Source of the DNA: Rhizobium sp. SSA_523
GTDB taxonomy: Bacteria > Pseudomonadota > Alphaproteobacteria > Rhizobiales > Rhizobiaceae
Assembly (NCBI RefSeq): GCF_030435705.1
Contig: NZ_CP129382.1
Location: 2,232,001-2,296,000, forward strand
Direction: 5' to 3'
DNA: 64,000 nucleotides
Below are positions 1 to 64,000 of the stretch, in pieces. Below the pieces are notes generated by a model. That model was not told the DNA's origin. It worked only from the letters and a program-made list of their open reading frames with translations, and ran no database searches. Positions within the stretch are counted from its first letter, which is position 1, and each line of letters begins with the position of its first letter. The position numbers were made by a program, and so were the translations under genes.

Positions 1-308
1 CCTGTGACCGGCGACAAAGCGCGGCGCTGATATCCGGTTTCCGGATCCGTCCAGACCGGCTGATCGGCGGCCCGCACCAGCTTTTCGCCGGAGCGCTCGG
101 CAATCGACAAAAGCGCGGAGAGCGGCAGGCCGAAGGCGCCGGACAGGCGTCCAAGCACCGTGGCTGTGGGGCTCGCCTCGCACCGTTCGATCTTGCTGAT
201 CATTGCCTTCGAGACGCCGGACCGCTCGGCAAGCTCCGCAAGCGACCAGGCGCGCCGCTCCCTTTCGCCCCGCAGACAGGCAGCAATGGCATCCGTGAGA
301 ACATCCAT
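1..308 (-). CDS. XRE-family transcriptional regulator, C-terminus outside window
   Basis: The gene begins with ATG at 308 and runs off the left edge, leaving about 102 codons. Residues 15-70 form a Cro/CI-type helix-turn-helix (recognition segment AERSGVSKAMISKIE followed by SPTATVLGRLSGAFGLPLSALL). After it the text reads like the linker that in this family leads to a small cupin sensor domain, but that part is missing, so the cupin is inferred only. It is divergent from the flavin monooxygenase starting at 515, with about 205 bp between them, so it probably controls that gene and the MFS gene behind it. The ligand is not predictable from what is visible. Confidence 0.8.
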   Translation of the reverse strand, partial: MDVLTDAIAACLRGERERRAWSLAELAERSGVSKAMISKIERCEASPTATVLGRLSGAFGLPLSALLSIAERSGEKLVRAADQPVWTDPETGYQRRALSPVT

Positions 309-514
309 TCTTGCATTTCCTAAAAAACTGTCTCTTATAGTAGACGAAAATACGCCGATAGGAAACGCCGCCGGCCGGCCTGGCCTAGCCAATCGATACC
401 AGACGCAAGACACCAGGTTTGCCTGTTCGTGCAGATCATCGACCCGACGCAGCCGGAAGCCGGCTGAGCGGCGTCTTTCGTCATGACCGCTACACCCGAT
501 ACATCCGAGGGACC

Positions 515-1876
515 ATGCGCCAGATCCGTTTCAACGCCTTCGACATGAACTGCGTCGGCCATATCCAGCACGGCCTGTGGACGCATCCCCGCGACCAGTC
601 GCATCGCTATTGCGACCTTCATTACTGGACCCGTTACGCGCGACGTCTGGAGGAAGGCCTGTTCGACGGCATCTTCCTCGCCGATGTGGTCGGGGTGAAC
701 GATGTTCTGGGCGGATCCGCGGATGCGGCCCTGCGCGGCGCCGTGCAGGTGCCGGTCAACGATCCGATGCTGCTTGTCCCAGCCATGGCGGCAGTGACGC
801 GGCATCTCGGCTTCGGCGTGACGGCCAATCTGACCTATGAGACGCCCTTCCTGTTTGCCCGGCGCATGTCCACGCTCGACCACCTGACGGGCGGGCGAAT
901 CGGCTGGAACATCGTCACCGGCTATCTGGACAGCGCGGCAAAAGCCATCGGCCTCGATGCCCAGGCCGCCCATGACGATCGCTACGACCTGGCGGACGAA
1001 TATATGGAGGTCGTCTACCGGCTTTGGGAGGAGAGCTGGGCGGATGATGCGGTGCTGTTCGACCGCGTCAACCAGCGCTATGCCGATCCCGACAAGGTGC
1101 GCAAGATCCGTCATGCCGGCAAGCAGTACCGAATCGATGCCATGCATCTTTCGGCGCCGTCTCCGCAAAGGACGCCGGTGCTCTATCAGGCCGGCTCGTC
1201 CAGCCGTGGCCGGCAATTTGCCGCCACGCATGCCGAATGCGTTTTCGTCAACGGCCAGAAGATCGAAGGCGTCCGGGAGATCGTCGATGACATTCGCAGC
1301 CGTGCGGTGGCGGGCGGCCGGCAGGCGGAGGACATCAAGATCTTCATGGGAGCCACCATCGTGACCGGCAGAACGGATGCCGAAGCCCGGGAGAAGTTCG
1401 AGGAATACCGCGGCTATGTCAGCTCCGAGGCGGCTCTTGTTCATGCGGCCGCCTCGCTCGGCATCGATTTCTCGAAATATGACCTGGATGAGCCCATCGA
1501 CACCGGCAAGAGCAATGCCATTGTCTCCAATGTGGAAGCGATCGGCCGCAGTGCCGGCCCGCAATGGACCAAGCGTCGCCTCCTGGAGCAGATGGTGCTG
1601 GGCAGCCGGCAGGCACCAATGATCGGCTCGGCCGAAGCCGTTGCAGACCAGCTGGCGGCCTGGAGCCGGGATGCCGGGATTGACGGCTTCAACCTGTCGC
1701 GCACCGTCGTGCCCGAGTGCTTCGACGATGTGATCGAGCTGGTGGTGCCGATCCTGCAGGAACGTGGTCTCTACAAGACATCCTATGCCGAAGGGCCGCT
1801 ACGGCAGAAGCTGTTCGGCGGACCTCGCCTGCCGGACCGCCATATCGCTGCGGGTTTCCGACAGATGGCCGAGTGA
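515..1876 (+). CDS. LLM-class flavin-dependent monooxygenase (NtaA/SnaA/DmoA family)
   Basis: 453 residues, the usual length of the nitrilotriacetate/dibenzothiophene-type FMNH2-dependent monooxygenases, which use reduced flavin from a separate reductase to oxidise C-N or C-S bonds. Family hallmarks are visible: HIQHGLWTHP near the N-terminus, GLFDGIFLADVVG, PVNDPMLLVPAMA, FARRMSTLDHLTGGRIGWN and QAGSSSRGRQFAA. An open frame extends upstream to 419, but the ATG at 515 starts the conserved MRQIRFNAFDMN segment. The MFS gene follows 57 bp downstream and is probably co-transcribed. Substrate unknown; xenobiotic, sulfonate or amine oxidation are all possible. No flavin reductase gene is adjacent. 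Confidence 0.88.
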   Translation: MRQIRFNAFDMNCVGHIQHGLWTHPRDQSHRYCDLHYWTRYARRLEEGLFDGIFLADVVGVNDVLGGSADAALRGAVQVPVNDPMLLVPAMAAVTRHLGFGVTANLTYETPFLFARRMSTLDHLTGGRIGWNIVTGYLDSAAKAIGLDAQAAHDDRYDLADEYMEVVYRLWEESWADDAVLFDRVNQRYADPDKVRKIRHAGKQYRIDAMHLSAPSPQRTPVLYQAGSSSRGRQFAATHAECVFVNGQKIEGVREIVDDIRSRAVAGGRQAEDIKIFMGATIVTGRTDAEAREKFEEYRGYVSSEAALVHAAASLGIDFSKYDLDEPIDTGKSNAIVSNVEAIGRSAGPQWTKRRLLEQMVLGSRQAPMIGSAEAVADQLAAWSRDAGIDGFNLSRTVVPECFDDVIELVVPILQERGLYKTSYAEGPLRQKLFGGPRLPDRHIAAGFRQMAE

Positions 1877-1933
1877 GATGACCGGCTGAGATGATGGCTG
1901 AGATGACCGAGAGCTGATAGGGACCTTTGCGGG

Positions 1934-3139
1934 ATGAGCGAGAAAACCACCGGTTCCGGGCGCCGATGGAGCATGCTGGCCTGGCTTTGCCTTGCCGTCG
2001 TGCTGTCCCTCTCCTCCTGGTTCTCGGCAACCGCCGTCGCCCCCGGCATGATCGCGGCGCTGGCGCTCCCGCCCTCCGCCGCCGCCTGGCTGACCAATGC
2101 GGTGCAGCTGGGTTTCGTCACCGGCGCACTCCTTTCCAGCCTGGTCAACCTGCCCGACATCCTGCGGATGAACCGGCTGGCGGCGGCGGCCGCCCTTGCC
2201 GCCGGCCTCACCAATGCCGGGCTTCTGCTGGAGCCTGGCCTGTTCGGCGCCGTGACCGCCCGCTTTCTCTGCGGCATGGCACTGGCCGGCGTCTATCCGC
2301 CTGCCATGAAGCTTGCAGCCACCTGGTTTCAGAAAGGCCGGGGCCTGGCGCTCGGCTTTGTCATCGGGGCGCTCACCGCCGGATCCTCCCTGCCGCACCT
2401 CTTTGCCGGCCTGTCTTCGTCACTCGACTGGAGACTGGTCGTGGGATTGGCCTCGCTCTGCGCCGTCTTCGGCGCCCTTCTCTTCCTGCTGGTCGTCAAG
2501 GAAGGCCCCTTCCCCTTTTCAAAGGCGACCTTCGACCCGCGCCAGATCGCCATGGTTCTGCGAAACCGCAGTTTGATGCTGGTGAATGCCGGCTATCTCG
2601 GCCATATGTGGGAGCTCTATGCGCTCTGGGCCTGGCTGCTGGCCTTCCTGTCCGCCTCGCCCGCTGCCTTTGCCGGCAATGCCGCCGGATCCGGATCGCT
2701 GGCGACCTTTGCGGCGCTGACGGCGGGTGTCCTCGGCTGCCTGATCGGCGGCGTTCTGTCGGATCGGATCGGCCGCGCGGCCACCACGGCCGGAATGATG
2801 ATCGCATCCGGCAGCTGCGCCCTGCTTGTCGGTTTTGTCTTTGACGGCCCGCCGCTGCTGTTGATGCTGGTTGTATGCCTGTGGGGGATCACGGTAATCG
2901 GCGATTCGGCACAGTTTTCCGCGGCAGCAACGGAGCTTTGCGACCAGCATCTGGTCGGCACGGCCCTGTCCCTGCAGATGGGCCTCGGCTTTGCGCTGAC
3001 GATCGTCAGCATCTGGCTGATGCCACAGCTGGCCGATGTGCTCGGCGGCTGGCAATGGTGCTTCCTGTTCCTGGCGCCCGGCCCCTTCCTCGGCGCCTGG
3101 GCCATGCTCCATCTGCGCCGCACCGGCCGGCTGGCATAA
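1934..3139 (+). CDS. MFS transporter
   Basis: 401 residues with about twelve hydrophobic segments starting at residue 14 and a short hydrophilic C-terminus, typical of a 12-TM major facilitator in the inner membrane. The MFS loop 2-3 region and the segment ISDRIGRAATT-like GGVLSDRIGRAATT around residue 270 are recognisable. It sits 57 bp behind the flavin monooxygenase on the same strand, which suggests uptake of that enzyme's substrate or export of its product. The short spacer holds imperfect tandem copies of a GCTGAGATGA-like unit. Substrate specificity cannot be read from sequence. Start ATG at 1934 has only a weak ribosome binding site. Confidence 0.85.
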   Translation: MSEKTTGSGRRWSMLAWLCLAVVLSLSSWFSATAVAPGMIAALALPPSAAAWLTNAVQLGFVTGALLSSLVNLPDILRMNRLAAAAALAAGLTNAGLLLEPGLFGAVTARFLCGMALAGVYPPAMKLAATWFQKGRGLALGFVIGALTAGSSLPHLFAGLSSSLDWRLVVGLASLCAVFGALLFLLVVKEGPFPFSKATFDPRQIAMVLRNRSLMLVNAGYLGHMWELYALWAWLLAFLSASPAAFAGNAAGSGSLATFAALTAGVLGCLIGGVLSDRIGRAATTAGMMIASGSCALLVGFVFDGPPLLLMLVVCLWGITVIGDSAQFSAAATELCDQHLVGTALSLQMGLGFALTIVSIWLMPQLADVLGGWQWCFLFLAPGPFLGAWAMLHLRRTGRLA

Positions 3140-3187
3140 GACGACCTGCTGTCGCCGTCGGGACAACAGGCCGCTGGAGCAGGTCCA

Positions 3188-3262
3188 GCAAAAATGCCTC
3201 AGCAGTTTTGCGTCCGGACTGCGTAAAAACAAAGAGATCGAGCATTTCAGGTGATCCCGTTT
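3188..3262. repeat. Probable dispersed rhizobial intergenic repeat
   Basis: The 187-bp gap between the MFS gene and the ABC operon has no supportable gene. It contains a block around TTTTGCGTCCGGACTGCG and TAAAAACAAAGAGATCGAGC that I recall as a recurrent intergenic motif of Rhizobium and Agrobacterium genomes. Only one copy is in this window, so the repeat status rests on memory, not on what is shown here. Confidence 0.4.
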
Positions 3263-3326
3263 CTACCGGAAATACTTCATCGCGCTATCCGGAAGAGGCG
3301 TCGCGCCCTCCCCGATGCGTCTTCGA

Positions 3327-4139
3327 TCAGGCGCCGCGGCTCGGTATGCGCTTTTCCACCAGCCGGAATGCATAGACGAGCATGCCGGTGAGGCAGAGAT
3401 AGATGAGCGCCAGAAGCAAGAGCGGCTCATAGGTGAGGAAGGTCTCCTGCCGCACGCGGGAGATGATGGCATAGACATCCACCACCGTGATTGTCGCCAC
3501 CAGGGGCGTGGATTTCAGCTGCAGCACCGTTTCGCCGGTCAGCGTCGGCAGCGCCCGGTGAATGGCACGGGGCAGCCAGATGCGGCGGAACATGGTGAAG
3601 CGCCCCATGCCGAAGGCACGCGCCGCCTCCAGCTCGCCCTTGGGCACGCCGGCAAAGGCGCCGCGCATCACCTCTCCCTCATAGGCGGCGAAAGAGATCA
3701 TCAGCGCCGTGAAGCCGTAAGGCCAGGCCTGCCGCAGATAGGGCCAGAGGAAGGAGGAGCGGATTTCGGGAAACTGGGCGAAGACCGAACCCAGGCCGTA
3801 ATAGAGGAGCCAGAGCTGCAGAAGCAGCGGCGTGCCGCGGATCAGCGTACAGAAGCCGCGGGCAAGGAGCGCAAGCGGGCGCGGCCCGGTTACCTGAACG
3901 AGCCCCAGCGGCACAGCCAGGAGAAAGCCGACAATGGAGGTGGAAAACAGCAGCAGGAGGGTCTGCCAGAGGCCGTACAGCAGGCGCTCCTGGTAACGCG
4001 GCAGCCAGTCCCAGCGCATGAACCAGGCCGCGCAGACGATGAGGCCGGCAAAGATCAGCATCAGGACGATGCGATGCGGCTCCCGCAGGCTCCGCGCCTT
4101 GGGGGCGATATAGGCAGCCGGTTCCGGAAGCACGCTCAT
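3327..4139 (-). CDS. Basic amino acid ABC transporter permease (HisM type)
   Basis: 270 residues with about five membrane spans. The permease-ATPase coupling (EAA) loop is seen as AAYEGEVMRGAFAGVPKGE followed by EAARAFGM, and the C-terminal MLVYAFRLVEKRI is usual for HisM/OccM proteins. It forms the heteromeric inner-membrane channel with the permease encoded immediately upstream; the two frames overlap by 4 bp, implying translational coupling. It is the last gene of the minus-strand order ATPase, binding protein, HisQ-like, HisM-like. The N-terminal 30 residues before the first span are longer than in HisM and resemble the polar permeases of opine and arginine systems. Confidence 0.9.
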   Translation of the reverse strand: MSVLPEPAAYIAPKARSLREPHRIVLMLIFAGLIVCAAWFMRWDWLPRYQERLLYGLWQTLLLLFSTSIVGFLLAVPLGLVQVTGPRPLALLARGFCTLIRGTPLLLQLWLLYYGLGSVFAQFPEIRSSFLWPYLRQAWPYGFTALMISFAAYEGEVMRGAFAGVPKGELEAARAFGMGRFTMFRRIWLPRAIHRALPTLTGETVLQLKSTPLVATITVVDVYAIISRVRQETFLTYEPLLLLALIYLCLTGMLVYAFRLVEKRIPSRGA

Positions 4140-4858
4140 AGCGCCGCCTCCGGCCGCACCATGCCGCGCAGGGCGCGCTTTTCAAGGGCGCGGATGACGA
4201 GGTTCGAAATCAGCGTGACGGCGAGATAAAGCGCGCCCGCCGCCAGGAAGAAGGTCATATAGGCCTTCGTCGTACCGGCGGCCTGGCGGGTCACAAGGGT
4301 CAGCTCGGCAAAGCCGACGACCGCCAGCAGCGCGGTATCCTTGGTCGCGATCAGCCAGAGATTGGACAGGCCCGGCAGCGCGAAGGGCAGCATGGCGGGA
4401 AGCGTCACACGGCGCAGTGCAAGCAGCGGCGACATGCCGTAAGCGCGCGCCGCCTCGATCTGGCCCGGCGGAATGGAGAGGATCGCGCCCCGCAGGACTT
4501 CCGTGGAATAGGCGCCCTGCACGACGCCGATGACAAAGATGCCGGCGGCCAATCCGCTGATATCAACGGCGGGAAGGCCGAGAAGCGCCATCACCTGGTT
4601 CACGGCATCGGTGCCGGCATAATAGAGAATGAGAATGAGGACCAGTTCCGGAACGCCCCGCACCACCGTGGTGTAGACCTCCAGCACATCGCGCAGGACC
4701 GGCCCGCCCCACAGCTTCCCGGCGGCGCCGGCGGTGCCGATGATGAGGCCAAGCAGATAGCCGCCGAAAGCGACCTGCAGCGAGGCGGCAAGACCGGCCA
4801 GCAGCACGCCGCCCCAGCCGGGCGATTGAAGGGACAGAAGTTGAAGCGTGGCGTCCAT
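4136..4858 (-). CDS. Basic amino acid ABC transporter permease (HisQ type)
   Basis: 240 residues, about five transmembrane segments, with the EAA loop AYSTEVLRGAILSIPPGQ and EAARAYGM around residues 130-160 that docks onto the ATPase. The N-terminal GVLLAGLAASLQVAFGGY and the central VVRGVPELVLILILYY are standard for HisQ/OccQ-type subunits of polar amino acid importers. It overlaps the next permease by 4 bp and lies 87 bp after the binding-protein gene; that spacer carries a GC-rich hairpin (4894-4916). Confidence 0.9.
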   Translation of the reverse strand: MDATLQLLSLQSPGWGGVLLAGLAASLQVAFGGYLLGLIIGTAGAAGKLWGGPVLRDVLEVYTTVVRGVPELVLILILYYAGTDAVNQVMALLGLPAVDISGLAAGIFVIGVVQGAYSTEVLRGAILSIPPGQIEAARAYGMSPLLALRRVTLPAMLPFALPGLSNLWLIATKDTALLAVVGFAELTLVTRQAAGTTKAYMTFFLAAGALYLAVTLISNLVIRALEKRALRGMVRPEAAL

Positions 4859-4893
4859 CGGAAGCGCTTTCGAGGCGGAACGGACAGGCCGGC

Positions 4894-4916
4894 CCGCCCC
4901 CTCTGACAGGGGGCGG
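4894..4916 (-). other. GC-rich hairpin between binding-protein and permease genes
   Basis: A perfect 9-bp stem (CCGCCCCCT and AGGGGGCGG) closes a 5-nt loop in the spacer after the binding-protein gene. There is no T-run, so it is unlikely to be a full terminator. In many ABC importer operons such a hairpin stabilises the upstream message, giving excess binding protein over membrane subunits; that role is inferred here. Confidence 0.55.
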
Positions 4917-4945
4917 TTCCGGCAGGTCCATCACGAGAAGGAGGC

Positions 4946-5728
4946 TTACTTGCCGTAGATGTCGAAATCGAAATATTTCTTGGAGATCGACGCATAGGTG
5001 CCATTGGCGCGGACGGCCTTGATGGCGGCGTTGAACTTCTCCTTCAGCTCCTTGTCGTCCTGGCGAAGGCCGATGCCGATGCCCGGTCCAAGAACGGCCG
5101 GATCATCCGCCACATTGCCCTTGAGAGCGCAGCAGGCCTTGCCCTGGTCGGATTTCAGGAAGGCATCCAGAGTGATGAGGTCGGCGAAGACGGCATCGAG
5201 ACGACCTGCCGCGAGATCCTGATTGGCCTCGTCGAGCGTCTGGTATTCCTTGATTTCCGAAGCGACGGGCTGGAAATACTTCTTGGCGTAATCGGCATGG
5301 ATGGTCGAGACCTGCACGCCGACGATCTTGTCCTTCAAGCCGTCCGGCGTCGCGTCGAAAGCCATGTCCTTGGCGCCGACGATCGAGGCAGGCGTGTTGT
5401 AGTATTTATCGCTGAAGGCGATCGTCTTCTCGCGCTCTTCGGTGATCGACATGGAGCTCATGATGGCGTCGATCTTCTTGGAAGTGAGTGCGGGGATGAT
5501 ACCATCCCAGGCCACCGGTGTCAGAACGCAGGAAACCTTCGCCTCGGCGCAGACGGCCTCCATGAATTCGACTTCCCAGCCGACCCACTTGCCGCTCGCA
5601 TCCGGCGAGGTGAAGGGCGGATAAGGTTCCGCCGCCACCCCAACCTTTACCTCCTGAGCGGAGGCGGCGCCGAACGCCATGGTCGAGACGGCAAGAGCCA
5701 AGGCTGCGGACTTCAACAGATTGAACAT
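4946..5728 (-). CDS. Periplasmic basic amino acid-binding protein (LAO/HisJ family)
   Basis: 260 residues. An N-terminal signal peptide is clear: positive MFNLLK, a hydrophobic core and AxA-type site AASAQ near residue 24, so the mature protein is periplasmic. The body is a type II periplasmic binding fold: GVAAEPYPPFT, GWEVEFMEAVCAEA, WDGIIPALTSKKIDAIMSSM, RLDAVFAD. These match lysine/arginine/ornithine, octopine and nopaline binding proteins. The ATG at 5728 follows an AAGGGGA ribosome site. Its neighbours are the cognate ATPase 30 bp upstream and two permeases downstream. With the guanidino-hydrolase and AruH-like genes across the divergent promoter, arginine or a methylated arginine is the likely ligand. 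Confidence 0.9.
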   Translation of the reverse strand: MFNLLKSAALALAVSTMAFGAASAQEVKVGVAAEPYPPFTSPDASGKWVGWEVEFMEAVCAEAKVSCVLTPVAWDGIIPALTSKKIDAIMSSMSITEEREKTIAFSDKYYNTPASIVGAKDMAFDATPDGLKDKIVGVQVSTIHADYAKKYFQPVASEIKEYQTLDEANQDLAAGRLDAVFADLITLDAFLKSDQGKACCALKGNVADDPAVLGPGIGIGLRQDDKELKEKFNAAIKAVRANGTYASISKKYFDFDIYGK

Positions 5729-5758
5729 ATTGGTCCCCTTTCACTATTTTTGTGATTA

Positions 5759-6532
5759 CTAATGGACGGAGCTGATGAATTTTTTCAGCCGCTCCGATTG
5801 CGGGTCTTCGAAAATCGCTTCGGGCGGTCCCTGCTCTTCGATCACCCCGCCATGCAGATACACCACATGACTCGCCACCTTGCGGGCGAATTTCATCTCA
5901 TGCGTGACCAGGATCATGGTGCGCTTTTCCTGCGCCAGATCGCCGATGACGGTGAGAACCTCGCCGACGAGCTCGGGATCGAGCGCCGATGTCGGCTCGT
6001 CGAACAGCATGACCAGCGGCTGGATGGCCAGTGCGCGGGCAATCGCCGCCCGCTGCTGCTGGCCGCCGGAGAGGAAGGACGGATAGGCATCGCGCTTTTC
6101 ATGCAGGCCGACGCGGCGCAGAAGCGTCTCGGCCACCGCAATCGCCTGATCGCGCGGCTGGTCAAGGACATGGACCGGCACTTCGATGACATTCTGCAGC
6201 ACGGTCATGTGCTGCCAGAGGTTGAAACTCTGGAACACCATACCAAGCTTGGTGCGGATGCGCTGGATCTGCTTGCGATTGGCAGGCAGCAGGCCCCCAT
6301 GCTTGTCCGACTTCATCTGGATCGTCTCGCCATGCACGCTGATCGATCCGGATGTCGGCAGTTCCAGCATGTTGATACAGCGCAGGAAGGTGGACTTTCC
6401 CGATCCGCTGCCGCCGATGATGGCGATCACGTCGCCCTGGTTTGCCGTCAGCGATACACCTTTGAGAACCTCCAGCGGGCCAAACCGCTTGTGAAGATCC
6501 CGAACTTCGATGGCTTGCGCCTCTTCCGCCAT
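5759..6532 (-). CDS. Basic amino acid ABC transporter ATPase (HisP type)
   Basis: 257 residues, full-length polar amino acid transport ATPase. All nucleotide-binding motifs are intact: Walker A GGSGSGKST (about residue 39), Q-loop VFQSFNLW, signature LSGGQQQR, Walker B VMLFDEPTSALDPE and H-loop VTHEM. It is the first gene of the minus-strand importer operon and is divergent from the amidinohydrolase at 6714, with 181 bp between starts that must hold both promoters. It energises the two-permease channel at the cytoplasmic face. Confidence 0.93.
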   Translation of the reverse strand: MAEEAQAIEVRDLHKRFGPLEVLKGVSLTANQGDVIAIIGGSGSGKSTFLRCINMLELPTSGSISVHGETIQMKSDKHGGLLPANRKQIQRIRTKLGMVFQSFNLWQHMTVLQNVIEVPVHVLDQPRDQAIAVAETLLRRVGLHEKRDAYPSFLSGGQQQRAAIARALAIQPLVMLFDEPTSALDPELVGEVLTVIGDLAQEKRTMILVTHEMKFARKVASHVVYLHGGVIEEQGPPEAIFEDPQSERLKKFISSVH

Positions 6533-6713
6533 ATTCCCTACACCGCCGGCTTTTGCCGGTCTTCACACCCCGAATTTCCCAGCCTGTTTTCAAACGCCCG
6601 CGATGCTGGAGCCGAACGCCTGAGGCGGAGTTTTGCACTTGTCCGGGGATTACTCAAGCGTATAATAACACAGGTTTAATCCACTATTGTGCAACTCCTA
6701 TCCGAGGTTTCCC

Positions 6714-7592
6714 ATGAATGCGTTTGGCTGCCAGGCCATGGCAACCCCTCTCCTGCGCGTCCTGATGCGCCGTCCGGGCGAGAGCCTTCGGCAGGCAAAG
6801 GCGGAAGTCTGGCATTACGGCAAAAGCTTCGATGCCGAGAAGGCCATTGCCCAGCACCGGCAATTTGCCGATCTCGTGGCCGCCTCGGGCTCGGAAATCC
6901 TGTGGCTCGACGATGACGGCGATGGCCTGGCGGATGCCATGTTCACCCATGATCCCTCGCTGATGACCGATCGGGGCGCAGTCATCCTGCGCATGGGCAA
7001 ACCGCTGCGCGCCGATGAGCCGGCTCTGCACGAAAAGCTGTACCGCAAGGCGGGGATCCCGATCCTCGGGCGGATCGAGGCCCCCGGTACGGTCGAGGGA
7101 GGCGATTGCGTCTTTGTCGATGCCGGCACTCTGGCGGTCGGCCGCGGCGTGCGCACCAACCAGTCCGGCATCGACCAACTGTCCGCCTTGCTCGCGCCCA
7201 TCGGCATTACCGTTCTGGCTTACGACCTGCCGCTCTGGCAGGGCGAAGAGGCCTGCCTGCATCTGATGTCGGTGATCAGCCCGCTGACGCAAACCATGGC
7301 GCTGGTCCATGCGCCGCTGATGCCGGCGGCCTTCTACATGCTGTTGCGGGAGCGCGGCTATACGCTCATCCATGCGCCGGAGGCCGAGTTTTCGGCGAGC
7401 AACGGCCTGAACCTCAACGTCCTGCCGACCGCGCCCGGCAATGTCATCATGGTAGACGGCTTTCCCGGCACCAAGGCGGTCATGGAAGCGCATGGCTGCC
7501 GCGTCGAGACATTCGCCGCCGATGCGCTGTGCATTGCCTGCGAAGGCGGGCCGACCTGCCTCACCCGCCCGATCCTGCGGCGCGCCGGTTGA
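6714..7592 (+). CDS. Arginine deiminase-superfamily hydrolase (dimethylarginine dimethylaminohydrolase-like)
   Basis: 292 residues, cytoplasmic. Members of this fold attack a guanidino or amidino carbon with a catalytic cysteine. The active-site set is visible: FTHDP with Asp80, EGGD at 128-131, CLHL with His183, and the C-terminal GGPTCLTRP with Cys282 as nucleophile. The length suits dimethylargininase or related small hydrolases better than true arginine deiminase (about 400 residues). I chose the ATG at 6714, which has a GAGG site, over a TTG 27 bp earlier. It overlaps the TetR-like gene by 4 bp and faces the basic amino acid importer, so the substrate is probably arginine, methylarginine or another guanidino compound. 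Confidence 0.82.
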   Translation: MNAFGCQAMATPLLRVLMRRPGESLRQAKAEVWHYGKSFDAEKAIAQHRQFADLVAASGSEILWLDDDGDGLADAMFTHDPSLMTDRGAVILRMGKPLRADEPALHEKLYRKAGIPILGRIEAPGTVEGGDCVFVDAGTLAVGRGVRTNQSGIDQLSALLAPIGITVLAYDLPLWQGEEACLHLMSVISPLTQTMALVHAPLMPAAFYMLLRERGYTLIHAPEAEFSASNGLNLNVLPTAPGNVIMVDGFPGTKAVMEAHGCRVETFAADALCIACEGGPTCLTRPILRRAG

Positions 7593-8221
7593 GCCGGCGC
7601 AGCTACCAGAGGGCGCCCGAAGCGGTCCGGCGGGAGGAGCTGATCTCCGCCACGCTGGACTGCGTCGCCGAGCTCGGCATAACCGGCGCGACAATCCGCC
7701 AGATTGCCGCCCGCGCCGGCGTGACCGGCGGTCTTGTCCGGCATTATTTCGACGGGAAGGACCAGATGATGCAGGCGGCCTACCGCCACCTGATGACGGA
7801 GATGTTCGCTCCCGGCCATGAGATCGCAAGGCTCCCGGCAAGTGCTGTCGAGCGGCTTGGACGCTTCATCCGCACCAGCCTGACGCCGCCGGTTGCTGAT
7901 GCCCGCACCATCTCCATCTGGGCCGCCTTCATCGGCCATGTTCCGATCAATCCCGGCTTTGCAGCCATTCACCGGGACCATTATGTTGCCTTCCTGGCCA
8001 CGCTCGAGGAGATGATCGGCGGCTGCCTGGCCGAGCAGGAACGTCCCGCAGGACCGGAAGAGGCGCGTGCCTTCGCCATGGCGGTCAACGGTCTGATCGA
8101 CGGGCTGTGGCTGGAGGGTTCGCTTCTGGGCGATGAACTGGAGCAGGCTGATCTTGCGGGCCTGGCCCTTCGTTCGGTCGAGCAGATGCTGGGGCTTGCC
8201 CCGCAGACGCTTCAGGCATAA
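7589..8221 (+). CDS. TetR-family regulator, BetI-like
   Basis: 210 residues if translation starts at the TTG at 7589, which overlaps the preceding stop as TTGA; no ATG exists in a sensible place. The N-terminal helix-turn-helix reads ATIRQIAARAGVTGGLVRHYF, split here as ATIRQIAARAGV then TGGLVRHYFDGK, and strongly resembles the choline repressor BetI. The C-terminal half (FIRTSLTPP to VEQMLGL) is the ligand-binding region. Position within the island suggests it represses the hydrolase, the AruH-like aminotransferase and perhaps the divergent importer. BetI-like proteins control many targets besides choline genes, and no bet genes are present. Confidence 0.82.
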   Translation: MSRRSYQRAPEAVRREELISATLDCVAELGITGATIRQIAARAGVTGGLVRHYFDGKDQMMQAAYRHLMTEMFAPGHEIARLPASAVERLGRFIRTSLTPPVADARTISIWAAFIGHVPINPGFAAIHRDHYVAFLATLEEMIGGCLAEQERPAGPEEARAFAMAVNGLIDGLWLEGSLLGDELEQADLAGLALRSVEQMLGLAPQTLQA

Positions 8222-8411
8222 TCCCGACCGGGGTGCGGCGGTGCTCGACACGACCATGCCGGAGCCAAAGGGGCTTCGGCTGCATCGGATCAAGCCGCAG
8301 GACCGAAGCCGGACGCAGGATGCGTGAAACGATACCAGCCGCCGCGTTGGCTTGCAGCGTGCAAGACGGCGCAGGGCGGCGCTTTGATAAGGTCTGAACT
8401 GGAGAAATACC

Positions 8412-9629
8412 GTGCGCTACGCATCCATTACCGATCGCCTTGCAGATCTTGGCTCCGGCCGCTGGGCGCTGCATCTGGCCGCCCGCCGCATGGTCGCCGC
8501 GGGGGAGCCGGTCATCGAGCTCACCATTGGCGAACCGGACCTGCCGCCGGACCGCGCCCTGCTTGACGAATGCGCGCGCGCCATGCATGCCGGCCGCACA
8601 CGCTATTCCAATGGCCGCGGCGAGCCGGCGGTGCTGAAGGCGCTGGTCGCCAAGTATGAGAAGCGCCGGCCGGGCGTGACGGAAAAGAATTTCCTCTGCT
8701 TTCCCGGCACGCAGACCGCGCTCTATGCGGTGATGACCGGCCTGGTGGAGGCCGGAGACGGCGTTCTGGTCGGCGATCCGCTCTACGCGACCTATGAAGG
8801 CGTCATCGCCTCGACCGGGGCGCATCTCATCGAGGTCCCGCTTCGCCCGGAAAACCGCTTCCACCTGCAGGCGGAGGATCTCGAACGCGCCGTCACGCCG
8901 GAAGCCCGCGTTCTTCTGCTCAACACGCCGCACAATCCGACCGGCGCCGTCTTGAGCGAAAGCGAGATCGCCGCCATCGGCAAGGTCTGCCGCAAGCATG
9001 ATCTGTGGATCGTCTGCGACGAAGTCTACGAGCAATTGCTGTTCGGCGGGAGTTTTGCTTCCCCCTTCGACATGCCGGAGCTTGCGGAGCGCACGATCGT
9101 CGTCTCCTCGATTTCCAAATCCCATGCCGCGCCGGGCTTTCGCAGCGGCTGGGCAGCGGGTCCGGAGGAATTCTGCCTGAAGCTCCTGCCGGTATCGGAA
9201 ACCATGCTTTTCGGCGTGCAGCCCTTCATCTCGGATATGACGGCGCTGGCACTGTCGCAGGATTTCGACACTGCCCGCATCATGCGCGACAATTACCAGC
9301 GGCGCGCAAATCTGGTGCAGACCACCCTTGCCGGCAGCAATCTCTTGAAGCCCATGATGCCGGAAGGCGGCATGTTCGTGGTGGTCGACGTGACCGCCAC
9401 CGGCCTCAGCGGCGCGGATTTCGCCTGGGAATTGCTGAACACCGAAAAGGTCGCCGTCATGCCCGGCGCATCCTTCGGCCATCAGGCGGCAGGCTTCATC
9501 CGCATCTCGCTCACTGTTCCCGATGATGTGCTGGAAAAGGCGGTGCGCCGCATGGCGGATCTGGCCGGTCGCCTGGCGAAGGCCCGTCCGGGTGGCGGAC
9601 CAGCCCCTACCGACCGGCTGGGAGCCTGA
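8412..9629 (+). CDS. Class I/II PLP aminotransferase, probable arginine:pyruvate transaminase
   Basis: 405 residues, fold type I aminotransferase. The PLP lysine is Lys236 in SSISKSHAAPGFRSGW; the substrate/PLP region NTPHNPTGA (171-179), CDEVY with Asp203 and Tyr206, and the C-terminal GFIRISL arginine are intact. The N-terminal MRY, SKSHA and PEGGMFVVVDVTATGLS segments resemble AruH of Pseudomonas aeruginosa, as I recall it, more than AspC. AruH transfers the arginine amino group to pyruvate, giving 2-ketoarginine. Start is GTG at 8412 behind GGAGA. It lies 190 bp after the regulator, in a spacer with a 7-8 bp inverted repeat around 8268-8313. The next pathway enzyme, a 2-ketoarginine decarboxylase, is not in the window. 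Confidence 0.75.
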   Translation: MRYASITDRLADLGSGRWALHLAARRMVAAGEPVIELTIGEPDLPPDRALLDECARAMHAGRTRYSNGRGEPAVLKALVAKYEKRRPGVTEKNFLCFPGTQTALYAVMTGLVEAGDGVLVGDPLYATYEGVIASTGAHLIEVPLRPENRFHLQAEDLERAVTPEARVLLLNTPHNPTGAVLSESEIAAIGKVCRKHDLWIVCDEVYEQLLFGGSFASPFDMPELAERTIVVSSISKSHAAPGFRSGWAAGPEEFCLKLLPVSETMLFGVQPFISDMTALALSQDFDTARIMRDNYQRRANLVQTTLAGSNLLKPMMPEGGMFVVVDVTATGLSGADFAWELLNTEKVAVMPGASFGHQAAGFIRISLTVPDDVLEKAVRRMADLAGRLAKARPGGGPAPTDRLGA

Positions 9630-9776
9630 TCGCGGGGGCTGGCGCAAACGTCGTTGGTAAGCCTGAATGTCAACGGAGCCGATATCCAGCAAGGCTTCGC
9701 GACATGGAATATGGCGATTTTCGCCATAGCCCTACAGGACGCGGCGCCACGCCCGAAACCTGATCGAGTTTCGACC

Positions 9777-10073
9777 CTAGAGCGGCTCGCCGGATTTCGT
9801 CGATCCGCTCTGCTGTGCCACGCTATCGGCCTGCGTCTCGAGATCATAGGCTGTACCGCCGCCGCCCGCGGCATCGCCGGCATCGGCCACGCGTCCACTT
9901 GCCGGAAGATCGGTCTTTTCGCGCGTCTTGAGATCCGATTCCTCAAGCTTCTTCTTCTCCCGCAGGAGATCGGCCGTCATCGGGTCGGGACCGGACCTGG
10001 TCCTGTCCTCACCGGTTCCGGCACTCGTTTCCACTGGAATCTGCTCGCGCATGTCTGGCTTGGCGCTTGGCAT
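9777..10073 (-). CDS. Small hydrophilic hypothetical protein
   Basis: 98 residues starting at ATG 10073 behind a strong AAGGAGA ribosome site, which is the main reason to accept it. The frame extends upstream, but that part lacks a good start. The protein is charged and low in hydrophobics, with KKKLEESDLKTREKTDL in the middle and a Gly/Ala/Ser-rich tail, so it is probably largely disordered. No domain recognised. It stands alone between the aminotransferase (147 bp away, converging) and the Liv operon (200 bp upstream, same strand). Similar short disordered proteins are common in rhizobia as stress-related orphans, but no function can be claimed. Confidence 0.6.
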   Translation of the reverse strand: MPSAKPDMREQIPVETSAGTGEDRTRSGPDPMTADLLREKKKLEESDLKTREKTDLPASGRVADAGDAAGGGGTAYDLETQADSVAQQSGSTKSGEPL

Positions 10074-10213
10074 CCTGTTCTCCTTCGAGCTCTGGCGGCG
10101 CCTCATCGACCTCTGCAATCGATGTCGGCGCGCTTGCGATCCGTCGCGCCGGCTGCAGGGTCCCCACCGGATGTCTCCGATAGAACCGTCATGCAGCCGC
10201 GCCACGAAGGACC

Positions 10214-10272
10214 AACCCGCGGGAGGGACCGGTGTTCCCGAGGTCGGAGCGGATCCAGGCCCGACGCGGGTT
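10214..10272 (-). other. Inverted repeat just downstream of livF
   Basis: Eight-base arms AACCCGCG (10214-10221) and CGCGGGTT (10265-10272) flank a GC-rich interior that can itself fold (CGGGA with TCCCG). It begins 2 bp beyond the livF stop codon. There is no T-run, so this could be a Rho-dependent 3' end or an mRNA-protecting structure. Confidence 0.4.
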
Positions 10273-10274
10273 CG

Positions 10275-10958
10275 TCACACGCCGAGATAGCGGTCCTGCA
10301 GATCGCCGGACAGGTCGCCGGGCCTGCCCTGCCAGACATTGCGGCCGTTTTCCAGGATGACGCACCGATCGGCAACGGGCAGCAATTCGGACAGCGTCTT
10401 GTCAACCACCAGGATCGAAAGCCCCTCTCCCTTCAGGGTGCGGATCGCGCGCCAGATATCCTGCCGGATGACGGGCGCAAGTCCCTCCGTCGCCTCGTCG
10501 AGAATGAGAAGCTTCGGATTGGTCATCAGCGCGCGGCCGACCGCCAGCATCTGCTGCTCGCCGCCGGACAGCGACCGGGCCATCTGGTCACGCCGTTCGG
10601 CCAGCCGCGGGAAAAGCTGGTTGACCCGTTCCAGCGTCCAGTGGCCGGACCGTGCGGCCGCCACCAGGTTCTCATAGACGCTGAGATTGGGAAAGCAGCG
10701 GCGGCCCTCCGGCACCAGGCCGATGCCCAGCCGCGCCACACGATGCGGCGGCTGGCGGTCGGTCGGCGTACCGGCGAAGATGATGCGGCCGGATTTCGGC
10801 GGCATGAGATTGCAGATCGACTTGATCGTCGTCGATTTGCCCATGCCGTTGCGGCCCATCAGCGCCACGACCTCACCCTCCGCCATGCTTAGCCGAACGC
10901 CGAACAGGGCCTGGCTGCCGCCATAGAAGGTCTGTATCTCCTGAACATCGAGCAGCAT
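10275..10958 (-). CDS. livF: Liv-type ABC transporter ATPase (LivF)
   Basis: 227 residues. Walker A is GRNGMGKST (about residue 35), signature LSGGEQQML, Walker B LLILDEATEGLAP, and the short Q-loop with LVPEGRRCFPNL is diagnostic of LivF proteins. It pairs with LivG as the heterodimeric motor of a branched-chain amino acid-type importer. The start overlaps the livG stop by one base. Position downstream of an aryl-CoA ligase suggests the substrate may be an aromatic acid and not leucine. Confidence 0.9.
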   Translation of the reverse strand: MLLDVQEIQTFYGGSQALFGVRLSMAEGEVVALMGRNGMGKSTTIKSICNLMPPKSGRIIFAGTPTDRQPPHRVARLGIGLVPEGRRCFPNLSVYENLVAAARSGHWTLERVNQLFPRLAERRDQMARSLSGGEQQMLAVGRALMTNPKLLILDEATEGLAPVIRQDIWRAIRTLKGEGLSILVVDKTLSELLPVADRCVILENGRNVWQGRPGDLSGDLQDRYLGV

Positions 10959-11707
10959 CAGGCGTGATCTCCCAGATAGGCGCTGCGCACGGCAGGATCG
11001 TTGCGGATCTCGTCCACCGATCCCGTGGCGATCACCCGCCCATAGACCAGCACCGAAATTCGGTTCGCCAGGGCAAAGACGGCATCCATATCATGCTCCA
11101 CGAGCAGGATGGGCGCCTCCTGGCGCAGTTCGCCGAGGAAACGCGTCAGAGCCTTGGACCCCTCCGGTCCCATGCCGGCCATCGGTTCGTCCAGCAGGAA
11201 TGCCTTCACATCGAGCGCCAGCGCAATGGCGATCTCCAGCTGCCGCTTTTCGCCATGCGACAGCTCGGAGGCCTGGACATGCGCGCGGGCCGCAAGGCCG
11301 ACCCGCTCCAGCCGCGCCATGGCAGCCTCCCGCAATGCGCGGTCGCGCATGACCGGCTTGAAGAAGGCGAAGCTCGAGCCCTGCCTGGCCTGCACCGCCA
11401 GCATGACATTGCGGAGCGCCGAAAATTCGAGCGCGAGGGAGGAGATCTGGAAGGTTCTTCCCAGCCCCAGCCGGGCCCGCTGCGCGACCCCGGTCTGGCC
11501 GATATCGCGGCCGGCGAGGCGTATCTCTCCGCTATCCTGACGCACCGTTCCGCAGATCTGGTGGATCAGGGTCGATTTGCCCGCCCCGTTCGGGCCGATC
11601 AATGCGTGGATCTCGCCCGGGCGCAGATCGATCGAAACGCCGTCCGTTGCTTTCAGCGCCCCGAAACTCTTGCGCAGATCGCGAATTTCCAGAACCGGTT
11701 CAGCCAT
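10958..11707 (-). CDS. livG: Liv-type ABC transporter ATPase (LivG)
   Basis: 249 residues from ATG 11707; a longer frame upstream overlaps livM and lacks family similarity. Walker A GPNGAGKST, signature ELSHGEKRQLEIA (the usual LSYGEQR variant of LivG), Walker B AFLLDEPMAGMGP and H-loop LLVEHDMD are intact. The last helix with YLGDHA matches LivG ends. The gene overlaps livM by 8 bp. It forms the motor dimer with LivF on the cytoplasmic side. Confidence 0.9.
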   Translation of the reverse strand: MAEPVLEIRDLRKSFGALKATDGVSIDLRPGEIHALIGPNGAGKSTLIHQICGTVRQDSGEIRLAGRDIGQTGVAQRARLGLGRTFQISSLALEFSALRNVMLAVQARQGSSFAFFKPVMRDRALREAAMARLERVGLAARAHVQASELSHGEKRQLEIAIALALDVKAFLLDEPMAGMGPEGSKALTRFLGELRQEAPILLVEHDMDAVFALANRISVLVYGRVIATGSVDEIRNDPAVRSAYLGDHA

Positions 11708-12686
11708 GACGCACCTTTCCAGCCAGAAGCCCGACAACGCCGCCGCGCGCAAACAGGACCGTTGCCAGCAGGATGAGGCCAAGGAAGAACTGCCAGCGCT
11801 CCGTCACGCCGCCCAGCCAGAATTCCAGCACGACATAAAGCGCAGCACCGGCCAGCGGGCCCATCAACCGCCCCGTGCCGCCGAGGATGATCAGGACGAT
11901 GAGCTCGCCGGACATGTGCCAGGACAGCATGGAGGGGCTGACGAAGCGGTTGAGATCCGCATAGAGCGCCCCGGCAACGGCCGTGATCATTGCCGAGATG
12001 ACGAAGGCCGTCAGCCGGATCGGGAAGGGCGAAATGCCGATGGAGGCGACCCGCACCTCGTTCTGGCGGCTCGCCTGAAGGGCTGCGCCGAAGCGCGATC
12101 CGGAAAGCAGTGCCGAAAACAAGAGCGCCAGGACGAGGACGCCGAACGAGACCAGGAAGAAATCCAGCGGCCGCATGGTGTTGAGACCCGGGAAGCCGTT
12201 GCGCAGGACGATCGACAGGCCGTCCTCGCCGCCATAGGCCGGCCAGGAAATGGCGAAGTAGTAGACCATCTGCGCAAAGGCGAGCGTGATCATGATGAAA
12301 TAGACCCCGGAAGTCCGGAGACTGATGGCGCCGATGGCCAGGCTGACCAAGGCCGCGGCAGCCATGGCAGCGAGCCAGATCACCGGCATCTGGTCGGAGC
12401 CGGGCAGGCCGAACAGCATAGGCTCTCCCGCCATGGCATGCGAGGCAAGGATGCCGGCCGCATAGCCGCCAATGCCGAAGAAGGCAGCATGGCCGAAGGA
12501 GACCAGGCCGCCCAGGCCCAGCGCGATGTTGAGGCCGACCGCGGCAAGCGCCAGGATGGCAATGCGTGTGACCAGTGTCACGGTGAAGGTCTCGCCCATG
12601 GCCTGCGCCGCAACGGGCACGATCAGAAGGCAGGAGAGAAGAAGCAGGTTGACGAGGGTCTCGCGGGTCATCAGGGAGGTCCTCAT
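11700..12686 (-). CDS. livM: Liv-type ABC transporter permease (LivM)
   Basis: 328 residues and about nine to ten hydrophobic segments. Family signatures GLNIALGLGGLVSFGHAAFFG and YADLNRFVSPSMLSWHMSGE, the latter in two parts (GALYADLNRFVSPS and WHMSGELIVLIILGG), identify LivM. The start ATG at 12686 overlaps the livH stop as ATGA; an alternative ATG lies five codons later. It forms the membrane channel with LivH. Confidence 0.9.
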   Translation of the reverse strand: MRTSLMTRETLVNLLLLSCLLIVPVAAQAMGETFTVTLVTRIAILALAAVGLNIALGLGGLVSFGHAAFFGIGGYAAGILASHAMAGEPMLFGLPGSDQMPVIWLAAMAAAALVSLAIGAISLRTSGVYFIMITLAFAQMVYYFAISWPAYGGEDGLSIVLRNGFPGLNTMRPLDFFLVSFGVLVLALLFSALLSGSRFGAALQASRQNEVRVASIGISPFPIRLTAFVISAMITAVAGALYADLNRFVSPSMLSWHMSGELIVLIILGGTGRLMGPLAGAALYVVLEFWLGGVTERWQFFLGLILLATVLFARGGVVGLLAGKVRHG

Positions 12687-13603
12687 GCCTGTGCCGGAAA
12701 CAGGCCGCGCGGCTTGACCGCAAGAATGATCGCCATCACGATGTAGATCAGCATGGATGCGAGCGCGCCGCCGATCAGCCCCGCCTGGTCGGGCGGAACC
12801 ACGACCGAGAGGATCTGCGGCAGCAGGAAGCGTCCGAGCGTATCGACGATCCCGACCAGCAGGGCACCGACAAGCGCCCCCTTGATCGAGCCGATCCCGC
12901 CGATGACGATGACCACGAAGGCCAGAATGAGCACGGGTTCCCCCATGCCGACCTGCACCGATTGCAGCGCCCCGACCATGGCGCCCGCCAGGCCGGCCAG
13001 CGCGGCGCCCAGCGCAAAGACCAGCGTGTAGAGCGTGCGGATATCGACGCCGAGCGCGGCGATCATCTCGCGATCGCTCTCACCGGCACGAATGCGCATG
13101 CCAAGCCTTGTTCGGGAAATCAGCCCGTAGAGCCCCAGTGCCACAAGCGCACCTGCGACAATGATGGCCAGGCGATAGGCGGGATATTGCGCGCCACCGG
13201 GCAAAGCCACCGCGCCCTGCAGGAGCGGCGGGATGTTGAGATACAGCGGGAAGGACCCGAACAACCAGCGTGTCCCTTCCGAAAAGATCAGGATCAGCGC
13301 GAAAGTGGCCAGCACCTGATCCAGATGGTCGCGATGATAGAGCCGCCGGATGACGGTGATTTCGATAAGCGCGCCGGCCGCTGCAGCGGCTGCCAGGCTG
13401 GCGATCAGGCCGAGCCAGAAGGAGCCGGTCCAGGCGGCGACGCTGGCGCAGGCAAAGGCGCCGACCATATAGAGCGAGCCATGGGCCAGATTGATGAGGC
13501 CCATGACGCCGAAGATGAGGGTCAGCCCGGCTGCCATGAGAAACAGCATGACTCCGAGCTGAACCCCATTCAGCAACTGCTCTATGACGAGAGCAAAACT
13601 CAC
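12683..13603 (-). CDS. livH: Liv-type ABC transporter permease (LivH)
   Basis: 306 residues, eight or so membrane spans. The segments QLLNGVQLGVMLFLMAAGL, FGVMGLINLAHGSLYMVGA and VIVIGGIGSIKGALVGALL are standard LivH. It lies 9 bp downstream of the substrate-binding gene and overlaps livM by 4 bp, so the whole set is one transcription unit. Confidence 0.9.
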   Translation of the reverse strand: MSFALVIEQLLNGVQLGVMLFLMAAGLTLIFGVMGLINLAHGSLYMVGAFACASVAAWTGSFWLGLIASLAAAAAAGALIEITVIRRLYHRDHLDQVLATFALILIFSEGTRWLFGSFPLYLNIPPLLQGAVALPGGAQYPAYRLAIIVAGALVALGLYGLISRTRLGMRIRAGESDREMIAALGVDIRTLYTLVFALGAALAGLAGAMVGALQSVQVGMGEPVLILAFVVIVIGGIGSIKGALVGALLVGIVDTLGRFLLPQILSVVVPPDQAGLIGGALASMLIYIVMAIILAVKPRGLFPAQA

Positions 13604-13612
13604 GAACGCGCC

Positions 13613-14749
13613 TTACTTCTTGCAGTCTTTCGCATAGGCATCGCCGTGATCGGTAAAGATCGGCTCGACGATCTTGTTGGTCAGCGTGCCGTCTTCCTTC
13701 ACCACTTCCGTCAGATAGATGTCCTGGATCGGATGGCGGTTCGTGTTGAACTTGAACTTGCCGCGCGGCGACTTGATATCCGCCTTGTTGAGGGCGGCGG
13801 TGAAGGCCTTCATGTCGGAAATGCTGGCCTGGCTTGCTGCCGACAGGATGAGCTGCGCGGCATCATAGGCCTGGACGGCATAGATGGACGGCAGGCGGCC
13901 ATATTCCTTCTGGAAAGCGGGAACGAAGGCCTTGTTGGCCTCATTGTCGAGATCCTTCGCCCACTGGCCCGACGCCTTGGCGCCGAGTGCGGCATCGCCG
14001 ATGGCCGGCAGCACGTCCTGGCTGAAGGAGAAGCCGGGGCCGATGACCGGGATCGTGACGCCGGACTGGGCATATTGCTTCATGAAGGCGATGCCCATGC
14101 CGCCGGGAAGGAAGACGAAGGCGGCATCGGCGCCGGAGGCACGGATCTGCGCGATCTCCGCGGCGTAATCCGTCTGGCCCACCTTGGTATAGACCTCGTT
14201 GGCGAGATCGCCTTTGTAGTAGCGCTTGAACCCGGTCAGCGAATCCTTGCCGGCCGGATAGTTCGGCGCCATGATGAACATCTTCTTGTAGACCTTGTTG
14301 GCATATTCGCCCATGGCCTCATGAAGATTGTCGTTCTGATAGGCGGCATTGAAATACAGAGGATCGCACTTCTCGCCGGCCAGGGCCGCCGGAGCCGCAT
14401 TGGTCGAGACATAGAGCTTGCCCTGGGCCACCGCGCCTGGAACCACCGCCATCAGCAGGTTCGACCAGACGATACCGGTCAGGATATCGACCTTGTCGCT
14501 CTGGATCATCTTGTCGGCAATCTGCACCGCCAGTTCCGGCTTCTGCGCATCATCCTCGGTGATGACGGTCACGTCCTTGTTGCCGGCCTGCTTGATCGCC
14601 AGCATGAAGCCGTCGCGCGTATCGACACCCAGCCCTGCGCCGCCGCCGGACAAAGTGGTGATCAGGCCGATCTTGATCGGATCGGCCATGGCCATGCTCG
14701 ATGCACCCAGCGACAGGGCCAGCGTTGCGGCCTTCAGAAAAGTCTTCAT
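13613..14749 (-). CDS. Liv-type periplasmic substrate-binding protein (LivK/amide-acid type)
   Basis: 378 residues from ATG 14749, which has GGGAG eight bases upstream; a GTG at 14758 is too close to that site. The signal peptide is KTFLKAATLALSLGASSMAMA with cleavage before DPIKIG. The mature part is a type I periplasmic binding fold: GLITTLSGGGAGLGVD, YAKKDS-like positions replaced by YPAGKDSLTGFK, and FKFNTNRHPIQDIYLTEV near the end. The last motif is typical of the Liv-like proteins found beside aromatic-acid genes in Rhodopseudomonas and Azoarcus relatives. Only 170 bp separate it from the aryl-CoA ligase upstream, so a benzoate- or anthranilate-type ligand is my inference. Confidence 0.82.
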   Translation of the reverse strand: MKTFLKAATLALSLGASSMAMADPIKIGLITTLSGGGAGLGVDTRDGFMLAIKQAGNKDVTVITEDDAQKPELAVQIADKMIQSDKVDILTGIVWSNLLMAVVPGAVAQGKLYVSTNAAPAALAGEKCDPLYFNAAYQNDNLHEAMGEYANKVYKKMFIMAPNYPAGKDSLTGFKRYYKGDLANEVYTKVGQTDYAAEIAQIRASGADAAFVFLPGGMGIAFMKQYAQSGVTIPVIGPGFSFSQDVLPAIGDAALGAKASGQWAKDLDNEANKAFVPAFQKEYGRLPSIYAVQAYDAAQLILSAASQASISDMKAFTAALNKADIKSPRGKFKFNTNRHPIQDIYLTEVVKEDGTLTNKIVEPIFTDHGDAYAKDCKK

Positions 14750-14918
14750 CTCATGCACTCCCGTTTTTTGCGTCCCAATTTTTATGTCTTTTGGCTCGAC
14801 CCGCGGGCCGAAGACCTCCGCAAGGCAGCATAGCCTTATGAAAGTCCGTTTTCATAGTCGAAAACCGGTCCGGTCTCGCCGGAACGGCCCCCCTTGTCCC
14901 ATCGTCCCGAGGCCGCGC

Positions 14919-16547
14919 TCAGGCCGCGCGATCCTGCTTCAGCCGGAAGCGCTGGATCTTGCCGGATTCCGTCTTCGGAAGTGCCTCGGCGAAAATGATG
15001 GAGCGGGGATATTTATACGGCGCGATCAGCGATTTGACATGCTCCTGCAGGAGCTTCGCCAGGGCGTCGCAGGCCTGCGCGCCATCGGTCAGCACGACAT
15101 GCGCCTCGACGATTGCGCCGCGCTCCTCATCCGGCACGCCGATGACCGCGCATTCCAGCACCGCCTCGTGCTTCAGAAGCGCCGCTTCCACTTCCGGCCC
15201 CGCAATATTGTAGCCGGCGGAGATGATCATGTCGTCGGAGCGCGCGGCGAAGTGGAAGTAGCCATCCTCGTCCTGGACGAAGCTGTCGCCCGTCAGGTTC
15301 CAGCCGTCGCGGACATAATCCTTCTGGCGATCATCCGCCATATAGCGGCAGCCGATCGGTCCCTTGACGGCCAGCCGGCCGATCACGCCGCGCGGCACTT
15401 CGTTCATCGCTTCGTCGACGATCCTGGCCTCATAGCCGGTCAGCGGCCGGCCGGTGCAGGCGGGCTTTGCCTCCCCGAGCCGGTTTGAGATGAAGATGTG
15501 CAGCATTTCCGTCGCACCGATCCCGTCCAGGATCGGCTTTCCCGTCTTCGCCGTCCATTCCTCGAAGACCGGACCCGGCAGCGTCTCTCCCGCCGAGACC
15601 GCAATCCGCAGCGACGACAGGTCCGCCTTCCCCTGATCCATGGCCGCCATCATTGCCCGATAGGCGGTGGGCGCGGTGAAACAGATGGTCGCCTTGTAGG
15701 TTTCGATGATCTCCATCATCTTCGGCGGGGTTGCGCTTTCCAGAAGCGTGGCAGCAGCGCCGAAACGCAGCGGGAAAATTGCCAGCCCGCCCAGGCCGAA
15801 GGTGAAGGCGAGCGGGGGCGAACCGACAAACACGTCCTGCGGCGTTACCGCCAGCACTTCGCGTGCATAGGCATCCGCGATGATCAGAAGATCCCGATGG
15901 AAATGCATGGTCGCCTTGGGAACGCCGGTCGAGCCCGAGGTGAAGCCCAGCAGCGCCACGTCGTTGCGGCCGGTCTTCACCGCGTCGTAACGCACCGGCT
16001 TGTCGAGTGCGGCCCGGTCCAGTTCCGCATCATGATTGGCCGTGCCGTCGAAACCGATCACCTGCTTCAGGAACCGGCTATCCTTGGCGGCGGCCACCAA
16101 TTCGTCCATCAGGCGCGTATCGCAAAGCGCCATGGAAATTTCGGCCTTGTCGATCACCTTGGTCAGTTCGCCCGAGCGCAGCATGGGCATGGTATTGACA
16201 ACCACTGCCCCGGCCTTGGTCGCAGCCAGCCAGCAGGCCACCATGGCCGGATTGTTGGCCGAGCGGATCAGGACGCGATTGCCGGGCTTCAGCCCGTAAT
16301 CTTCGGTCAGCGCACGGGCGATGCGGTTCGTCCAGTCCGACAATTCCTTGTAGGTGCGCCGACGGCCATTGCCGATCAGCGCCGTGTGGTCGCCAAATCC
16401 CTTTTCGACCATTCGGTCCGTCAGTTCGACGGCGGCATTGAGATATTCCGGATAGTCGAAACCATCGAGCAGAAGCTCCGGCCATTCCTCGAACGGCGGA
16501 AGATTCTGGCGGGCAAACTCATCCACATGACTGGTCGGTCCCAGCAT
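14919..16547 (-). CDS. Aryl-CoA ligase, 2-aminobenzoate/benzoate-CoA ligase family
   Basis: 542 residues of the ANL adenylating superfamily; activates an aromatic carboxylate with ATP and CoA in the cytoplasm. Core motifs: P-loop GFTSGSTGVPKATMHFHR, A5 region DGIGATEMLHIFISN, A7 RDGWNLTGD, A8 RSDDMIISAGYNI, and the catalytic lysine in PKTESGKIQRF at the C-terminus. The start MLGPTSHVDEFARQNLPP matches the family N-terminus I remember for anthranilate-CoA ligase; an in-frame ATG at 16577 is also possible. It heads the minus-strand operon with the Liv-type importer, which fits uptake followed by trapping as CoA thioester. No downstream monooxygenase or ring-cleavage gene is in the window. Confidence 0.82.
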   Translation of the reverse strand: MLGPTSHVDEFARQNLPPFEEWPELLLDGFDYPEYLNAAVELTDRMVEKGFGDHTALIGNGRRRTYKELSDWTNRIARALTEDYGLKPGNRVLIRSANNPAMVACWLAATKAGAVVVNTMPMLRSGELTKVIDKAEISMALCDTRLMDELVAAAKDSRFLKQVIGFDGTANHDAELDRAALDKPVRYDAVKTGRNDVALLGFTSGSTGVPKATMHFHRDLLIIADAYAREVLAVTPQDVFVGSPPLAFTFGLGGLAIFPLRFGAAATLLESATPPKMMEIIETYKATICFTAPTAYRAMMAAMDQGKADLSSLRIAVSAGETLPGPVFEEWTAKTGKPILDGIGATEMLHIFISNRLGEAKPACTGRPLTGYEARIVDEAMNEVPRGVIGRLAVKGPIGCRYMADDRQKDYVRDGWNLTGDSFVQDEDGYFHFAARSDDMIISAGYNIAGPEVEAALLKHEAVLECAVIGVPDEERGAIVEAHVVLTDGAQACDALAKLLQEHVKSLIAPYKYPRSIIFAEALPKTESGKIQRFRLKQDRAA

Positions 16548-16835
16548 GGCTCTGTTCCCTTCTGCTTGCCAAGGCATGGTTCACCTGAGGGTTTCCTCGC
16601 CCCGGTGAGCGCCTTTCGAGGCTGTTCTCGCCCCTTTGATGCTGCAAGAATTGCATCGGTCCGGGCGACATGCAAGCCGGAAATTTTAAGTTTCTAATAA
16701 TTTATCCACGCGCGGCATCGGTGAGGCTTTCCCGGTCGCCAGCGCATGTTTCGAGGCCTTGTGTTTAGGATTTTCGGTGTAGAACAGGATGAAGAAGCCC
16801 TCGTATCGCCCACCGGACTGCATGACGGACCCCTC

Positions 16836-18596
16836 ATGGCAAACGCAAACCAGACCCCGGACCAGCTGAGCGAATTCGACCGAGTCAGTCGCGAGTTCAG
16901 TTTTTACGCCCAGCTGCGCATGATGGCGGGCGCCTTCTGGTACTCCAATGTGCGCAACCGCGTGCTCCTGCTGACCGCGGCGCTTCTCACCGTCATCCTG
17001 TCCACTGTCTATGCGCAATACCGGCTAAACTACTGGAACACGCCCTTCTACAACGCGCTGGAACAGCGCGACCTGCCGGCCTTCCTGGAGCAATTGCAGG
17101 TCTTCTGCATCATTGCCGGCACGCTGTTGATCCTCAACGTGATCCAGGCCTGGCTGAACCAGATGACGGCGGTGCGCATGCGCGAGGGCCTGACGCGCGA
17201 TCTCATCGACCAGTGGATGAAGCCGGGCCGGGCGTTGAAGCTGGCAAGCTCGGGACCGATCGGCATTAATCCCGATCAGAGGCTGCACGAGGATGCCCGC
17301 AATCTGGCGGAACTGACCACGACTCTCGCCATCGGGCTCGTCAATGCCACCATCCTGCTCTTGAGTTTCGTCGGCGTTCTGTGGCTGCTGTCTGCCGATT
17401 TCTCCTTCGAATGGAACGGCCGGCAGATCGCCATTCCGGGCTATATGGTCTGGGCGGCCCTGATCTATGCGGGCAGCGCCTCGCTGCTCAGCAAGGTGGT
17501 GGGCCGAAAACTGCCGGGGCTGAACACCCAGCGCTATGCGAAGGAGGCGGAGCTGCGCTTCGCCTTGATGCACACCAACGAGAACCTGATGGCGATCACG
17601 CTCGCCAAGGGGGAAGACAGCGAGACGCGACGCATACAGGAGGCTGTCAGCGCCGTCCTGTCCGTGCTTGGACAACTGGCCTGGGCTGCCACCAAACTGA
17701 CCTGGGTATCGGCCGGCTTCGGCTGGATGACGACGATCGCGCCGATCCTGATTGCCGCCCCGGTCTATTTCAGCGGCACCTTGTCCTTCGGCGGATTGAT
17801 GATGGCGGTCGGCGCCTTTAACCAGGTCAATACGGCGCTTCGCTGGTATATCGACAATTTCCGCCCCATAGCCGACTGGACGGCGGCACTCTACCGGGTC
17901 TCGATCTTTCGCCGCGCCCTTTGCAGCCTGGACGACGCAGAGGATGTGGTCGATACCGTCTCGATCGCCGTCGGCCAGGATGGCAGGCTGACCATCCGCG
18001 ATCTGGCATTGACCCCCGCCCTCTCCTCCTCCGGCGCCGAGCGGGGCCTGCGCATGGCGGGAGAGACGGTGATCGCCGCAGGGGAGCGTGTCATGATCAA
18101 CGGCGATCCCGGCGCCAACCGGCATCTGCTCTTCATGGCGCTGGCCGGTCTCTGGCGCTTCGGCTCCGGCGAGATCCGTTTGCCGCCGCCGCAGGACATG
18201 CTGTTCATCCCGCAGAAAGGCTATTTTCCCGATGCGACGCTGCGCGAAGTGCTCGCCTATCCGCACCGGGTCACGGCCTATGGCGACAGCCAGCTGGCGC
18301 AGGCTTTGACGCGGGTCGGACTGGCCTCGCTGATCGACAGGCTCGACCAGCGGGAACGCTGGGAGCGCATCCTTGACGACGAGGACCAGGCCCGGCTGCG
18401 GCTGGCCAATGCCATCCTGCTCGCGCCGCGCTGGATCGTCATCGACGATGCCATGGATGCGCTCGAACCGGCCGTTCAGCAGGAGGTGACCGAGATCCTG
18501 CGCCAGATCCCGGAGGTGGCGCTCATCTATATCGGCAGGTCCGAGGCCTTCATGACGCTCGAACCGCGGCTGATCCATCTCCAGCCGCTGAAGTGA
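16836..18596 (+). CDS. SbmA/BacA/YddA-type ABC transporter with degenerate ATPase motifs
   Basis: 586 residues. Residues 1-360 form the SbmA/BacA-type membrane domain with six or so spans (YWNTPFYNALEQRD, RMREGLTRDLIDQWM and the AELTTTLAIGLVNATILL helix are family marks). Residues 380-586 align with the YddA-like ATPase domain, but each catalytic motif is altered: the Walker A position reads GDPGANRH (423-430) without Lys or Ser/Thr, the signature position is LDDEDQAR, Walker B ends in IDDAMDALE instead of DEATSALD, and the H-loop position is IGRSEA. Q460 remains. Start ATG at 16836 is preferred; the frame is open from 16746. It may transport without ATP, as SbmA/BacA do, or be a non-catalytic partner. 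Confidence 0.82.
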   Translation: MANANQTPDQLSEFDRVSREFSFYAQLRMMAGAFWYSNVRNRVLLLTAALLTVILSTVYAQYRLNYWNTPFYNALEQRDLPAFLEQLQVFCIIAGTLLILNVIQAWLNQMTAVRMREGLTRDLIDQWMKPGRALKLASSGPIGINPDQRLHEDARNLAELTTTLAIGLVNATILLLSFVGVLWLLSADFSFEWNGRQIAIPGYMVWAALIYAGSASLLSKVVGRKLPGLNTQRYAKEAELRFALMHTNENLMAITLAKGEDSETRRIQEAVSAVLSVLGQLAWAATKLTWVSAGFGWMTTIAPILIAAPVYFSGTLSFGGLMMAVGAFNQVNTALRWYIDNFRPIADWTAALYRVSIFRRALCSLDDAEDVVDTVSIAVGQDGRLTIRDLALTPALSSSGAERGLRMAGETVIAAGERVMINGDPGANRHLLFMALAGLWRFGSGEIRLPPPQDMLFIPQKGYFPDATLREVLAYPHRVTAYGDSQLAQALTRVGLASLIDRLDQRERWERILDDEDQARLRLANAILLAPRWIVIDDAMDALEPAVQQEVTEILRQIPEVALIYIGRSEAFMTLEPRLIHLQPLK

Positions 18597-18620
18597 TTGG
18601 TCGGGAAGAGGAAAGCGGCA

Positions 18621-20525
18621 TCAATCGAGCAGGCTGCGAAGCTCCAGCGCCAGATCCCGCGCCGTGTAGGGCTTTTTCAGCCAGCGGCCATCCGCCGCCA
18701 GCTGCTTGCCGGCAACCTCCGGCTCGGCATAGCCCGAGGTGAAGAGGATCTTGATGTCGGGCCGGATGTCGCGAACGATCTTCGCCAGCTGGTCGCCGGA
18801 TAGTCCCGGCATGGAAATATCGGTGAAGAGCAGCGCGATCCCGGGATTGCGCTCCAGAACCCGAAGCGCTTCCTCGCCATTGGCAGCCTGGCACACGCTA
18901 TAGCCGAAGCTTTCCAGCCGCGCCACGGCAACCCGGCGCACGCGCGCATCGTCCTCCACGACGAGGATGGTTTCGTGCCCGCCCGGAAGCTCCGCCGCGC
19001 GCCGTCCCGGATCGTTGGGCAGCGCAGCCGTTCCGCCGCTCGCCGCCGGCAAAAAGAGGCGCACGCTGGTGCCCTGGCCGATCTCGCTGTAGATCTGGAT
19101 ATGACCGCCAGACTGCCTGACGAAACCATAGACCATGGACAGGCCGAGCCCGGTTCCGGAGCCCGCCGTCTTGGTGGTGAAGAAGGGCTCGAAAGCCCTG
19201 TTCTTCACCTCTTCCGTCATGCCGGTTCCGGTATCGGTCACCGCCACCAGGACATAATCGCCAGCGCGCAGTTGCGGATACATCTGCGCATAATCGAAAT
19301 CGAGATGCACCCGATTGACCTCAATCGTCAGAAGGCCGCCAGAGGGCATGGAATCGCGGGCATTGAGCGCCAGGTTCAGCAGGGCATTCTGCAATTGCGG
19401 CCCGTCCACCAGGGCTTCATTGCCGCCGCCGCGAATGGTGGTGCGCAAATCGACGCTATCGCCGATCGTGCGGCGGATAAGCTCCGAGAAACTCGAGACG
19501 AGTTGGCCAAGATCGATCAGGCGCGGATTGAGCGGCTGCCGCCGGCCGAAGGCCAGCAATTGTCCGGTCAGCTTCGCCCCGTCATCGGTGGCGCCCTGCG
19601 CCTCGTGCAAAAGGGTCAGCGCACGCGGATCGTCGAGCTTCATCTCGAGCATTTCGAGATTGCCGCTGATGACCGTCAGGAGATTGTTGAAATCATGGGC
19701 GAGCCCGCCGGTCAGCTGGCCGATCGCCTCCATTTTCTGGGCCTGGCGCAACTCCTCTTCGATCTTGTGACGGCTGGTGAGGTCGCGAATGAAGCCGGTG
19801 AAGATGCGCCGGCCATTGGATATGGCCTCGCCCACCGCCAGCTCCATCGGGAAGGTCGTGCCGTCCTTGCGCAATCCCTTCACCACGCGGCCGAGCCCGA
19901 TAATGCGCCGCTGGCCGCTGGTCAGGTAATTGACGATATAGCGATCATGGCTTTCGCGGTCCGGCGACGGCATCAGGATCCGGACATTCTCGCCCTCCAC
20001 CTCGTCCGCCTCATAGCCGAACAGATCCTCCGCCGTGGAGGAGAAGGAGGTGATCACCCCCACTTCGTCGATGACGACCATGGCCTCCGGCACCGTCTGC
20101 AGGATCGAGCGGAAATGCGCCTCGCGGGCCGAAAGGCTCTCCTGGATCGAGGCGGCGGAGCGAAAATCCTCGTTGAGCTGGATGACGACCGGCTGCCCGT
20201 CCACCTCGGAAAGCACCCAGCGGCTGAGGACGGTGATCGCGTGGCCGTCCTTGTGGCGATATTCGAGCGTGCTTTTCCAGGCGCCCCCGGTGCGGATATC
20301 GGCAATGATGGCCGCGATATCGAGGCTTGAACCGGGCTGCAGCAGCTCCATGACATGCAAGCCGACCACCTCATCGGGCGACCAGCCGAACAGTTCGGCA
20401 CTTCCGGCGCTCCAATGGCTGATGATGCCGTCTTCCCCATGCGCAACGACATTGATCGGGTCTAGAACGGCAACCAGACGTATCAGATCGTCTGCCTGCG
20501 TACGGAACTTTGCCGTTTCGTCCAT
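18621..20525 (-). CDS. Hybrid haem-PAS oxygen-sensor histidine kinase (hFixL type)
   Basis: 634 residues from ATG 20525, chosen because AAGAGGA lies eight bases upstream; a TTG at 20567 overlaps the fixK stop. Order: PAS-A (about 15-120), PAS-B (135-255), HisKA with phospho-acceptor His277 in GGLAHDFNNLL, HATPase (N box LNLALNARDSM, VTDTGTGM, FEPFFTTK, GTGLGLSMVYG), receiver with Asp569 in FTDISMPG. PAS-B matches the FixL haem pocket: His193 in RESHDRY aligns with the haem-binding His200 of Bradyrhizobium FixL and Arg213, twenty residues on, with Arg220. No membrane segments. It lies downstream of fixK, and the FxkR-like regulator is divergent. It should autophosphorylate when haem loses oxygen. 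Confidence 0.87.
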   Translation of the reverse strand: MDETAKFRTQADDLIRLVAVLDPINVVAHGEDGIISHWSAGSAELFGWSPDEVVGLHVMELLQPGSSLDIAAIIADIRTGGAWKSTLEYRHKDGHAITVLSRWVLSEVDGQPVVIQLNEDFRSAASIQESLSAREAHFRSILQTVPEAMVVIDEVGVITSFSSTAEDLFGYEADEVEGENVRILMPSPDRESHDRYIVNYLTSGQRRIIGLGRVVKGLRKDGTTFPMELAVGEAISNGRRIFTGFIRDLTSRHKIEEELRQAQKMEAIGQLTGGLAHDFNNLLTVISGNLEMLEMKLDDPRALTLLHEAQGATDDGAKLTGQLLAFGRRQPLNPRLIDLGQLVSSFSELIRRTIGDSVDLRTTIRGGGNEALVDGPQLQNALLNLALNARDSMPSGGLLTIEVNRVHLDFDYAQMYPQLRAGDYVLVAVTDTGTGMTEEVKNRAFEPFFTTKTAGSGTGLGLSMVYGFVRQSGGHIQIYSEIGQGTSVRLFLPAASGGTAALPNDPGRRAAELPGGHETILVVEDDARVRRVAVARLESFGYSVCQAANGEEALRVLERNPGIALLFTDISMPGLSGDQLAKIVRDIRPDIKILFTSGYAEPEVAGKQLAADGRWLKKPYTARDLALELRSLLD

Positions 20526-20563
20526 GCCTGTCCTCTTGCCGCCGCCATGGCGGATCTTCTGCG

Positions 20564-21316
20564 TCAATGCGGCCAGACGGCCTGTCTCGTCTTGGAGGTA
20601 CCGGCATCGGCACTGTCATAACTATCGCCATCGCCGCACAGAGCAAGTAGTTTTCCGGGCTTGGCGATATCAAAGGCGTGACGGCCATTGGGTGCGATCA
20701 CGCCGCGCGAAACAAGCTTGGTGATGGTGCGCGAGACGGTTTCGATGGTCAGGCCGAGATAGTCCGCCATATCCTGCCGGCTCATCGCCAGTTCGATCCT
20801 GCGGGAAAGCGCCTGATCGCCGTTCAGCCGGCGGGCGATCAGCAGCAGGAAGCTGCATACCCTTTCCTCGGCGCTCTTGCGTGACAAAAGCACCATCTGA
20901 TCCTGCGCTGCGGCCATTTCGTCGCAGATGAGAGCAAAGAGCTGCGGCCGAAGATCGGGCGAGGTTTCGATCGCTTCCTGGAAGACGCGCCGTGTCACCC
21001 GGCGGACCGTGACCGGCGTGACGGCCTCGGCGCTGTAGAGATAGACATCCTTCAGCGACAGGCCGACCATGTCGCCGGCATGGAGAAAGCCGGTGATGAC
21101 CCGGCGGCCATCCGATATGATCTTGAAAATCCTCAGGACGCCCTCGGCAATCTCGAACACGTGCTGGGCCCGATCGCCCTGCCAGAACAGGCCTTCCCCG
21201 ATATCCAGGCTCTCGCGCGGTACCGCAGCGAAAAGCTCGTCGAGCGTCGCCAGCGGCGGCTTCATCGATGCCATGGCAGCATAGGCGGAATGTGCGTTTG
21301 AACCGGTCGAAAGCAT
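20564..21316 (-). CDS. fixK: Crp/Fnr-family regulator, FixK type
   Basis: 250 residues from ATG 21316, which has AGAGGGA just upstream. Residues 40-150 are the cyclic-nucleotide-binding-like beta roll (WQGDRAQHVFEIAEGVLRIF, then GRRVITGFLHAGDMVGLS). The helix-turn-helix is MSRQDMADYLGLTIETVSR; E-x-x-S-R in its recognition helix predicts an FNR-type TTGAT-N4-ATCAA target. The four N-terminal cysteines of Fnr/FnrN are absent, so it does not sense oxygen itself, as in FixK. It precedes the hFixL gene with a 38-bp gap to the preferred kinase start, and a K-box-like element lies 84 bp upstream of its start. Confidence 0.87.
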   Translation of the reverse strand: MLSTGSNAHSAYAAMASMKPPLATLDELFAAVPRESLDIGEGLFWQGDRAQHVFEIAEGVLRIFKIISDGRRVITGFLHAGDMVGLSLKDVYLYSAEAVTPVTVRRVTRRVFQEAIETSPDLRPQLFALICDEMAAAQDQMVLLSRKSAEERVCSFLLLIARRLNGDQALSRRIELAMSRQDMADYLGLTIETVSRTITKLVSRGVIAPNGRHAFDIAKPGKLLALCGDGDSYDSADAGTSKTRQAVWPH

Positions 21317-21399
21317 GTGCGTCCCTCTGTCTTGCTGGGTCAACTATGCAGAGGGGCGGTGACAGAAGGATGCCGCGCGTGTTACGGATCGTGCGATCG

Positions 21400-21415
21400 T
21401 GTAACAGACTGTAAC
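21400..21415 (-). promoter_or_regulatory. K-box-like direct repeat upstream of fixK
   Basis: On the minus strand the sequence is GTTACA-GTCT-GTTACA, that is GTTACA-N4-GTTACA exactly. I recall this as the K-box through which FxkR activates fixK in Rhizobium etli. It lies 84 bp upstream of the fixK start and 29 bp upstream of the FxkR-like gene on the other strand. A further GTTAC half site in opposite orientation is at 21381-21385. Activation of fixK is the inferred role; effect on the regulator's own gene is open. Confidence 0.8.
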
Positions 21416-21443
21416 AACGCATCCATTAGGCAGGCCTGATAGA

Positions 21444-22187
21444 ATGTATCGCGAGCGGCGGGCAGAACATATTCTGGTTGTTGATGACGATCCGCGTATC
21501 CGCCAGATGATCATCCGGTATTTCGAGGACGAGGGCTTTGTCGTGCACGGCGCGGCCGATGGCGCGGCCATGCGCAAGGCGCTGGCAGAGCATTGCGTCG
21601 ACCTCATCCTGCTGGACCTCGTCCTGCCCAATAGCGAGGATGGCCTTGCTTTGGCGCGCGAGGTGCGGACCTCCTCGGATGTGCCGATCGTGATGCTGAC
21701 CGGACGCGACGACGTGCTGGACCGGATCATCGGCCTGGAAGTCGGGGCCGATGATTATATCCCCAAGCCCTTCCATCTGCGCGAAGTCCTGGCGCGGGTG
21801 CGCAGCATTCTGCGCCGGCGCCGCCCGGCGGAGGCCGTGCCGCAGGAAAGCGGCCAGGTGATGGAATTCGAAGGCTGGAAGCTGGAAGTCAGCCGCCGGC
21901 GACTCCTCAATCCGCAGGGCGAAGAGGTGGAGCTGACCACCGGCGAATTCGACATGCTCTCGGTCATGGTTCGCAATGGCGGACGCGTGCTGACCCGCGA
22001 AATGCTGATGGACCAGACGCGCGGACGGCAACTGGAGGCCTTTGATCGCGCCATCGATGCGCAGATCGCCAGGCTTCGCAAGAAGATCGAGGCCGATCCC
22101 GCCCATCCGGTCCTGATCCGGTCCGTGCGCGGGGTCGGCTATATCTTCACCGGCGATGCCCCGAAATCCGCGTCGCTCAAAGCCTGA
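21444..22187 (+). CDS. OmpR/PhoB-family response regulator, FxkR-like
   Basis: 247 residues. Receiver domain 8-120: acidic pair DDD at 14-16, phospho-acceptor Asp58 in LILLDLVLP, Thr in VMLTGRDD and Lys in YIPKPF. Winged-helix DNA-binding domain 145-235: LTTGEFDMLSVMVRNGG, LTREMLMD, DRAIDAQIARLRKKIE and RSVRGVGYIF, the classical OmpR set. It is divergent from fixK and hfixL. In Rhizobium etli an OmpR-type regulator, FxkR, replaces FixJ as partner of hybrid FixL; gene context plus the adjacent K-box make this its likely counterpart. Sequence alone cannot separate it from other OmpR family members. Confidence 0.83.
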   Translation: MYRERRAEHILVVDDDPRIRQMIIRYFEDEGFVVHGAADGAAMRKALAEHCVDLILLDLVLPNSEDGLALAREVRTSSDVPIVMLTGRDDVLDRIIGLEVGADDYIPKPFHLREVLARVRSILRRRRPAEAVPQESGQVMEFEGWKLEVSRRRLLNPQGEEVELTTGEFDMLSVMVRNGGRVLTREMLMDQTRGRQLEAFDRAIDAQIARLRKKIEADPAHPVLIRSVRGVGYIFTGDAPKSASLKA

Positions 22188-22230
22188 GAGACGTCAAGAG
22201 CAGGTCTTACCGCAGGAGCGGACAGACAGG

Positions 22231-22605
22231 TCACGGCACCGGTTGCAGGACCGGGCAGGCCGTGTCGAGTCCTGCGGCGAAAGCCCGGATATGCGCCTGG
22301 AATGCCGATTGCACACCCTCTTCATCGACAACCGTGGCCACCACGTAAAGCGGCACGTCGAGGCTCGTGACGGACCCGCTTCGCTGGATGCGGGTATGAC
22401 ATAGGCCTTTCAGATAGCCGGCGGCATTGGCGCAGACAAACAACCGGTCGCTGGCCCAGGGCGCCTGGCTTGCGGCGATGATCGTCTGGCAGGACTGGCG
22501 CCAGCGGGAAAGATCGCAATCGGCTTGCACCGCACTGGCGAGCGGAAAGGCCCGGTCGATCTGGGCGGGCGTCATCTCGGTGACAATATAGGCGGCGGTC
22601 GTCAT
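22231..22605 (-). CDS. Conserved hypothetical protein, possibly GNAT-like
   Basis: 124 residues from ATG 22605, preceded by CGAGGAA. The frame is open much further upstream; an ATG at 22722 would add 39 residues but has a poorer ribosome site. A beta-strand-rich pattern with LFVCANAAGYLKGLC and DVPLYVVATVVDEEGVQSAF looks like the central strands of an acetyltransferase fold, but I cannot place the acetyl-CoA motif with confidence. It converges on the FxkR-like gene, 43 bp apart. Function unknown. Confidence 0.5.
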   Translation of the reverse strand: MTTAAYIVTEMTPAQIDRAFPLASAVQADCDLSRWRQSCQTIIAASQAPWASDRLFVCANAAGYLKGLCHTRIQRSGSVTSLDVPLYVVATVVDEEGVQSAFQAHIRAFAAGLDTACPVLQPVP

Positions 22606-23215
22606 CTCATTCCTCGGAAGGCTTGCCCCTTCCCGGCTCGCAGCCCAAACGGGCCGCAGGATTTCCGATGCCGCGATAAATAGCCGATCGGCGAGGTGGA
22701 GGCTTTGAGGAGAATCAAACATCAGCCGCCCTGTGACGATGAATATCGGGCGAATGTCAGGATGGACCGGCGCCTTGCGGGGAGACCGCAGACGAGGCGG
22801 CGCGCCCGACCTGTCCGACCAGACGCTGAGCCTCCCGCGGCAAGACAAAGTGGCCACGCGCGACGCCCTGGCAAGGACCGCGCCAGAAGCGCCACGCGCG
22901 GCAACCCGGAACATCTACCGCTATAGATGCGATCCGGGCCATGACTGTGTCTGCTGTGGAAAATGAGTGGCGGCACCGCAGGCGCGTGCAGCCATATATT
23001 ATCGACAGCTAAAGAAAGGCAAAAGTGAGGCTAAACGTTTAATCATGCAAGATCGAGGGCTGCCTTCGGTCCCAGCGCACGCACAAGGCCTCCAAACGCG
23101 CGTTTGCTGATAAATTGGGCATATATCGTTCGTGCCGTTAATTTGAGCGAATCCCCTTGCCAAGCGCGCCACAACGCGGCATCACTTCCACGGTAACGAC
23201 AACCGGCCTGGGCGC
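22606..23215. other. Intergenic region upstream of nasT, no supported gene
   Basis: About 610 bp. The first 300 bp are GC-rich with several short frames on both strands, none with a good ribosome site or family resemblance. The last 250 bp are more AT-rich (around CATATATTATCG and GATAAATTGGGCATATATCG) and probably carry the nasT promoter. No sigma-54, FixK-type or other operator was recognised. Confidence 0.5.
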
Positions 23216-23803
23216 ATGCTGCAGCAAGACCTCACAATCCTTGTCATCGATGAGAATGCCATCCGGTCGTCGATCATCGAGGAGGGTCTGCAGGAGGCAG
23301 GCCACCGAAACGTGACGGTCATTCACGAAGTTCAAGGCGTTGCGCGCATCATCGAGACCCTGCGGCCGGATGTGATCATCATCGATATCGAAAATCCCGA
23401 CCGCGACCAGATGGAGCACCTCTTCCAGCTGACCCGCACGGTGTCGCGGCCGATCGCCATGTTTGTCGACCGCTCCGATACGGCCTCCATCGAGGCGGCG
23501 GTGGAGGCCGGAGTGTCCGCCTATATTGTGGACGGGCTGAAAAAGGAGCGCGTCAAGCCCATTCTGGACATGGCCGTTTCCCGCTTCAACGCCTTCAGCC
23601 GGCTGCAACGCGAACTGGCCGAGGCGCGATCGGCCCTCGAAGAGCGCAAGATCATCGAGCGCGCCAAGGGCATTCTGATGAAGCTGCGCGGACTGTCCGA
23701 GGACGAGGCCTTCACGCTCTTGCGGCAGACGGCGATGAACGAAAAGAAGAAGATGTCGGAGATTGCGCAAAGCGTCGTCACTGCTGCAGGCCTGCTGACA
23801 TGA
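23216..23803 (+). CDS. nasT: ANTAR-domain antitermination regulator NasT
   Basis: 195 residues. Residues 6-120 form a receiver-like domain with Asp in DVIIIDIENPD; residues 130-190 form the RNA-binding ANTAR domain with LEERKIIERAKGILMKLRGLSEDEAFTLLR split across its helices (KIIERAKGILMK, SEDEAFTLLRQTAM). NasT binds paired hexaloop hairpins in leader RNA and prevents termination. Its stop overlaps the start of the NasS gene (ATGA), the order known for this regulatory pair, and such hairpins are present in front of nirB downstream. The ATG at 23216 has only a weak ribosome site. Confidence 0.92.
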   Translation: MLQQDLTILVIDENAIRSSIIEEGLQEAGHRNVTVIHEVQGVARIIETLRPDVIIIDIENPDRDQMEHLFQLTRTVSRPIAMFVDRSDTASIEAAVEAGVSAYIVDGLKKERVKPILDMAVSRFNAFSRLQRELAEARSALEERKIIERAKGILMKLRGLSEDEAFTLLRQTAMNEKKKMSEIAQSVVTAAGLLT

Positions 23804-25143
23804 TGACAGGGCAATCCAAACCGGCCGCCATGCAGAAGGGAGCGCCAGCCATGGCCAAGCAAACGCAGCAGAACCTCTCCGCACCCGCCCGAGTGCAGGG
23901 GCCGGAGCCCAAGATGTTGCGCGCCGGCTTCATTCCCCTGGTGGACGCGTCGATCCTGATTGCGGCGAAGGAATTCGGTTTTGCAGAGCGCGAAGGCCTG
24001 ACGCTCGACCTCGTCAGGGATGTCTCCTGGGCCAATGTGCGTGACCGCCTGGCCTTCCGCCAGTTCGACATCGCCCATATGCTCTCTCCCATGCCTGTCG
24101 CCTCGATGCTGGGCCTCGGCTCCAACCCCTCCCCCACGATCACCCCCTTTTCTCTGGGGCGCGGCGGCAATGCGATCACCCTCTCCACCCGCCTCTTTGC
24201 CCGCATGCAGGAGATCGCCGGACTGTCGGAAACAGGATCCGCGCTGGACAATGCGCTGGCCCTTTCCGCCCTCCTGAAGACCATGCGCCGACAGGGCGAG
24301 GCGCCACCGACCTTTGGAATGACCTATCCCTTCTCCTCGCATAATTATGAATTCCGCTACTGGCTGGCCGCCGGTGGCATCGACCCGGACAAGGATGTCA
24401 AGATGGTCGTGGTGCCACCGCCTTTGACCTCGGACGCGCTCGCGGCCGGCGCGATCGATGGTTTTTGCGTCGGCGCACCTTGGAACATGGTCGCCTCCGA
24501 GCGTGGCGTCGGCCGTATCGTGGCCGCAAAGCAGGATATCTGGCCGCTGGCGCCCGAAAAGGTGATCGGCATGCGCCCGGACTGGGCGCAGAACCATCAG
24601 GACACCGTTTCGCGCCTCATCGTGGCTCTGGATGCGGCTGCGCAATGGTGCGACCGGGCCGACAATCACGATGCGCTGGCCGATATTCTGGCAGCTCCCC
24701 ACTATATTGCCGCACCCAAGCAGATCATCCGCCATGTGCTGGCGGGCGAGTTCAGCCTCGATGCACGCGGCAATCGCCGGGTCATCGAGCGCTATTTCAC
24801 CTTCCATGACGGGAATGCCAATTACCCGCTGCCAAGCCAGGCCTTGTGGATCTTCAGCCAGATGATCCGCTGGGGACAGGCGGTCTACAGCAGAGAGGCC
24901 GCAGAGGCCGCCGCCGCCGCCTACCGGCCCGACCTTTACAGGATGGCCCTCGGCAAACCGCGTCCTTCCGCCGCTATGCCGGAGCCGAAGAGCTTCGCTC
25001 CGCACGGCACGACGGACGAAGATCGTTTCATGGACGGGATGATCTTCGACCCTTCCGACCTCGAGGCCTATGTCCGCCGCTTCCCCGTGAGAGCCTCCTT
25101 GCCCTCATCGTCCGCAAGAACCGCAACCTTGGACGAGAGCTGA
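23800..25143 (+). CDS. nasS: Nitrate/nitrite sensor NasS (NrtA-like cytoplasmic protein)
   Basis: 447 residues of the NrtA/CmpA periplasmic-binding fold: RAGFIPLVDASILIAAKEFGF, FRQFDIAHMLSPMPVAS, FGMTYPFSSHNYEFRYWLA, AGAIDGFCVGAPWN. Unlike transporter NrtA it has no signal peptide or lipobox; the first 35 residues are polar, so it should be cytoplasmic. With nasT upstream and overlapping, it is best read as NasS, which in other alphaproteobacteria and Azotobacter holds NasT inactive until nitrate or nitrite binds. It precedes the nirB leader by 325 bp including its promoter. No NrtB/C transporter genes are near. Confidence 0.88.
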   Translation: MMTGQSKPAAMQKGAPAMAKQTQQNLSAPARVQGPEPKMLRAGFIPLVDASILIAAKEFGFAEREGLTLDLVRDVSWANVRDRLAFRQFDIAHMLSPMPVASMLGLGSNPSPTITPFSLGRGGNAITLSTRLFARMQEIAGLSETGSALDNALALSALLKTMRRQGEAPPTFGMTYPFSSHNYEFRYWLAAGGIDPDKDVKMVVVPPPLTSDALAAGAIDGFCVGAPWNMVASERGVGRIVAAKQDIWPLAPEKVIGMRPDWAQNHQDTVSRLIVALDAAAQWCDRADNHDALADILAAPHYIAAPKQIIRHVLAGEFSLDARGNRRVIERYFTFHDGNANYPLPSQALWIFSQMIRWGQAVYSREAAEAAAAAYRPDLYRMALGKPRPSAAMPEPKSFAPHGTTDEDRFMDGMIFDPSDLEAYVRRFPVRASLPSSSARTATLDES

Positions 25144-25281
25144 CGGATCTCAGAAGCCGCTTAAATTTGCGGCATTGCCTAATAAACAGCAGGCTTTGCC
25201 GACTGCGGCTCGTTCCCGGTTGATCGCAAGTCCTCATAAGAAGACCAACTAAACCAATGAATTAGACAAATTTCGCGCAGT

Positions 25282-25296
25282 TGGCACGCGGCTTGC
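25282..25296 (+). promoter_or_regulatory. Sigma-54 promoter of the nirB operon
   Basis: TGGCACG-N4-TTGC fits the -24/-12 consensus fully (TGGCAC at 25282-25287, TTGC at 25293-25296, A after it). Expected start of transcription is near 25308, leaving a leader of about 160 nt before nirB. The upstream AT-rich stretch 25215-25280 would be where an NtrC-type enhancer-binding protein acts. The element implies nitrogen-limitation control through RpoN and NtrC. Confidence 0.88.
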
Positions 25297-25308
25297 AGTA
25301 CCTTTGTA

Positions 25309-25382
25309 GCGCGGTCAACGGCGACCAGCGCATGAACAAGCGCCGCGCTGGCGCTTTCCCGACAGACACCGACGTCGCAGGG
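25309..25382 (+). ncRNA. NasT (ANTAR) target leader with two hexaloop hairpins
   Basis: Hairpin P1 (25309-25331) pairs GCGCGGTC with GACC-A-GCGC and has loop AACGGC. Hairpin P2 (25358-25382) has GAC/GTC around loop ACCGAC, with outer CCC/GGG pairs across an internal loop. Both loops have A at position 1 and G at position 4, the ANTAR-protein recognition rule as I know it. P1 starts one or two nucleotides after the predicted sigma-54 start. P1 competes with other stems: CCAGCGC/GCGCTGG (25325-25351) and, exclusive with that one, AAGCGCC/GGCGCTT (25338-25356). A terminator follows at 25406. P2 is weak on its own, so this is a model, not proof. Confidence 0.7.
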
Positions 25383-25405
25383 TTTTCGTGGATGGACTTC
25401 TGGTC

Positions 25406-25432
25406 CGCCCGGATGCTCTCGCGGCGTTTTTT
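25406..25432 (+). terminator. Intrinsic terminator in the nirB leader
   Basis: CGCCCGG pairs with TCGCGGCG (one bulged C) around loop ATGCTC, followed directly by six T residues at 25427-25432. It lies 37 bp before the nirB start, so it would abort the operon unless antitermination occurs. This is the expected substrate for NasT action. Confidence 0.75.
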
Positions 25433-25468
25433 CGTTTTGGCTTCCGTTACAGCTAAGGGAAACCGCAC

Positions 25469-27931
25469 ATGGTTGAGACTATCGGCCCGGAACGGCTGGT
25501 CATCATCGGCAACGGCATGGCGCCGGGCCGCATGCTCGAACATATTTTCGAACAGGCGCCTGGGCGCTTCGCGGTCACGATCTTCAACGCCGAACCCCGC
25601 GTGAATTATGACCGCATCATGCTTTCACCCGTGCTGGCAGGTGAAAAGACCTATGAAGACATCATCATCCATGGTGATGCCTGGTATCAGCAGCACGGCG
25701 TCACGCTGCATCGCGGAGAGAAGGTCGTCGCCATCGACCGCGCCCGGCAAATCGTAACCTCGCAGTCGGGCCGCAGTGTCGCCTATGACCGGCTTGTCAT
25801 TGCCACCGGCTCCGCCCCCTTCATCATTCCGGTTCCGGGTCATGATCTGCCGGGCGTGGTGGCCTATCGCGATCTCGACGATGTGGATGTCATGCTCTCT
25901 GCCGCCCGCAAGGGGGGCGAGGCCATTGTCATCGGCGGCGGCCTCCTGGGACTCGAAGCTGCAGCAGGGCTCAAGGCACAGGGCATGAGCGTGACGGTGC
26001 TGCATGTGATGCCGAGCCTGATGGAGCGGCAGCTTGATGCCGCTGCCGGCTATCTTCTGCAAAAGGCGCTGGAGGATCGCGGCATCACGGTGATCTGCAA
26101 GGCAAATACGAAGGCAATCCTTGGCACGGACCAGGTGGAGGCCGTCGCTCTGGAGGATGGCCGCATCATTCCGGCTTCGCTCGTCGTCATGGCCGTCGGC
26201 ATACGCCCGCATGTCCAGCTGGCGCGGGATGCGGGCCTGGCGGTCAATCGCGGCATCGTCGTCGATGACGGCATGTCGACATCGGATGGGCGGATTCTGG
26301 CGATCGGCGAATGCGCCGAAGTCGGCGGGCAGGTCTATGGCCTGGTGGCGCCGCTCTATGAAATGGCCCGCATTGCCGCCTCGCATCTGCTTGGCGACGC
26401 GTCCCCGGCCTTTGTTCATGCCGACACGCCGACCAAGCTGAAGGTCACCGGCATCAATCTCTACTCGCTTGGAGATTTTGCCGAGGGGCCCGACCGCGAG
26501 GAGATCGTCCTGCGCGATGCGACGGCCGGCATCTACAAACGGGTGGTGATCAAGGACAACCGGATCATCGGCACCGTGCTCTACGGCGAAACCGCGGATG
26601 GTGCCTGGTTCAACGATCTGAAGAAGAAGGCCACCGACATTTCGGCGATGCGCGACACGCTGATCTTCGGCCAGTCCCATCAGGGCGGGGCGGTGCTGGA
26701 TCCGATGGCGGCCGTTGCAGCCTTGCCCGAAGACGCCGAGATCTGCGGCTGCAACGGCATCTGCAAAGGCAAGATCACCTCGACGATCACCGCCAAGGGG
26801 CTGACCTCGCTGGACGAGGTGCGGGCTCATACAAAGGCGTCCGCCTCGTGCGGTTCCTGCACCGGCCTGGTGGAACAGCTGATGACTCTGACGCTCGGCG
26901 ACAGCTACAATCCGGCGGCCGTCACGCCCATGTGTCCCTGCACGGAATTCGGCCATGACGATGTACGCCGCCTGATCAAGGCCAAGGGCCTGAAGAGCAT
27001 TCCGGCCGTCATGCAGGAGCTGGAATGGAAGACCTCCTGCGGCTGTGCCAAATGCCGACCGGCGCTCAATTACTATTTGGTCTGCGACTGGCCGGATGAA
27101 TATGCGGATGATTATCAGTCCCGCTACATCAACGAGCGCGTCCACGCCAATATCCAGAAGGACGGCACCTATTCCGTCGTGCCACGCATGTGGGGCGGGG
27201 TGACCTCTGCGCAGGAGCTGCGCGCCATTGCCGATGTCGTCGACAAGTTCCAGATCCCCATGGTCAAATGCACCGGCGGCCAGCGCATCGACATGCTGGG
27301 CGTGAAGAAGGAAGACCTTCCCGCGGTCTGGGCCGATCTCGGCAAAGCGGGTTTTGTCTCCGGCCAGGCCTATGCAAAAGGTCTGCGGACGGTGAAGACC
27401 TGCGTCGGCTCGGACTGGTGCCGCTTCGGCACGCAGGATTCCACCGGGCTCGGCATCCGCATCGAGAAATTCATGTGGGGCTCGTGGACGCCGGCCAAGC
27501 TGAAACTTGCGGTTTCCGGCTGTCCGCGCAATTGCGCGGAGGCCACCTGCAAGGATATCGGCGTCATCTGCGTCGATTCCGGCTTCGAAATCCATTTCGC
27601 CGGCGCCGCCGGGCTCGACATCAAGGGAACCGATGTTCTTGGCCTGGTGAAAACCGAGGACGAGGCGCTCGAAGCCATCGTCGCCCTCACCCAGATGTAT
27701 CGCGAGCAGGCCCGCTATCTCGAACGCATCTACAAATGGGCCAAGCGTGTCGGCCATGACGAAATCCGCCGCCAGATCCTCGCGGATGGCGAGCGCCGAA
27801 AGGCCTATTTCGACCGCTTCGTGTTCAGCCAGAAATTCGCCCAGGTCGATCCCTGGTCGGAGCGTGTGTCCGGCAAGGACAAGCACGAGTTCAAGCCCAT
27901 GGCACGACTGATGCAGGAGGCCGCCGAATGA
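25469..27931 (+). CDS. nirB: Assimilatory NAD(P)H nitrite reductase, large subunit
   Basis: 820 residues; reduces nitrite to ammonium in the cytoplasm with electrons from NAD(P)H. Order: FAD/NAD(P)H oxidoreductase domain (1-310, IIGNGMAPGRMLEHIF, IGGGLLGLEAAAGLK), two BFD-like [2Fe-2S] modules (CGCNGIC to CGSC near 425-470; CPCTEF to CGCAKC near 490-535), then the siroheme/[4Fe-4S] domain with CVGSDWC and CPRNC. All cluster cysteines are present. ATG 25469 follows AAGGGA. It overlaps nirD by 4 bp. Transcription from the sigma-54 promoter and control by NasT through the leader are inferred. Confidence 0.95.
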   Translation: MVETIGPERLVIIGNGMAPGRMLEHIFEQAPGRFAVTIFNAEPRVNYDRIMLSPVLAGEKTYEDIIIHGDAWYQQHGVTLHRGEKVVAIDRARQIVTSQSGRSVAYDRLVIATGSAPFIIPVPGHDLPGVVAYRDLDDVDVMLSAARKGGEAIVIGGGLLGLEAAAGLKAQGMSVTVLHVMPSLMERQLDAAAGYLLQKALEDRGITVICKANTKAILGTDQVEAVALEDGRIIPASLVVMAVGIRPHVQLARDAGLAVNRGIVVDDGMSTSDGRILAIGECAEVGGQVYGLVAPLYEMARIAASHLLGDASPAFVHADTPTKLKVTGINLYSLGDFAEGPDREEIVLRDATAGIYKRVVIKDNRIIGTVLYGETADGAWFNDLKKKATDISAMRDTLIFGQSHQGGAVLDPMAAVAALPEDAEICGCNGICKGKITSTITAKGLTSLDEVRAHTKASASCGSCTGLVEQLMTLTLGDSYNPAAVTPMCPCTEFGHDDVRRLIKAKGLKSIPAVMQELEWKTSCGCAKCRPALNYYLVCDWPDEYADDYQSRYINERVHANIQKDGTYSVVPRMWGGVTSAQELRAIADVVDKFQIPMVKCTGGQRIDMLGVKKEDLPAVWADLGKAGFVSGQAYAKGLRTVKTCVGSDWCRFGTQDSTGLGIRIEKFMWGSWTPAKLKLAVSGCPRNCAEATCKDIGVICVDSGFEIHFAGAAGLDIKGTDVLGLVKTEDEALEAIVALTQMYREQARYLERIYKWAKRVGHDEIRRQILADGERRKAYFDRFVFSQKFAQVDPWSERVSGKDKHEFKPMARLMQEAAE

Positions 27932-28254
27932 ACCAGATCTCGCGCAACTGGGTCGTCATCGGCTCCCTCAACGACATTCCCCGCCAGGGCGCCCGGTGTG
28001 TCGAAAACGGAGCCATGACCATTGCCGTCTTCCGCACCCATGACGACCGGATCTTCGCCATCGAGGACAAATGCCCGCATCGCAACGGTCCGCTGTCCCA
28101 GGGGATCGTTCATGGCGACTGCGTCACCTGCCCGCTGCACAACATGGTTATCCATCTGGCCACGGGCCGGGCGCAGGGCGCCGATGAGGGCGAGACCGTA
28201 ACCTTCCCGGTCAGACTGGAGGGCGACATCATTCACCTGGGGATCGATTTCTGA
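27928..28254 (+). CDS. nirD: Nitrite reductase small subunit (Rieske-type)
   Basis: 108 residues, the normal size of NirD. A Rieske fold is visible, and here the iron-ligand pairs CPH and CPLH are both intact, unlike enterobacterial NirD where they are lost, so a [2Fe-2S] cluster is likely. Start ATG overlaps the nirB stop (ATGA), pointing to translational coupling with its partner subunit. It is followed by a 92-bp gap to the channel gene. Confidence 0.93.
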   Translation: MNQISRNWVVIGSLNDIPRQGARCVENGAMTIAVFRTHDDRIFAIEDKCPHRNGPLSQGIVHGDCVTCPLHNMVIHLATGRAQGADEGETVTFPVRLEGDIIHLGIDF

Positions 28255-28346
28255 TCGCCGACGCCTGAGGGAGAAGCCGCTCCGGATCAATGAGGGCGGT
28301 CGAAAGCAGCAAAACCCACATCCATCCAGAATAGGGGATATTGAGA

Positions 28347-29189
28347 ATGGCCTATCTAGCTCCGCAAGAATTCGCCACCAAGATGATCGATGCCGGCGAA
28401 TCCAAGCTCTTCATGTCCACCAAGGACACTCTGATCCGCTCCTACATGGCCGGCGCCATCCTGGCGCTGGCGGCGGCCTTCGCCGTCACCGTGACGGTCA
28501 ATACCGGACAGCCGCTGATCGGCGCGCTGCTCTTTCCTGTCGGCTTCTGCATGCTCTATCTGCTGGGCTTCGACCTTCTCACCGGCGTCTTCACTCTGGT
28601 CCCGCTTGCGCTGATCGACAAACGCCCTGGCGCGACCATGTCCGGCATGCTGCGCAATTGGGGACTGGTGTTCCTCGGCAATTTCGCCGGCGCGCTGACG
28701 ACCGCCGTCTTCATGGCCGTCATCTTCACCATGGGCTTCACCGAAGCGCCCAATGCCATCGGCCAGAAGATCGGCACGATCGGCGAAAGCCGGACGCTCG
28801 GCTATGCCGCAGCCGGCTTCGGCGGCATGCTGACGCTCTTCGTCCGCGCCGTCATGTGCAACTGGATGGTGTCCACCGGCGTGGTGGCAGCGATGATGTC
28901 AACCTCGGTTTCCGGCAAGGTCATCGCGATGTGGATGCCGATCCTCATCTTCTTCTACATGGGCTTTGAACATTCCATCGTGAACATGTTCCTTTTCCCC
29001 TCCGGCATCATGCTCGGCGGCCAGTTCACCTGGACGGATTATTTCCTCTGGAACGAGATCCCGACGGTTCTGGGCAATCTCGTCGGCGGCCTGACCTTTG
29101 TCGGCCTGACCCTCTACACGACCCATGCGAAGACCAATGCCAAGAAACGGTCCTCGGACGCCAAGCTGATGTCCGTCGCTGCCGAATGA
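28347..29189 (+). CDS. Formate/nitrite transporter family channel (NirC-like)
   Basis: 280 residues with six membrane spans, the FNT pentameric channel size. Recognisable parts are TGVFTLVPLALIDKR, NFAGALTTAVFMAV, VRAVMCNWMVSTGVVAAMM (the CNW-type loop) and GFEHSIVNMFLFPSGIMLG. I take ATG 28347, behind AGGGGAT, over a TTG two codons earlier. Location directly after nirBD makes nitrite import (or export of excess) the likely role, replacing the NrtABC or NarK transporters usual in such clusters. Formate transport cannot be excluded from sequence alone. Confidence 0.87.
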   Translation: MAYLAPQEFATKMIDAGESKLFMSTKDTLIRSYMAGAILALAAAFAVTVTVNTGQPLIGALLFPVGFCMLYLLGFDLLTGVFTLVPLALIDKRPGATMSGMLRNWGLVFLGNFAGALTTAVFMAVIFTMGFTEAPNAIGQKIGTIGESRTLGYAAAGFGGMLTLFVRAVMCNWMVSTGVVAAMMSTSVSGKVIAMWMPILIFFYMGFEHSIVNMFLFPSGIMLGGQFTWTDYFLWNEIPTVLGNLVGGLTFVGLTLYTTHAKTNAKKRSSDAKLMSVAAE

Positions 29190-29195
29190 TCCGCA

Positions 29196-29224
29196 AGGAT
29201 CCCGCCGCCGGGCGGCGGGATCCT
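29196..29224 (+). other. Strong hairpin after the nitrite channel gene
   Basis: A perfect 12-bp stem, AGGATCCCGCCG with CGGCGGGATCCT, closes a 5-nt loop seven bases after the stop codon. It is followed by TCCCCTTG with no real T-run. It may attenuate expression of the kinase-phosphatase, cyanase and siroheme genes relative to nirBD, or protect the upstream message. It lies before the preferred GTG start of the next gene. Confidence 0.65.
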
Positions 29225-29254
29225 CCCCTTGCCAAGAGATCGAGGTCATCTGCC

Positions 29255-31072
29255 GTGATCGCCCATGCCGAGAGATTTGCGCCAGCGCAAGGCGATCATC
29301 GCCTGATCCGTCATGGCCCGCCTGCCGCCTCCGGCCTCGACCAGACCCGGCTGGACATCAGCCTGGGACAATATTCCAGCCGCGGAAACAAGCCGGAAAA
29401 TCGGGATTTCTACGGCGCGATCCTGCCTGAGGACCGTGTCCGTGCGTCAAAGGGCATTGCGCTTGTCGTGGCCGACGGCATTTCCTCCAGCGAGGTCAGC
29501 GGCGTGGCGGCGCAGACGGCGGTCAAGAGCTTCCTGTCCGATTACTACTGCACCGCCGATAGCTGGAGCGTCGACAAAGCGGCCCGACGGGTGATTGCCG
29601 CCGTCAATGCATGGCTGCACGCCGAGACGCGCCGGGGCGGCATGATCGCCGACCGCGACCGAGGCTATGTCTGCACCTTTTCCGCCCTGATCCTGCGCTC
29701 GCGCACCGCGCATGTCTTCCATGTCGGAGACAGCAGCATCCTGCACCTGTCCAAAGGCGCTCTCGAACCGCTGACCGATCCGCACCGCATCCGCCTGTCG
29801 GCCGGAAAGACTTGCCTTGCCAGGGCGCTCGGCATGAATGACGGCGTCGATGTCGATTACCGTCAGCGTCCGGTTGCACTCGGCGACATCTTCATCCTGG
29901 CGACCGATGGCGTCAGCGATGTTCTGGATCATCAAGACATTCTGAGCCTCCTCCAGCCGGGCTGCGATCTCGATCTCGCAGCCAGGGCGCTTTCCGAGAA
30001 GGCGCTTCAGAAGGGTAGCGACGACAATCTGACGGTTCAGCTGGCGCGCATCGAGGCTCTCCCGTCGCCCGATGGGGAGGAAGCGCTTGGCGAGCCTGGC
30101 CTGCCTCCCCTGCCCGCCATCCCCGAACCGGGCGGACAGCTGGACGGGTTTGCGATCATCCGCCGTCTGCATGCCAGCGACCGCAGCCATGTCTTCGAGG
30201 CGCGCGACCTGGAGACCGGCGAGCGCGTCGCATTGAAGGTTCCGGCGGTCTCGGTGCGGGAGGATGGCGTCTTCCTTCGTCGGTTCCTGATGGAGGAGTG
30301 GATTGCCCGCCGGCTCGACAACCCGCATCTCCTGCGCCCGGCCGGCACCGGCCGTCCGCACCGTGCCCTTTACACGACCATGCAATGGATCGAGGGCGAA
30401 AGCCTTGCGGCCTGGATGCGGGACAATCCGCGCCCATCCTTGTCGGCCGTGCGCCGCATCATCAGCCAGGCCGGCCAGGGATTGCTGGCCATGCACCGGC
30501 GCGGAATGCTGCATCAGGACCTGCGTCCGGACAATATCCTGATCGACCGGAGCGGTCATGTGACGATCATCGATTTCGGCTCCGCCTGGATCACCGGAGG
30601 CGGCGAGCTCTTCGATCTTGTCGAAGACCGCCTGCCCGGCACGCAAGCGTTCATGGCGCCGGAATACAGTCTGGGAGACAATGCCACAGAGCGCGCCGAT
30701 CTGTATGCGCTGGCGACGATTGCCTACCAGATGCTGTCGGGCCGGCTGCCTTACGGCACCGCAATGGCGCAGGCGCGAACCCGAGCCGGGCAGCGCAGGC
30801 TTGCCTATGATCCGGTCTGCGACAGCAAGAGCGAGATCCCGCTTTACGTCGATGCCGCCCTGCGCAAGGCGCTTCACTACGATCCGCAGCGGCGCCAGAG
30901 CGATATCGGCGAGTTCCTCGCCGATCTTCACCGGCCCAACCCGTCCCTTCCGGGCCTGCGCCAGACAGCGCTGATCGAACGCGACCCCGCCATCTTCTGG
31001 AAGGGCGTCAGCCTGTTTCTCGCCATCCTCCTGCTCGGCCTTCTCGGCTGGGTCTCTCTCCACCACACGTGA
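29255..31072 (+). CDS. PP2C phosphatase-Ser/Thr kinase fusion with C-terminal membrane anchor
   Basis: 605 residues from GTG 29255 (GAGG nine bases upstream); the open frame from 29186 would start inside the hairpin. Residues 35-275 are a PP2C phosphatase: ENRDF, VVADGIS, HVGDSSILHL, LATDGVSD and GSDDNLTVQ keep the metal-binding aspartates. Residues 290-555 are a Hanks-type kinase: VALKV lysine, HQDLRPDN catalytic loop, IDFGSAW and MAPE are present, but the glycine-rich loop is HASDRSHVF with no glycines and HRD is HQD. One transmembrane helix ends the protein (GVSLFLAILLLGLLGWVSL), so the enzyme faces the cytoplasm. A similar kinase gene sits by nirB/nasA in Pseudomonas aeruginosa. Targets unknown. 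Confidence 0.87.
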   Translation: MIAHAERFAPAQGDHRLIRHGPPAASGLDQTRLDISLGQYSSRGNKPENRDFYGAILPEDRVRASKGIALVVADGISSSEVSGVAAQTAVKSFLSDYYCTADSWSVDKAARRVIAAVNAWLHAETRRGGMIADRDRGYVCTFSALILRSRTAHVFHVGDSSILHLSKGALEPLTDPHRIRLSAGKTCLARALGMNDGVDVDYRQRPVALGDIFILATDGVSDVLDHQDILSLLQPGCDLDLAARALSEKALQKGSDDNLTVQLARIEALPSPDGEEALGEPGLPPLPAIPEPGGQLDGFAIIRRLHASDRSHVFEARDLETGERVALKVPAVSVREDGVFLRRFLMEEWIARRLDNPHLLRPAGTGRPHRALYTTMQWIEGESLAAWMRDNPRPSLSAVRRIISQAGQGLLAMHRRGMLHQDLRPDNILIDRSGHVTIIDFGSAWITGGGELFDLVEDRLPGTQAFMAPEYSLGDNATERADLYALATIAYQMLSGRLPYGTAMAQARTRAGQRRLAYDPVCDSKSEIPLYVDAALRKALHYDPQRRQSDIGEFLADLHRPNPSLPGLRQTALIERDPAIFWKGVSLFLAILLLGLLGWVSLHHT

Positions 31073-31090
31073 ACGCAAGAAAGGCAAGCC

Positions 31091-31534
31091 ATGTTCAGCA
31101 AACGCGACGTTACCGAGATGATCTATGAAAAGAAGCGGGCCGCAGGTCTGACCTGGGCATCGATCGCCGACGGGATCGGCATGAGCGAAGTCTTCGTGAC
31201 CTCTGCCTGCCTTGGCATGAATTCGCTGCCGCGCGACAAGGCGGACCTGCTGGTGACCCATCTCGGCCTTCCGCAGGAGGCCGCCGTCGTGCTGGCGGAA
31301 TATCCCACCAAGATGTTCGAGCAGGCGGTGCCGACCGATCCCTGCATCTATCGCTTCTATGAGATCATTGGCGTCTACGGCCAGACGCTGAAGGAACTCA
31401 TCCAGGAAAAGGGCGGCAACGGGATCATGAGCGCCATCGATTTCGACATGAGCGTCGAGAAGGTTCCCTATGCCAAGGGCGACCGTATCGAGATCCGCAT
31501 GAGCGGCAAGTTCCTGTCCTATAATGCCTGGTAA
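31091..31534 (+). CDS. cynS: Cyanase (cyanate hydratase)
   Basis: 147 residues, within the normal range. Converts cyanate and bicarbonate to ammonium and CO2. The N-terminal helical bundle (MIYEKKRAAGLTWASIADGI) and C-terminal catalytic part (YRFYEIIGVYGQTLKEL, GIMSAIDFDM) are intact; Arg and Glu in YRFYE and the Ser in MSAIDF are the three catalytic residues. It lies 18 bp behind the kinase-phosphatase gene with AAAGGCAAGCC upstream, and is followed by a strong terminator, so it closes the nirB operon. Confidence 0.95.
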   Translation: MFSKRDVTEMIYEKKRAAGLTWASIADGIGMSEVFVTSACLGMNSLPRDKADLLVTHLGLPQEAAVVLAEYPTKMFEQAVPTDPCIYRFYEIIGVYGQTLKELIQEKGGNGIMSAIDFDMSVEKVPYAKGDRIEIRMSGKFLSYNAW

Positions 31535-31579
31535 AGGACCGGGCGACGGCCGGGCGGAGATCACCAGCGGTGAAAAACG

Positions 31580-31611
31580 GCCGGTCGGACGGCCAACGAC
31601 CGGCATTTTTT
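31580..31611 (+). terminator. Rho-independent terminator after cynS
   Basis: GCCGGTCG pairs with CGACCGGC around a 9-nt loop, followed by ATTTTTT. The stem is preceded by AAAAA, so it may work partly in the other direction. It ends the nirB-cynS unit 45 bp past the cynS stop; read-through could still supply the siroheme gene. Confidence 0.88.
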
Positions 31612-31769
31612 AAAAAGCAGCGGCTTTGCGCAGGTTTATTTCTTGCCGAAAGCCCGTCGAAGATGGCACGCAACGCATTGGTTTCTGTGACCCGAACGCC
31701 GAGCCCCGACTGAGCGGGATCACGACGGCAGGGACCAGACCCTTGCACAAGACCAAGGACAACGACCCG

Positions 31770-33311
31770 ATGGATGCCTTGCACACAATCGACACGGAAG
31801 CGCGCCGCGCGGCACCGGCCCGCATGGAGCCTCTGGCGAAACTGCCGGTCTTCTTTGGCCTGGATGGCAAGCGCGTCGTCGTGGCCGGAGGCTCCGATGG
31901 CGCCGCCTGGAAGGCTGAACTTCTGGTTGCCTGCGGTGCGCGCGTCGATCTCGTCTGCCCCGAGGAGGAACTTGGCGATGTGATGCGCGGCGCGATCGCG
32001 AACCATCCCGCATCCGGTGACGCCGCCGGCATTCGCCACCTCGACCATCCCTGGCATCTGGGGATCTTCGCCGGCGCGGCAATCGCGCTTTGCGATTGTG
32101 AAACGGATGAGGAAGCCAAGGCCTTCTACTGCGCGGCAAAGGCGGCAGGCGTGCCCGTTAACGTGATCGACAAGCCGGCTTTCTGCGAGTTCCAGTTCGG
32201 CTCGATCGTCAACCGGTCGCCGGTCATCATCTCCATCTCCACCGACGGTGCAGCGCCGATCCTGGCTCAGGCGATCCGGCGCCGGATCGAAACTCTTCTG
32301 CCGCCGACCCTCAAGGCCTGGGCGAGCATCGCCCAGAGCGTGCGCGCGGCAATCAATTCTCGCCTGAAGCCCGGCAGTCAACGCCGCAGCTTCTGGGAAG
32401 GTTTTGTCGACCGCGTCTTCCGCGACATCCCGGGACCGTCGACGCCCGCCGATCTCATCGACGTGGCGGACGAGATCGCCTCGGCCGGCGCCCACCAGCG
32501 TTACATGGCCGCGCCGGACAGGACCCCTGCCGGCCGCGTGACGCTGGTGGGCGCCGGACCGGGAGATGCCGAGCTTCTGACCCTGAAGGCCGTTCGCGCG
32601 CTGCAGGCGGCCGATGTGATCCTGTTCGACGATCTGGTTTCGGATGACGTGCTGGAACTCGCCCGGCGAGAGGCGAGGCGCATGCTGGTCGGCAAGCGCG
32701 GCGGGCGGGAAAGCTGCAAACAGGAAGATATCAATGCCACGATGATCGCGCTCGCCAAGGCGGGCAAGCGCGTCGTGCGGCTGAAATCCGGCGATCCGAT
32801 GATCTTCGGGCGGGCCGGCGAAGAGATCGAATGTCTGGAGCGCCAGGGCATCCCCGTCGATATCGTACCGGGCGTGACGGCAGCGACGGCCATGGCCGCG
32901 CGGCTCGGCGTATCGCTGACGCATCGCGATCATGCCCAGTCCGTGCGTTTCGTGACCGGCCATTCCCGCAAGGGCGAACTGCCGACGACACTGAACTGGC
33001 AGCAGCTCGCCGATCCGAGCGTCAGCACGGTCTTCTACATGGGAGGCCGGACTGCAGGCGCGATCACGCAGCACCTGACGGAAAACGGCATGGACCCCCT
33101 CACCCCGGCCGTGATCGTCAGTGCAATTGCCCGGCAGGACGAGCGCCGCTGGGCGGGGCCGCTCCACCAGATGCCGACGGCCATGGCAGAGATCGGTTAC
33201 GACAATCCGGTGCTGATCGCGATCGGCGATGCTTTCATCAAGGCGCAACGGCATGGCCTTGGCAATGTCAGCGATGGAGACGAGCGTAGGGTAAACAGCG
33301 CAAGCGGCTGA
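31770..33311 (+). CDS. cysG: Siroheme synthase (fused dehydrogenase/ferrochelatase and uroporphyrinogen methyltransferase)
   Basis: 513 residues from ATG 31770 (AAGGA upstream); the frame is open from 31626. N-terminal 1-210: NAD-binding precorrin-2 dehydrogenase/ferrochelatase, with GKRVVVAGGSDGAAWKAELL and FGSIVNRSPVIISISTDG. C-terminal 250-495: SAM-dependent methyltransferase, with TLVGAGPGDAELLTLKAVRAL, VRLKSGDPMIFGRAGEE and VTAATAMAARLGVSLTHRD (given in part). It makes the siroheme needed by NirB, explaining its position 236 bp after cynS behind a terminator, probably with its own promoter. It converges on malQ with only 9 bp between stops. Confidence 0.92.
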   Translation: MDALHTIDTEARRAAPARMEPLAKLPVFFGLDGKRVVVAGGSDGAAWKAELLVACGARVDLVCPEEELGDVMRGAIANHPASGDAAGIRHLDHPWHLGIFAGAAIALCDCETDEEAKAFYCAAKAAGVPVNVIDKPAFCEFQFGSIVNRSPVIISISTDGAAPILAQAIRRRIETLLPPTLKAWASIAQSVRAAINSRLKPGSQRRSFWEGFVDRVFRDIPGPSTPADLIDVADEIASAGAHQRYMAAPDRTPAGRVTLVGAGPGDAELLTLKAVRALQAADVILFDDLVSDDVLELARREARRMLVGKRGGRESCKQEDINATMIALAKAGKRVVRLKSGDPMIFGRAGEEIECLERQGIPVDIVPGVTAATAMAARLGVSLTHRDHAQSVRFVTGHSRKGELPTTLNWQQLADPSVSTVFYMGGRTAGAITQHLTENGMDPLTPAVIVSAIARQDERRWAGPLHQMPTAMAEIGYDNPVLIAIGDAFIKAQRHGLGNVSDGDERRVNSASG

Positions 33312-33320
33312 CGCCAGTCG

Positions 33321-35294
33321 TTACGGCGCGCCGCGCGGCCGCTCCTCCCGCAGCGCCGCGCAGACCTCCTGCATCAGTTCCAGATCGCCGAGCTCCTCCA
33401 CGGCAACGGAAAGCTTCGGCCGCCAGTTCGGATAGCTCTGGTGGGTTCCTGGGACGTTGGTGGGCTGATCCTCCCGTGTCAGGTCGGCCAGACGCACGGC
33501 AAGCAGCAGGGAGGGCGTGCGCGCCAGGAAGCGATGAAGGCTGACGATCAGCCGGTCGAGGTCCTCGCTGGCAAGTTCGTCATCATCGCTCTCACCCTCG
33601 GGCACCGGAAGATCCTCCGCCTCCAGCAGCCGGACGAGATCGACAAGTTCGACGGCGCGCGCGTCGAGGTCGTCATCCGCCATTTCCGCCGGCACAAGAC
33701 CATGTTCGACGCGCATGTGGATGTCGTCGCCCCGCCACCAGCCGCCGAGCGTCTGGTGATCGTGAGTGGAGACGCAGGCCAGCGCGACCGCGGGATAATC
33801 TTCGGCCGGGATGAAGCCCTCATCGTCCCTTTCATAGGAGAAGATCCGGTAGGACAGGAGCCTGGATCGCGACAGGTCTTCCCGCAGGCCCTTCGGCAGA
33901 TTGCCCAGATCCTCGCCGATCACCAGGCAGTGATGGTCATGCGACGCATCCGAGAGAACCTGCAGGAGTTCGTCCTTCGGATAATCGACATAGGCGCCCT
34001 CGGACGGCGGGCTGTCGAACGGCACCAGGAAAAGACGCTGCAGGGCCGCGGCATGGTCGATGCGAATGGCGCCGGCATAGCGCATGGATGCGTCCAGCAT
34101 ACGGCGATAGGGCGAGGCCTCGCCGCGCGCGATACGCGAGGGCAGAAAGGCCGCAAGGCGCCAATCCTGGCCATCTACGGCCCAGGGATCCGGCGGGCCG
34201 CCGATACTCGCCGTCGAAACGTAGATATCCGGCTCGCTCCAGGTGGCCGAACCGTCCAGCGCCTCGCCGACGGCAAGGTCGAGGTAGAGCCCGAGGCGCA
34301 GGCCCGCCGCACGCGCAGCATCCGCCGCTTCGCTCAATTGCACATGCGCCAGCCATTGCAGCCAGATCTGGAATTCGATCTGATCCGTTCGCGATTGGGC
34401 AAAGCTTTGGACGGCGGGATTGTCTGGCGCCTGCATCTCCTCCGGCCAGTCGCGCCAGCCGGCGGAGCGGCCGCGTTCCACCATATCCTGCGAAATGGTC
34501 TCGAACAGGGCATGCAGGCGCAGAAGCTCCCCGCCCTGCATGCGGAAAGCGTTGAATTCTTCAAGATCATAGGGTGCCGCGGCTCCGCCGCCATCGCGCC
34601 AGGCACTCCAGAGATTGCGCAATTCCCGCAGCTTCACCGCCGCAACGCCGGCATAATCCACAAGCTCCGAGCCCCGCAATGCAGCCAGTTCTGCATCAAG
34701 CTCGGGCCGCGGCGCAAAGCCCGCGACCTTGTCGACCGCAATGTAGAGCGGGTTCAGCCGGCCTCGGTTGGACGGCTCATAGGGGCTGCAACGGTCAGGA
34801 TCGGCGAGAAAGGGGGCATGCAGCGGATTGAGACCGATGAAATCGGCGCCGAGCGGCCCGACAATGCCGCTTATGGTCTGAAGATCGGCAAAATCGCCGA
34901 TGCCCCAGTTGCGGGCGGAGCGCAATTCGTAAAGCTGCAGCGAAAGCCCCCAGACCCTTTCCCGCGCCAGAAGCTGCGGCAGGAAGCAGACGGGCGGTCG
35001 CGGCACATCCTCCCCGTCCACGGTGACGTTGAGCGCGGCCAGGATCTTGCGCTTGGTCTCCTGCGATATGGGCACTTCCTGGCCGTTGGGCTCCGGCCGC
35101 GTCAGGGCAATGCCATATTGTTTGGCGAGCGCATCGAGGGGCGATGGATGCGGATCGAGGCTCTCGCTTTTTCCCGGCTTGTTGCCCTTGCCGGGCTTGT
35201 TATCTTCGCCCGACTTTTCCGCACTACCCGATTTTTTCGCACTGCCCGATTTTTCCGCGCCGCCGGCTTTGGCTGATCGATCCGACTTAGCCAT
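33321..35294 (-). CDS. malQ: 4-alpha-glucanotransferase
   Basis: 657 residues from ATG 35294, behind GGAGA and overlapping treZ by 8 bp. Moves glucan segments between maltodextrins in the cytoplasm. GH77 catalytic parts are present: RIDHAAALQRLFL (nucleophile Asp), VIGEDLGNLP (acid Glu) and STHDHQTLGGWW (third Asp). RNWGIGDFADL and PYEPSNRGRLNPLYI are typical. The first 45 residues are an unusual Lys/Ser/Gly-rich tail with repeated AEKSG, AKKSG and NKPGK units before the conserved domain, probably disordered. With TreZ it belongs to the glycogen-to-trehalose route; treY is not here. Confidence 0.92.
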   Translation of the reverse strand: MAKSDRSAKAGGAEKSGSAKKSGSAEKSGEDNKPGKGNKPGKSESLDPHPSPLDALAKQYGIALTRPEPNGQEVPISQETKRKILAALNVTVDGEDVPRPPVCFLPQLLARERVWGLSLQLYELRSARNWGIGDFADLQTISGIVGPLGADFIGLNPLHAPFLADPDRCSPYEPSNRGRLNPLYIAVDKVAGFAPRPELDAELAALRGSELVDYAGVAAVKLRELRNLWSAWRDGGGAAAPYDLEEFNAFRMQGGELLRLHALFETISQDMVERGRSAGWRDWPEEMQAPDNPAVQSFAQSRTDQIEFQIWLQWLAHVQLSEAADAARAAGLRLGLYLDLAVGEALDGSATWSEPDIYVSTASIGGPPDPWAVDGQDWRLAAFLPSRIARGEASPYRRMLDASMRYAGAIRIDHAAALQRLFLVPFDSPPSEGAYVDYPKDELLQVLSDASHDHHCLVIGEDLGNLPKGLREDLSRSRLLSYRIFSYERDDEGFIPAEDYPAVALACVSTHDHQTLGGWWRGDDIHMRVEHGLVPAEMADDDLDARAVELVDLVRLLEAEDLPVPEGESDDDELASEDLDRLIVSLHRFLARTPSLLLAVRLADLTREDQPTNVPGTHQSYPNWRPKLSVAVEELGDLELMQEVCAALREERPRGAP

Positions 35295-37104
35295 GAGCAA
35301 GTCTCCATGTCACGGACCACGGCGAAACGGCGTCCGTTTCCCCCTCGCCCAGTTGGAAGAGAATGTCGCCGCCGGCCGGCGCGGCCGGGTTGCCGCCGGT
35401 CCGGTCCAGCCGGTCGCCGGAGAGATTGGCGCGCAGCTCCAGGATCCGGCTGCCGAAAGTCCAGCGCACGCCGAGCGCCGGGTCCTTCGCATCGATGATT
35501 TCGGCCGACCGGCCTTTGGCCGCAGGCAGCAGCGGCATGATGCTCTCGCGCCGGATTGTCAGCAGCTTTTTGTAGAAGTCCAGCATCTCCGCCGCCTCGG
35601 GCGACGACAGCACCTGCCAATCGAGCTTGGCCTTGTTGAAGGTCTCGACGGAGGTCGGATCCGGCAGGTCGTCGGCATCGAAACCGGGCAGACGGGAGAG
35701 CTCCTTGCGGCGCCCCTGCCGAACCTTCTCGTTGAGATCCTCGTTGAAATCGCAGAAGAAGGGGAAGGGTTCATCCGCCCCCCATTCCTCGCCCATGAAC
35801 AGCATGGGAAGCTGCGGCGCCAGCAGATAGACCGCCGCCGCCGCCTTCATCGCCTCCAGTGGCTGCGAGGCGATCATGCGGTCGCCAAGCGCCCGGTTGC
35901 CGATCTGGTCATGGTTCTGGATGAAGGAAATGAACGCCGTGGGCGGCAGATCGGCGCTGGGCTTGCCGCGCGCCTCGCCCCGATACTCCATCGCTTCTCC
36001 CTGGAAGACAAAGCCTTCCGCAAGAGCCCGCGCCGTTTTGGCTTGGCGGTCTTCGGCATAATCCTTGTAGTAGCCGAAGGTCTCGCCCGTTGCCGCAATG
36101 TGCAACACATGATGGATATCGTCATTCCATTGCGCGGTGAAGAACAGCGGCTCTCCCTTTGCGTCCCGCTTCAGGAGATCGCTGTCATTCTCTTCGTTCT
36201 CGACGACCAGATGGACATGCCGATTGCCGGCCTGCTCACGCACCCGGCGCGCCAGGGCATGCAGAAGATGCTCCTCGCTATCATCCTTGATGGCATGGAC
36301 GGCATCCAGCCGCAGCCCGTCGAAGCCAAAATCGCGCACCCAGTAAATGGCGTTCTGGATGACGAATTCCCGCACAGCCTCGGAGCCGACGTCATCGTAA
36401 TTGACGCCATTGCCCCAGGGCGTGTGATGGTGATCGGTGAAGATCGGCGCATAGGCGGGCAGGTAATTGCCGTCCGGGCCGAAGTGATTGTAGACGACAT
36501 CGAGAAAGACGCAGAGGCCGCGCTCATGCGCCGCATCGATGAGCGCCATCAGATCTTCAGGGCGCCCGTAGCTCGATTCCGGCGCATAAGGCAGGACGCC
36601 GTCATAGCCCCAGCCGCGCCGGCCGGGAAAATCGCTGATCGGCATCATCTGGATCGCCGTCACGCCGAGGTCGCGCAGATGGTCCAGCCTGTCGATTGCG
36701 GCGCGGAAGGTCCCCTCGGGCGTGAAGGTGCCGACATGCAGCTCGTAGAAAACCAGCTCTTCCACCGGCCGCCCTTGCCATCCGCCTTGCTGCGACCCCG
36801 AACGCTCCTTGCGCTGGCGGCCGATCGCCTCCAGATCCACGACCTCGCTCTGGCCATGCACATCCTCCGGCTGGTAGCGGGAGGCGGGATCGGGCACCTG
36901 GAGCCCATCCGGCAGGACAAAACTGTAGCGCGTTCCATGACCGCAATCGTCAAGGTCGAGTTGATGCCATCCCTCGCCCGCCGGCTGCATGGGGCGGGGC
37001 TCGCGATCGGCGATCTTCAAGAGAATCCGGTCGTGATTGGGGGCCCAGAAGCGAAACCGTGTGTGGGAACTGGAAAGAACGGGGCCGAAGAGGAAGTCAG
37101 ACAA
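35287..37104 (-). CDS. treZ: Malto-oligosyltrehalose trehalohydrolase
   Basis: 605 residues, GH13. Releases trehalose from maltooligosyl-trehalose in the cytoplasm. Early beta domain FGPVLSSSHTRFRFWAPNHD; catalytic Asp in GLRLDAVHAI, Glu in LVVENEEND, Asp in IQNHDQIGNRA. The only in-frame start near the conserved N-terminus is TTG at 37104, with AAAGG upstream. It overlaps malQ, implying one transcript. The partner maltooligosyl-trehalose synthase (treY) and glycogen debranching gene are absent from the window, so the pathway must be completed elsewhere. Confidence 0.9.
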   Translation of the reverse strand: MSDFLFGPVLSSSHTRFRFWAPNHDRILLKIADREPRPMQPAGEGWHQLDLDDCGHGTRYSFVLPDGLQVPDPASRYQPEDVHGQSEVVDLEAIGRQRKERSGSQQGGWQGRPVEELVFYELHVGTFTPEGTFRAAIDRLDHLRDLGVTAIQMMPISDFPGRRGWGYDGVLPYAPESSYGRPEDLMALIDAAHERGLCVFLDVVYNHFGPDGNYLPAYAPIFTDHHHTPWGNGVNYDDVGSEAVREFVIQNAIYWVRDFGFDGLRLDAVHAIKDDSEEHLLHALARRVREQAGNRHVHLVVENEENDSDLLKRDAKGEPLFFTAQWNDDIHHVLHIAATGETFGYYKDYAEDRQAKTARALAEGFVFQGEAMEYRGEARGKPSADLPPTAFISFIQNHDQIGNRALGDRMIASQPLEAMKAAAAVYLLAPQLPMLFMGEEWGADEPFPFFCDFNEDLNEKVRQGRRKELSRLPGFDADDLPDPTSVETFNKAKLDWQVLSSPEAAEMLDFYKKLLTIRRESIMPLLPAAKGRSAEIIDAKDPALGVRWTFGSRILELRANLSGDRLDRTGGNPAAPAGGDILFQLGEGETDAVSPWSVTWRLAHG

Positions 37105-37242
37105 AGGGCGGACCTTTCATAGCAGCGACCGAGCCCAAACGCGGCCAATGGCGAAAGGTTTCGCCCGCCCTCACGATTGGCGGAACTTGGCCGAGGCGTT
37201 CAGAGTATGGCCGGTCGCCTGGTCTTCCTGCGCCAGACATGG

Positions 37243-37275
37243 CGAAGGCGCCGGATGCGGCACCCGGCGCCTTCG
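37243..37275 (-). other. Long perfect hairpin between MFS gene and treZ
   Basis: CGAAGGCGCCGG pairs with CCGGCGCCTTCG (12 bp) around a 9-nt loop. It lies 43 bp beyond the MFS stop codon and 139 bp before treZ, all on the minus strand. Without a T-run on either side it resembles a 3'-end stabiliser or a weak terminator of the MFS message. Confidence 0.6.
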
Positions 37276-37317
37276 GATCAGTCCTAAGCCGGGGCTGAAC
37301 GCCCCGCAGCCATGGGT

Positions 37318-38664
37318 TCAGTGGGCAACCGGCGCCTGATGCTCGGCCGAGCCCAGGATGCGGCTCAGCGTCAGGGCCGCAAGCGTACAGATTGCCCCGG
37401 AGATCAGGTAGCCGCCGATGAAGATGATGCCGAAATTGCTGGCCAGGCCAAGCGCCACGAGCGGCGCGAAACCGGCACCGAGGAGCCAGGCCAGATCGGA
37501 GGTCAGGGCCGAGCCGGTATAACGGTAATCCCGTCCGAAACGCGAGGAGACCGCGCCGGACGCCTGGCCGAAGGACAGGCCAAGAATGCCGAAGCCGATG
37601 ATGATGAAGGCATCCTGCCCCTTGCCGCCGGCATCCAGCAGGAAGGGCGCCGAGAAGCTGAACAGGGCGATGATGACGGCACCGATCATCAGCTGGCTGC
37701 GCCGGCCGATGCGATCGGCGATGGCTCCGGAGATGACGACAGCCCCGAGCCCGACAACCGCACCGATGATCTGCACGAAGAGGAACTCCCCGGCCGACTG
37801 CCCGCCGTAAAGCGTGACCCAGCTCAAGGGGAAGATCGTCACCAGGTGGAACATGGCAAAGCTTGCAAGCGGGACGAAGGCGCCGAGCAGGATGTCGCGG
37901 CCATGGACGGAGATCGTCGCGGCAATGGTCTGCGGGCGCAGCTCATGGCTCTCGAAGAGCTCGCCGAATTCGCGGCTGGCGACGATGCGCAGGCGGGCGA
38001 ACAGGGCCACCACATTGATGGCGAAAGCCACGAAGAAGGGATAGCGCCAGCCCCAGGAGAGGAAGTCGGCATCGGTGAGATTGGCATAGAAATAGCCGAA
38101 AAGGGCGCTGGCAAGGGCAAAGCCGATCGGCGCCCCGAGCTGCGGGATCATGGCGTACCAGCCGCGCTGGCCTTCCGGCGCATTGAGCGCAAGAAGCGAG
38201 GCCATGCCGTCCCAGGCGCCGCCAAGCGCGAAGCCCTGGCCCAGCCGGAACAAAGCAAGGAGGGCGACGGCCCACATGCCGATTGTCTCATAGCCCGGGA
38301 GGAAGGCTATGGATGCGGTGGAACCGCCGAGAAGGAATAGCGCGATCGTCAACTTGGTGCCGCGGCCATAGGTGCGGTCGATCCACATGAATACCACCGA
38401 TCCCACCGGGCGCGCCAGAAAGGCAAGCGAGAAGACGGCGAAGGATGCAAGCGTGGCGGTGACCGGCTCCGCGATAAAGGCGAAGATGAGCCGGGGGAAA
38501 ACCAGAACCGACGCGATCCCGTAGACGAAGAAGTCGAAGAACTCCGACATGCGGCCGATGATCACACCGATCGCGATGCTTCCCGGCGACAAGGGCTTGT
38601 CGTCATGCATCGCGCGTGCGTCACGCTCGAAGTGGGACGATGTCGGGGTACCAGCTGTGGACAT
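37318..38664 (-). CDS. MFS transporter, metabolite:H+ symporter (MHS) type
   Basis: 448 residues from ATG 38664, which has AAAGGAGGAG in front. Twelve spans. The GRMSEFFDFFVYGIAS first helix, LARPVGSVVFMWIDRTYGR loop 2-3 and LFRLGQGFALGGAWDG are characteristic of MHS members such as ShiA, ProP and KgtP, which take up organic acids, osmolytes or shikimate with protons. The motif WDGMASLL is where many relatives read WGGA. It stands alone between treZ and the cyo operon, so substrate cannot be inferred from context. Confidence 0.88.
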   Translation of the reverse strand: MSTAGTPTSSHFERDARAMHDDKPLSPGSIAIGVIIGRMSEFFDFFVYGIASVLVFPRLIFAFIAEPVTATLASFAVFSLAFLARPVGSVVFMWIDRTYGRGTKLTIALFLLGGSTASIAFLPGYETIGMWAVALLALFRLGQGFALGGAWDGMASLLALNAPEGQRGWYAMIPQLGAPIGFALASALFGYFYANLTDADFLSWGWRYPFFVAFAINVVALFARLRIVASREFGELFESHELRPQTIAATISVHGRDILLGAFVPLASFAMFHLVTIFPLSWVTLYGGQSAGEFLFVQIIGAVVGLGAVVISGAIADRIGRRSQLMIGAVIIALFSFSAPFLLDAGGKGQDAFIIIGFGILGLSFGQASGAVSSRFGRDYRYTGSALTSDLAWLLGAGFAPLVALGLASNFGIIFIGGYLISGAICTLAALTLSRILGSAEHQAPVAH

Positions 38665-38999
38665 ATATGCACTCCTCCTTTGCGGCGAATGGTCGCCTCC
38701 CCATAAGGGAGGATGATACATATTTAGCCTTTATCAAGCCCCAATTGCTGGACGAGCTGACTTTCCGCCCCATTTCCGGCTTTGATGCCGATATGGATTG
38801 AAAAACAGCTCCGGATATGCCGGGCTTGGCAGGCCTTTGTCGATCATCCCGCACGCCTTTCCGGAGAACGGCGGGCAGGGTCGCTTGGTTCCTGCTGCAA
38901 TGCACGATTTTGTTTTGCAGTGCGACGAAAGACCTCATAGAGAGCGGCGCCGTACTGCTTTAGTCGCAGGTAGACAAAACGCAAATTTCGAACTGAAAG
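38665..38999. promoter_or_regulatory. Divergent upstream region of MFS gene and cyo operon
   Basis: About 335 bp with two or three short frames that lack support. It must contain the promoters of the MFS gene and cyoA. The part 38895-38995 is relatively AT-rich (CGATTTTGTTTTGCAGTGCG region) and holds a short inverted TGCAATGCAC/TTGCAGTGCG similarity. I found no FNR/FixK-type TTGAT-N4-ATCAA site. Confidence 0.4.
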
Positions 39000-40130
39000 A
39001 TGCCTCGGTTGATGAAACTCATTCGCCGGCTTAGTGCCCTCGCTTTACCCCTGGCCCTGTCGGGCTGTGACCTCGTCGTCATGTCGCCCTCGGGCGACAT
39101 CGCCATGCAGCAGCGTGACCTGATCATCGTATCGGTCGTGCTGATGCTGCTGATCATCGTGCCCGTAATGTGCCTGACGCTCTATTTCGCCTGGCATTAC
39201 CGGCAGTCGAACACCACGGCCCGCTACGACCCTGAATGGCATCACTCGACACGCCTCGAAGTGGTGATCTGGTCGGCGCCGCTGGCCATCATCATCGCGC
39301 TGGGAGCGGTCACCTGGATCAGCACCCACAAGCTCGACCCCTACCGCCCGCTCGACCGCATCGATGCGCAGCGCCCCGTGACCGCCGAGATCAAGCCGAT
39401 CACCATCGAAGTGGTGGCGCTCGACTGGAAATGGCTCTTCCTCTATCCGGAACAGGGGATTGCCACGGTCAACGAGATAGCGGCGCCGATCGATACGCCG
39501 ATCGAGTTCAAGATCACCGGCACGACGGTGATGAACTCCTTCTATATTCCCGCCCTTGCCGGGCAGATCTACGCCATGCCAGGCATGCAGACCAAGCTGC
39601 ACGCGGTGATGAACAGGCAAGGCGTCTATGACGGCTTCTCCGCCAATTACAGCGGCGACGGCTTTTCCGGCATGAAGTTCAAGTTCCACGGCCTCAGCAA
39701 TGACGGCTTCAACGAGTGGGTCAGCCGTGTGAAGACCCAGGGCACCATGCTGAACCGCGACAGCTTCATCAAGCTTGAGCGGCCGAGCACCCGCGTTCCG
39801 GTGACCTATTACGCCCGGGTGGAAAACGGCCTGTTCGACGCGATCCTCAACCTCTGCGTCCAGCCAGGCCAGATGTGCATGAACGAGATGATGCATATCG
39901 ACATGATGGGCGGAGCCGGGCTGGAAAGCGAAGAAAACCGCGATCGCCTGGAATATGACACCCGCTGGTCGGTCGAAGCCGGTCCCGGCGCGACCTTCCC
40001 GGCAACGGGTCATGGCGCCAAGCACGGCACGGAGTCCGAAGGCGTGAACGATCCCGCGGACGCCGGCGCCGAAGGCTCAAAGAGCGAGGGCGTCGCTCCC
40101 GCCCAGCTCAACACCAATCCGAAGCCGTAA
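39000..40130 (+). CDS. cyoA: Cytochrome bo3-type ubiquinol oxidase subunit II
   Basis: 376 residues. N-terminal lipoprotein signal with lipobox LALSGC near residue 22, then two membrane helices (IIVSVVLMLLIIVPVMCLTLYF is the first, in part) and a periplasmic cupredoxin-fold domain (VALDWKWLFLYPEQGIATVNE, NSFYIPALAGQIYAMPGM). CuA ligands are missing, as expected for a quinol and not a cytochrome c oxidase. The C-terminal 45 residues are an acidic, Gly/Ala-rich extension. Start is ATG 39000 or 39012. First gene of cyoABCD. Confidence 0.93.
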   Translation: MPRLMKLIRRLSALALPLALSGCDLVVMSPSGDIAMQQRDLIIVSVVLMLLIIVPVMCLTLYFAWHYRQSNTTARYDPEWHHSTRLEVVIWSAPLAIIIALGAVTWISTHKLDPYRPLDRIDAQRPVTAEIKPITIEVVALDWKWLFLYPEQGIATVNEIAAPIDTPIEFKITGTTVMNSFYIPALAGQIYAMPGMQTKLHAVMNRQGVYDGFSANYSGDGFSGMKFKFHGLSNDGFNEWVSRVKTQGTMLNRDSFIKLERPSTRVPVTYYARVENGLFDAILNLCVQPGQMCMNEMMHIDMMGGAGLESEENRDRLEYDTRWSVEAGPGATFPATGHGAKHGTESEGVNDPADAGAEGSKSEGVAPAQLNTNPKP

Positions 40131-40160
40131 GCCGCGGCTTGAGACGTACTGGAAACTGAG

Positions 40161-42167
40161 ATGTTTACGAACAGTAACCTGATGGAATTCATCTTCGGTC
40201 GGTTGTCATTGGACTCGCTGGCGTTTTTGCATGAACCCATCCTCCTGGTGACATTCCTGGCCGTCATCGCGGGCGGCTGCGCCGTCCTTGGCGCCCTCAC
40301 CTATTTCCGCCTCTGGGGCTATCTCTGGAACGACTGGTTCACCAGTGTCGATCACAAGAAGATCGGCATCATGTATGTCATCCTCTCGCTCGTGATGCTG
40401 CTGCGCGGCTTTGCCGATGCGGTCATGATGCGCACGCAGCAGGCAATCGCCTTCGGGGCCAATGAGGGCTATCTGCCGCCGCATCACTATGACCAGATCT
40501 TCACCGCCCATGGCGTGATCATGATCTTCTTCTTCGCCATGCCTCTGGTGACGGGAATCATGAACTATGTGGTGCCGCTGCAGATCGGCGCGCGCGACGT
40601 ATCCTTCCCCTTCCTGAACAATTTCTCGTTCTGGATGACAACGGCCGGCGCCGTCATCATCATGCTGTCGCTCTTCGTCGGCGAATTCGCCCGCACCGGC
40701 TGGCTGGCCTATCCGCCGCTCTCGGGCGCGGATTACTCGCCGGGTGTCGGCGTCGACTATTACATCTGGGGCCTGCAGGTCGCCGGGGTGGGCACCACGC
40801 TGTCGGGCATCAACCTGATTGCCACCATCGTGAAGATGCGCGCGCCCGGCATGACCATGATGAAGATGCCGATCTTCACCTGGACCTCGCTCTGCACCAA
40901 CGTCCTGATCGTCGCCTCCTTCCCGATCCTGACGGCCACCCTCGTTCTCCTGACGCTCGACCGCTATGTTGGCACGAATTTCTTCACCAACGATCTCGGC
41001 GGCAATCCGATGATGTATGTCAACCTCATCTGGATCTGGGGTCATCCGGAAGTGTACATCCTCATCCTGCCGGCCTTCGGCATCTTTTCCGAAATCGTGT
41101 CGACCTATTCTGGCAAGCGCCTCTTCGGCTATGCCTCCATGGTCTATGCGACGGTGGTCATTACCATCCTGTCCTACCTGGTCTGGCTGCACCACTTCTT
41201 CACCATGGGCTCGGGCGCCAGCGTGAACGCCTTCTTCGGCATCACCACGATGATCATCTCGATCCCGACGGGCGCGAAGATCTTCAACTGGCTGTTCACG
41301 ATGTATCGTGGCCGCATCCGCTACGAAGTCCCGATGTACTGGACCATCGGCTTCATGGTGACCTTCGTCATCGGCGGCATGACCGGGGTCATGCTCGCCG
41401 TTCCGCCGGCCGATTTCGTGCTGCACAACTCGCTGTTCCTGATCGCCCACTTCCACAATGTCATCATCGGCGGCGTGGTCTTCGGCCTTCTCGCCGGCAT
41501 CAACTTCTGGTTCCCGAAAGCCTTCGGCTACAAGCTGGATCCCTTCTGGGGCAAGATGTCCTTCTGGTTCTGGCTGATCGGTTTCTACTTCGCCTTCATG
41601 CCGCTCTACGTGCTCGGCCTGATGGGCGTGACCCGCCGCATCAACCATTTCGATGACCCCTCGCTGCAGATCTGGTTCGTGATTGCGGCCTTCGGCGCCT
41701 TCCTGATCGCGCTCGGCATCGCATCCTTCGTCATCCAGCTGGTGGTGAGCTTCCTGAAGCGCGATCAGCTGCGGGATCTGACGGGCGATCCGTGGAACGG
41801 CCGGACGCTGGAATGGTCGACCTCGTCGCCGCCTCCGGAATACAACTTCGCCTTCACCCCGGTCGTGCACGATCATGACAGCTGGTATGACATGAAGCGG
41901 CGCGGCTATGTGCGGCCCGTGGAAGGCTTCAGGCCGATCCACATGCCCAGGAACACCGGAACGGGCGTGATCCTGTCGGCCCTGAGCGTGACGCTGGCCT
42001 TCGGTCTCATCTGGTACATGTGGTGGCTGGCTGCCTTGTCCTTCCTCGGCATCATCGTCGTCTCCATCGCACATACCTTCAACTACAAGCGCGACTACTA
42101 CATCCCTGCCGAAACCGTCGTCACGACGGAAAATGCACGGACGAAGCAGCTCGCGGAGCAGGCCTGA
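40161..42167 (+). CDS. cyoB: Cytochrome bo3-type ubiquinol oxidase subunit I
   Basis: 668 residues, about fifteen membrane helices. Reduces oxygen to water and pumps protons. Haem and CuB ligands are visible: [12 protein letters not shown] (low-spin haem His), [14 protein letters not shown] with the His-Tyr crosslink pair, LHHFFTMG and [10 protein letters not shown]. These mark an A1-type haem-copper oxidase. Located 30 bp after cyoA and 2 bp before cyoC. Confidence 0.96.
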
Positions 42168-42169
42168 CC

Positions 42170-42787
42170 ATGAGTGCAACACCCGTTTCGGCCGAAAAGC
42201 CGACCTTCTACCTGACGGAAGATCATCATCCGGAAAACAGCACCATGCTGGGCTTCTGGATCTATCTGATGAGCGACTGCCTGATGTTCGCGGTCCTCTT
42301 CGTCACCTATGCCGTGCTCGGCCGCAGCTATGCGGCCGGCCCTTCGCCCGCTGATCTGTTCGACCTGAACCTGGTCGCCATCAACACGGCCATGCTGCTG
42401 TTCTCCTCCATCACCTATGGCTTTGCCATGTTGCGGATGGAAAAGGGCGACAAAGCGGGCACGCTGAAATGGCTCGCCATTACCGGCCTCTTCGGTCTCG
42501 CCTTTCTCGGCATCGAACTCTACGAGTTCAACCACCTGATCCACGAAGGGGCCACCCCGCAGCGGTCGGCCTTCCTCTCGGCCTTCTTCACCCTTGTCGG
42601 GACCCACGGCCTGCACGTGACCTTCGGCTGCATCTGGCTGGTGACGCTGATGGTCCAGGTCTCCAGGTTCGGCCTGATCGAAGACAATCGCCGCCGGCTG
42701 ATGTGCCTGTCGATGTTCTGGCACTTCCTGGACGTGATCTGGATCGGCGTCTTCTCCCTCGTTTACCTGATTGGAGTGATCGGATGA
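42170..42787 (+). CDS. cyoC: Cytochrome bo3-type ubiquinol oxidase subunit III
   Basis: 205 residues from ATG 42170; an open frame from 42020 overlaps cyoB and is not coding there. Five membrane helices; MLGFWIYLMSDCLMFAVLF, FTLVGTHGLHVTFGCIWL and FWHFLDVIWIGVFSLVYL are the conserved parts. Overlaps cyoD by 4 bp. Confidence 0.95.
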   Translation: MSATPVSAEKPTFYLTEDHHPENSTMLGFWIYLMSDCLMFAVLFVTYAVLGRSYAAGPSPADLFDLNLVAINTAMLLFSSITYGFAMLRMEKGDKAGTLKWLAITGLFGLAFLGIELYEFNHLIHEGATPQRSAFLSAFFTLVGTHGLHVTFGCIWLVTLMVQVSRFGLIEDNRRRLMCLSMFWHFLDVIWIGVFSLVYLIGVIG

Positions 42788-43191
42788 GTTCGCAACCGCA
42801 CGCGCCGGCGCATGAGAGCGCCGAGACGGCCCATCACGGCCATAGCCATGGGCATGAAGCCGCGCATGGCTCCTTCAACAGCTATTTGACCGGCTTTGTC
42901 CTGTCGGTCATCCTCACGGCCATTCCCTTCTGGCTGGTCATGGGCAATGTCATCGACAGCAAGGCTCTGGCCGTGGCGATCGTCATGGGCCTCGGAGCCG
43001 TGCAGATCGTCGTCCACATGATCTACTTCCTGCACATGAACACCAAGTCGGAAGGCGGCTGGACCATGCTGGCGCTGATCTTCACGATCATCATCGTCGC
43101 CATCGCGCTTGCCGGTTCGCTCTGGGTCATGCATCACCTGAACACGAATATGATGCCGATGAGCCCGGAAATGATGAAGAACATGCCGTAA
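42784..43191 (+). CDS. cyoD: Cytochrome bo3-type ubiquinol oxidase subunit IV
   Basis: 135 residues with three membrane helices and a His-rich N-terminus (AHHGHSHGHEAAHG) that could bind metal. VVHMIYFLHMNTKSEGGW is the family mark. It is longer than the enterobacterial protein (about 110) owing to the His-rich start and a Met-rich tail (NMMPMSPEMMKNM). The His- and Met-rich ends suggest copper handling during assembly; that is inference. Confidence 0.92.
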   Translation: MSSQPHAPAHESAETAHHGHSHGHEAAHGSFNSYLTGFVLSVILTAIPFWLVMGNVIDSKALAVAIVMGLGAVQIVVHMIYFLHMNTKSEGGWTMLALIFTIIIVAIALAGSLWVMHHLNTNMMPMSPEMMKNMP

Positions 43192-43199
43192 GGCATGGT

Positions 43200-43222
43200 G
43201 CCGCGGCGCTCGCTGCCGCGGC
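43200..43222 (+). other. Hairpin after cyoD
   Basis: GCCGCGGC occurs twice as an inverted repeat around a 7-nt loop, eight bases after the cyoD stop and 16 before the SURF1 gene. No T-run. It may lower SURF1 expression relative to the structural subunits. Confidence 0.5.
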
Positions 43223-43238
43223 TGAGGACGCAACAGCC

Positions 43239-43994
43239 ATGACCCGTGAGGCCCGTCATCCCCCTGCAAGGCGCACCATCGTCTTTGCTCTTGCGATGGC
43301 GGTCCTCACGCTCGTTTTCTTAGGGCTTGGCAGCTGGCAGGTGCAGCGCCTGTTCTGGAAACTCGACCTGATCGCCAGGGTCGATGCGCGCGTTCATGCA
43401 CCGGCCGTTCCGGCGCCCGGACGGGATGCTTGGCCAAACATCAATGCCGCCGGTGATGAATATCGCCACGTGACGGCGCAAGGGACCTTCCTCAACGAGA
43501 ATGAGGTCCTCGTCCAGGCCGTGACGGAACGCGGCCCGGGCTTCTGGGTGATCACGCCGCTCGAGACAGCCGACCGCGGCATCATTCTCATCAATCGCGG
43601 CTTCGTGCCGCCGGACCGACGAGACCGGAGCTCGCGCCGGGCGAGCGAAGTTGAGGGCGTGACGACGGTGACCGGACTTCTGCGCATCAGCGAACCGGGC
43701 GGCGGCTTCCTGCGGGCCAATGATCCGGCCGCCGGCCGCTGGTATTCCCGCGATGTCGGGGCGATCGCCGCCGCAGCCGGGCTGGAAGATGTCGCGCCCT
43801 ATTTCATTGATGCCGACGCCTTGGCCGATAGCGCTGCCTTTCCCGTGGGGGGCCTGACGGTCATCGCTTTTCGCAACAGCCATCTCGTCTACGCGCTCAC
43901 CTGGTACGCCCTGGCCTTGATGTCGGCGGGCGCCTGCTTCTACCTCTTGCGTCGTCGGCCACCTGAGACGGACCGGGAACTGCGACGACCGTGA
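43239..43994 (+). CDS. SURF1-family oxidase assembly protein
   Basis: 251 residues. Two membrane helices, one near the N-terminus (TIVFALAMAVLTLVFLGLG) and one near the C-terminus (YALTWYALALMSAGACFYLL), flank a periplasmic domain; GSWQVQRLFWKLDLI and LINRGFVPPDRRD are SURF1 signatures. SURF1 proteins help insert haem into subunit I of haem-copper oxidases. In this cyo operon it occupies the place of cyoE, the haem O synthase gene, which is absent. Confidence 0.9.
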   Translation: MTREARHPPARRTIVFALAMAVLTLVFLGLGSWQVQRLFWKLDLIARVDARVHAPAVPAPGRDAWPNINAAGDEYRHVTAQGTFLNENEVLVQAVTERGPGFWVITPLETADRGIILINRGFVPPDRRDRSSRRASEVEGVTTVTGLLRISEPGGGFLRANDPAAGRWYSRDVGAIAAAAGLEDVAPYFIDADALADSAAFPVGGLTVIAFRNSHLVYALTWYALALMSAGACFYLLRRRPPETDRELRRP

Positions 43995-44042
43995 CCAGTT
44001 AGACGCCGGCAAGCGGGAACGGTAAGCAGGAAAGGCAAGCAG

Positions 44043-44219
44043 ATGATCAAGGATCCACACAACGACCCGATCGCCAGCCCGGAGGATGGCCCGGCGGAGC
44101 GTCAAAAAAAGCGGAAGGTGGGGCGCACTGCCATCACCTTCATCATCATCTATGCACTGGGCGCCTTCAGCCTCTATCTCTTCATCGTCTTCTTCGGCTC
44201 CGTCGCCTCCACACAGTGA
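44043..44219 (+). CDS. Small single-span membrane protein behind SURF1
   Basis: 58 residues, ATG 44043 to TGA 44219, preceded by GGAAAGGCAAGCAG as ribosome site. The N-terminal half is polar and positively charged (ERQKKRKVGRT), the C-terminal half is one hydrophobic helix (ITFIIIYALGAFSLYLFIVF). The positive-inside rule puts the N-terminus in the cytoplasm. It lies 48 bp after the SURF1 gene and is the last gene on this strand, so it may be an oxidase accessory peptide like other small haem-copper oxidase subunits. No known family recognised. Confidence 0.72.
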   Translation: MIKDPHNDPIASPEDGPAERQKKRKVGRTAITFIIIYALGAFSLYLFIVFFGSVASTQ

Positions 44220-44239
44220 CACGTCCCGGAATGCGCGCT

Positions 44240-44749
44240 TCAGCGCATGCGGTGCTGCAGGTCTTCATGTGTCAGGCCGAAATGATCGAGCAGGATGCGG
44301 ATATTGCGCCGGTGGGATTTGAAATAGAGATCGAAGACATCGCCCACCAGAGGCACGCTGCCCAGCACCGCATCCGTTGCAACATTGCCCAGCATCTGGA
44401 GCTGCTTGTTCCCCGGCAGGCCAAGGCGGCGCGCCTCGTTGAGCAGGAGGAGCCCGACCAGCGCGCCGGCGGCATCGCCGATGCCCGGCACGATGCCGAG
44501 GACCGAATCGGCGCCGAAGCGGATATTCGTGCCGGGGATGCGCAGCGCGGTGTCCATCACCCTTGCAAGCTTGCTGAGCTTGGCAAGACGGCGCAGGGTC
44601 TCCGCATCAGGAATATCCGCCCGACCGGCGGCTCCGGCATAGGCGCGGCCACCAGGCCCGGACCGTCGATCGCCAAACCTTCCGCTATCGCCCGTTCTTC
44701 CGCTGTTGCCGGTTCTTCCGCTGTCGCCTTGGCGTCCTGTCTCGTCCAT
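44240..44749 (-). CDS. DUF4112-family protein with Gly-rich repeat N-terminus
   Basis: 169 residues. Residues 60-165 match the DUF4112 pattern: MDTALRIPGTNIRFGADSVLGIVPGIGD (in two pieces), GALVGLLLLNEARRLG, GNVATDAVLGSVPLVGDVFDLYFKS. Two hydrophobic, glycine-rich segments could sit in the membrane. The first 45 residues consist of repeated GDSGRT-like hexapeptides encoded by 18-bp tandem DNA repeats. It converges on the small membrane protein gene, 20 bp apart. The family has no assigned function. Confidence 0.82.
   Translation of the reverse strand: MDETGRQGDSGRTGNSGRTGDSGRFGDRRSGPGGRAYAGAAGRADIPDAETLRRLAKLSKLARVMDTALRIPGTNIRFGADSVLGIVPGIGDAAGALVGLLLLNEARRLGLPGNKQLQMLGNVATDAVLGSVPLVGDVFDLYFKSHRRNIRILLDHFGLTHEDLQHRMR
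44674..44745. repeat. 18-bp tandem repeat coding for GDSGRT-type units
   Basis: Three clear copies (44674-44691, 44692-44709, 44710-44727; core CTTCCGCTGT) and a diverged fourth up to 44745. They lie inside the start of the DUF4112 gene and keep its frame, so copy-number change would alter protein length without frameshift. Confidence 0.7.
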
Positions 44750-45028
44750 GCCCGTTCTCCCGCCTGCGCAAACGATCTGCCGGCGTCAGCTAACGTGGCA
44801 GGCGAAGGCGGGTTCCAAACGGGCGCAAGGGCGGCTGGGGCGGCTGGGGCGGCTGGGAGCGGATCTGCGGCACTTCCGTCCCGGCGGCAAAGAGGCGGGA
44901 GGGCGAACGGCTCGCCGCAACTCCGCCCTTGCCTATCGGCGGCGAACGCGAGATGACAGGCGGCCCGGCCAGCGGAGGTGTTCGTCTGGTGCGGCGGTGG
45001 AGAGACATGAAGGGAAGGAGCCCATCAG
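44750..45028. other. Intergenic region before the FAH-family gene
   Basis: About 280 bp with no supportable gene. It includes a 9-bp tandem repeat (GCGGCTGGG, three copies near 44831-44857) and the ribosome site GGAAGGAG for the gene at 45029. Promoters for both flanking divergent genes must be here. Confidence 0.45.
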
Positions 45029-45874
45029 ATGAAACTACTTCGTTATGGAGAGCCCGGCGCGGAACGCCCCGGCCTTGTCGATGCCAATGGCACGATCCGC
45101 GATCTCTCCGGCCAGGTGACGGACATCGGCGGTGCCGCTCTTGATCCGGCAGAGCTTGCACGACTGGCGGCGATCGATCCGTCGAGCCTCCCGGAGGTTC
45201 CGGCCGGCGGGCGTCTCGGTCCTTGCGTGGCCGGCACCGGCAAATTCATCTGCATCGGGCTCAACTATTCCGATCATGCCGCCGAATCCGGCATGGCCGT
45301 TCCGCCCGAGCCGGTCATCTTCATGAAGGCGACGTCCGCCATTTGCGGTCCCAATGACGATGTGCTGATCCCGCGCGGCTCGGAAAAGACCGATTGGGAG
45401 GTCGAACTCGGCATCGTCATCGGCAAGACGGCGAAATATGTCTCGCAGGACGAGGCGCTCGATTATGTCGCCGGCTATTGCGTCAGCCATGACGTGTCGG
45501 AGCGCGCTTTCCAGGCGGAACGCGCCGGCCAGTGGACCAAGGGCAAATCCTGCGACACATTCGGGCCGATCGGCCCCTGGCTGGTCACCAAGGACGAGGT
45601 GGCCGATCCGCAGAACCTGTCGATGTGGCTGAAGGTCAATGGCGAGACCATGCAGAACGGCACCACCGGCACCATGGTCTATGGCGTGGCCTTCCTCGTC
45701 TCCTACCTGTCGCAATTCATGTCGCTGCAGCCCGGCGACGTGATCTCCACCGGCACGCCGCCCGGCGTCGGCATGGGCATGAAGCCGCCGCGCTATCTGA
45801 AACCCGGTGATGTTGTGGAACTCGGCATCGACGGTCTCGGCACCCAGAAACAGACCTTCCGGGCGGATGCCTGA
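45029..45874 (+). CDS. Fumarylacetoacetate hydrolase-family protein
   Basis: 281 residues. N-terminal 1-70 leads into the FAH domain: FICIGLNYSDHAAESG, PVIFMKATSAICGPND, KTDWEVELGIVIGK (metal-binding Glu residues), SERAFQAERAGQWTKGKSCD and DVISTGTPPGVGMG. This subgroup is commonly labelled ureidoglycolate lyase, but close relatives hydrolyse 2,4-diketo-3-deoxy sugar acids in fucose and rhamnose oxidation. Start ATG has AAGGAG in front. It stands alone, so context does not decide. Strong fit to the family, weak certainty on substrate. Confidence 0.85.
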   Translation: MKLLRYGEPGAERPGLVDANGTIRDLSGQVTDIGGAALDPAELARLAAIDPSSLPEVPAGGRLGPCVAGTGKFICIGLNYSDHAAESGMAVPPEPVIFMKATSAICGPNDDVLIPRGSEKTDWEVELGIVIGKTAKYVSQDEALDYVAGYCVSHDVSERAFQAERAGQWTKGKSCDTFGPIGPWLVTKDEVADPQNLSMWLKVNGETMQNGTTGTMVYGVAFLVSYLSQFMSLQPGDVISTGTPPGVGMGMKPPRYLKPGDVVELGIDGLGTQKQTFRADA

Positions 45875-46623
45875 CACTGCGCCTGCGGTTGTGCGGGGTT
45901 CTTCTTTGTAAGAGCCCCGCCGTGTCCTGACCGCTTCCAGTCCGCTTCATGTGCGCTGGCCCTGCCCTGCCCTGCCCTGCCCGCCCTGCCCGCCTTTGAC
46001 CTACCATGCTCGCCCTGCCGCTTTGAGCCGTCTCCGTTCGATATCAGCGACTCGACCTGGGGGCGTCGACAGCGCCATTGTCCCACCCTCTCGAGGCCTT
46101 TGCGTATTCCATGTGAAGACGGGCGCCAAGTTGATCCAAGAGCATCATGCCCGCGCATGGCTCGATCCTGTCCAACGGCAAGAAGCCGGGCCGTATTCCG
46201 CAACAAAGATCCTGCAAGAACAGAGCGGCTCGCGAAGTTTTTCGATGCAGACTTGTAAATTGCCTGCTAATATGCGCAAGCGTGATACATAGTCACGTTA
46301 GAATAAGCGAATGCGACCGAATGACGAGACTTATACTGCGTGCTCTAGCACCAGGGTGAGCATCTTGCCACGCGGTCGGCCTGCCTTCGCTGATCGCAGA
46401 AAATCATTCCGCCGTAGCGCGGGATGATTTTCTGACGCAGCCGTAAGAGCCCTCGCCGGACTCCGGCACTTTCTCAAGACAATTTCGCAACCTTTCTGGA
46501 ACCTTTTCGTTTGGCCCTTGGCTGGATTTTGTCCTCTGCGGCAAAACCCGGCCTTTCGCGTCCCCCGCCAATCCCGGCGGCCGGGAATTTTGATGAAGAA
46601 AAAGCGAGGCTTAAAGCAGCACA
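45875..46623. other. 750-bp intergenic region with simple repeats and a palindrome
   Basis: No supportable gene on either strand. It holds a CCTGC/CCCTG pentamer run (45961-45993), an AT-richer stretch 46235-46320 that may carry the osmoprotectant operon promoter, and a 14-bp hairpin (46397-46434). The last 100 bp lead directly into the GTG start of the amidotransferase gene. Confidence 0.5.
46397..46434. repeat. Intergenic palindrome, 14-bp stem
   Basis: CAGAAAATCATTCC pairs with GGGATGATTTTCTG (one G-T pair) around a 10-nt loop. The AATCATTCC/GGGATGATT arms resemble palindromic intergenic elements I recall from rhizobial genomes. No open T-run follows. One copy in this window. Confidence 0.6.
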
Positions 46624-48399
46624 GTGTGTGGTATCTGCGGAGAAATTCGGTTCGACGGCGCTCAGCCATCCCCTTTGGTTCAAGCACGGATGATGGAGGC
46701 GATCGCGCCCCGCGGGCCGGATGGCTCGGGCATGGTCATCCATGGCTCGACGGCGCTGTCGCATCGGCGGTTGTCCATCATCGATCTGTCGCAGAAGGCG
46801 CGCCAACCCATGGTGGATGGCGAACTGGGCCTCACCATCGCGTTCAACGGCTGCATCTACAATTATCCGGAGCTGCGCTCCGAACTGGAGGCTAAGGGCT
46901 ACCGGTTCTTTTCGCACGGCGATACCGAAGTCATCCTGAAGGCCTGGCATGCCTGGGGGACCGATTGCGTCAGCCGCTTCCACGGCATGTTTGCCTTCGT
47001 CATCCATGAGCGTGATACCAACCGCGTGGTCATGGCGCGCGACCGCTTCGGCATCAAGCCGCTTTACCTGGCCCGCGTAGGCAAGGGCTTGCGCTTTGCT
47101 TCCACCCTGCCGGCTTTGGTGAAAGGCGGCGAGATCGATACGTCGATCGACCGCAACGCCCTTCATCATTACATGAGTTTCCATGCGGTCGTTCCCCCGC
47201 CGCGCACCATCTTGAACGGCGTCAAGAAACTGCCGCCCGCAACCATACGGGTGATCGCTGCCGACGGTACGGAGACCGATACGGTCTACTGGAACCCGCC
47301 CCACCAGCGCGATCCTTCGCTCTCCGGCCTCAGCCGCGAGGAATGGCGGGATCGGGTCCTCGATGCCCTGCGCATTGCGGTCCGGCGGCGCATGGTCGCC
47401 GATGTGCCGGTTGGCGTCCTGTTGTCCGGCGGCGTCGATTCGAGCATCATTACCGGGCTTCTGGCGGAAGAGGGCCAGAAGGATCTGATGACCTTCTCCG
47501 TCGGTTTCGAGGAAGCCAATGGCGAAAAGGGCGACGAATTCGTCTATTCCGACCTGATCGCCAAGCACTTCGGCACGGACCACCACAAGATCTTCGTTCC
47601 CTCGTCGGAATTGATGGAGGCCCTGCCCGGCGTGATCGGCGCCATGTCCGAGCCGATGGTCTCCTATGACAATGTTGGCTTCTACCTGCTGGCCAAGGAA
47701 GTTTCGAAACATATTCGCGTCGTCCAGTCCGGCCAGGGCGCCGATGAGGTCTTCGCCGGCTATCACTGGTATCCGCCGCTGAAGGATAGCGAGAATGTCG
47801 TCGACGACTATGCCAAGGTCTTCTTCGATCGCTCCCATTCCGTGCTTGCCACACAGCTCAACCCGGACTGGATGGCCGACAGCGATGTCAGCCGCGACCT
47901 CGTCGCCGCGCATCTGATGCGCGGAGAGGCCGATACGCCCGTCGACCGGGCTTTGCGCCTCGACAGCCAGGTGATGCTGGTGGACGATCCGGTCAAGCGC
48001 GTGGACAATATGACCATGGCCTGGGGCCTGGAGGCGCGCGTGCCCTTCCTCGATCACGAGCTGGTCGAACTGGCCGCGAAGATCCCGCCGGAGTTCAAGC
48101 TGAACGATGGCGGCAAGGGCGTCCTGAAGGATGCCGCACGGCTCGTCGTTCCCCATGAGGTGATCGATCGCAAGAAGGGCTATTTCCCGGTCCCGCAGTT
48201 GAAATATGTCGATGGACCTTATCTCGACATGGTGCGCGACGCGCTGACCTCGCAGTCGGCCCGCGATCGCGGCATCTTCAGGCAGGATTATCTGCAGCAG
48301 CTGTTCACCGATCCGACCAGCCACATCACGCCCTTGCAGGGTTCAGAGCTCTGGCAGGTCGGCCTGCTGGAAATGTGGCTTCAAGCCCAGGGGGTGTGA
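46624..48399 (+). CDS. N-acetylglutaminylglutamine amidotransferase (asparagine synthetase-like)
   Basis: 591 residues. Start GTG 46624 places the class II glutaminase nucleophile at Cys2 (MCGICGEIRF). N-terminal glutamine amidotransferase 1-210; C-terminal asparagine synthetase domain with PP-loop LLSGGVDSSIITGLL near 265, QSGQGADEVFAGYHW and LEARVPFLDHELVE. The two genes behind it define the NAGGN operon, in which this enzyme amidates the dipeptide N-acetylglutaminylglutamine; the product is an osmoprotectant known from Sinorhizobium and Pseudomonas. Without that context it would read as AsnB. Confidence 0.92.
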   Translation: MCGICGEIRFDGAQPSPLVQARMMEAIAPRGPDGSGMVIHGSTALSHRRLSIIDLSQKARQPMVDGELGLTIAFNGCIYNYPELRSELEAKGYRFFSHGDTEVILKAWHAWGTDCVSRFHGMFAFVIHERDTNRVVMARDRFGIKPLYLARVGKGLRFASTLPALVKGGEIDTSIDRNALHHYMSFHAVVPPPRTILNGVKKLPPATIRVIAADGTETDTVYWNPPHQRDPSLSGLSREEWRDRVLDALRIAVRRRMVADVPVGVLLSGGVDSSIITGLLAEEGQKDLMTFSVGFEEANGEKGDEFVYSDLIAKHFGTDHHKIFVPSSELMEALPGVIGAMSEPMVSYDNVGFYLLAKEVSKHIRVVQSGQGADEVFAGYHWYPPLKDSENVVDDYAKVFFDRSHSVLATQLNPDWMADSDVSRDLVAAHLMRGEADTPVDRALRLDSQVMLVDDPVKRVDNMTMAWGLEARVPFLDHELVELAAKIPPEFKLNDGGKGVLKDAARLVVPHEVIDRKKGYFPVPQLKYVDGPYLDMVRDALTSQSARDRGIFRQDYLQQLFTDPTSHITPLQGSELWQVGLLEMWLQAQGV

Positions 48400-48403
48400 G
48401 CTT

Positions 48404-50203
48404 ATGGCGAACAACAAGACGAGCGAGCGTCTGGCCCGCTTCCGCAGCGAGAAGGCCGTGGCCCACCGGCTGAAACGCAAGCGATTCGAATCGCTTGGCC
48501 ATGCAGGGCACGGCCATGAGGAAGCGATAGAGCCGGCATCCAGCATTGATTGCGGCTGGGGGCGTCTGATCTTCGCCCAGACCTTCGATGATGGCAATGA
48601 GCTCGTCGCGGCACTGCGGGAGGAGGCTCCGGATCATCGCGACATTGCCGTCTACGTGTCCGATCCGCATGTGCTTCTGGCCCAGGCGCCGCAGGAAATC
48701 TTCCTCGACCCCTCGCACACCTTCCGGCTGGACCTCGCCACCTACCGCTCGGGCCGACGGCAGCCGCGCGGCTTCTTCGTCCGCCGGCTGACATCCGAGG
48801 CCGATGCACGCGCCGTGAACCGGATCTACGCGGCGCGCGGCATGGTGCAGGTTCGCCCGGATTTCTTCTGGTCCAACCGCGACAATCGCGCCATTACCTA
48901 TCTTGTGGCGGAAGACGAGACGACCGGCGAGGTTGTCGGCACCGTCACCGGTATCGATCACGTCCGCGCCTTTGCCGATCCCGAACAGGGGGCCTCCCTC
49001 TGGTGCCTGGCGGTCGATCCGCAGGCACGCCATGCCGGCATTGGGGAGACCCTGGTCCGGCGCCTCGGCGAGCATTTCAAGGCCCGCGGCAGCGCCTTCA
49101 TGGATCTCTCGGTGCTGCATGACAATCACCAGGCCATTGCCCTTTACGAGAAGCTTGGCTTTCGTCGCATCCCCGCCTTCTCCATCAAGCGCAAGAATTC
49201 CATCAATGAGCGGCTCTTCGCCCGTCCGCTGGAGGCTTACGACGCCCTCAATCCCTATGCGCGCCTGATTGTCGACGAAGCGCGCCGTCGGGGCGTCCAT
49301 GTCGAGATCACCGATGCCGAGGGCGGATTTTTCCGTCTGTCCTCCGGTGGCCGTTCGGTCCATTGCCGCGAAAGCCTGTCGGAAATGACGTCCGGCGTCG
49401 CCATGTCGATCTGCGACGACAAGGCCGTGACGCGGCGCGTGGTGGAGCGCGCCGGCCTGGTCGTGCCGGAGCAGATGACCGCCGGCGATGACGAGGACGA
49501 ATTGCGGGCCTTTCTGGAACGGCACGGCCGGGTGGTGGTCAAGCCCGCCCGAGGCGAACAGGGTCGAGCCGTCGCTGTCGGCCTGTCCAGCCTGGCCGAG
49601 ATCAAGACGGCCATTAAGGCCGCGCGCGAGGTCTGCGACCGCGTGCTGATCGAAGCCTGCTTCGAGGGCGAGGATCTGCGCCTGGTGGTGATCGACTTCA
49701 AGCTGGTCGCTGCCGCTATCCGGCGCCCTCCGCATGTCATCGGTGACGGCCGCAGCACGATCCGGCAGCTGATCGAGACCCTGTCCCGCCGTCGCGCGGC
49801 GGCAACGGGCGGAGAAAGCACCATTCCGGTCGACGGCGAGACACAGCGATGCCTGCAGCTCTCGGACCTGACGCTCGACGATGTACTGGAGGAAGGGCGC
49901 GACATCGTCGTTCGGAAGGCAGCCAATCTGCACACCGGCGGCTCGATCCACGACGTCACCGCCATTGTCCATCCGCGCTTGGTCGAAGCTGCGATCAAGG
50001 CCGCGCGTGCCATCGATATTCCGGTGGTTGGCATCGATTTCATGGTCAAGGGCCCGACGGATCCGGACTATGTCTTCATCGAGGCCAATGAGCGTCCGGG
50101 TCTTGCCAATCACGAGCCGCAGCCCACCGCGGAACGGTTCGTCGATCTGCTCTTCCCCCTTTCCGGCCACCGCGCCGCCCTCTACGCGCTTGGTAAAATG
50201 TAA
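48404..50203 (+). CDS. ngg: N-acetylglutaminylglutamine synthetase (GNAT plus ATP-grasp)
   Basis: 599 residues, 4 bp after the amidotransferase gene. Residues 120-270 are a GNAT acetyltransferase (WCLAVDPQARHAGIGETLVRRL, DNHQAIALYEKLGFRRI); residues 310-595 are an ATP-grasp ligase related to cyanophycin/glutathione synthetases (VVKPARGEQGRAVAVGL, GIDFMVKGPTDPDYVFIEAN, ERPGLANHEPQPTAERFVD). The fusion explains acetylation of glutamine and ligation to a second glutamine in one protein. It makes the substrate for the upstream amidotransferase. Confidence 0.92.
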   Translation: MANNKTSERLARFRSEKAVAHRLKRKRFESLGHAGHGHEEAIEPASSIDCGWGRLIFAQTFDDGNELVAALREEAPDHRDIAVYVSDPHVLLAQAPQEIFLDPSHTFRLDLATYRSGRRQPRGFFVRRLTSEADARAVNRIYAARGMVQVRPDFFWSNRDNRAITYLVAEDETTGEVVGTVTGIDHVRAFADPEQGASLWCLAVDPQARHAGIGETLVRRLGEHFKARGSAFMDLSVLHDNHQAIALYEKLGFRRIPAFSIKRKNSINERLFARPLEAYDALNPYARLIVDEARRRGVHVEITDAEGGFFRLSSGGRSVHCRESLSEMTSGVAMSICDDKAVTRRVVERAGLVVPEQMTAGDDEDELRAFLERHGRVVVKPARGEQGRAVAVGLSSLAEIKTAIKAAREVCDRVLIEACFEGEDLRLVVIDFKLVAAAIRRPPHVIGDGRSTIRQLIETLSRRRAAATGGESTIPVDGETQRCLQLSDLTLDDVLEEGRDIVVRKAANLHTGGSIHDVTAIVHPRLVEAAIKAARAIDIPVVGIDFMVKGPTDPDYVFIEANERPGLANHEPQPTAERFVDLLFPLSGHRAALYALGKM

Positions 50204-50206
50204 GCC

Positions 50207-51409
50207 ATGACTATCGATATCGACGAAGATTACCTGCTGCGCCAGCTGAAGGCTCTGCTCGAGATCAATAGCCCGACAGGCTATACCGATCAGGTCGTCA
50301 TCCACTGCTCCAAGGAACTGGAGCGGCTGGGGCTCACCCCGGAACTGACACGCCGCGGCGCCATTCGGGCCGTGCGCCAGGGAAGCCGCCGGCAGGGCGC
50401 GCGTGCCATCGTCGCGCATGTCGACACGCTGGGCGCCCAGGTGAAGGCGATCAAGGATAACGGCCGGCTGGAGCTGGTGCCGATCGGCCACTGGTCCGCC
50501 CGCTTCGCCGAAGGCGCGCGGGTGACCATCTACAGCTATCACGGTGCCTTCCGCGGCACGATCCTGCCGCTCAAGGCATCAGGCCACACCTTCAACCTGG
50601 AAGTGGATACGCTGCCGGTCGGCTGGCCCTATGTCGAATTGCGCATCGATGCCATCACGCAATCCGCTGCGGAAACCCGGGCTCTCGGCATCGATGTCGG
50701 CGATACGGTCGCCATCGATACGGGCATGGAATTTCTGGACAATGGCTTTATCAATTCGCGGCATCTGGACGACAAGGCAGGGGTTGCCATTCTTCTCGCC
50801 GCCATCGAGGCGCTGGAGCGAACCAAGGCCAGGACGCCGGTGGATACGCATTGGCTGTTCACCATTGCCGAAGAAGTGGGCGTCGGCGCGTCCTCCGTCG
50901 TCTCCGCCGATATCGCCTCCATGCTGACCATCGATAACGGCACCAGCGCGCCGGGGCAGAATTCTTCGGAATTCGGCGTCACCATCGCCATGGCCGACCA
51001 GACCGGCCCCTTTGACTACCACCTTACCCGCAAATTGGTGGAATTATGCGAGGAGCATGCCATCCCGCATCAGAAGGACGTGTTTCGCTATTATCGATCC
51101 GACTCCGCCTCGGCACTGGAGGCCGGGCACGACATCCGGACCGCCCTCGCGACCTTTGGCATCGATGCCTCCCACGGCTATGAGCGGATCCATAAGCATG
51201 CGCTGACCTCCGTCGCGCAGCTGGTATCGGCCTTTGCCGTCAGCCCTGTCCTGATCGGCCGCGATGTGCATGAATTGTCGAGCGCCAAGGGCTTCACCAC
51301 CCAGCCGACGGAAGAGGCGGAGCAGGAACCCGTCGTTCCGGTCGCCACCAGCCGCACGCCGGAACAGCAAAGGCCGATCCATGGCAATCCCTCGCCGAGT
51401 GTCGTCTAG
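50207..51409 (+). CDS. M42-family peptidase of the NAGGN cluster
   Basis: 400 residues, 3 bp after ngg. Di-zinc aminopeptidase fold: VAHVDTLGAQVKAIKDNGRL with the first metal ligands, NSRHLDDKAGVAILLAAIEAL, FTIAEEVGVGASS with the catalytic Glu pair, and YRSDSASALEAGHDIRTAL. The C-terminal 35 residues are a Pro/Gln/Glu-rich tail outside the family domain. This subgroup is always found with NAGGN genes and is presumed to degrade or recycle the osmolyte; direct evidence is lacking as far as I know. Confidence 0.9.
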   Translation: MTIDIDEDYLLRQLKALLEINSPTGYTDQVVIHCSKELERLGLTPELTRRGAIRAVRQGSRRQGARAIVAHVDTLGAQVKAIKDNGRLELVPIGHWSARFAEGARVTIYSYHGAFRGTILPLKASGHTFNLEVDTLPVGWPYVELRIDAITQSAAETRALGIDVGDTVAIDTGMEFLDNGFINSRHLDDKAGVAILLAAIEALERTKARTPVDTHWLFTIAEEVGVGASSVVSADIASMLTIDNGTSAPGQNSSEFGVTIAMADQTGPFDYHLTRKLVELCEEHAIPHQKDVFRYYRSDSASALEAGHDIRTALATFGIDASHGYERIHKHALTSVAQLVSAFAVSPVLIGRDVHELSSAKGFTTQPTEEAEQEPVVPVATSRTPEQQRPIHGNPSPSVV

Positions 51410-51435
51410 GGTCAAATCTCGATCAGGATTTAGAA

Positions 51436-51459
51436 CAAAACCGGGGGATCTCCCCCGGT
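51436..51459 (-). terminator. Terminator of the iol operon
   Basis: On the minus strand ACCGGGGGA pairs with TCCCCCGGT across a 2-nt centre and is followed by TTTTGTTC. It lies 30 bp past the iolB stop, between two converging operons, and may also stop transcripts from the NAGGN side. Confidence 0.82.
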
Positions 51460-51489
51460 CGAGCAATGAACAGGCGGGTGGCGCTTGGC

Positions 51490-52299
51490 TCAGGGATTGT
51501 CGCGCTGGTAGATCCAGTCGTGATCCATATGGTTGCGGAAGCGCCATTTGCGCATGGGCCCCGCCATGACATTGAGATAATACATTTCGTATCCGTAAGG
51601 CACACCGCACGGATGATGCCCCTTCGGCACGAGCACCACATCACCGTCGGACACCGCCATGGTTTCGTCCAGCGATCCGTCTTCGGTGAAGACGCGCTGA
51701 AAGCCGAAGCCCTGCGACGGGTTCAGGCGATGGTAATAGGTCTCCTCCAGATAAGTCATGTCCGGATAATTGTCTTCGTCGTGCCGATGCGGCGGATAGG
51801 ACGACCAGTTGCCGGAGGGCGTGAAGACCTCCGTCACCAGAAGGCTGTCGGCGACATCCCGCTCCTCCATGGCAATCGGGAAGATGTGGCGGGTATTGGC
51901 AGCCTTGCCGCGCTGGGTCAGGCTGATGCCGGCCGGACCGATAACCTGCGCCTCGCGCCCCGGCTTGGCGGGGGCCGTGCAGATGGCCAGCGTGCAATCC
52001 GTCGTCGCCACTGCCGACCAATCGCTGCCGGCCGGAACATAGACGCAGTGCGGCGGCTTTTTCTCGAACACGCTCATCCGGTCGCCGAGCTCACCGAAAT
52101 CCCTGCCGGATCCGGTGATCGTCGCCTTGCCTTCGACGAGGACCAGGATCACCTCCGTATCGCCGGTTGGCTCCTCGGCACGCTCGCCGGCCTTCAACCG
52201 GTACAGGCCGAAGCCGACATAGCCCCAATCGGCACTTTCCGGCGTGATATCGTGGACCTTTCCGGTCGTGCCGGATGGTTTGCGCAGAAGATGGCTCAT
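51490..52299 (-). CDS. iolB: 5-deoxy-glucuronate isomerase
   Basis: 269 residues, two-cupin IolB/KduI-like fold. Converts 5-deoxyglucuronate to 2-deoxy-5-keto-gluconate in myo-inositol breakdown. SYPPHRHDEDNYPD and ETYYHRLNPSQGFGFQRVF are conserved; the His residues in PHRHD and the GHHPCGVPYGYEMYYLN segment bind metal. Start ATG overlaps the preceding small gene (ATGA). Last gene of the operon. Confidence 0.93.
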   Translation of the reverse strand: MSHLLRKPSGTTGKVHDITPESADWGYVGFGLYRLKAGERAEEPTGDTEVILVLVEGKATITGSGRDFGELGDRMSVFEKKPPHCVYVPAGSDWSAVATTDCTLAICTAPAKPGREAQVIGPAGISLTQRGKAANTRHIFPIAMEERDVADSLLVTEVFTPSGNWSSYPPHRHDEDNYPDMTYLEETYYHRLNPSQGFGFQRVFTEDGSLDETMAVSDGDVVLVPKGHHPCGVPYGYEMYYLNVMAGPMRKWRFRNHMDHDWIYQRDNP

Positions 52300-52550
52300 T
52301 CCTCGTCTCCCCTTTCGGCCGCCAGCCGGGCCTGTTTTTCGGCATCCTCGGCCGCTGCCCTGGCGATGGACCGGTGATACATGATCAGTAGCTCATAGGC
52401 TGCATAGGCAGAGGCAGCGAGAAAGATGATCGCCCAGCCGATGGCATTGTTGGAAAGCTCGACCAGACCCCAGACCGCCGGCAGGACGACGGTGAGAATG
52501 CGCCGCCAGAGCGGCTTGAAGAACGGATGGGTGGGGTCGATGAGTTTCAC
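52296..52550 (-). CDS. Small two-span membrane protein in the iol operon
   Basis: 84 residues from GTG 52550, preceded by AGGAGA four bases away; the frame is open further up but that part overlaps iolE. Two hydrophobic segments (ILTVVLPAVWGLVELSNNAI, AIIFLAASAYAAYELLI) then a charged tail (AEDAEKQARLAAERGDEE). It overlaps iolB by 4 bp and lies 10 bp after iolE, so it is translated with the pathway. I recall similar orphan membrane proteins in other rhizobial iol operons; no function known. Confidence 0.75.
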   Translation of the reverse strand: MKLIDPTHPFFKPLWRRILTVVLPAVWGLVELSNNAIGWAIIFLAASAYAAYELLIMYHRSIARAAAEDAEKQARLAAERGDEE

Positions 52551-52560
52551 GGGCTCTCCT

Positions 52561-53454
52561 TCAGATGAGGCCCGCCTCGCCGGCAAAGCCCTTCAGGGAT
52601 TTAAGACCCAGGCTCTGATATTCAAAGGGATTTCGAACATCCGGATCCTGTTCGGCCTCGATCACGATCCATCCCTGATAGCTGTGCTCGGCCGCAATCT
52701 TCAAGACCGCCGGGAAGTTCACGCAGCCTTCCGCATCCCCCGGCACCGTGAAGACGCCGCGCCGGACGCCCTCCAGGAAGGAGAGCCGCTCGCCGCGGAC
52801 CTGGTCGGCTATGGCGGGACGCACATTCTTGGCGTGGATGTGACCGACGCGATGCATATATTTGCGGGCCACCGCCTCCGGATCGCCGCCGCCGAAAATG
52901 CAATGGCCGGTATCGAGCAGGAGCCGGGTATGCGGGCCGGTATGCTGCATCAGCTTGTCGATATCCGCCTCGCTCTCGACCACGGTTCCCATATGGTGAT
53001 GATAGACCAGCGCAATCCCCTGGCTCGCCGAAAACGCCGCCAGAGCTTCGACGCCTGCGCCGAATTTTGCCCACTGGTCCTCGGCCAGACGCGGCCGCTC
53101 GGCCAGCGCCACGTCATCATTGCCGTGAATGGCGTTCGAGGTCTCGCAAACGATGATCACCTTGGAGCCCATGGCCTTCAGCACGTCGAGGAACGGCTGC
53201 ATGGCCGCCTTCTCCGCCTCCAGGCTTTCGGTCAGAAGGTTCAGAGAATGCCATCCGGAGACGAATTTCAGCCCGCGAGGCTCCAAGACGGAGATCAGCC
53301 CCGCCGCATCGGTTGGCAGCTTGTGGCCTTTCTCTATCCCGTCAAAGCCGATCCGCGCGGCTTCGTCCAGGCATTGTTCGAGGCTGATATGGGCGCCCAG
53401 CGAGCGGTCGTCGTCATTGGACCAGGCAATCGGGTTGGTTCCGAACAGGATCAT
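52561..53454 (-). CDS. iolE: myo-Inosose-2 dehydratase
   Basis: 297 residues, TIM-barrel of the AP-endonuclease/xylose isomerase type. Converts 2-keto-myo-inositol to the cyclohexane-dione. [20 protein letters not shown] at the start, [17 protein letters not shown] and [18 protein letters not shown] carry metal-binding residues; the end is [18 protein letters not shown] (in part). One base separates it from the iolD stop. Confidence 0.93.
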
Positions 53455-53455
53455 C

Positions 53456-55279
53456 TCAATGTCTTTCCTTCAGCGCAGCCTCATAGGCGGAGCGCGCTTT
53501 GTTGACCTCTTTGCGGGCGGAGACTTCCGGCACCGCCACATCCCACCAGTGACCGCCGGCTGATGGCGTTGGATAGGGATCGGTGTCGATGACGATCACC
53601 GTCGGCGCGCTGGCATGCCGGGCGGCCTCGAGTGCCGTTTCCAGTTCGCTGATCGAGGCTACTTTGGCAGAGCTCGCTCCCATGGCCGCGGCATGGGCCG
53701 CAAAATCGATGGCAACCGGATTGGCCTGGTTGGTGTGGACATAGAGATTGTTGAACTCGGCGCCGCCGGTGCCCATCTGCAACCGGTTGATGCAGCCGTA
53801 GCCGCGGTTATCGGTGATCACCACGGTGATCTTCATGCCCATGGCCACGGCCGTGGCCAGTTCTGAATTCATCATCATGTAGGAGCCGTCGCCCACCATG
53901 ACGATCACGTCGCGCTCGGGCTGCGCCATCTTGATGCCGAGGCCGCCGGCGATCTCATAGCCCATGCAGGAAAAGCCGTATTCCATATGATAGGAAAGCG
54001 GCATCCTGGCCTTCCATAGCTGGTGCAATTCACCCGGCATGGTGCCCGCGGCGCACATGACCACGGTGTCATCGCGCGCGGCACGCTGCACGGCCCCAAT
54101 CACCTGCATGTCGGTCGGCAAGGTATTGGCGTCGGTCGGCGCGGCCGTCACGGCATCGGCCTTCGCAAACCAGCTCGCCTTCAACTGCCCGTCGGGGGGC
54201 GGCAGACGGTGAGCGCCGAGCGCCGCCGAAAGCCGCTGCAAACCCACTTTCGCATCGGCGACCAGCGGCATGGCATCATGTTTGGCACTGTCATAGGCCT
54301 GCACATTCAGGGCCAGGATCTTCCGGTCGGGGTTCTTGAACAGCGCCCAGGAGCCCGTGGTGAAATCCTGGAAACGCGTTCCGACGCCGATCACCAGATC
54401 CGCCCGCTCGCATACCTGATTGGCGCTGTCGCAGCCGGTGACGCCGACGGGGCCGAAGTTCAGATCATGATCCCAGGCAAGCGCGGATTTTCCGGCCTGC
54501 GTCTCGACGACCGGGATCTGATGCGTCTCGGCAAAGGCCCTCAGCGTCTCGGTTGCGCCGGAGAAATGCACGCCGCCGCCGGCGACGATCACCGGCGACT
54601 TCGCCGCCTTCAAAGCCTTGACCGCCTCCTCGAGTTCTTCCCTGTCGGGCTCCGGCCGACGGAAGCGCCAGGTGCGTTGCGCGAAGAAGCTTTCCGGATA
54701 ATCGTAAGCCTCCGCTTGCACATCCTGGCAGAAGGCAAGCGTCACGGGTCCGCAATCGGCGGGATCGGTCAGCGTGCGCATGGCGCGCGGCAGTGCGGTC
54801 AGAAGTTGCTCAGGCCGTGTGATGCGATCGAAATAGCGGCTGACCGGCCTGAAGCAGTCATTGGCCGAAACGCTGCCATCCTCGAAATCCTCGATCTGCT
54901 GCAGGACGGGATCGGGCCCGCGATTGGCAAAGACATCGCCGGGAATGAACAGCACCGGCAGGCGGTTGACATGCGCCAGCGCGGCCGCCGTGACCATGTT
55001 GAGCGCTCCCGGACCGATGGAAGAGGTCACCGCCATGGCCCGGCGCCGGCCGAGCTGCTTGGCATAGGCGATCGCGGCATGCGCCATGGATTGCTCGTTC
55101 TGTCCGCGATAGGTCGGCAATTCCTCCCGCACGCCGTAAAGGGCCTCGCCCATGCCCGCCACATTGCCATGGCCGAAGATCGCCCAGACACCCGCTATAT
55201 AGGGAAGGCCATCCTCGTTCATCTGGCAGGCGAGGTAGCGCACCAGCGCCTGCGCCGCGGTAAGACGGATCGTTGTCAT
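53456..55279 (-). CDS. iolD: 3D-(3,5/4)-trihydroxycyclohexane-1,2-dione hydrolase
   Basis: 607 residues, thiamine diphosphate enzyme of the acetolactate synthase fold; cleaves the inositol-derived dione ring to 5-deoxyglucuronate. N-terminal PYR domain ([18 protein letters not shown], with ThDP-activating Glu in this area), central domain ([15 protein letters not shown]), C-terminal domain with [19 protein letters not shown] as the ThDP/Mg motif. Start ATG overlaps the iolC stop (ATGA). Confidence 0.94.
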
Positions 55280-57249
55280 GCCTTTCCTCCCCCTGTCACT
55301 TTCACGGCGTCGGCCTTTGCGCTGACATCCGTGCGGGCGCCAGCACGGGCATCAGCGCGGGCCTCATCCCAGATCCGGCACAAGCGCCGGTATCGCGCGG
55401 CCATATCCTCCACGGCAGCCTGATCGCTGATCCGGCCGGCAAGCCACTGCCGCGCGGCCTCCCCGAAGATCGTGCGGCCGACCGCAAAACCTTTGACCAG
55501 ATCAAAGGCGGCGGCAAGGCCGAAGCTCTCCTCCAGCTCCGCCTGCGGCGCGTCGAGGCCCAGAACCACGATGCCGCGCGTATAGGCATCGTGCCGCTCG
55601 ACAGCGGCGCAGGCATTCGCCCAGGCAGCGCGGCTCTTCATCGGCTCCAGCTTCCACCAGTCGGGATAGACGCCGATCTCATAGAAGCGGTCGATGATCT
55701 GCGCTGTCGTTTGGTCATCAACGGTGCCGACCTTGGACGGTATGACCTCCAGCAGGAATTCCAGCCGGTTGCGCCGCGCCGCCTCGAACAGGCGCTTGAC
55801 GGTCTCCTCCTGACGATCCTTCATCTCTGCCGTATCATCGGGATGGTAGAAGCAGAGGACTTTCACCACATGTTCGGCGGCCCATTCGCTCAAGCCGCCG
55901 CAATCAAAACCGAGATCGGGCTCCAGCGTCAGGGGGCGCGAGCCGGGCCATTCGGCTGGCCTGCCGATCCACAAGCCGCTGCCCGCCGCGGCAAACAAGG
56001 CCTGCCGGCCGAGCCGGCCATCGCAGAGAATGCCATAGCCGGCCTGCCCGTCAGCCACTGCAGTTGCCGCCTGGAGGCAAAGCGACTTGAAGGCGCCGAT
56101 CCGATCCGCCGGCACGCCGGCCTCCTCGGCCATCGCCTCCAGTTGCATGCGATGATCGAAGGCGAAGACGCGCATGGTCGACCAGTCGCCCTTGCGGTTG
56201 GTGGACCAATGCACCTGTTCCAGCGCCGCATCCTTGCGCAACGCCTTGGTGCGGATACCGACCTTGAAGAAATACTGCAGTTCCTCCCAGCTCGGATAAG
56301 CGGGCGTGCAGCCGTGACGGGAAACGGCGAAGGCGCCGCAGGCATTGGCATATTTCAGCGCCGTCGGCCAATCTTCGCCCGTCAGCCAGCCCTTCAGCAG
56401 TCCGGCCATGAAGCCATCGCCGGCGCCGAGAACGTTGAAAACCTCGATCGGAAAACCGGGACCGGTCTGCCCCTTGTCAAGGCTGTCGGGAATCTCGCCC
56501 TCGAAGACGGCCGCGCCCATAGGGCCGCGCTTGCACACGAGCGCCGCATTCGACACCCTGCGGACCGCCCGCAATGCCTCAAGCGTATCGGTGGAGCCGC
56601 CGGCAATGTGGAACTCCTCTTCCGTCCCGACGATCAGGTCGAAGAGAGACAGCGTGCCCAGCAATTTTTCCGTGACCTTGCGGGATTCGATGAACCGGCT
56701 TTCGCCCGCCTCATGCCCTGCCAGACCCCAAAGATTGGGGCGATAATCGATATCCAGCGCCGTAAGCGCCCCACTCTGGCGGGCAAGCCGCAGCGCCTTC
56801 ATCACCGCCGCCTCCGTGCGCGGATGCGACAAATGCGTCCCCGTGACGGTGACGCAGCGGGATTGTTCGATGAAGGAGGGATCGATATCCTCCTCGCACA
56901 GCGCCATATCGGCGCAGTTTTCCCGATAGAAGATCAACGGAAACTGGTTCTCGTCGCGAATGCCCAGCAGTACAAGCGCCGTCAGGCGCTCGGGATCGGT
57001 CTTCACCCCACGCACATCCACGCCTTCGCGGACGAGCTGCTCACGGATGAAGCGTCCCATATGCTCGGCACCGACCCGTGTGATCAGAGCCGATTTCAGA
57101 CCCAGGCGCGCAGCACCGGCCGCAATATTGGTGGGCGAGCCGCCGATGTATTTGCTGAAGGAATTCATGTCCTCCAGCCGGCCACCCACCTGGGCACCGT
57201 AAAGGTCCACGGACGATCGACCGATCGTGATCACATCAAGTGGCTTCAA
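55276..57249 (-). CDS. iolC: Fused 5-dehydro-2-deoxygluconokinase and DUF2090 domain
   Basis: 657 residues. Residues 1-330 are a PfkB kinase: GGSPTNIAAGAARLG, and NVLGAGDGFMAGLLKGW with the catalytic Asp. Residues 345-625 are DUF2090, an aldolase-like barrel (MRVFAFDHRMQLEAMAEEAG, FYHPDD, LEVIPSK, WWKLEP), which in Gram-negative IolC proteins is proposed to act on the phosphorylated product. The last 30 residues are an Ala/Asp/Lys-rich tail. Start is TTG 57249 with GGGAGG upstream; no ATG fits. A putative IolR site lies 41 bp before it. First gene of the iolCDE-orf-iolB run. Confidence 0.92.
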   Translation of the reverse strand: MKPLDVITIGRSSVDLYGAQVGGRLEDMNSFSKYIGGSPTNIAAGAARLGLKSALITRVGAEHMGRFIREQLVREGVDVRGVKTDPERLTALVLLGIRDENQFPLIFYRENCADMALCEEDIDPSFIEQSRCVTVTGTHLSHPRTEAAVMKALRLARQSGALTALDIDYRPNLWGLAGHEAGESRFIESRKVTEKLLGTLSLFDLIVGTEEEFHIAGGSTDTLEALRAVRRVSNAALVCKRGPMGAAVFEGEIPDSLDKGQTGPGFPIEVFNVLGAGDGFMAGLLKGWLTGEDWPTALKYANACGAFAVSRHGCTPAYPSWEELQYFFKVGIRTKALRKDAALEQVHWSTNRKGDWSTMRVFAFDHRMQLEAMAEEAGVPADRIGAFKSLCLQAATAVADGQAGYGILCDGRLGRQALFAAAGSGLWIGRPAEWPGSRPLTLEPDLGFDCGGLSEWAAEHVVKVLCFYHPDDTAEMKDRQEETVKRLFEAARRNRLEFLLEVIPSKVGTVDDQTTAQIIDRFYEIGVYPDWWKLEPMKSRAAWANACAAVERHDAYTRGIVVLGLDAPQAELEESFGLAAAFDLVKGFAVGRTIFGEAARQWLAGRISDQAAVEDMAARYRRLCRIWDEARADARAGARTDVSAKADAVKVTGGGKA

Positions 57250-57289
57250 GAGGCCCTCCCTTTTGCAGCGACGACGCCTCCCGCATCGA

Positions 57290-57312
57290 CATAATAGACT
57301 ATAAATTCCAAA
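57290..57312 (-). promoter_or_regulatory. Putative IolR operator upstream of iolC
   Basis: The minus-strand 23-mer starts TTTGGAATTTATAG and ends TCTATTATG. It matches the site at 58193-58215 at 20 of 23 positions, in the same orientation. It lies 41 bp upstream of the iolC start, in the 86-bp iolR-iolC gap. Its GGAA core recalls the GGAA-N6-TTCC reported for rhizobial IolR. Confidence 0.72.
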
Positions 57313-57335
57313 TTCTATTATTTCAATACGAATAT

Positions 57336-58148
57336 TCAGCTCGTGCGACGTGCGCCGACAGCTGTCGACAAGGCAATGGCGAGGCAGAGCGTCGCCGACA
57401 AGGATCGAAAGGCGCCGAAATCCACTTCGGAGACAGTGAGAATGGTGGCACCCATTTTTCGAAGCGGATTGACGGTCGCATCCGTGAGGGCAACGACCGG
57501 GACATTGCGGCTGACAACACTCTCGACCAAAGCAAGGGTTTCCGCAGAATAGGGAGAGAAGGTGATTGCCAGCAAGGCATCGCCCGGCAGAATGGCGCAG
57601 GCACCGTCGAGCCCGCCCGTTCCACTGTGCAGGACCGCCGGAACCTGCATCTTCTCCAAGGCATAGGCGATATAGCTGGCGACGGGGAAGGAGCGGCGCA
57701 GGCCAACAATATGCACGATGCGGGCCTCCGCCAGCGTCTCGACTGCTGCCTCAAGCATCTGATCGTCCACGGATTTCAGAAGATTCTCAAGAGATGCCCG
57801 CCCAGCCTCGACAAACTCCGCCAGCAGCCGTGAGCCATTCTGTTCGCCAAGGTCGCGCAGATGGTCGAGCCGTGTCCTGTAATCCGGCCATCCGCCGACG
57901 TAACTGTCGCGAAACAACCTCTGCATCTCGCTATAGCCGGAAAAGCCGAGGATCTGGCAGAAGCGCATGAAGGCCGAAGGCTGCACGCCGGCGCCCTCGG
58001 CCATTTCCGCCACCGTGGAGACGGCGATCCGGTCGCTATGAGCGGCGACATAATCGGCGCATTGCTTCAACCGCTTGGGTAGCGATGCGGTTACCGCCAG
58101 CAGCCGCTCCTCGAATTCCTGCACGCTTGCCGGCACTCCCTTGACCAT
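57336..58148 (-). CDS. iolR: RpiR-family regulator of inositol catabolism
   Basis: 270 residues from ATG 58148 with AAAGGTGG upstream; the open frame upstream to 59087 is antisense to idhA and not coding. N-terminal HTH_6 domain 10-85 (VSTVAEMAEGAGVQPSAFMR, FCQILGFSGYSEMQ) and C-terminal SIS sugar-phosphate-binding domain 125-250 (VHIVGLRRSFPVASYIAYAL, DALLAITFSPYSAETLALVE). In Sinorhizobium an RpiR-type IolR represses iol genes until an inositol intermediate binds. It sits between idhA (divergent) and iolC, next to two near-identical sites. Confidence 0.9.
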   Translation of the reverse strand: MVKGVPASVQEFEERLLAVTASLPKRLKQCADYVAAHSDRIAVSTVAEMAEGAGVQPSAFMRFCQILGFSGYSEMQRLFRDSYVGGWPDYRTRLDHLRDLGEQNGSRLLAEFVEAGRASLENLLKSVDDQMLEAAVETLAEARIVHIVGLRRSFPVASYIAYALEKMQVPAVLHSGTGGLDGACAILPGDALLAITFSPYSAETLALVESVVSRNVPVVALTDATVNPLRKMGATILTVSEVDFGAFRSLSATLCLAIALSTAVGARRTS

Positions 58149-58192
58149 GTCGCCACCTTTCCCACCTTGACACGAATATGGCTTCACTCTAG

Positions 58193-58215
58193 CAAAATAG
58201 AATAGAAATTCCAAA
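58193..58215. promoter_or_regulatory. Putative IolR operator between iolR and idhA
   Basis: The minus-strand 23-mer starts TTTGGAATTTCTAT and ends TCTATTTTG; it contains GGAA-TTTCTA-TTCT, one base from GGAA-N6-TTCC. It lies 45 bp upstream of iolR and 57 bp upstream of idhA, so one site could control both. It agrees with the iolC-proximal site at 20 of 23 positions. Confidence 0.74.
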
Positions 58216-58271
58216 GCCTGTTCGAGCACTGCCTGACGGGTCTGGAATGCCAAAGTGGAGGAGGAGACCCC

Positions 58272-59261
58272 ATGGTGACGAGATTGGCCCTGCTCGGGGC
58301 AGGACGGATTGGCAAAGTGCATGCCAAAGCCATTGCCGCGGACCCCCGCGCAAAGCTGGTGGCCGTAGTGGATGCCATGGAAGCGGCCGCACGCGCTATT
58401 GCCGACGAGGCCGGCTGCGCGGTCACGACGATCGAGGCGGTTCTGGCCGACAGGAATGTCGATGCGGTGATCATCTGCACGCCGACCAACACGCATGCGG
58501 ATCTGATCGAGAAATTCGCCCGCGCCGGCAAGGCGATCTTCTGCGAAAAACCGATCGATCTGGACGTTGCGCGGGCGCAGGCTTGCATCGATGTGGTGGC
58601 GCAGACGGGTGCCAAGGTAATGCTGGGCTTCAACCGCCGCTTCGATCCGCATTTTCAGGCGGTCCGCGCCGAAATCGACAAGGGGACGATCGGCAAGGTC
58701 GAGATGGTGACGATTATCAGCCGCGATCCGGGCGCGCCGCCAGTTGATTATATCAAGGTGTCGGGCGGCATCTTCCGTGACATGACCATTCACGACCTGG
58801 ACATGGCGCGCTTCCTGCTCGGCGAAGACATCAAGACGGTCTTTGCCACCGGCGCGGTGCTGGTCGATCCCAAGATCGGCGAGGCAGGCGACTATGACAG
58901 CGCAAGCCTCATCCTGACGACGGCGAGCGGCCGCCAGGCGATCATCTCCAATTCGCGTCGCGCAACTTATGGCTACGATCAGCGCATCGAAGTGCATGGA
59001 TCGCTCGGCTCCGTCTCGGCGGAAAATCAGCGGCCGGTCTCCATCGAGGTCGCCAGCCAGCACGGTTATACAAGGCCGCCGCTGCATGACTTCTTCATGA
59101 CCCGCTACACCGCAGCCTATGCGGCAGAAATCGCCGCCTTCATCGATACGGTGGAAAAGGGAGCGAAGGCTTCGCCTTCGGCCGAAGATGGCCTGATCGC
59201 GTTGAAACTTGCCGATGCTGCGCTCAAATCCGCGCAGACGGGAGCAGCCGTCACCCTGTGA
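58272..59261 (+). CDS. idhA: myo-Inositol 2-dehydrogenase
   Basis: 329 residues, GFO/IDH/MOCA oxidoreductase. Oxidises myo-inositol to 2-keto-myo-inositol with NAD+, the first step of the pathway. Rossmann motif LLGAGRIGKVHAKAI, AIFCEKPIDLDVARAQ with the catalytic Lys, and GGIFRDMTIHDLDMARFLLG with Asp and His of the active site. ATG 58272 has GGAGGAGACCCC upstream. Divergent from iolR and converging on rhaK, with 27 bp to that stop. Confidence 0.93.
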   Translation: MVTRLALLGAGRIGKVHAKAIAADPRAKLVAVVDAMEAAARAIADEAGCAVTTIEAVLADRNVDAVIICTPTNTHADLIEKFARAGKAIFCEKPIDLDVARAQACIDVVAQTGAKVMLGFNRRFDPHFQAVRAEIDKGTIGKVEMVTIISRDPGAPPVDYIKVSGGIFRDMTIHDLDMARFLLGEDIKTVFATGAVLVDPKIGEAGDYDSASLILTTASGRQAIISNSRRATYGYDQRIEVHGSLGSVSAENQRPVSIEVASQHGYTRPPLHDFFMTRYTAAYAAEIAAFIDTVEKGAKASPSAEDGLIALKLADAALKSAQTGAAVTL

Positions 59262-59288
59262 CCGGCAGGTGAGGTCAGCCCTCTGCCG

Positions 59289-60662
59289 TCAGGACAGGCT
59301 TTCCCGCCAGGCTCTTGCATAGGCGCCCAGGCTGTCGCCGTCGAACCGGCTCATGATCTCACGAGACTTAGCCGATTGGCGGGCGCCCGCCAGGAGCCCG
59401 GCCCCTTGTGCGGTGCCGGTCGAGCCCGAAACGGCAAGAACGGGTCGCCCGAGGAGCGCCTGAAGGCTTTCCAGATAGGCGGCATTCGATGCGAAGGGCC
59501 CCTCCACCAGGACCGGCCCCCTGGCGCCGATCAGCCCGAGGCATGTCTCGGTCATCAATGCCAGATAAAGGCAGGCCGCCGCCCACCGTTCTGCCTCCGA
59601 TGCGCCCTTGGCATTGATCCAGCGGCTTTCGAGACCAGGATAGGGGCCGGATCCGGAGGAGAGGTTGGGAGTGAGCAGGAGCTGCCTTTCCAAAACCGAA
59701 GGCAGGGCAGCCAGCACGCCCTCCCCATCCGGCGGACCGATCCTTTCGACCAGCAGCTCGAATTCGCGCCCGCCCATGAAGCGCGACGAGGGCACGGCGC
59801 GGCCATAGGCATCGACATTGGCCAGCGTGTCCCGTGCCGGATCCAGATGCGCGAGATCGCCACCGACGGCAAAATTGATGACCCAGGTTCCGGTCGAAAC
59901 CACCGCAAAGGGCGCCGCGCGATCGACCAGGTGCGGGAGGAGCGAGGCATTGGAATCGTGAATGCCGCAATAGACCGGCACTTCACGTGTCAGATGCAGC
60001 GCGGCGGAAAGCTCCGGCCGAACGGGGCCCAGCGCTTCGAAGGCGGAGCGGACCGGCGCCATCTTGTCGCGGATATCCAGACGATCGACGAGTGAGGAGA
60101 AGCTCGCCTCGCCGGGCCGCCACAGATCCGTGTGACAGCCAAGTGATGTCGCCTCGTTCGCGGCAATGCCGGTCAGCCGGTAAGCCCAATATTGCGGATA
60201 GGTGACAATCCTGTGCACCCTTGCGAAGTCATCCGGAAAAGTAGTTTTCTGGAAATGGATCTGGGCGCCAAGATTGAGGCCGCCGGACAGGGCCGGGGAA
60301 TAGGTTTCCGAAAAGGGCGGACGCAAGGCGGCATAGGCATCGCGGATCGGCTGCGGATATTCGTATTCGTAATCCAGCACCGGCAAAGCCAGCGCGCCGG
60401 CCGCATCCAGAAGCACGCCCGATGCACCATGGGCGGTGATGGAAATGGCATCGTATCCGGGCGTCACGGCGAGTTCGCCAAGCGCCTCCAGAAAAAAACG
60501 CCAGAGCCCCTCGATGTCGTAATGCGGATAGGGCTGGGCGGCGATCACCTTGTTCGGCCGGCGCCGGACGTCCAGCTCCCTGCCGCTTTCACAGTCAAGC
60601 ACCAGCACCTTGGCATTGGTCTTGCCGATATCGAGAACGGCAATGCGGTGCACTGATGTCAT
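59289..60662 (-). CDS. rhaK: Rhamnose kinase of the FGGY family
   Basis: 457 residues from ATG 60662, which overlaps the rhaU stop (ATGA). FGGY/actin-like ATPase fold: [18 protein letters not shown] at the phosphate loop, [30 protein letters not shown] (catalytic Asp region), [15 protein letters not shown] and the C-terminal [17 protein letters not shown]. Gene order rhaTPQUK is the one described for Rhizobium leguminosarum, where RhaK is also needed for transporter activity. Last gene of the operon. Confidence 0.9.
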
Positions 60663-60979
60663 GGCAGATGGAAGACCGGCACGAGATCGACGGCCACGGG
60701 CGAATTGTCCGGATTGGTCTCCATGAGATCGGCCATATGCGCCCACCAGCGCTTCATCACCGGATGGTCCGGCAGGCCCGCCATGCCATGATCCGCCGGT
60801 CGCGTCAGGACGGCGAACAGGATATCGGTTTCCGGATCGAGATGGATGGAATAATCGCTGACGCCGGCTTCTGCGAGAAGCTTCACCAGATCGGGCCAGA
60901 TCTCGTCGTGCCGCTTCCGGTATTCAGCCTGCATTCCGGGGTTCAGCTTCATCTTGAATGCATATCTTTCAGAACTCAT
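60659..60979 (-). CDS. rhaU: L-rhamnose mutarotase
   Basis: 106 residues, ferredoxin-like fold. Interconverts rhamnose anomers. [20 protein letters not shown] with the conserved His, and [18 protein letters not shown] are the RhaM/RhaU signatures. Overlaps rhaQ by 4 bp and rhaK by 4 bp, so tightly coupled. Confidence 0.94.
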
Positions 60980-61986
60980 GATCTGCCTGCCTGCTTGATG
61001 CGCCGCGCCAGAATGGGCAGCGCGATGGTCATGATGAGCAGAAGCCCGACGAAGATGGACATCACAATGCCCGGCACGTTGAGAAGGCCGAGGCCGAAGG
61101 TCACAAGCCCCATGACGAAGGCGGCAATCACCACGCCGGCAATCGTGCCCGCACCGCCGAGGATCGAGACGCCGCCCAGCACCACCATGGTCACCACTTC
61201 CAGCTCAAAGCCCTGCGCGATCGACGGACGGGTGGAGCCGAGGCGGGAGGTCAGGCAGACGGCGGCAATGCCGCTCATCAGCCCCGTCAGCAGGAAGAGG
61301 ATGAACTTCACCCTTTCGACGGGAACGCCGGAGAAGCGCGCGGCAAATTCGTTATTGCCGATGACATAGACCTGGCGGCCGAAATTGGTGGCGTGCAGGA
61401 GAACCGCAAAAAGCGCACCGCAAAGGAGGAAGAGGCCAAATTCGAAGGAGAAGACCCAGACGAGATAGCCCTGACCGAAATAGGCGAAGCTTTCCGGATA
61501 GCCGCCATAGGCCTTGTCGCCGAGAACGAGATAGGCAATGCCGCGGAAAAGGCTCATGGTGCCGATCGTCACTACGATGGACGGCAGTTTGAGCCCGGAG
61601 ACCAGCAGGCCGTTGAACGCTCCGCAGGCGAGGCCGACACCGAGACCGATCAGCACCAGGCCCGGCGTTCCGATCCCGTATTGCGCGGCCGCCCCCATGG
61701 CCGTCGACGCCAGGGCAATGATCGCGGCCACGGAGAGATCGATCTCACCGGCAATGATCAGCATGGCCATGGCAAAGGCAATCAAAGCCTTTTCGGTGAA
61801 ATTGAAGGTCGCGTCGGATAGGTTCCAGGCGTCGAGAAAGTAGGGCGAAGCCAGCGAATTGGCGATGAAGATCAGGATCGCCACGCCGAAGAGCAGGACT
61901 TCCCAGCTGGAAAGGATGCGGCTGACCGGGGTTCCGAGACGATCGGGAATGGCCCGGCGGTGGGTGGCCGGTGTATGGTCGCTCAT
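60976..61986 (-). CDS. rhaQ: Rhamnose ABC transporter permease RhaQ
   Basis: 336 residues, about ten membrane spans, ribose/RbsC-type permease. [41 protein letters not shown] and the [21 protein letters not shown] loop are conserved. The N-terminal 25 residues are polar. Starts at ATG 61986 overlapping the rhaP stop (ATGA). Confidence 0.9.
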
Positions 61987-62975
61987 GCGGTCACCTTTGA
62001 AGCAGGCTGGCTATTGCGCAGGATGATGCGGCCCTTGCGCGCTTCTGCGCGGGCATTGAAGACGACGGCCAGGATGATGACGATGCCGGAAATCGCCATC
62101 TGCGCGAAAGGCGAGATGCCGATCACCGGCAGGGCATTCTTGATCACGCCGAGGAACAGGGATCCGAGAAGCGCGCCGGCCACCGAGCCTATGCCGCCCG
62201 CAATCGAGATGCCGCCGATGACACAGGCCGCAACGCTGTCGAGTTCGAAGCCATTGGCGATATCGACATAGGCCACGGCATAGCGCGACACCCAGAGATA
62301 ACTGCACAGGCCCGCCATGGCGCCGGACAGGACGAAAGCGAGGAAGCGGGTTCGCCCAACGTCGATCCCGGCATAGACGGCCGCCACCGGATTGCCGCCG
62401 GAGGCATAGGCCGATCGTCCGAAGGCGGTGCGGCTGAGCAGGAACCACATCGCGACCACGACAAGGATCGCCACCCAGGACAGGACCGGCAGGCCGAGAA
62501 TATTCGTCCGCGGCACGTTGAGAAAGGTCGGCGTCATCTGGTGCGCATTCACCCAGCTTCCGCCGGAGAGGACGAAGGCCATGCCGCGATAGATGGTCAG
62601 GGTGCCGAGCGTTACGACGATCGGCGGGATCTGCAGGATCCAGACGAGGAAGCCGTTGATCGCACCAAGAAAGGCGCCGATTCCAAGCGCCATGACGATC
62701 AGCACCGGCAATGGCAGGCCGGGAAAGGCGGCATTGGTCATGGCAACGGCCATTCCGGTAAAGGCAAGATTGGCCGCCACCGACAGGTCGATCGATTTGG
62801 TGAGGATCACGGTCATCTGGGCAAGAGCCAGAATGATCAGGATCGAGGTATCGTTGAAGATATTCGCCAGATTGCCGGGCGCCGCGAAACCGGCGGCGCG
62901 GGTGGAAAAGCCGGCAATCATGAGGAGGATGATGCCGCACAGCAAGAGTTCGCGGCGTTTCAACAGGCGTTTCAT
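61983..62975 (-). CDS. rhaP: Rhamnose ABC transporter permease RhaP
   Basis: 330 residues from ATG 62975 (GAGGG seven bases upstream); a start at 62993 would overlap rhaT but lies before the ribosome site. RbsC-type permease with about nine to ten spans: MTVILTKSIDLSVAANLAF, GAINGFLVWILQIPPIVVTLG, FELDSVAACVIGGISIAGG. It forms the channel with RhaQ and is driven by RhaT. Confidence 0.9.
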   Translation of the reverse strand: MKRLLKRRELLLCGIILLMIAGFSTRAAGFAAPGNLANIFNDTSILIILALAQMTVILTKSIDLSVAANLAFTGMAVAMTNAAFPGLPLPVLIVMALGIGAFLGAINGFLVWILQIPPIVVTLGTLTIYRGMAFVLSGGSWVNAHQMTPTFLNVPRTNILGLPVLSWVAILVVVAMWFLLSRTAFGRSAYASGGNPVAAVYAGIDVGRTRFLAFVLSGAMAGLCSYLWVSRYAVAYVDIANGFELDSVAACVIGGISIAGGIGSVAGALLGSLFLGVIKNALPVIGISPFAQMAISGIVIILAVVFNARAEARKGRIILRNSQPASKVTA

Positions 62976-62985
62976 GCTTGAACCC

Positions 62986-64000
62986 TCACGCATTGCCGGT
63001 GGCGGCGCGCACCAGCTGTTCCGCCGTCGCCTCCGCCCGATCGAACAGGCCTTCCATCAACCCCTCGCGCATCACCATGATCCTGTCCGACATGCCGAGA
63101 ATTTCCGGCAGTTCGGACGAGACCATGATGATGGACAGGCCCTGGGAGGCGAGTTCGGAAATGAAACCGTGTACGGCGGCCTTGGACCCGATATCGATGC
63201 CCTTGGTCGGCTCGTCGAGAATGATGACCTTCGGCTGCGTTGCGAGCCATTTGCCGATCACCACTTTTTGCTGATTGCCGCCGGACAGGGTGCCGACCGG
63301 CACGGACAGGGCGGCGGCGCGCAGATCGAGCCTCTCGGCATATTGCCGCGCCAGAGCCAGCTCGTTGGCCGCCTTGAGAAAGCCGGACCGCGAGGTGCGC
63401 GCGAGCGAGGGAAGCGACATGTTCTGATAGATCGGCATGGGCAGCGCCAGTCCATGCCGCCCGCGTTCTTCCGGAACATAGACGATGCCCGCCGCGATGG
63501 CATCCCGCGAGGAGCGGATCACCACCGGCCGACCCTCAAGGGTAAGGCTTCCAGCGGAGGGGCGGGTCATGCCGAAAAGCGATTGGCACAGTTCCGAGCG
63601 GCCCGCGCCGATCAGGCCGTAAACGCCGAGGATCTCGCCGCGCTTCAATTCAAAGGAAATGTCCCGGAATTCGGTGGGATGGCTATAGCCCGTGACCGTC
63701 AGCACGGTCGGCCCGATATCGGCCTCGGCCTTGGGAAAGACGTCATGGACATCGCGGCCGACCATCAGGCGAACGATCTCGCCCTGTTCCGTCTGCGAAA
63801 GACTGCCTGCACCCACGGCCTTGCCATCGCGGAATACGACGTAGTTTTCGGCGATCTCATAGACCTCGTCGAACTTGTGGCTGATGAACAGGATGGCCTT
63901 CCCCTGTCGCTTCAAGCCTTCGACGATGCGGAAAAGATCGTCGATTTCCTTGCGCGACAATGCGGCGGTCGGCTCATCCATGATGACGATGCGCGCTTCG
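62986..64000 (-). CDS. rhaT: Rhamnose ABC transporter ATPase RhaT, N-terminus outside window
   Basis: 338 codons visible; the gene continues past the right edge. The visible part starts in the first nucleotide-binding domain at its Walker B (IVIMDEPTAALS), followed by HKFDEVYEIAENYVVFRDGK. The second domain has the usual sugar-importer form of Walker A, GLIGAGRSELCQS with Arg for Lys, an intact LSGGNQQKVVIG signature and VIILDEPTKGID. This is the double-ATPase RbsA/XylG/AraG type. Upstream rhaS (binding protein) and rhaR are expected beyond the window. Confidence 0.92.
   Translation of the reverse strand, partial: EARIVIMDEPTAALSRKEIDDLFRIVEGLKRQGKAILFISHKFDEVYEIAENYVVFRDGKAVGAGSLSQTEQGEIVRLMVGRDVHDVFPKAEADIGPTVLTVTGYSHPTEFRDISFELKRGEILGVYGLIGAGRSELCQSLFGMTRPSAGSLTLEGRPVVIRSSRDAIAAGIVYVPEERGRHGLALPMPIYQNMSLPSLARTSRSGFLKAANELALARQYAERLDLRAAALSVPVGTLSGGNQQKVVIGKWLATQPKVIILDEPTKGIDIGSKAAVHGFISELASQGLSIIMVSSELPEILGMSDRIMVMREGLMEGLFDRAEATAEQLVRAATGNA

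Follow-up and report, generated by a model that had tools for sequence, protein, structure and literature searches.

The window, which here means the whole stretch of 64,000 nucleotides of Rhizobium sp. SSA_523 that was analysed, carries a leader in front of the nitrite reductase gene nirB. The genes and features of this locus are as follows:

23216..23803, + strand: nasT, an RNA-binding regulator of 195 aa with a receiver and an ANTAR domain (Pfam PF03861, 76.5 bits; PF00072, 40.9 bits; both above cut-off)
23800..25143, + strand: nasS-like gene, an NMT1_2 substrate-binding protein of 447 aa (Pfam PF13379, 248.6 bits)
25155..25171, + strand: weak NtrC-like dyad AGCCGCTTAAATTTGCG, a candidate enhancer only, 127 bases before the promoter T
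25282..25297, + strand: sigma-54 promoter TGGCAC-N5-TTGCA, identified by sequence, with GG at 25283/25284 and GC at 25295/25296; +1 predicted near 25308
25309..25331, + strand: P1, the proximal ANTAR hairpin, GCGCGGUC[AACGGC]GACC-a-GCGC, with the hexaloop at 25317-25322, 8 bp and one bulged A
25338..25356, + strand: middle hairpin of the linker between P1 and P2, with the sequence AAGCGCC-GCGCU-GGCGCUU, identified by comparison
25358..25382, + strand: P2, the antiterminator hairpin, CCC-GACA-GAC[ACCGAC]GUC-GCA-GGG, with the hexaloop at 25368-25373 and an inner stem of 25365-25367 with 25374-25376
25371..25432, + strand: intrinsic terminator with U6 at 25427-25432; stem of 25371-25383 with 25415-25428 plus further inner pairs; the 5' arm overlaps P2
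25469..27931, + strand: nirB, nitrite reductase large subunit, the first gene after the leader (TIGR02374, 876 bits)
27928..28254, + strand: nirD, nitrite reductase small subunit (TIGR02378, 91.3 bits)
28341..29189, + strand: formate/nitrite transporter family protein (PF01226, 215.6 bits)

An earlier note on this DNA had placed nasT just upstream of the leader. The gene does lie upstream, as identified by its Pfam domains, with the nasS-like gene (23800-25143) intervening. The product of the latter is presumed to be the nitrate/nitrite sensor that holds NasT, by analogy to P. denitrificans NasS as described in PMC3795266. At the other end of the leader, AAGGG is found at 25455-25459, ahead of the nirB ATG (25469). 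The leader precedes transporter-first operons at most of the related loci examined; NrtA was not found here and the leader of the window precedes nirB instead.

Conservation was followed in 53 leaders. The patterns by which they were picked already required a site resembling the promoter, an AnnGG[CT] loop flanked by 3 or more of 4 possible pairs, and GACGTCG. The window is not among the training leaders of R2, a leave-window-out model. With this model it scored 55.4 bits (E 1.9e-10, a rough value), and the next match in the 5.5-Mb genome reached 23.3 bits. A further model, R1, was without a match at 19 of 80 nirB loci within the stretch searched. Two of its matches, L148 at the order level and L183 at the class level, look coding by eye, have no sigma-54 site there and were set aside as chance.

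Sigma-54 promoter and its distance from the first hairpin

The promoter of the window has the GG and GC dinucleotides at -24 and -12 together with consensus flanks. This bears out the full-consensus element that had been read previously, and a start 12 bases beyond the -12 C is predicted near 25308. The consensus alone is not significant, as the strict pattern TGGCAC-N5-TTGCW has 3 sites in the genome versus 6 for a reversed-pattern control. In contrast, the fixed position of the promoter before P1 is significant. Of 36 non-training matches of a model that is free of the promoter, 33 have a strict sigma-54 site whose distance from the P1 hexaloop is fixed (-36 in 30 and -35 in 3). Outside the family, the site is at the fixed distance in 7 of 9 convincing matches. 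One non-training match, L140, is a convincing leader without a sigma-54 site.

Further upstream, the pattern GCM-N9-KGC is present in 57 of 74 distinct regions versus 8.9 in mononucleotide shuffles, this being the best among 27 pattern/spacing combinations tried. The enrichment holds for the group only and the window's own NtrC-like dyad is within chance.

Hairpins, terminator and linker of the leader

The two hairpins that had been proposed, one at 25309-25331 with loop AACGGC directly at the predicted start and the other at 25358-25382 with loop ACCGAC, are both present in the sequence. Each has a hexaloop on a stem of 3 bp or more (8 bp plus a bulge in P1; 3 inner bp in P2). Both loops obey the A1/G4 rule as claimed, in the window and also in 53/53 leaders, a count that was partly selected for: P1 A1/G4 and P2 G4 fall within the selection pattern and P2 A1 falls outside it. 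A1/G4 hexaloops with 4-bp stems are common: the window has 88 on one strand and 90 on the other.

P1 forms with pair probabilities of 0.975-0.982 in the window fold. Among the 53 leaders, 91.1% of its cells are paired and two-sided changes occur at 6 of 9 pairs, 5 of these 6 being outer pairs that played no role in row selection. Thus, of the covariation sought by the earlier note in both hexaloop stems, that in P1 was found; P2 is invariant, with GAC/GUC identical in 53/53 leaders, and is not assessable in this way. An alternative fold, in which the linker pairs with the 3' arm of P1, was rejected, as it disappeared when folding was ended at the U-tract.

The terminator, with its T6, had been placed at 25406-25432, 37 bp before nirB. 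The T6 is indeed at 25427-25432, 36 bases before the ATG, and the stem reaches back to 25371. The energy of the stem 25371-25428 (58 nt) is -32.3 kcal/mol versus -8.6 for 25405-25428, and its base-pair probabilities are 0.79-1.0 in the window fold. The minimum-energy fold contains the terminator, with the 3' arm of P2 included, in 53/53 leaders, and the same helix is recovered by RNAalifold. When the transcript is truncated, P2 is part of the minimum-energy fold in 38 of the 53. As the terminator 5' arm is the P2 3' arm, the two structures are mutually exclusive and it is this overlap that would make the switch work. P2 is weak: it has three inner pairs and a probability of 0.001 in the full-leader ensemble of the window. 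A fold forced to contain P1, the middle hairpin and P2 is 8.6 kcal/mol less stable (-49.0 versus -57.6), so that protein or kinetics must favour P2.

A third hairpin, absent from the earlier sequence-only reading, is contained in the linker, which in the window spans 33 nt between 25331 and 25365. Because this hairpin recurs in the linker, the hexaloops are 45-56 nt apart across the leader family (51 in the window) and not about 20. Its cells are paired in 80.7% of cases, with 26 two-sided changes versus 10.9 in shuffles, and three further families (f11, f34 and f41) have it too, built from different stem sequences. Relative to dinucleotide shuffles, the middle hairpin of the window is no stabler (z -0.3, p 0.38), p<=0.05 is reached in just 5 of 28 leaders within the genus, and outside the family the hairpin is not significant in 4 of 11 leaders (p 0.165-0.325).

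A probable two-input leader and the alternative readings

The weakness and invariance of P2 suggest a reading in which only P1 and the terminator matter. Here, NasT binds P1, GACGUCGC is kept solely as the terminator 5' arm, and P2 as a hairpin and the middle hairpin are incidental. Consistent with this, 15 of the 53 leaders lack P2 in the minimum-energy fold of their truncated transcript. In addition, P. denitrificans lost induction when hairpin I, which is essential there, was mutated, whereas mutating hairpin II made little difference in nitrate, as described in PMC5424462. Against this reading, the 5' GAC and loop A1 of P2, neither of which was selected for, are invariant in 53/53 leaders. 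The terminator arm fails to explain them, because neither takes part in the stem 25371-25428. The G4-A5-C6 and GUC of P2 are also invariant in 53/53, but were part of the selection pattern, and as P2 never varies in the set, covariation cannot tell whether a P2 hairpin or the terminator arm is under selection. On balance, a leader of P1 and terminator only is unlikely.

Much less probable still is that P1 is a DNA operator over +1, or that the inverted repeat belongs to the promoter, with the leader being no antitermination element. The nearly fixed distance from promoter to P1 is what a DNA site might show. However, the P1 stem contains mixed pair types and G-U pairs. One of its pairs is G-U in 28 of 52 distinct rows, suggesting an RNA structure more than an operator in the DNA. 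Further arguments against an operator come from the terminator/P2 overlap in 53/53 leaders, the adjacent ANTAR gene, and L140, where the leader occurs without the promoter. Attenuation through a leader peptide translated from the linker is the least probable and is not supported: a closed ATG mini-ORF is present there in 22 of 53 leaders (16 being 4 codons), but is missing from the other 31, the window included, and an ANTAR protein gene is adjacent.

The leader is very probably a two-input element, in which sigma-54 initiation is followed by NasT-type antitermination ahead of nirB. The earlier proposal that nitrogen limitation (RpoN) and nitrate/nitrite (NasST) are combined is thereby supported as the best reading, given the conserved promoter-P1 spacing in 33/36 non-training matches. 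When nitrogen is limiting, sigma-54 RNA polymerase, with NtrC as its presumed activator, would initiate near 25308, placing P1 at the 5' end of the RNA, the middle hairpin next and P2 last. Without nitrate or nitrite, NasS would hold NasT, the terminator would form and transcription would end at the U6. When nitrate or nitrite is present, NasT would be freed and its ANTAR domains would hold the hexaloops of P1 and P2. The held P2 would withhold GUC from the terminator, whose stem would lose its base beside the U-tract, and the resulting readthrough would allow nirBD and the genes behind to be transcribed. Of the approximately 50 nt between the loops, about 20 are probably taken up by the middle hairpin, bringing both loops within reach of one NasT dimer.

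Comparison with known ANTAR leaders

The leader is a variant of the known ANTAR antitermination kind, with an extra hairpin between the two that NasT would grip. The nasAB leader of Azotobacter vinelandii is reportedly also subject to NasT-mediated antitermination in nitrate assimilation, as is proposed for the window. The ANTAR leaders of EutV (eut), NasR (nasF) and AmiR (amiE) share with the window two A1/G4 hexaloop hairpins, a P2 distal arm that overlaps the terminator and a nearby ANTAR gene. The window differs from them in that its hexaloops belong to a type set 45-56 nt apart with a conserved linker hairpin. Overlap of P2 with the terminator has published precedent in ANTAR antitermination (PMC3369931, PMC3369936). 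The linkers of the E. faecalis eut leaders are 5-12 nt and extension to 14 nt drastically reduced induction, as described in PMC3369931; the window does not have this close spacing. As close spacing is a requirement demonstrated for EutV, and the original ANTAR search motif permitted a variable linker, the wide spacing marks a variant of the ANTAR leader rather than exclusion from the class.

The Rfam narK RNA (RF03032) aligns to the window over the entire model with 25.6 bits, which is below the gathering score of 43.2; none of 57 genomes from the genus reaches this threshold (best 42.2). A second match in the genome (24.4 bits) is inside a long coding frame and is ascribed to chance, as are, by eye, order-level matches such as L118, L120, L121 and L126. 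The first model positions, GGCAC...UUGC, read as a sigma-54 -24/-12 element and are followed by an AACGGC hairpin. The 3' end, CGAC-AAAGAC-GUCG, reads as a P2-like hexaloop hairpin that is unpaired in the Rfam model. Unlike the window, the narK RNA has a short linker without the middle hairpin: the loops are 19 nt apart in narK-type leaders versus 45-56 nt with a bridging hairpin in the window's type. Both types are presumably read by NasT.

It is quite possible, if tentative, that the Hyphomicrobiales have a distinct three-hairpin ANTAR class. The middle hairpin would then be required geometry, letting NasT hold the distant loops via a folded linker, in contrast to the narK-type leaders, in which related genomes have closely spaced canonical loops. 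P1 and the sigma-54 promoter would be one fixed module, with P1 always the RNA 5' end, moved among nrtABC, narK-type, nitrite-transporter and nirB operons. If so, the Rfam narK RNA is a promoter plus an ANTAR element, and the module would explain why its first bases resemble promoter DNA and not RNA. The two leader types, with their loops 19 nt or 45-56 nt apart in a single bacterial family, offer a natural experiment on the way in which two RNA loops are contacted by one ANTAR dimer. With P1 fixed at +1, nitrogen limitation and nitrate/nitrite would be joined in a compact single element.

In Paracoccus denitrificans, NasT binds nasA leader RNA and hairpin I is required, as described in PMC3795266 and PMC5424462. 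From the published description, this system is like the window in having nasTS directly upstream and a non-coding leader of about 200 bp with hairpins; the first structural gene is nasA there versus nirB in the window. The nirA and narK leaders of Bradyrhizobium diazoefficiens, likewise compared by description, are reported to have NasT-interaction hairpins (PMC6759348).

Anatomy of the nirB leader

The leader lies between a sigma-54 promoter and nirB and carries two ANTAR-type hexaloop hairpins, P1 and P2, with a middle hairpin between them. P2 is the antiterminator hairpin, which NasT would presumably read. The locus is arranged as follows.

Features of the nas–nir locus in the window
23216–23803, forward: nasT, receiver and ANTAR domains by domain models, upstream of the leader
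23800–25143, forward: nasS-like gene, NMT1_2 by domain model, upstream of the leader
25282–25297, forward: sigma-54 promoter TGGCAC-N5-TTGCA, from sequence, predicted start near 25308
25309–25331, forward: P1 hairpin, loop AACGGC at 25317–25322, directly at the predicted start
25358–25382, forward: P2 hairpin, loop ACCGAC at 25368–25373, from sequence
25427–25432, forward: T6 tract, 36 bases ahead of the nirB ATG
25469 (ATG), forward: nirB, then nirD, downstream of the leader
Downstream of nirBD, forward: formate/nitrite transporter gene, by domain model
29186–31072: PP2C phosphatase–Ser/Thr kinase fusion, lying after the nitrite transporter gene and before cyanase
31091–31534: cyanase, downstream of the fusion
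Downstream of nirB and nirD: siroheme synthase

The sequence bears out the promoter, its predicted start and the immediately adjoining P1, as proposed in the earlier note, and P2 is present with the loop described there. That note also placed nasT just upstream; it is upstream, but the nasS-like gene stands between. Near the nas genes, the minus strand encodes a PAS hybrid histidine kinase resembling FixL/CckA (18621–20567) and a FixK/FnrL-like regulator (20564–21343). Other strict TGGCAY-N5-YTGC sites in the window are at 60611 (+), 58326 (−) and 1520 (−).

The predicted fold of the RNA between +1 and the U-tract has P1, the middle hairpin and a long terminator (25371–25428). A terminator had been proposed at 25406–25432; its distal hairpin (25405–25428) and U-tract stand, but not its extent, as the stem reaches back to 25371 (−32.3 kcal/mol versus −8.6 for the distal hairpin alone). 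P2 and the terminator are mutually exclusive because the GUC closing P2 lies within the terminator 5′ arm, GACGUCGCAGGG. An overlap of this kind between P2 and the terminator has precedent in published ANTAR antitermination (PMC3369931). The same helix is recovered by unguided RNAalifold of 53 leaders. Its pairs are formed in 97.3% of cells of the leader alignment, and it occurs together with P1 in all 53 single minimum-energy folds. When the transcript ends 12 nt past P2, that hairpin is in the minimum-energy fold of 38 of the 53 leaders. For the window, P2 has a probability of 0.001 in the full-leader ensemble, and the antiterminator state, when forced, costs 8.6 kcal/mol.

The 53 leaders were picked by pattern: a promoter-like site, an AnnGG[CT] loop with at least 3 of 4 flanking pairs, and GACGTCG downstream. 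The inner P1 pairs, A1/G4 of P1 and the G4-A5-C6-GUC of P2 are part of this pattern and therefore provide no free evidence, which comes from the five outer P1 pairs, the middle hairpin, and the 5′ GAC and A1 of P2. Among 52 distinct rows, 91.1% of P1 cells are paired, and two-sided changes occur in 6 of 9 pairs, 5 of these being outer ones. For one pair, 28 rows have G-U, 15 G-C and 9 A-U, a mix that would suit RNA better than a DNA operator. Thus, the covariation expected across related leaders is found for P1; P2 is invariant in all 53, so there is no variation to score.

For the middle hairpin, 80.7% of cells are paired and 26 two-sided changes are seen versus 10.9 in shuffles, which leave relatedness among leaders in place; two of its five measures are unexceptional (matched in 111 and 57 of 500 shuffles). 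The linker that houses it is 33 nt in the window. The loop-to-loop distance is 51 nt there, 45–56 in the 53 leaders (mostly 46–48) and 43–53 in 11 leaders outside the family. Against mononucleotide shuffles, z falls below −1 for 51 of 53 linkers. In dinucleotide shuffles, for which some P1-arm bases were folded along with the linker, the window linker is unremarkable (z −0.3, p 0.38) and 5 of 28 genus leaders reach p 0.05; outside the family, 7 of 11 linkers have p 0.04 or less, and the other four (three with an identical linker) p 0.165–0.325. As single-sequence stability is unremarkable in the window and mixed elsewhere, the case for this hairpin is comparative. Unrelated stems occupy the same place in L140 (GCGGGAUU/AAUCCCGC), L146 (CCGCUUCU/AGAAGCGG) and L147 (ACCUC/GAGGU). 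In Enterococcus faecalis eut leaders, induction fell drastically when a linker was cut to 3 nt or extended to 14 nt (PMC3369931). Since linker length matters there, folding a long linker into a bridging hairpin would make sense, and we infer that the middle hairpin may serve in this way. It is undescribed in the literature searched, which is weak evidence of absence as most subscription papers lie outside that search. The linkers of 22 leaders (e.g., L015, 247–320) also hold closed ATG mini-ORFs, 16 of them of 4 codons and mostly reading ATG-AGC-GCx-xxx-stop; the other 31 leaders, window included, have none.

Leader models, distribution and the genes behind

There is no Rfam match to the leader at gathering score. 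Under relaxed limits the RF03032 narK model can be aligned to it over its full length, with 25.6 bits and an E-value of 0.0052 for 321 bases (cut-off 43.2), and this cut-off is exceeded in 0 of 57 genus, 0 of 297 order and 0 of 385 class genomes. R1, a promoter-free model trained on 44 related leaders, the window being one, scores the window at 58.7 bits in its own genome. R2, built from 41 sequences with the window, L014 and L027 left out, gives 55.4 bits (E 1.9e-10, E-values of both models being rough) and the next match 23.3 bits. The 5′ consensus bases of RF03032, GGCAC...UUGC, read as a sigma-54 promoter (aligned window part 25283–25346), and at its 3′ end the consensus resembles another ANTAR hexaloop hairpin, left unpaired by Rfam. 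On sequence grounds, the Rfam narK RNA appears to combine promoter DNA with an ANTAR element.

With R1, 47 of 57 genus genomes show the leader at E 0.01 or better, one (G040) weakly. At E 0.001 the leader is in 20 of 397 order genomes (8 own family, 12 outside). Among 289 class genomes the only match besides the own genome is weak and coding-looking. These searches used stricter filters and may miss weak members. One outside match, L148 in G142, looks coding and is taken as chance; the 11 remaining fall in families f11 (8), f34 (1) and f41 (2).

Among nirB loci of 80 named genomes, covered to at most 3.5 kb upstream, 61 match R1. In 41 of these the leader is ~3.2 kb upstream of nirB, and in the 5 checked the next gene encodes a substrate-binding protein of the NMT1_2 type, to which NrtA also belongs; in L012, permease- and ATPase-like frames follow by eye. 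Another 16 lie ~1.4–1.6 kb upstream; of three checked (L055, L042, L067), the next protein is MFS in L055 and L042, and sub-threshold matches to the NarK-family model occur in L042 and L067. The leader precedes a formate/nitrite transporter in L025 and L063, and directly precedes nirB, as in the window, in L082 (Sinorhizobium fredii) and L084 (Ensifer sp.). On plasmid pRL10 of R. johnstonii 3841 (L184, 6001–6111), the genes behind it carry the annotations CmpA/NrtA, nitrate permease and ATPase, and the 12 kb covered there lack nirB.

In the window's own genome there is no NrtA apart from NasS, the sole match to the NrtA-like protein of L012. To look for an assimilatory nitrate reductase, the query used was a molybdopterin oxidoreductase encoded after nirBD in L012, which matches the NasC, NasA and formate dehydrogenase models, each below cut-off. 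It has no close own-genome match, only four at 28–36% identity, two of them being formate dehydrogenase and NapA by model; NapA is encoded on another contig (C2). With neither a separate NrtA nor a close match to that oxidoreductase, and with NirBD, a formate/nitrite transporter and siroheme synthase, the operon looks like one for nitrite assimilation. It (25469–33311) appears adapted to nitrite, with the leader directly before nirB. NasS-NasT of P. denitrificans also responds to nitrite (PMC3795266).

A second leader type and hybrids

Of the 19 loci lacking an R1 match, 18 were inspected (L033, which is truncated, was omitted). Thirteen have a strict sigma-54 site and then another ANTAR-like leader, 12 of a second type and one hybrid (L032); the strict site is missing in L013, L039, L051, L074 and L087. 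The second type (L041, L047, L052, L059–L062, L073, L075, L078, L088, L089) lies ~1.4–1.5 kb upstream of nirB. Its order is the sigma-54 site, a small GGCC hairpin, a hairpin like GGCGUCC[AACGAC]GGGCGCC and one like CAGC[AAAGCC]GCUG, the hexaloops being 19 nt apart, loop to loop. In 9 of the 12 loci the distal hairpin is listed with a stem of 4 bp or more, and its arm can pair with the terminator (by eye). In L041, the next protein is MFS, NarK-like below cut-off. Hybrid leaders (12 named: L017, L022, L030, L031, L040, L042, L043, L055, L056, L067, L080, L090; further L149, L150 and L032) join window-type P1 and middle hairpin to the second-type module; in the 12 named and L032 the first P2 is degraded, and P1 is kept nonetheless. 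A single NasT acting on both types within a genome would have to read both loop spacings.

The promoter–P1 module and known systems

R1 holds no promoter sequence. The 49 R1 loci outside the window, minus 11 matching training sequences and 2 duplicates, leave 36, mostly of the own genus or family. In 33 of these, TGGCAY-N5-YTGC starts at −36 (30) or −35 (3) from the first hexaloop base; of the other three, L139 has a near-consensus site, L140 has none, and L148 is the chance match. Outside the family, 7 of 9 convincing non-training leaders have the strict site. As the distance is nearly fixed, P1 is predicted to be the RNA 5′ end in window-type leaders, and promoter and P1 are, by this arrangement, probably one module. 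In the second type, the hairpin at the P1 position is not the predicted 5′ end. L140 (f34) has a convincing leader with the sigma-54 site missing at its usual place, an RNA switch under another promoter. NtrC-like dyads, by the best of 27 pattern/spacing combinations tried, occur upstream of the promoter in 57 of 74 regions versus 8.9 in mononucleotide shuffles (maximum 17); the window's own candidate does not exceed chance.

The mechanism belongs to a known kind. Sigma-54/NtrC control combined with ANTAR antitermination is the Klebsiella nasF arrangement. Predictions for Pseudomonadota show sigma-54 promoters enriched ahead of nitrate-transport and nitrite-reductase genes (PMC12316311), and NasT antitermination is experimentally supported in Paracoccus (PMC3795266, PMC5424462). 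As far as the literature searched shows, the conserved three-hairpin arrangement, the fixed promoter–P1 module and the likely identity of the Rfam narK RNA are new.
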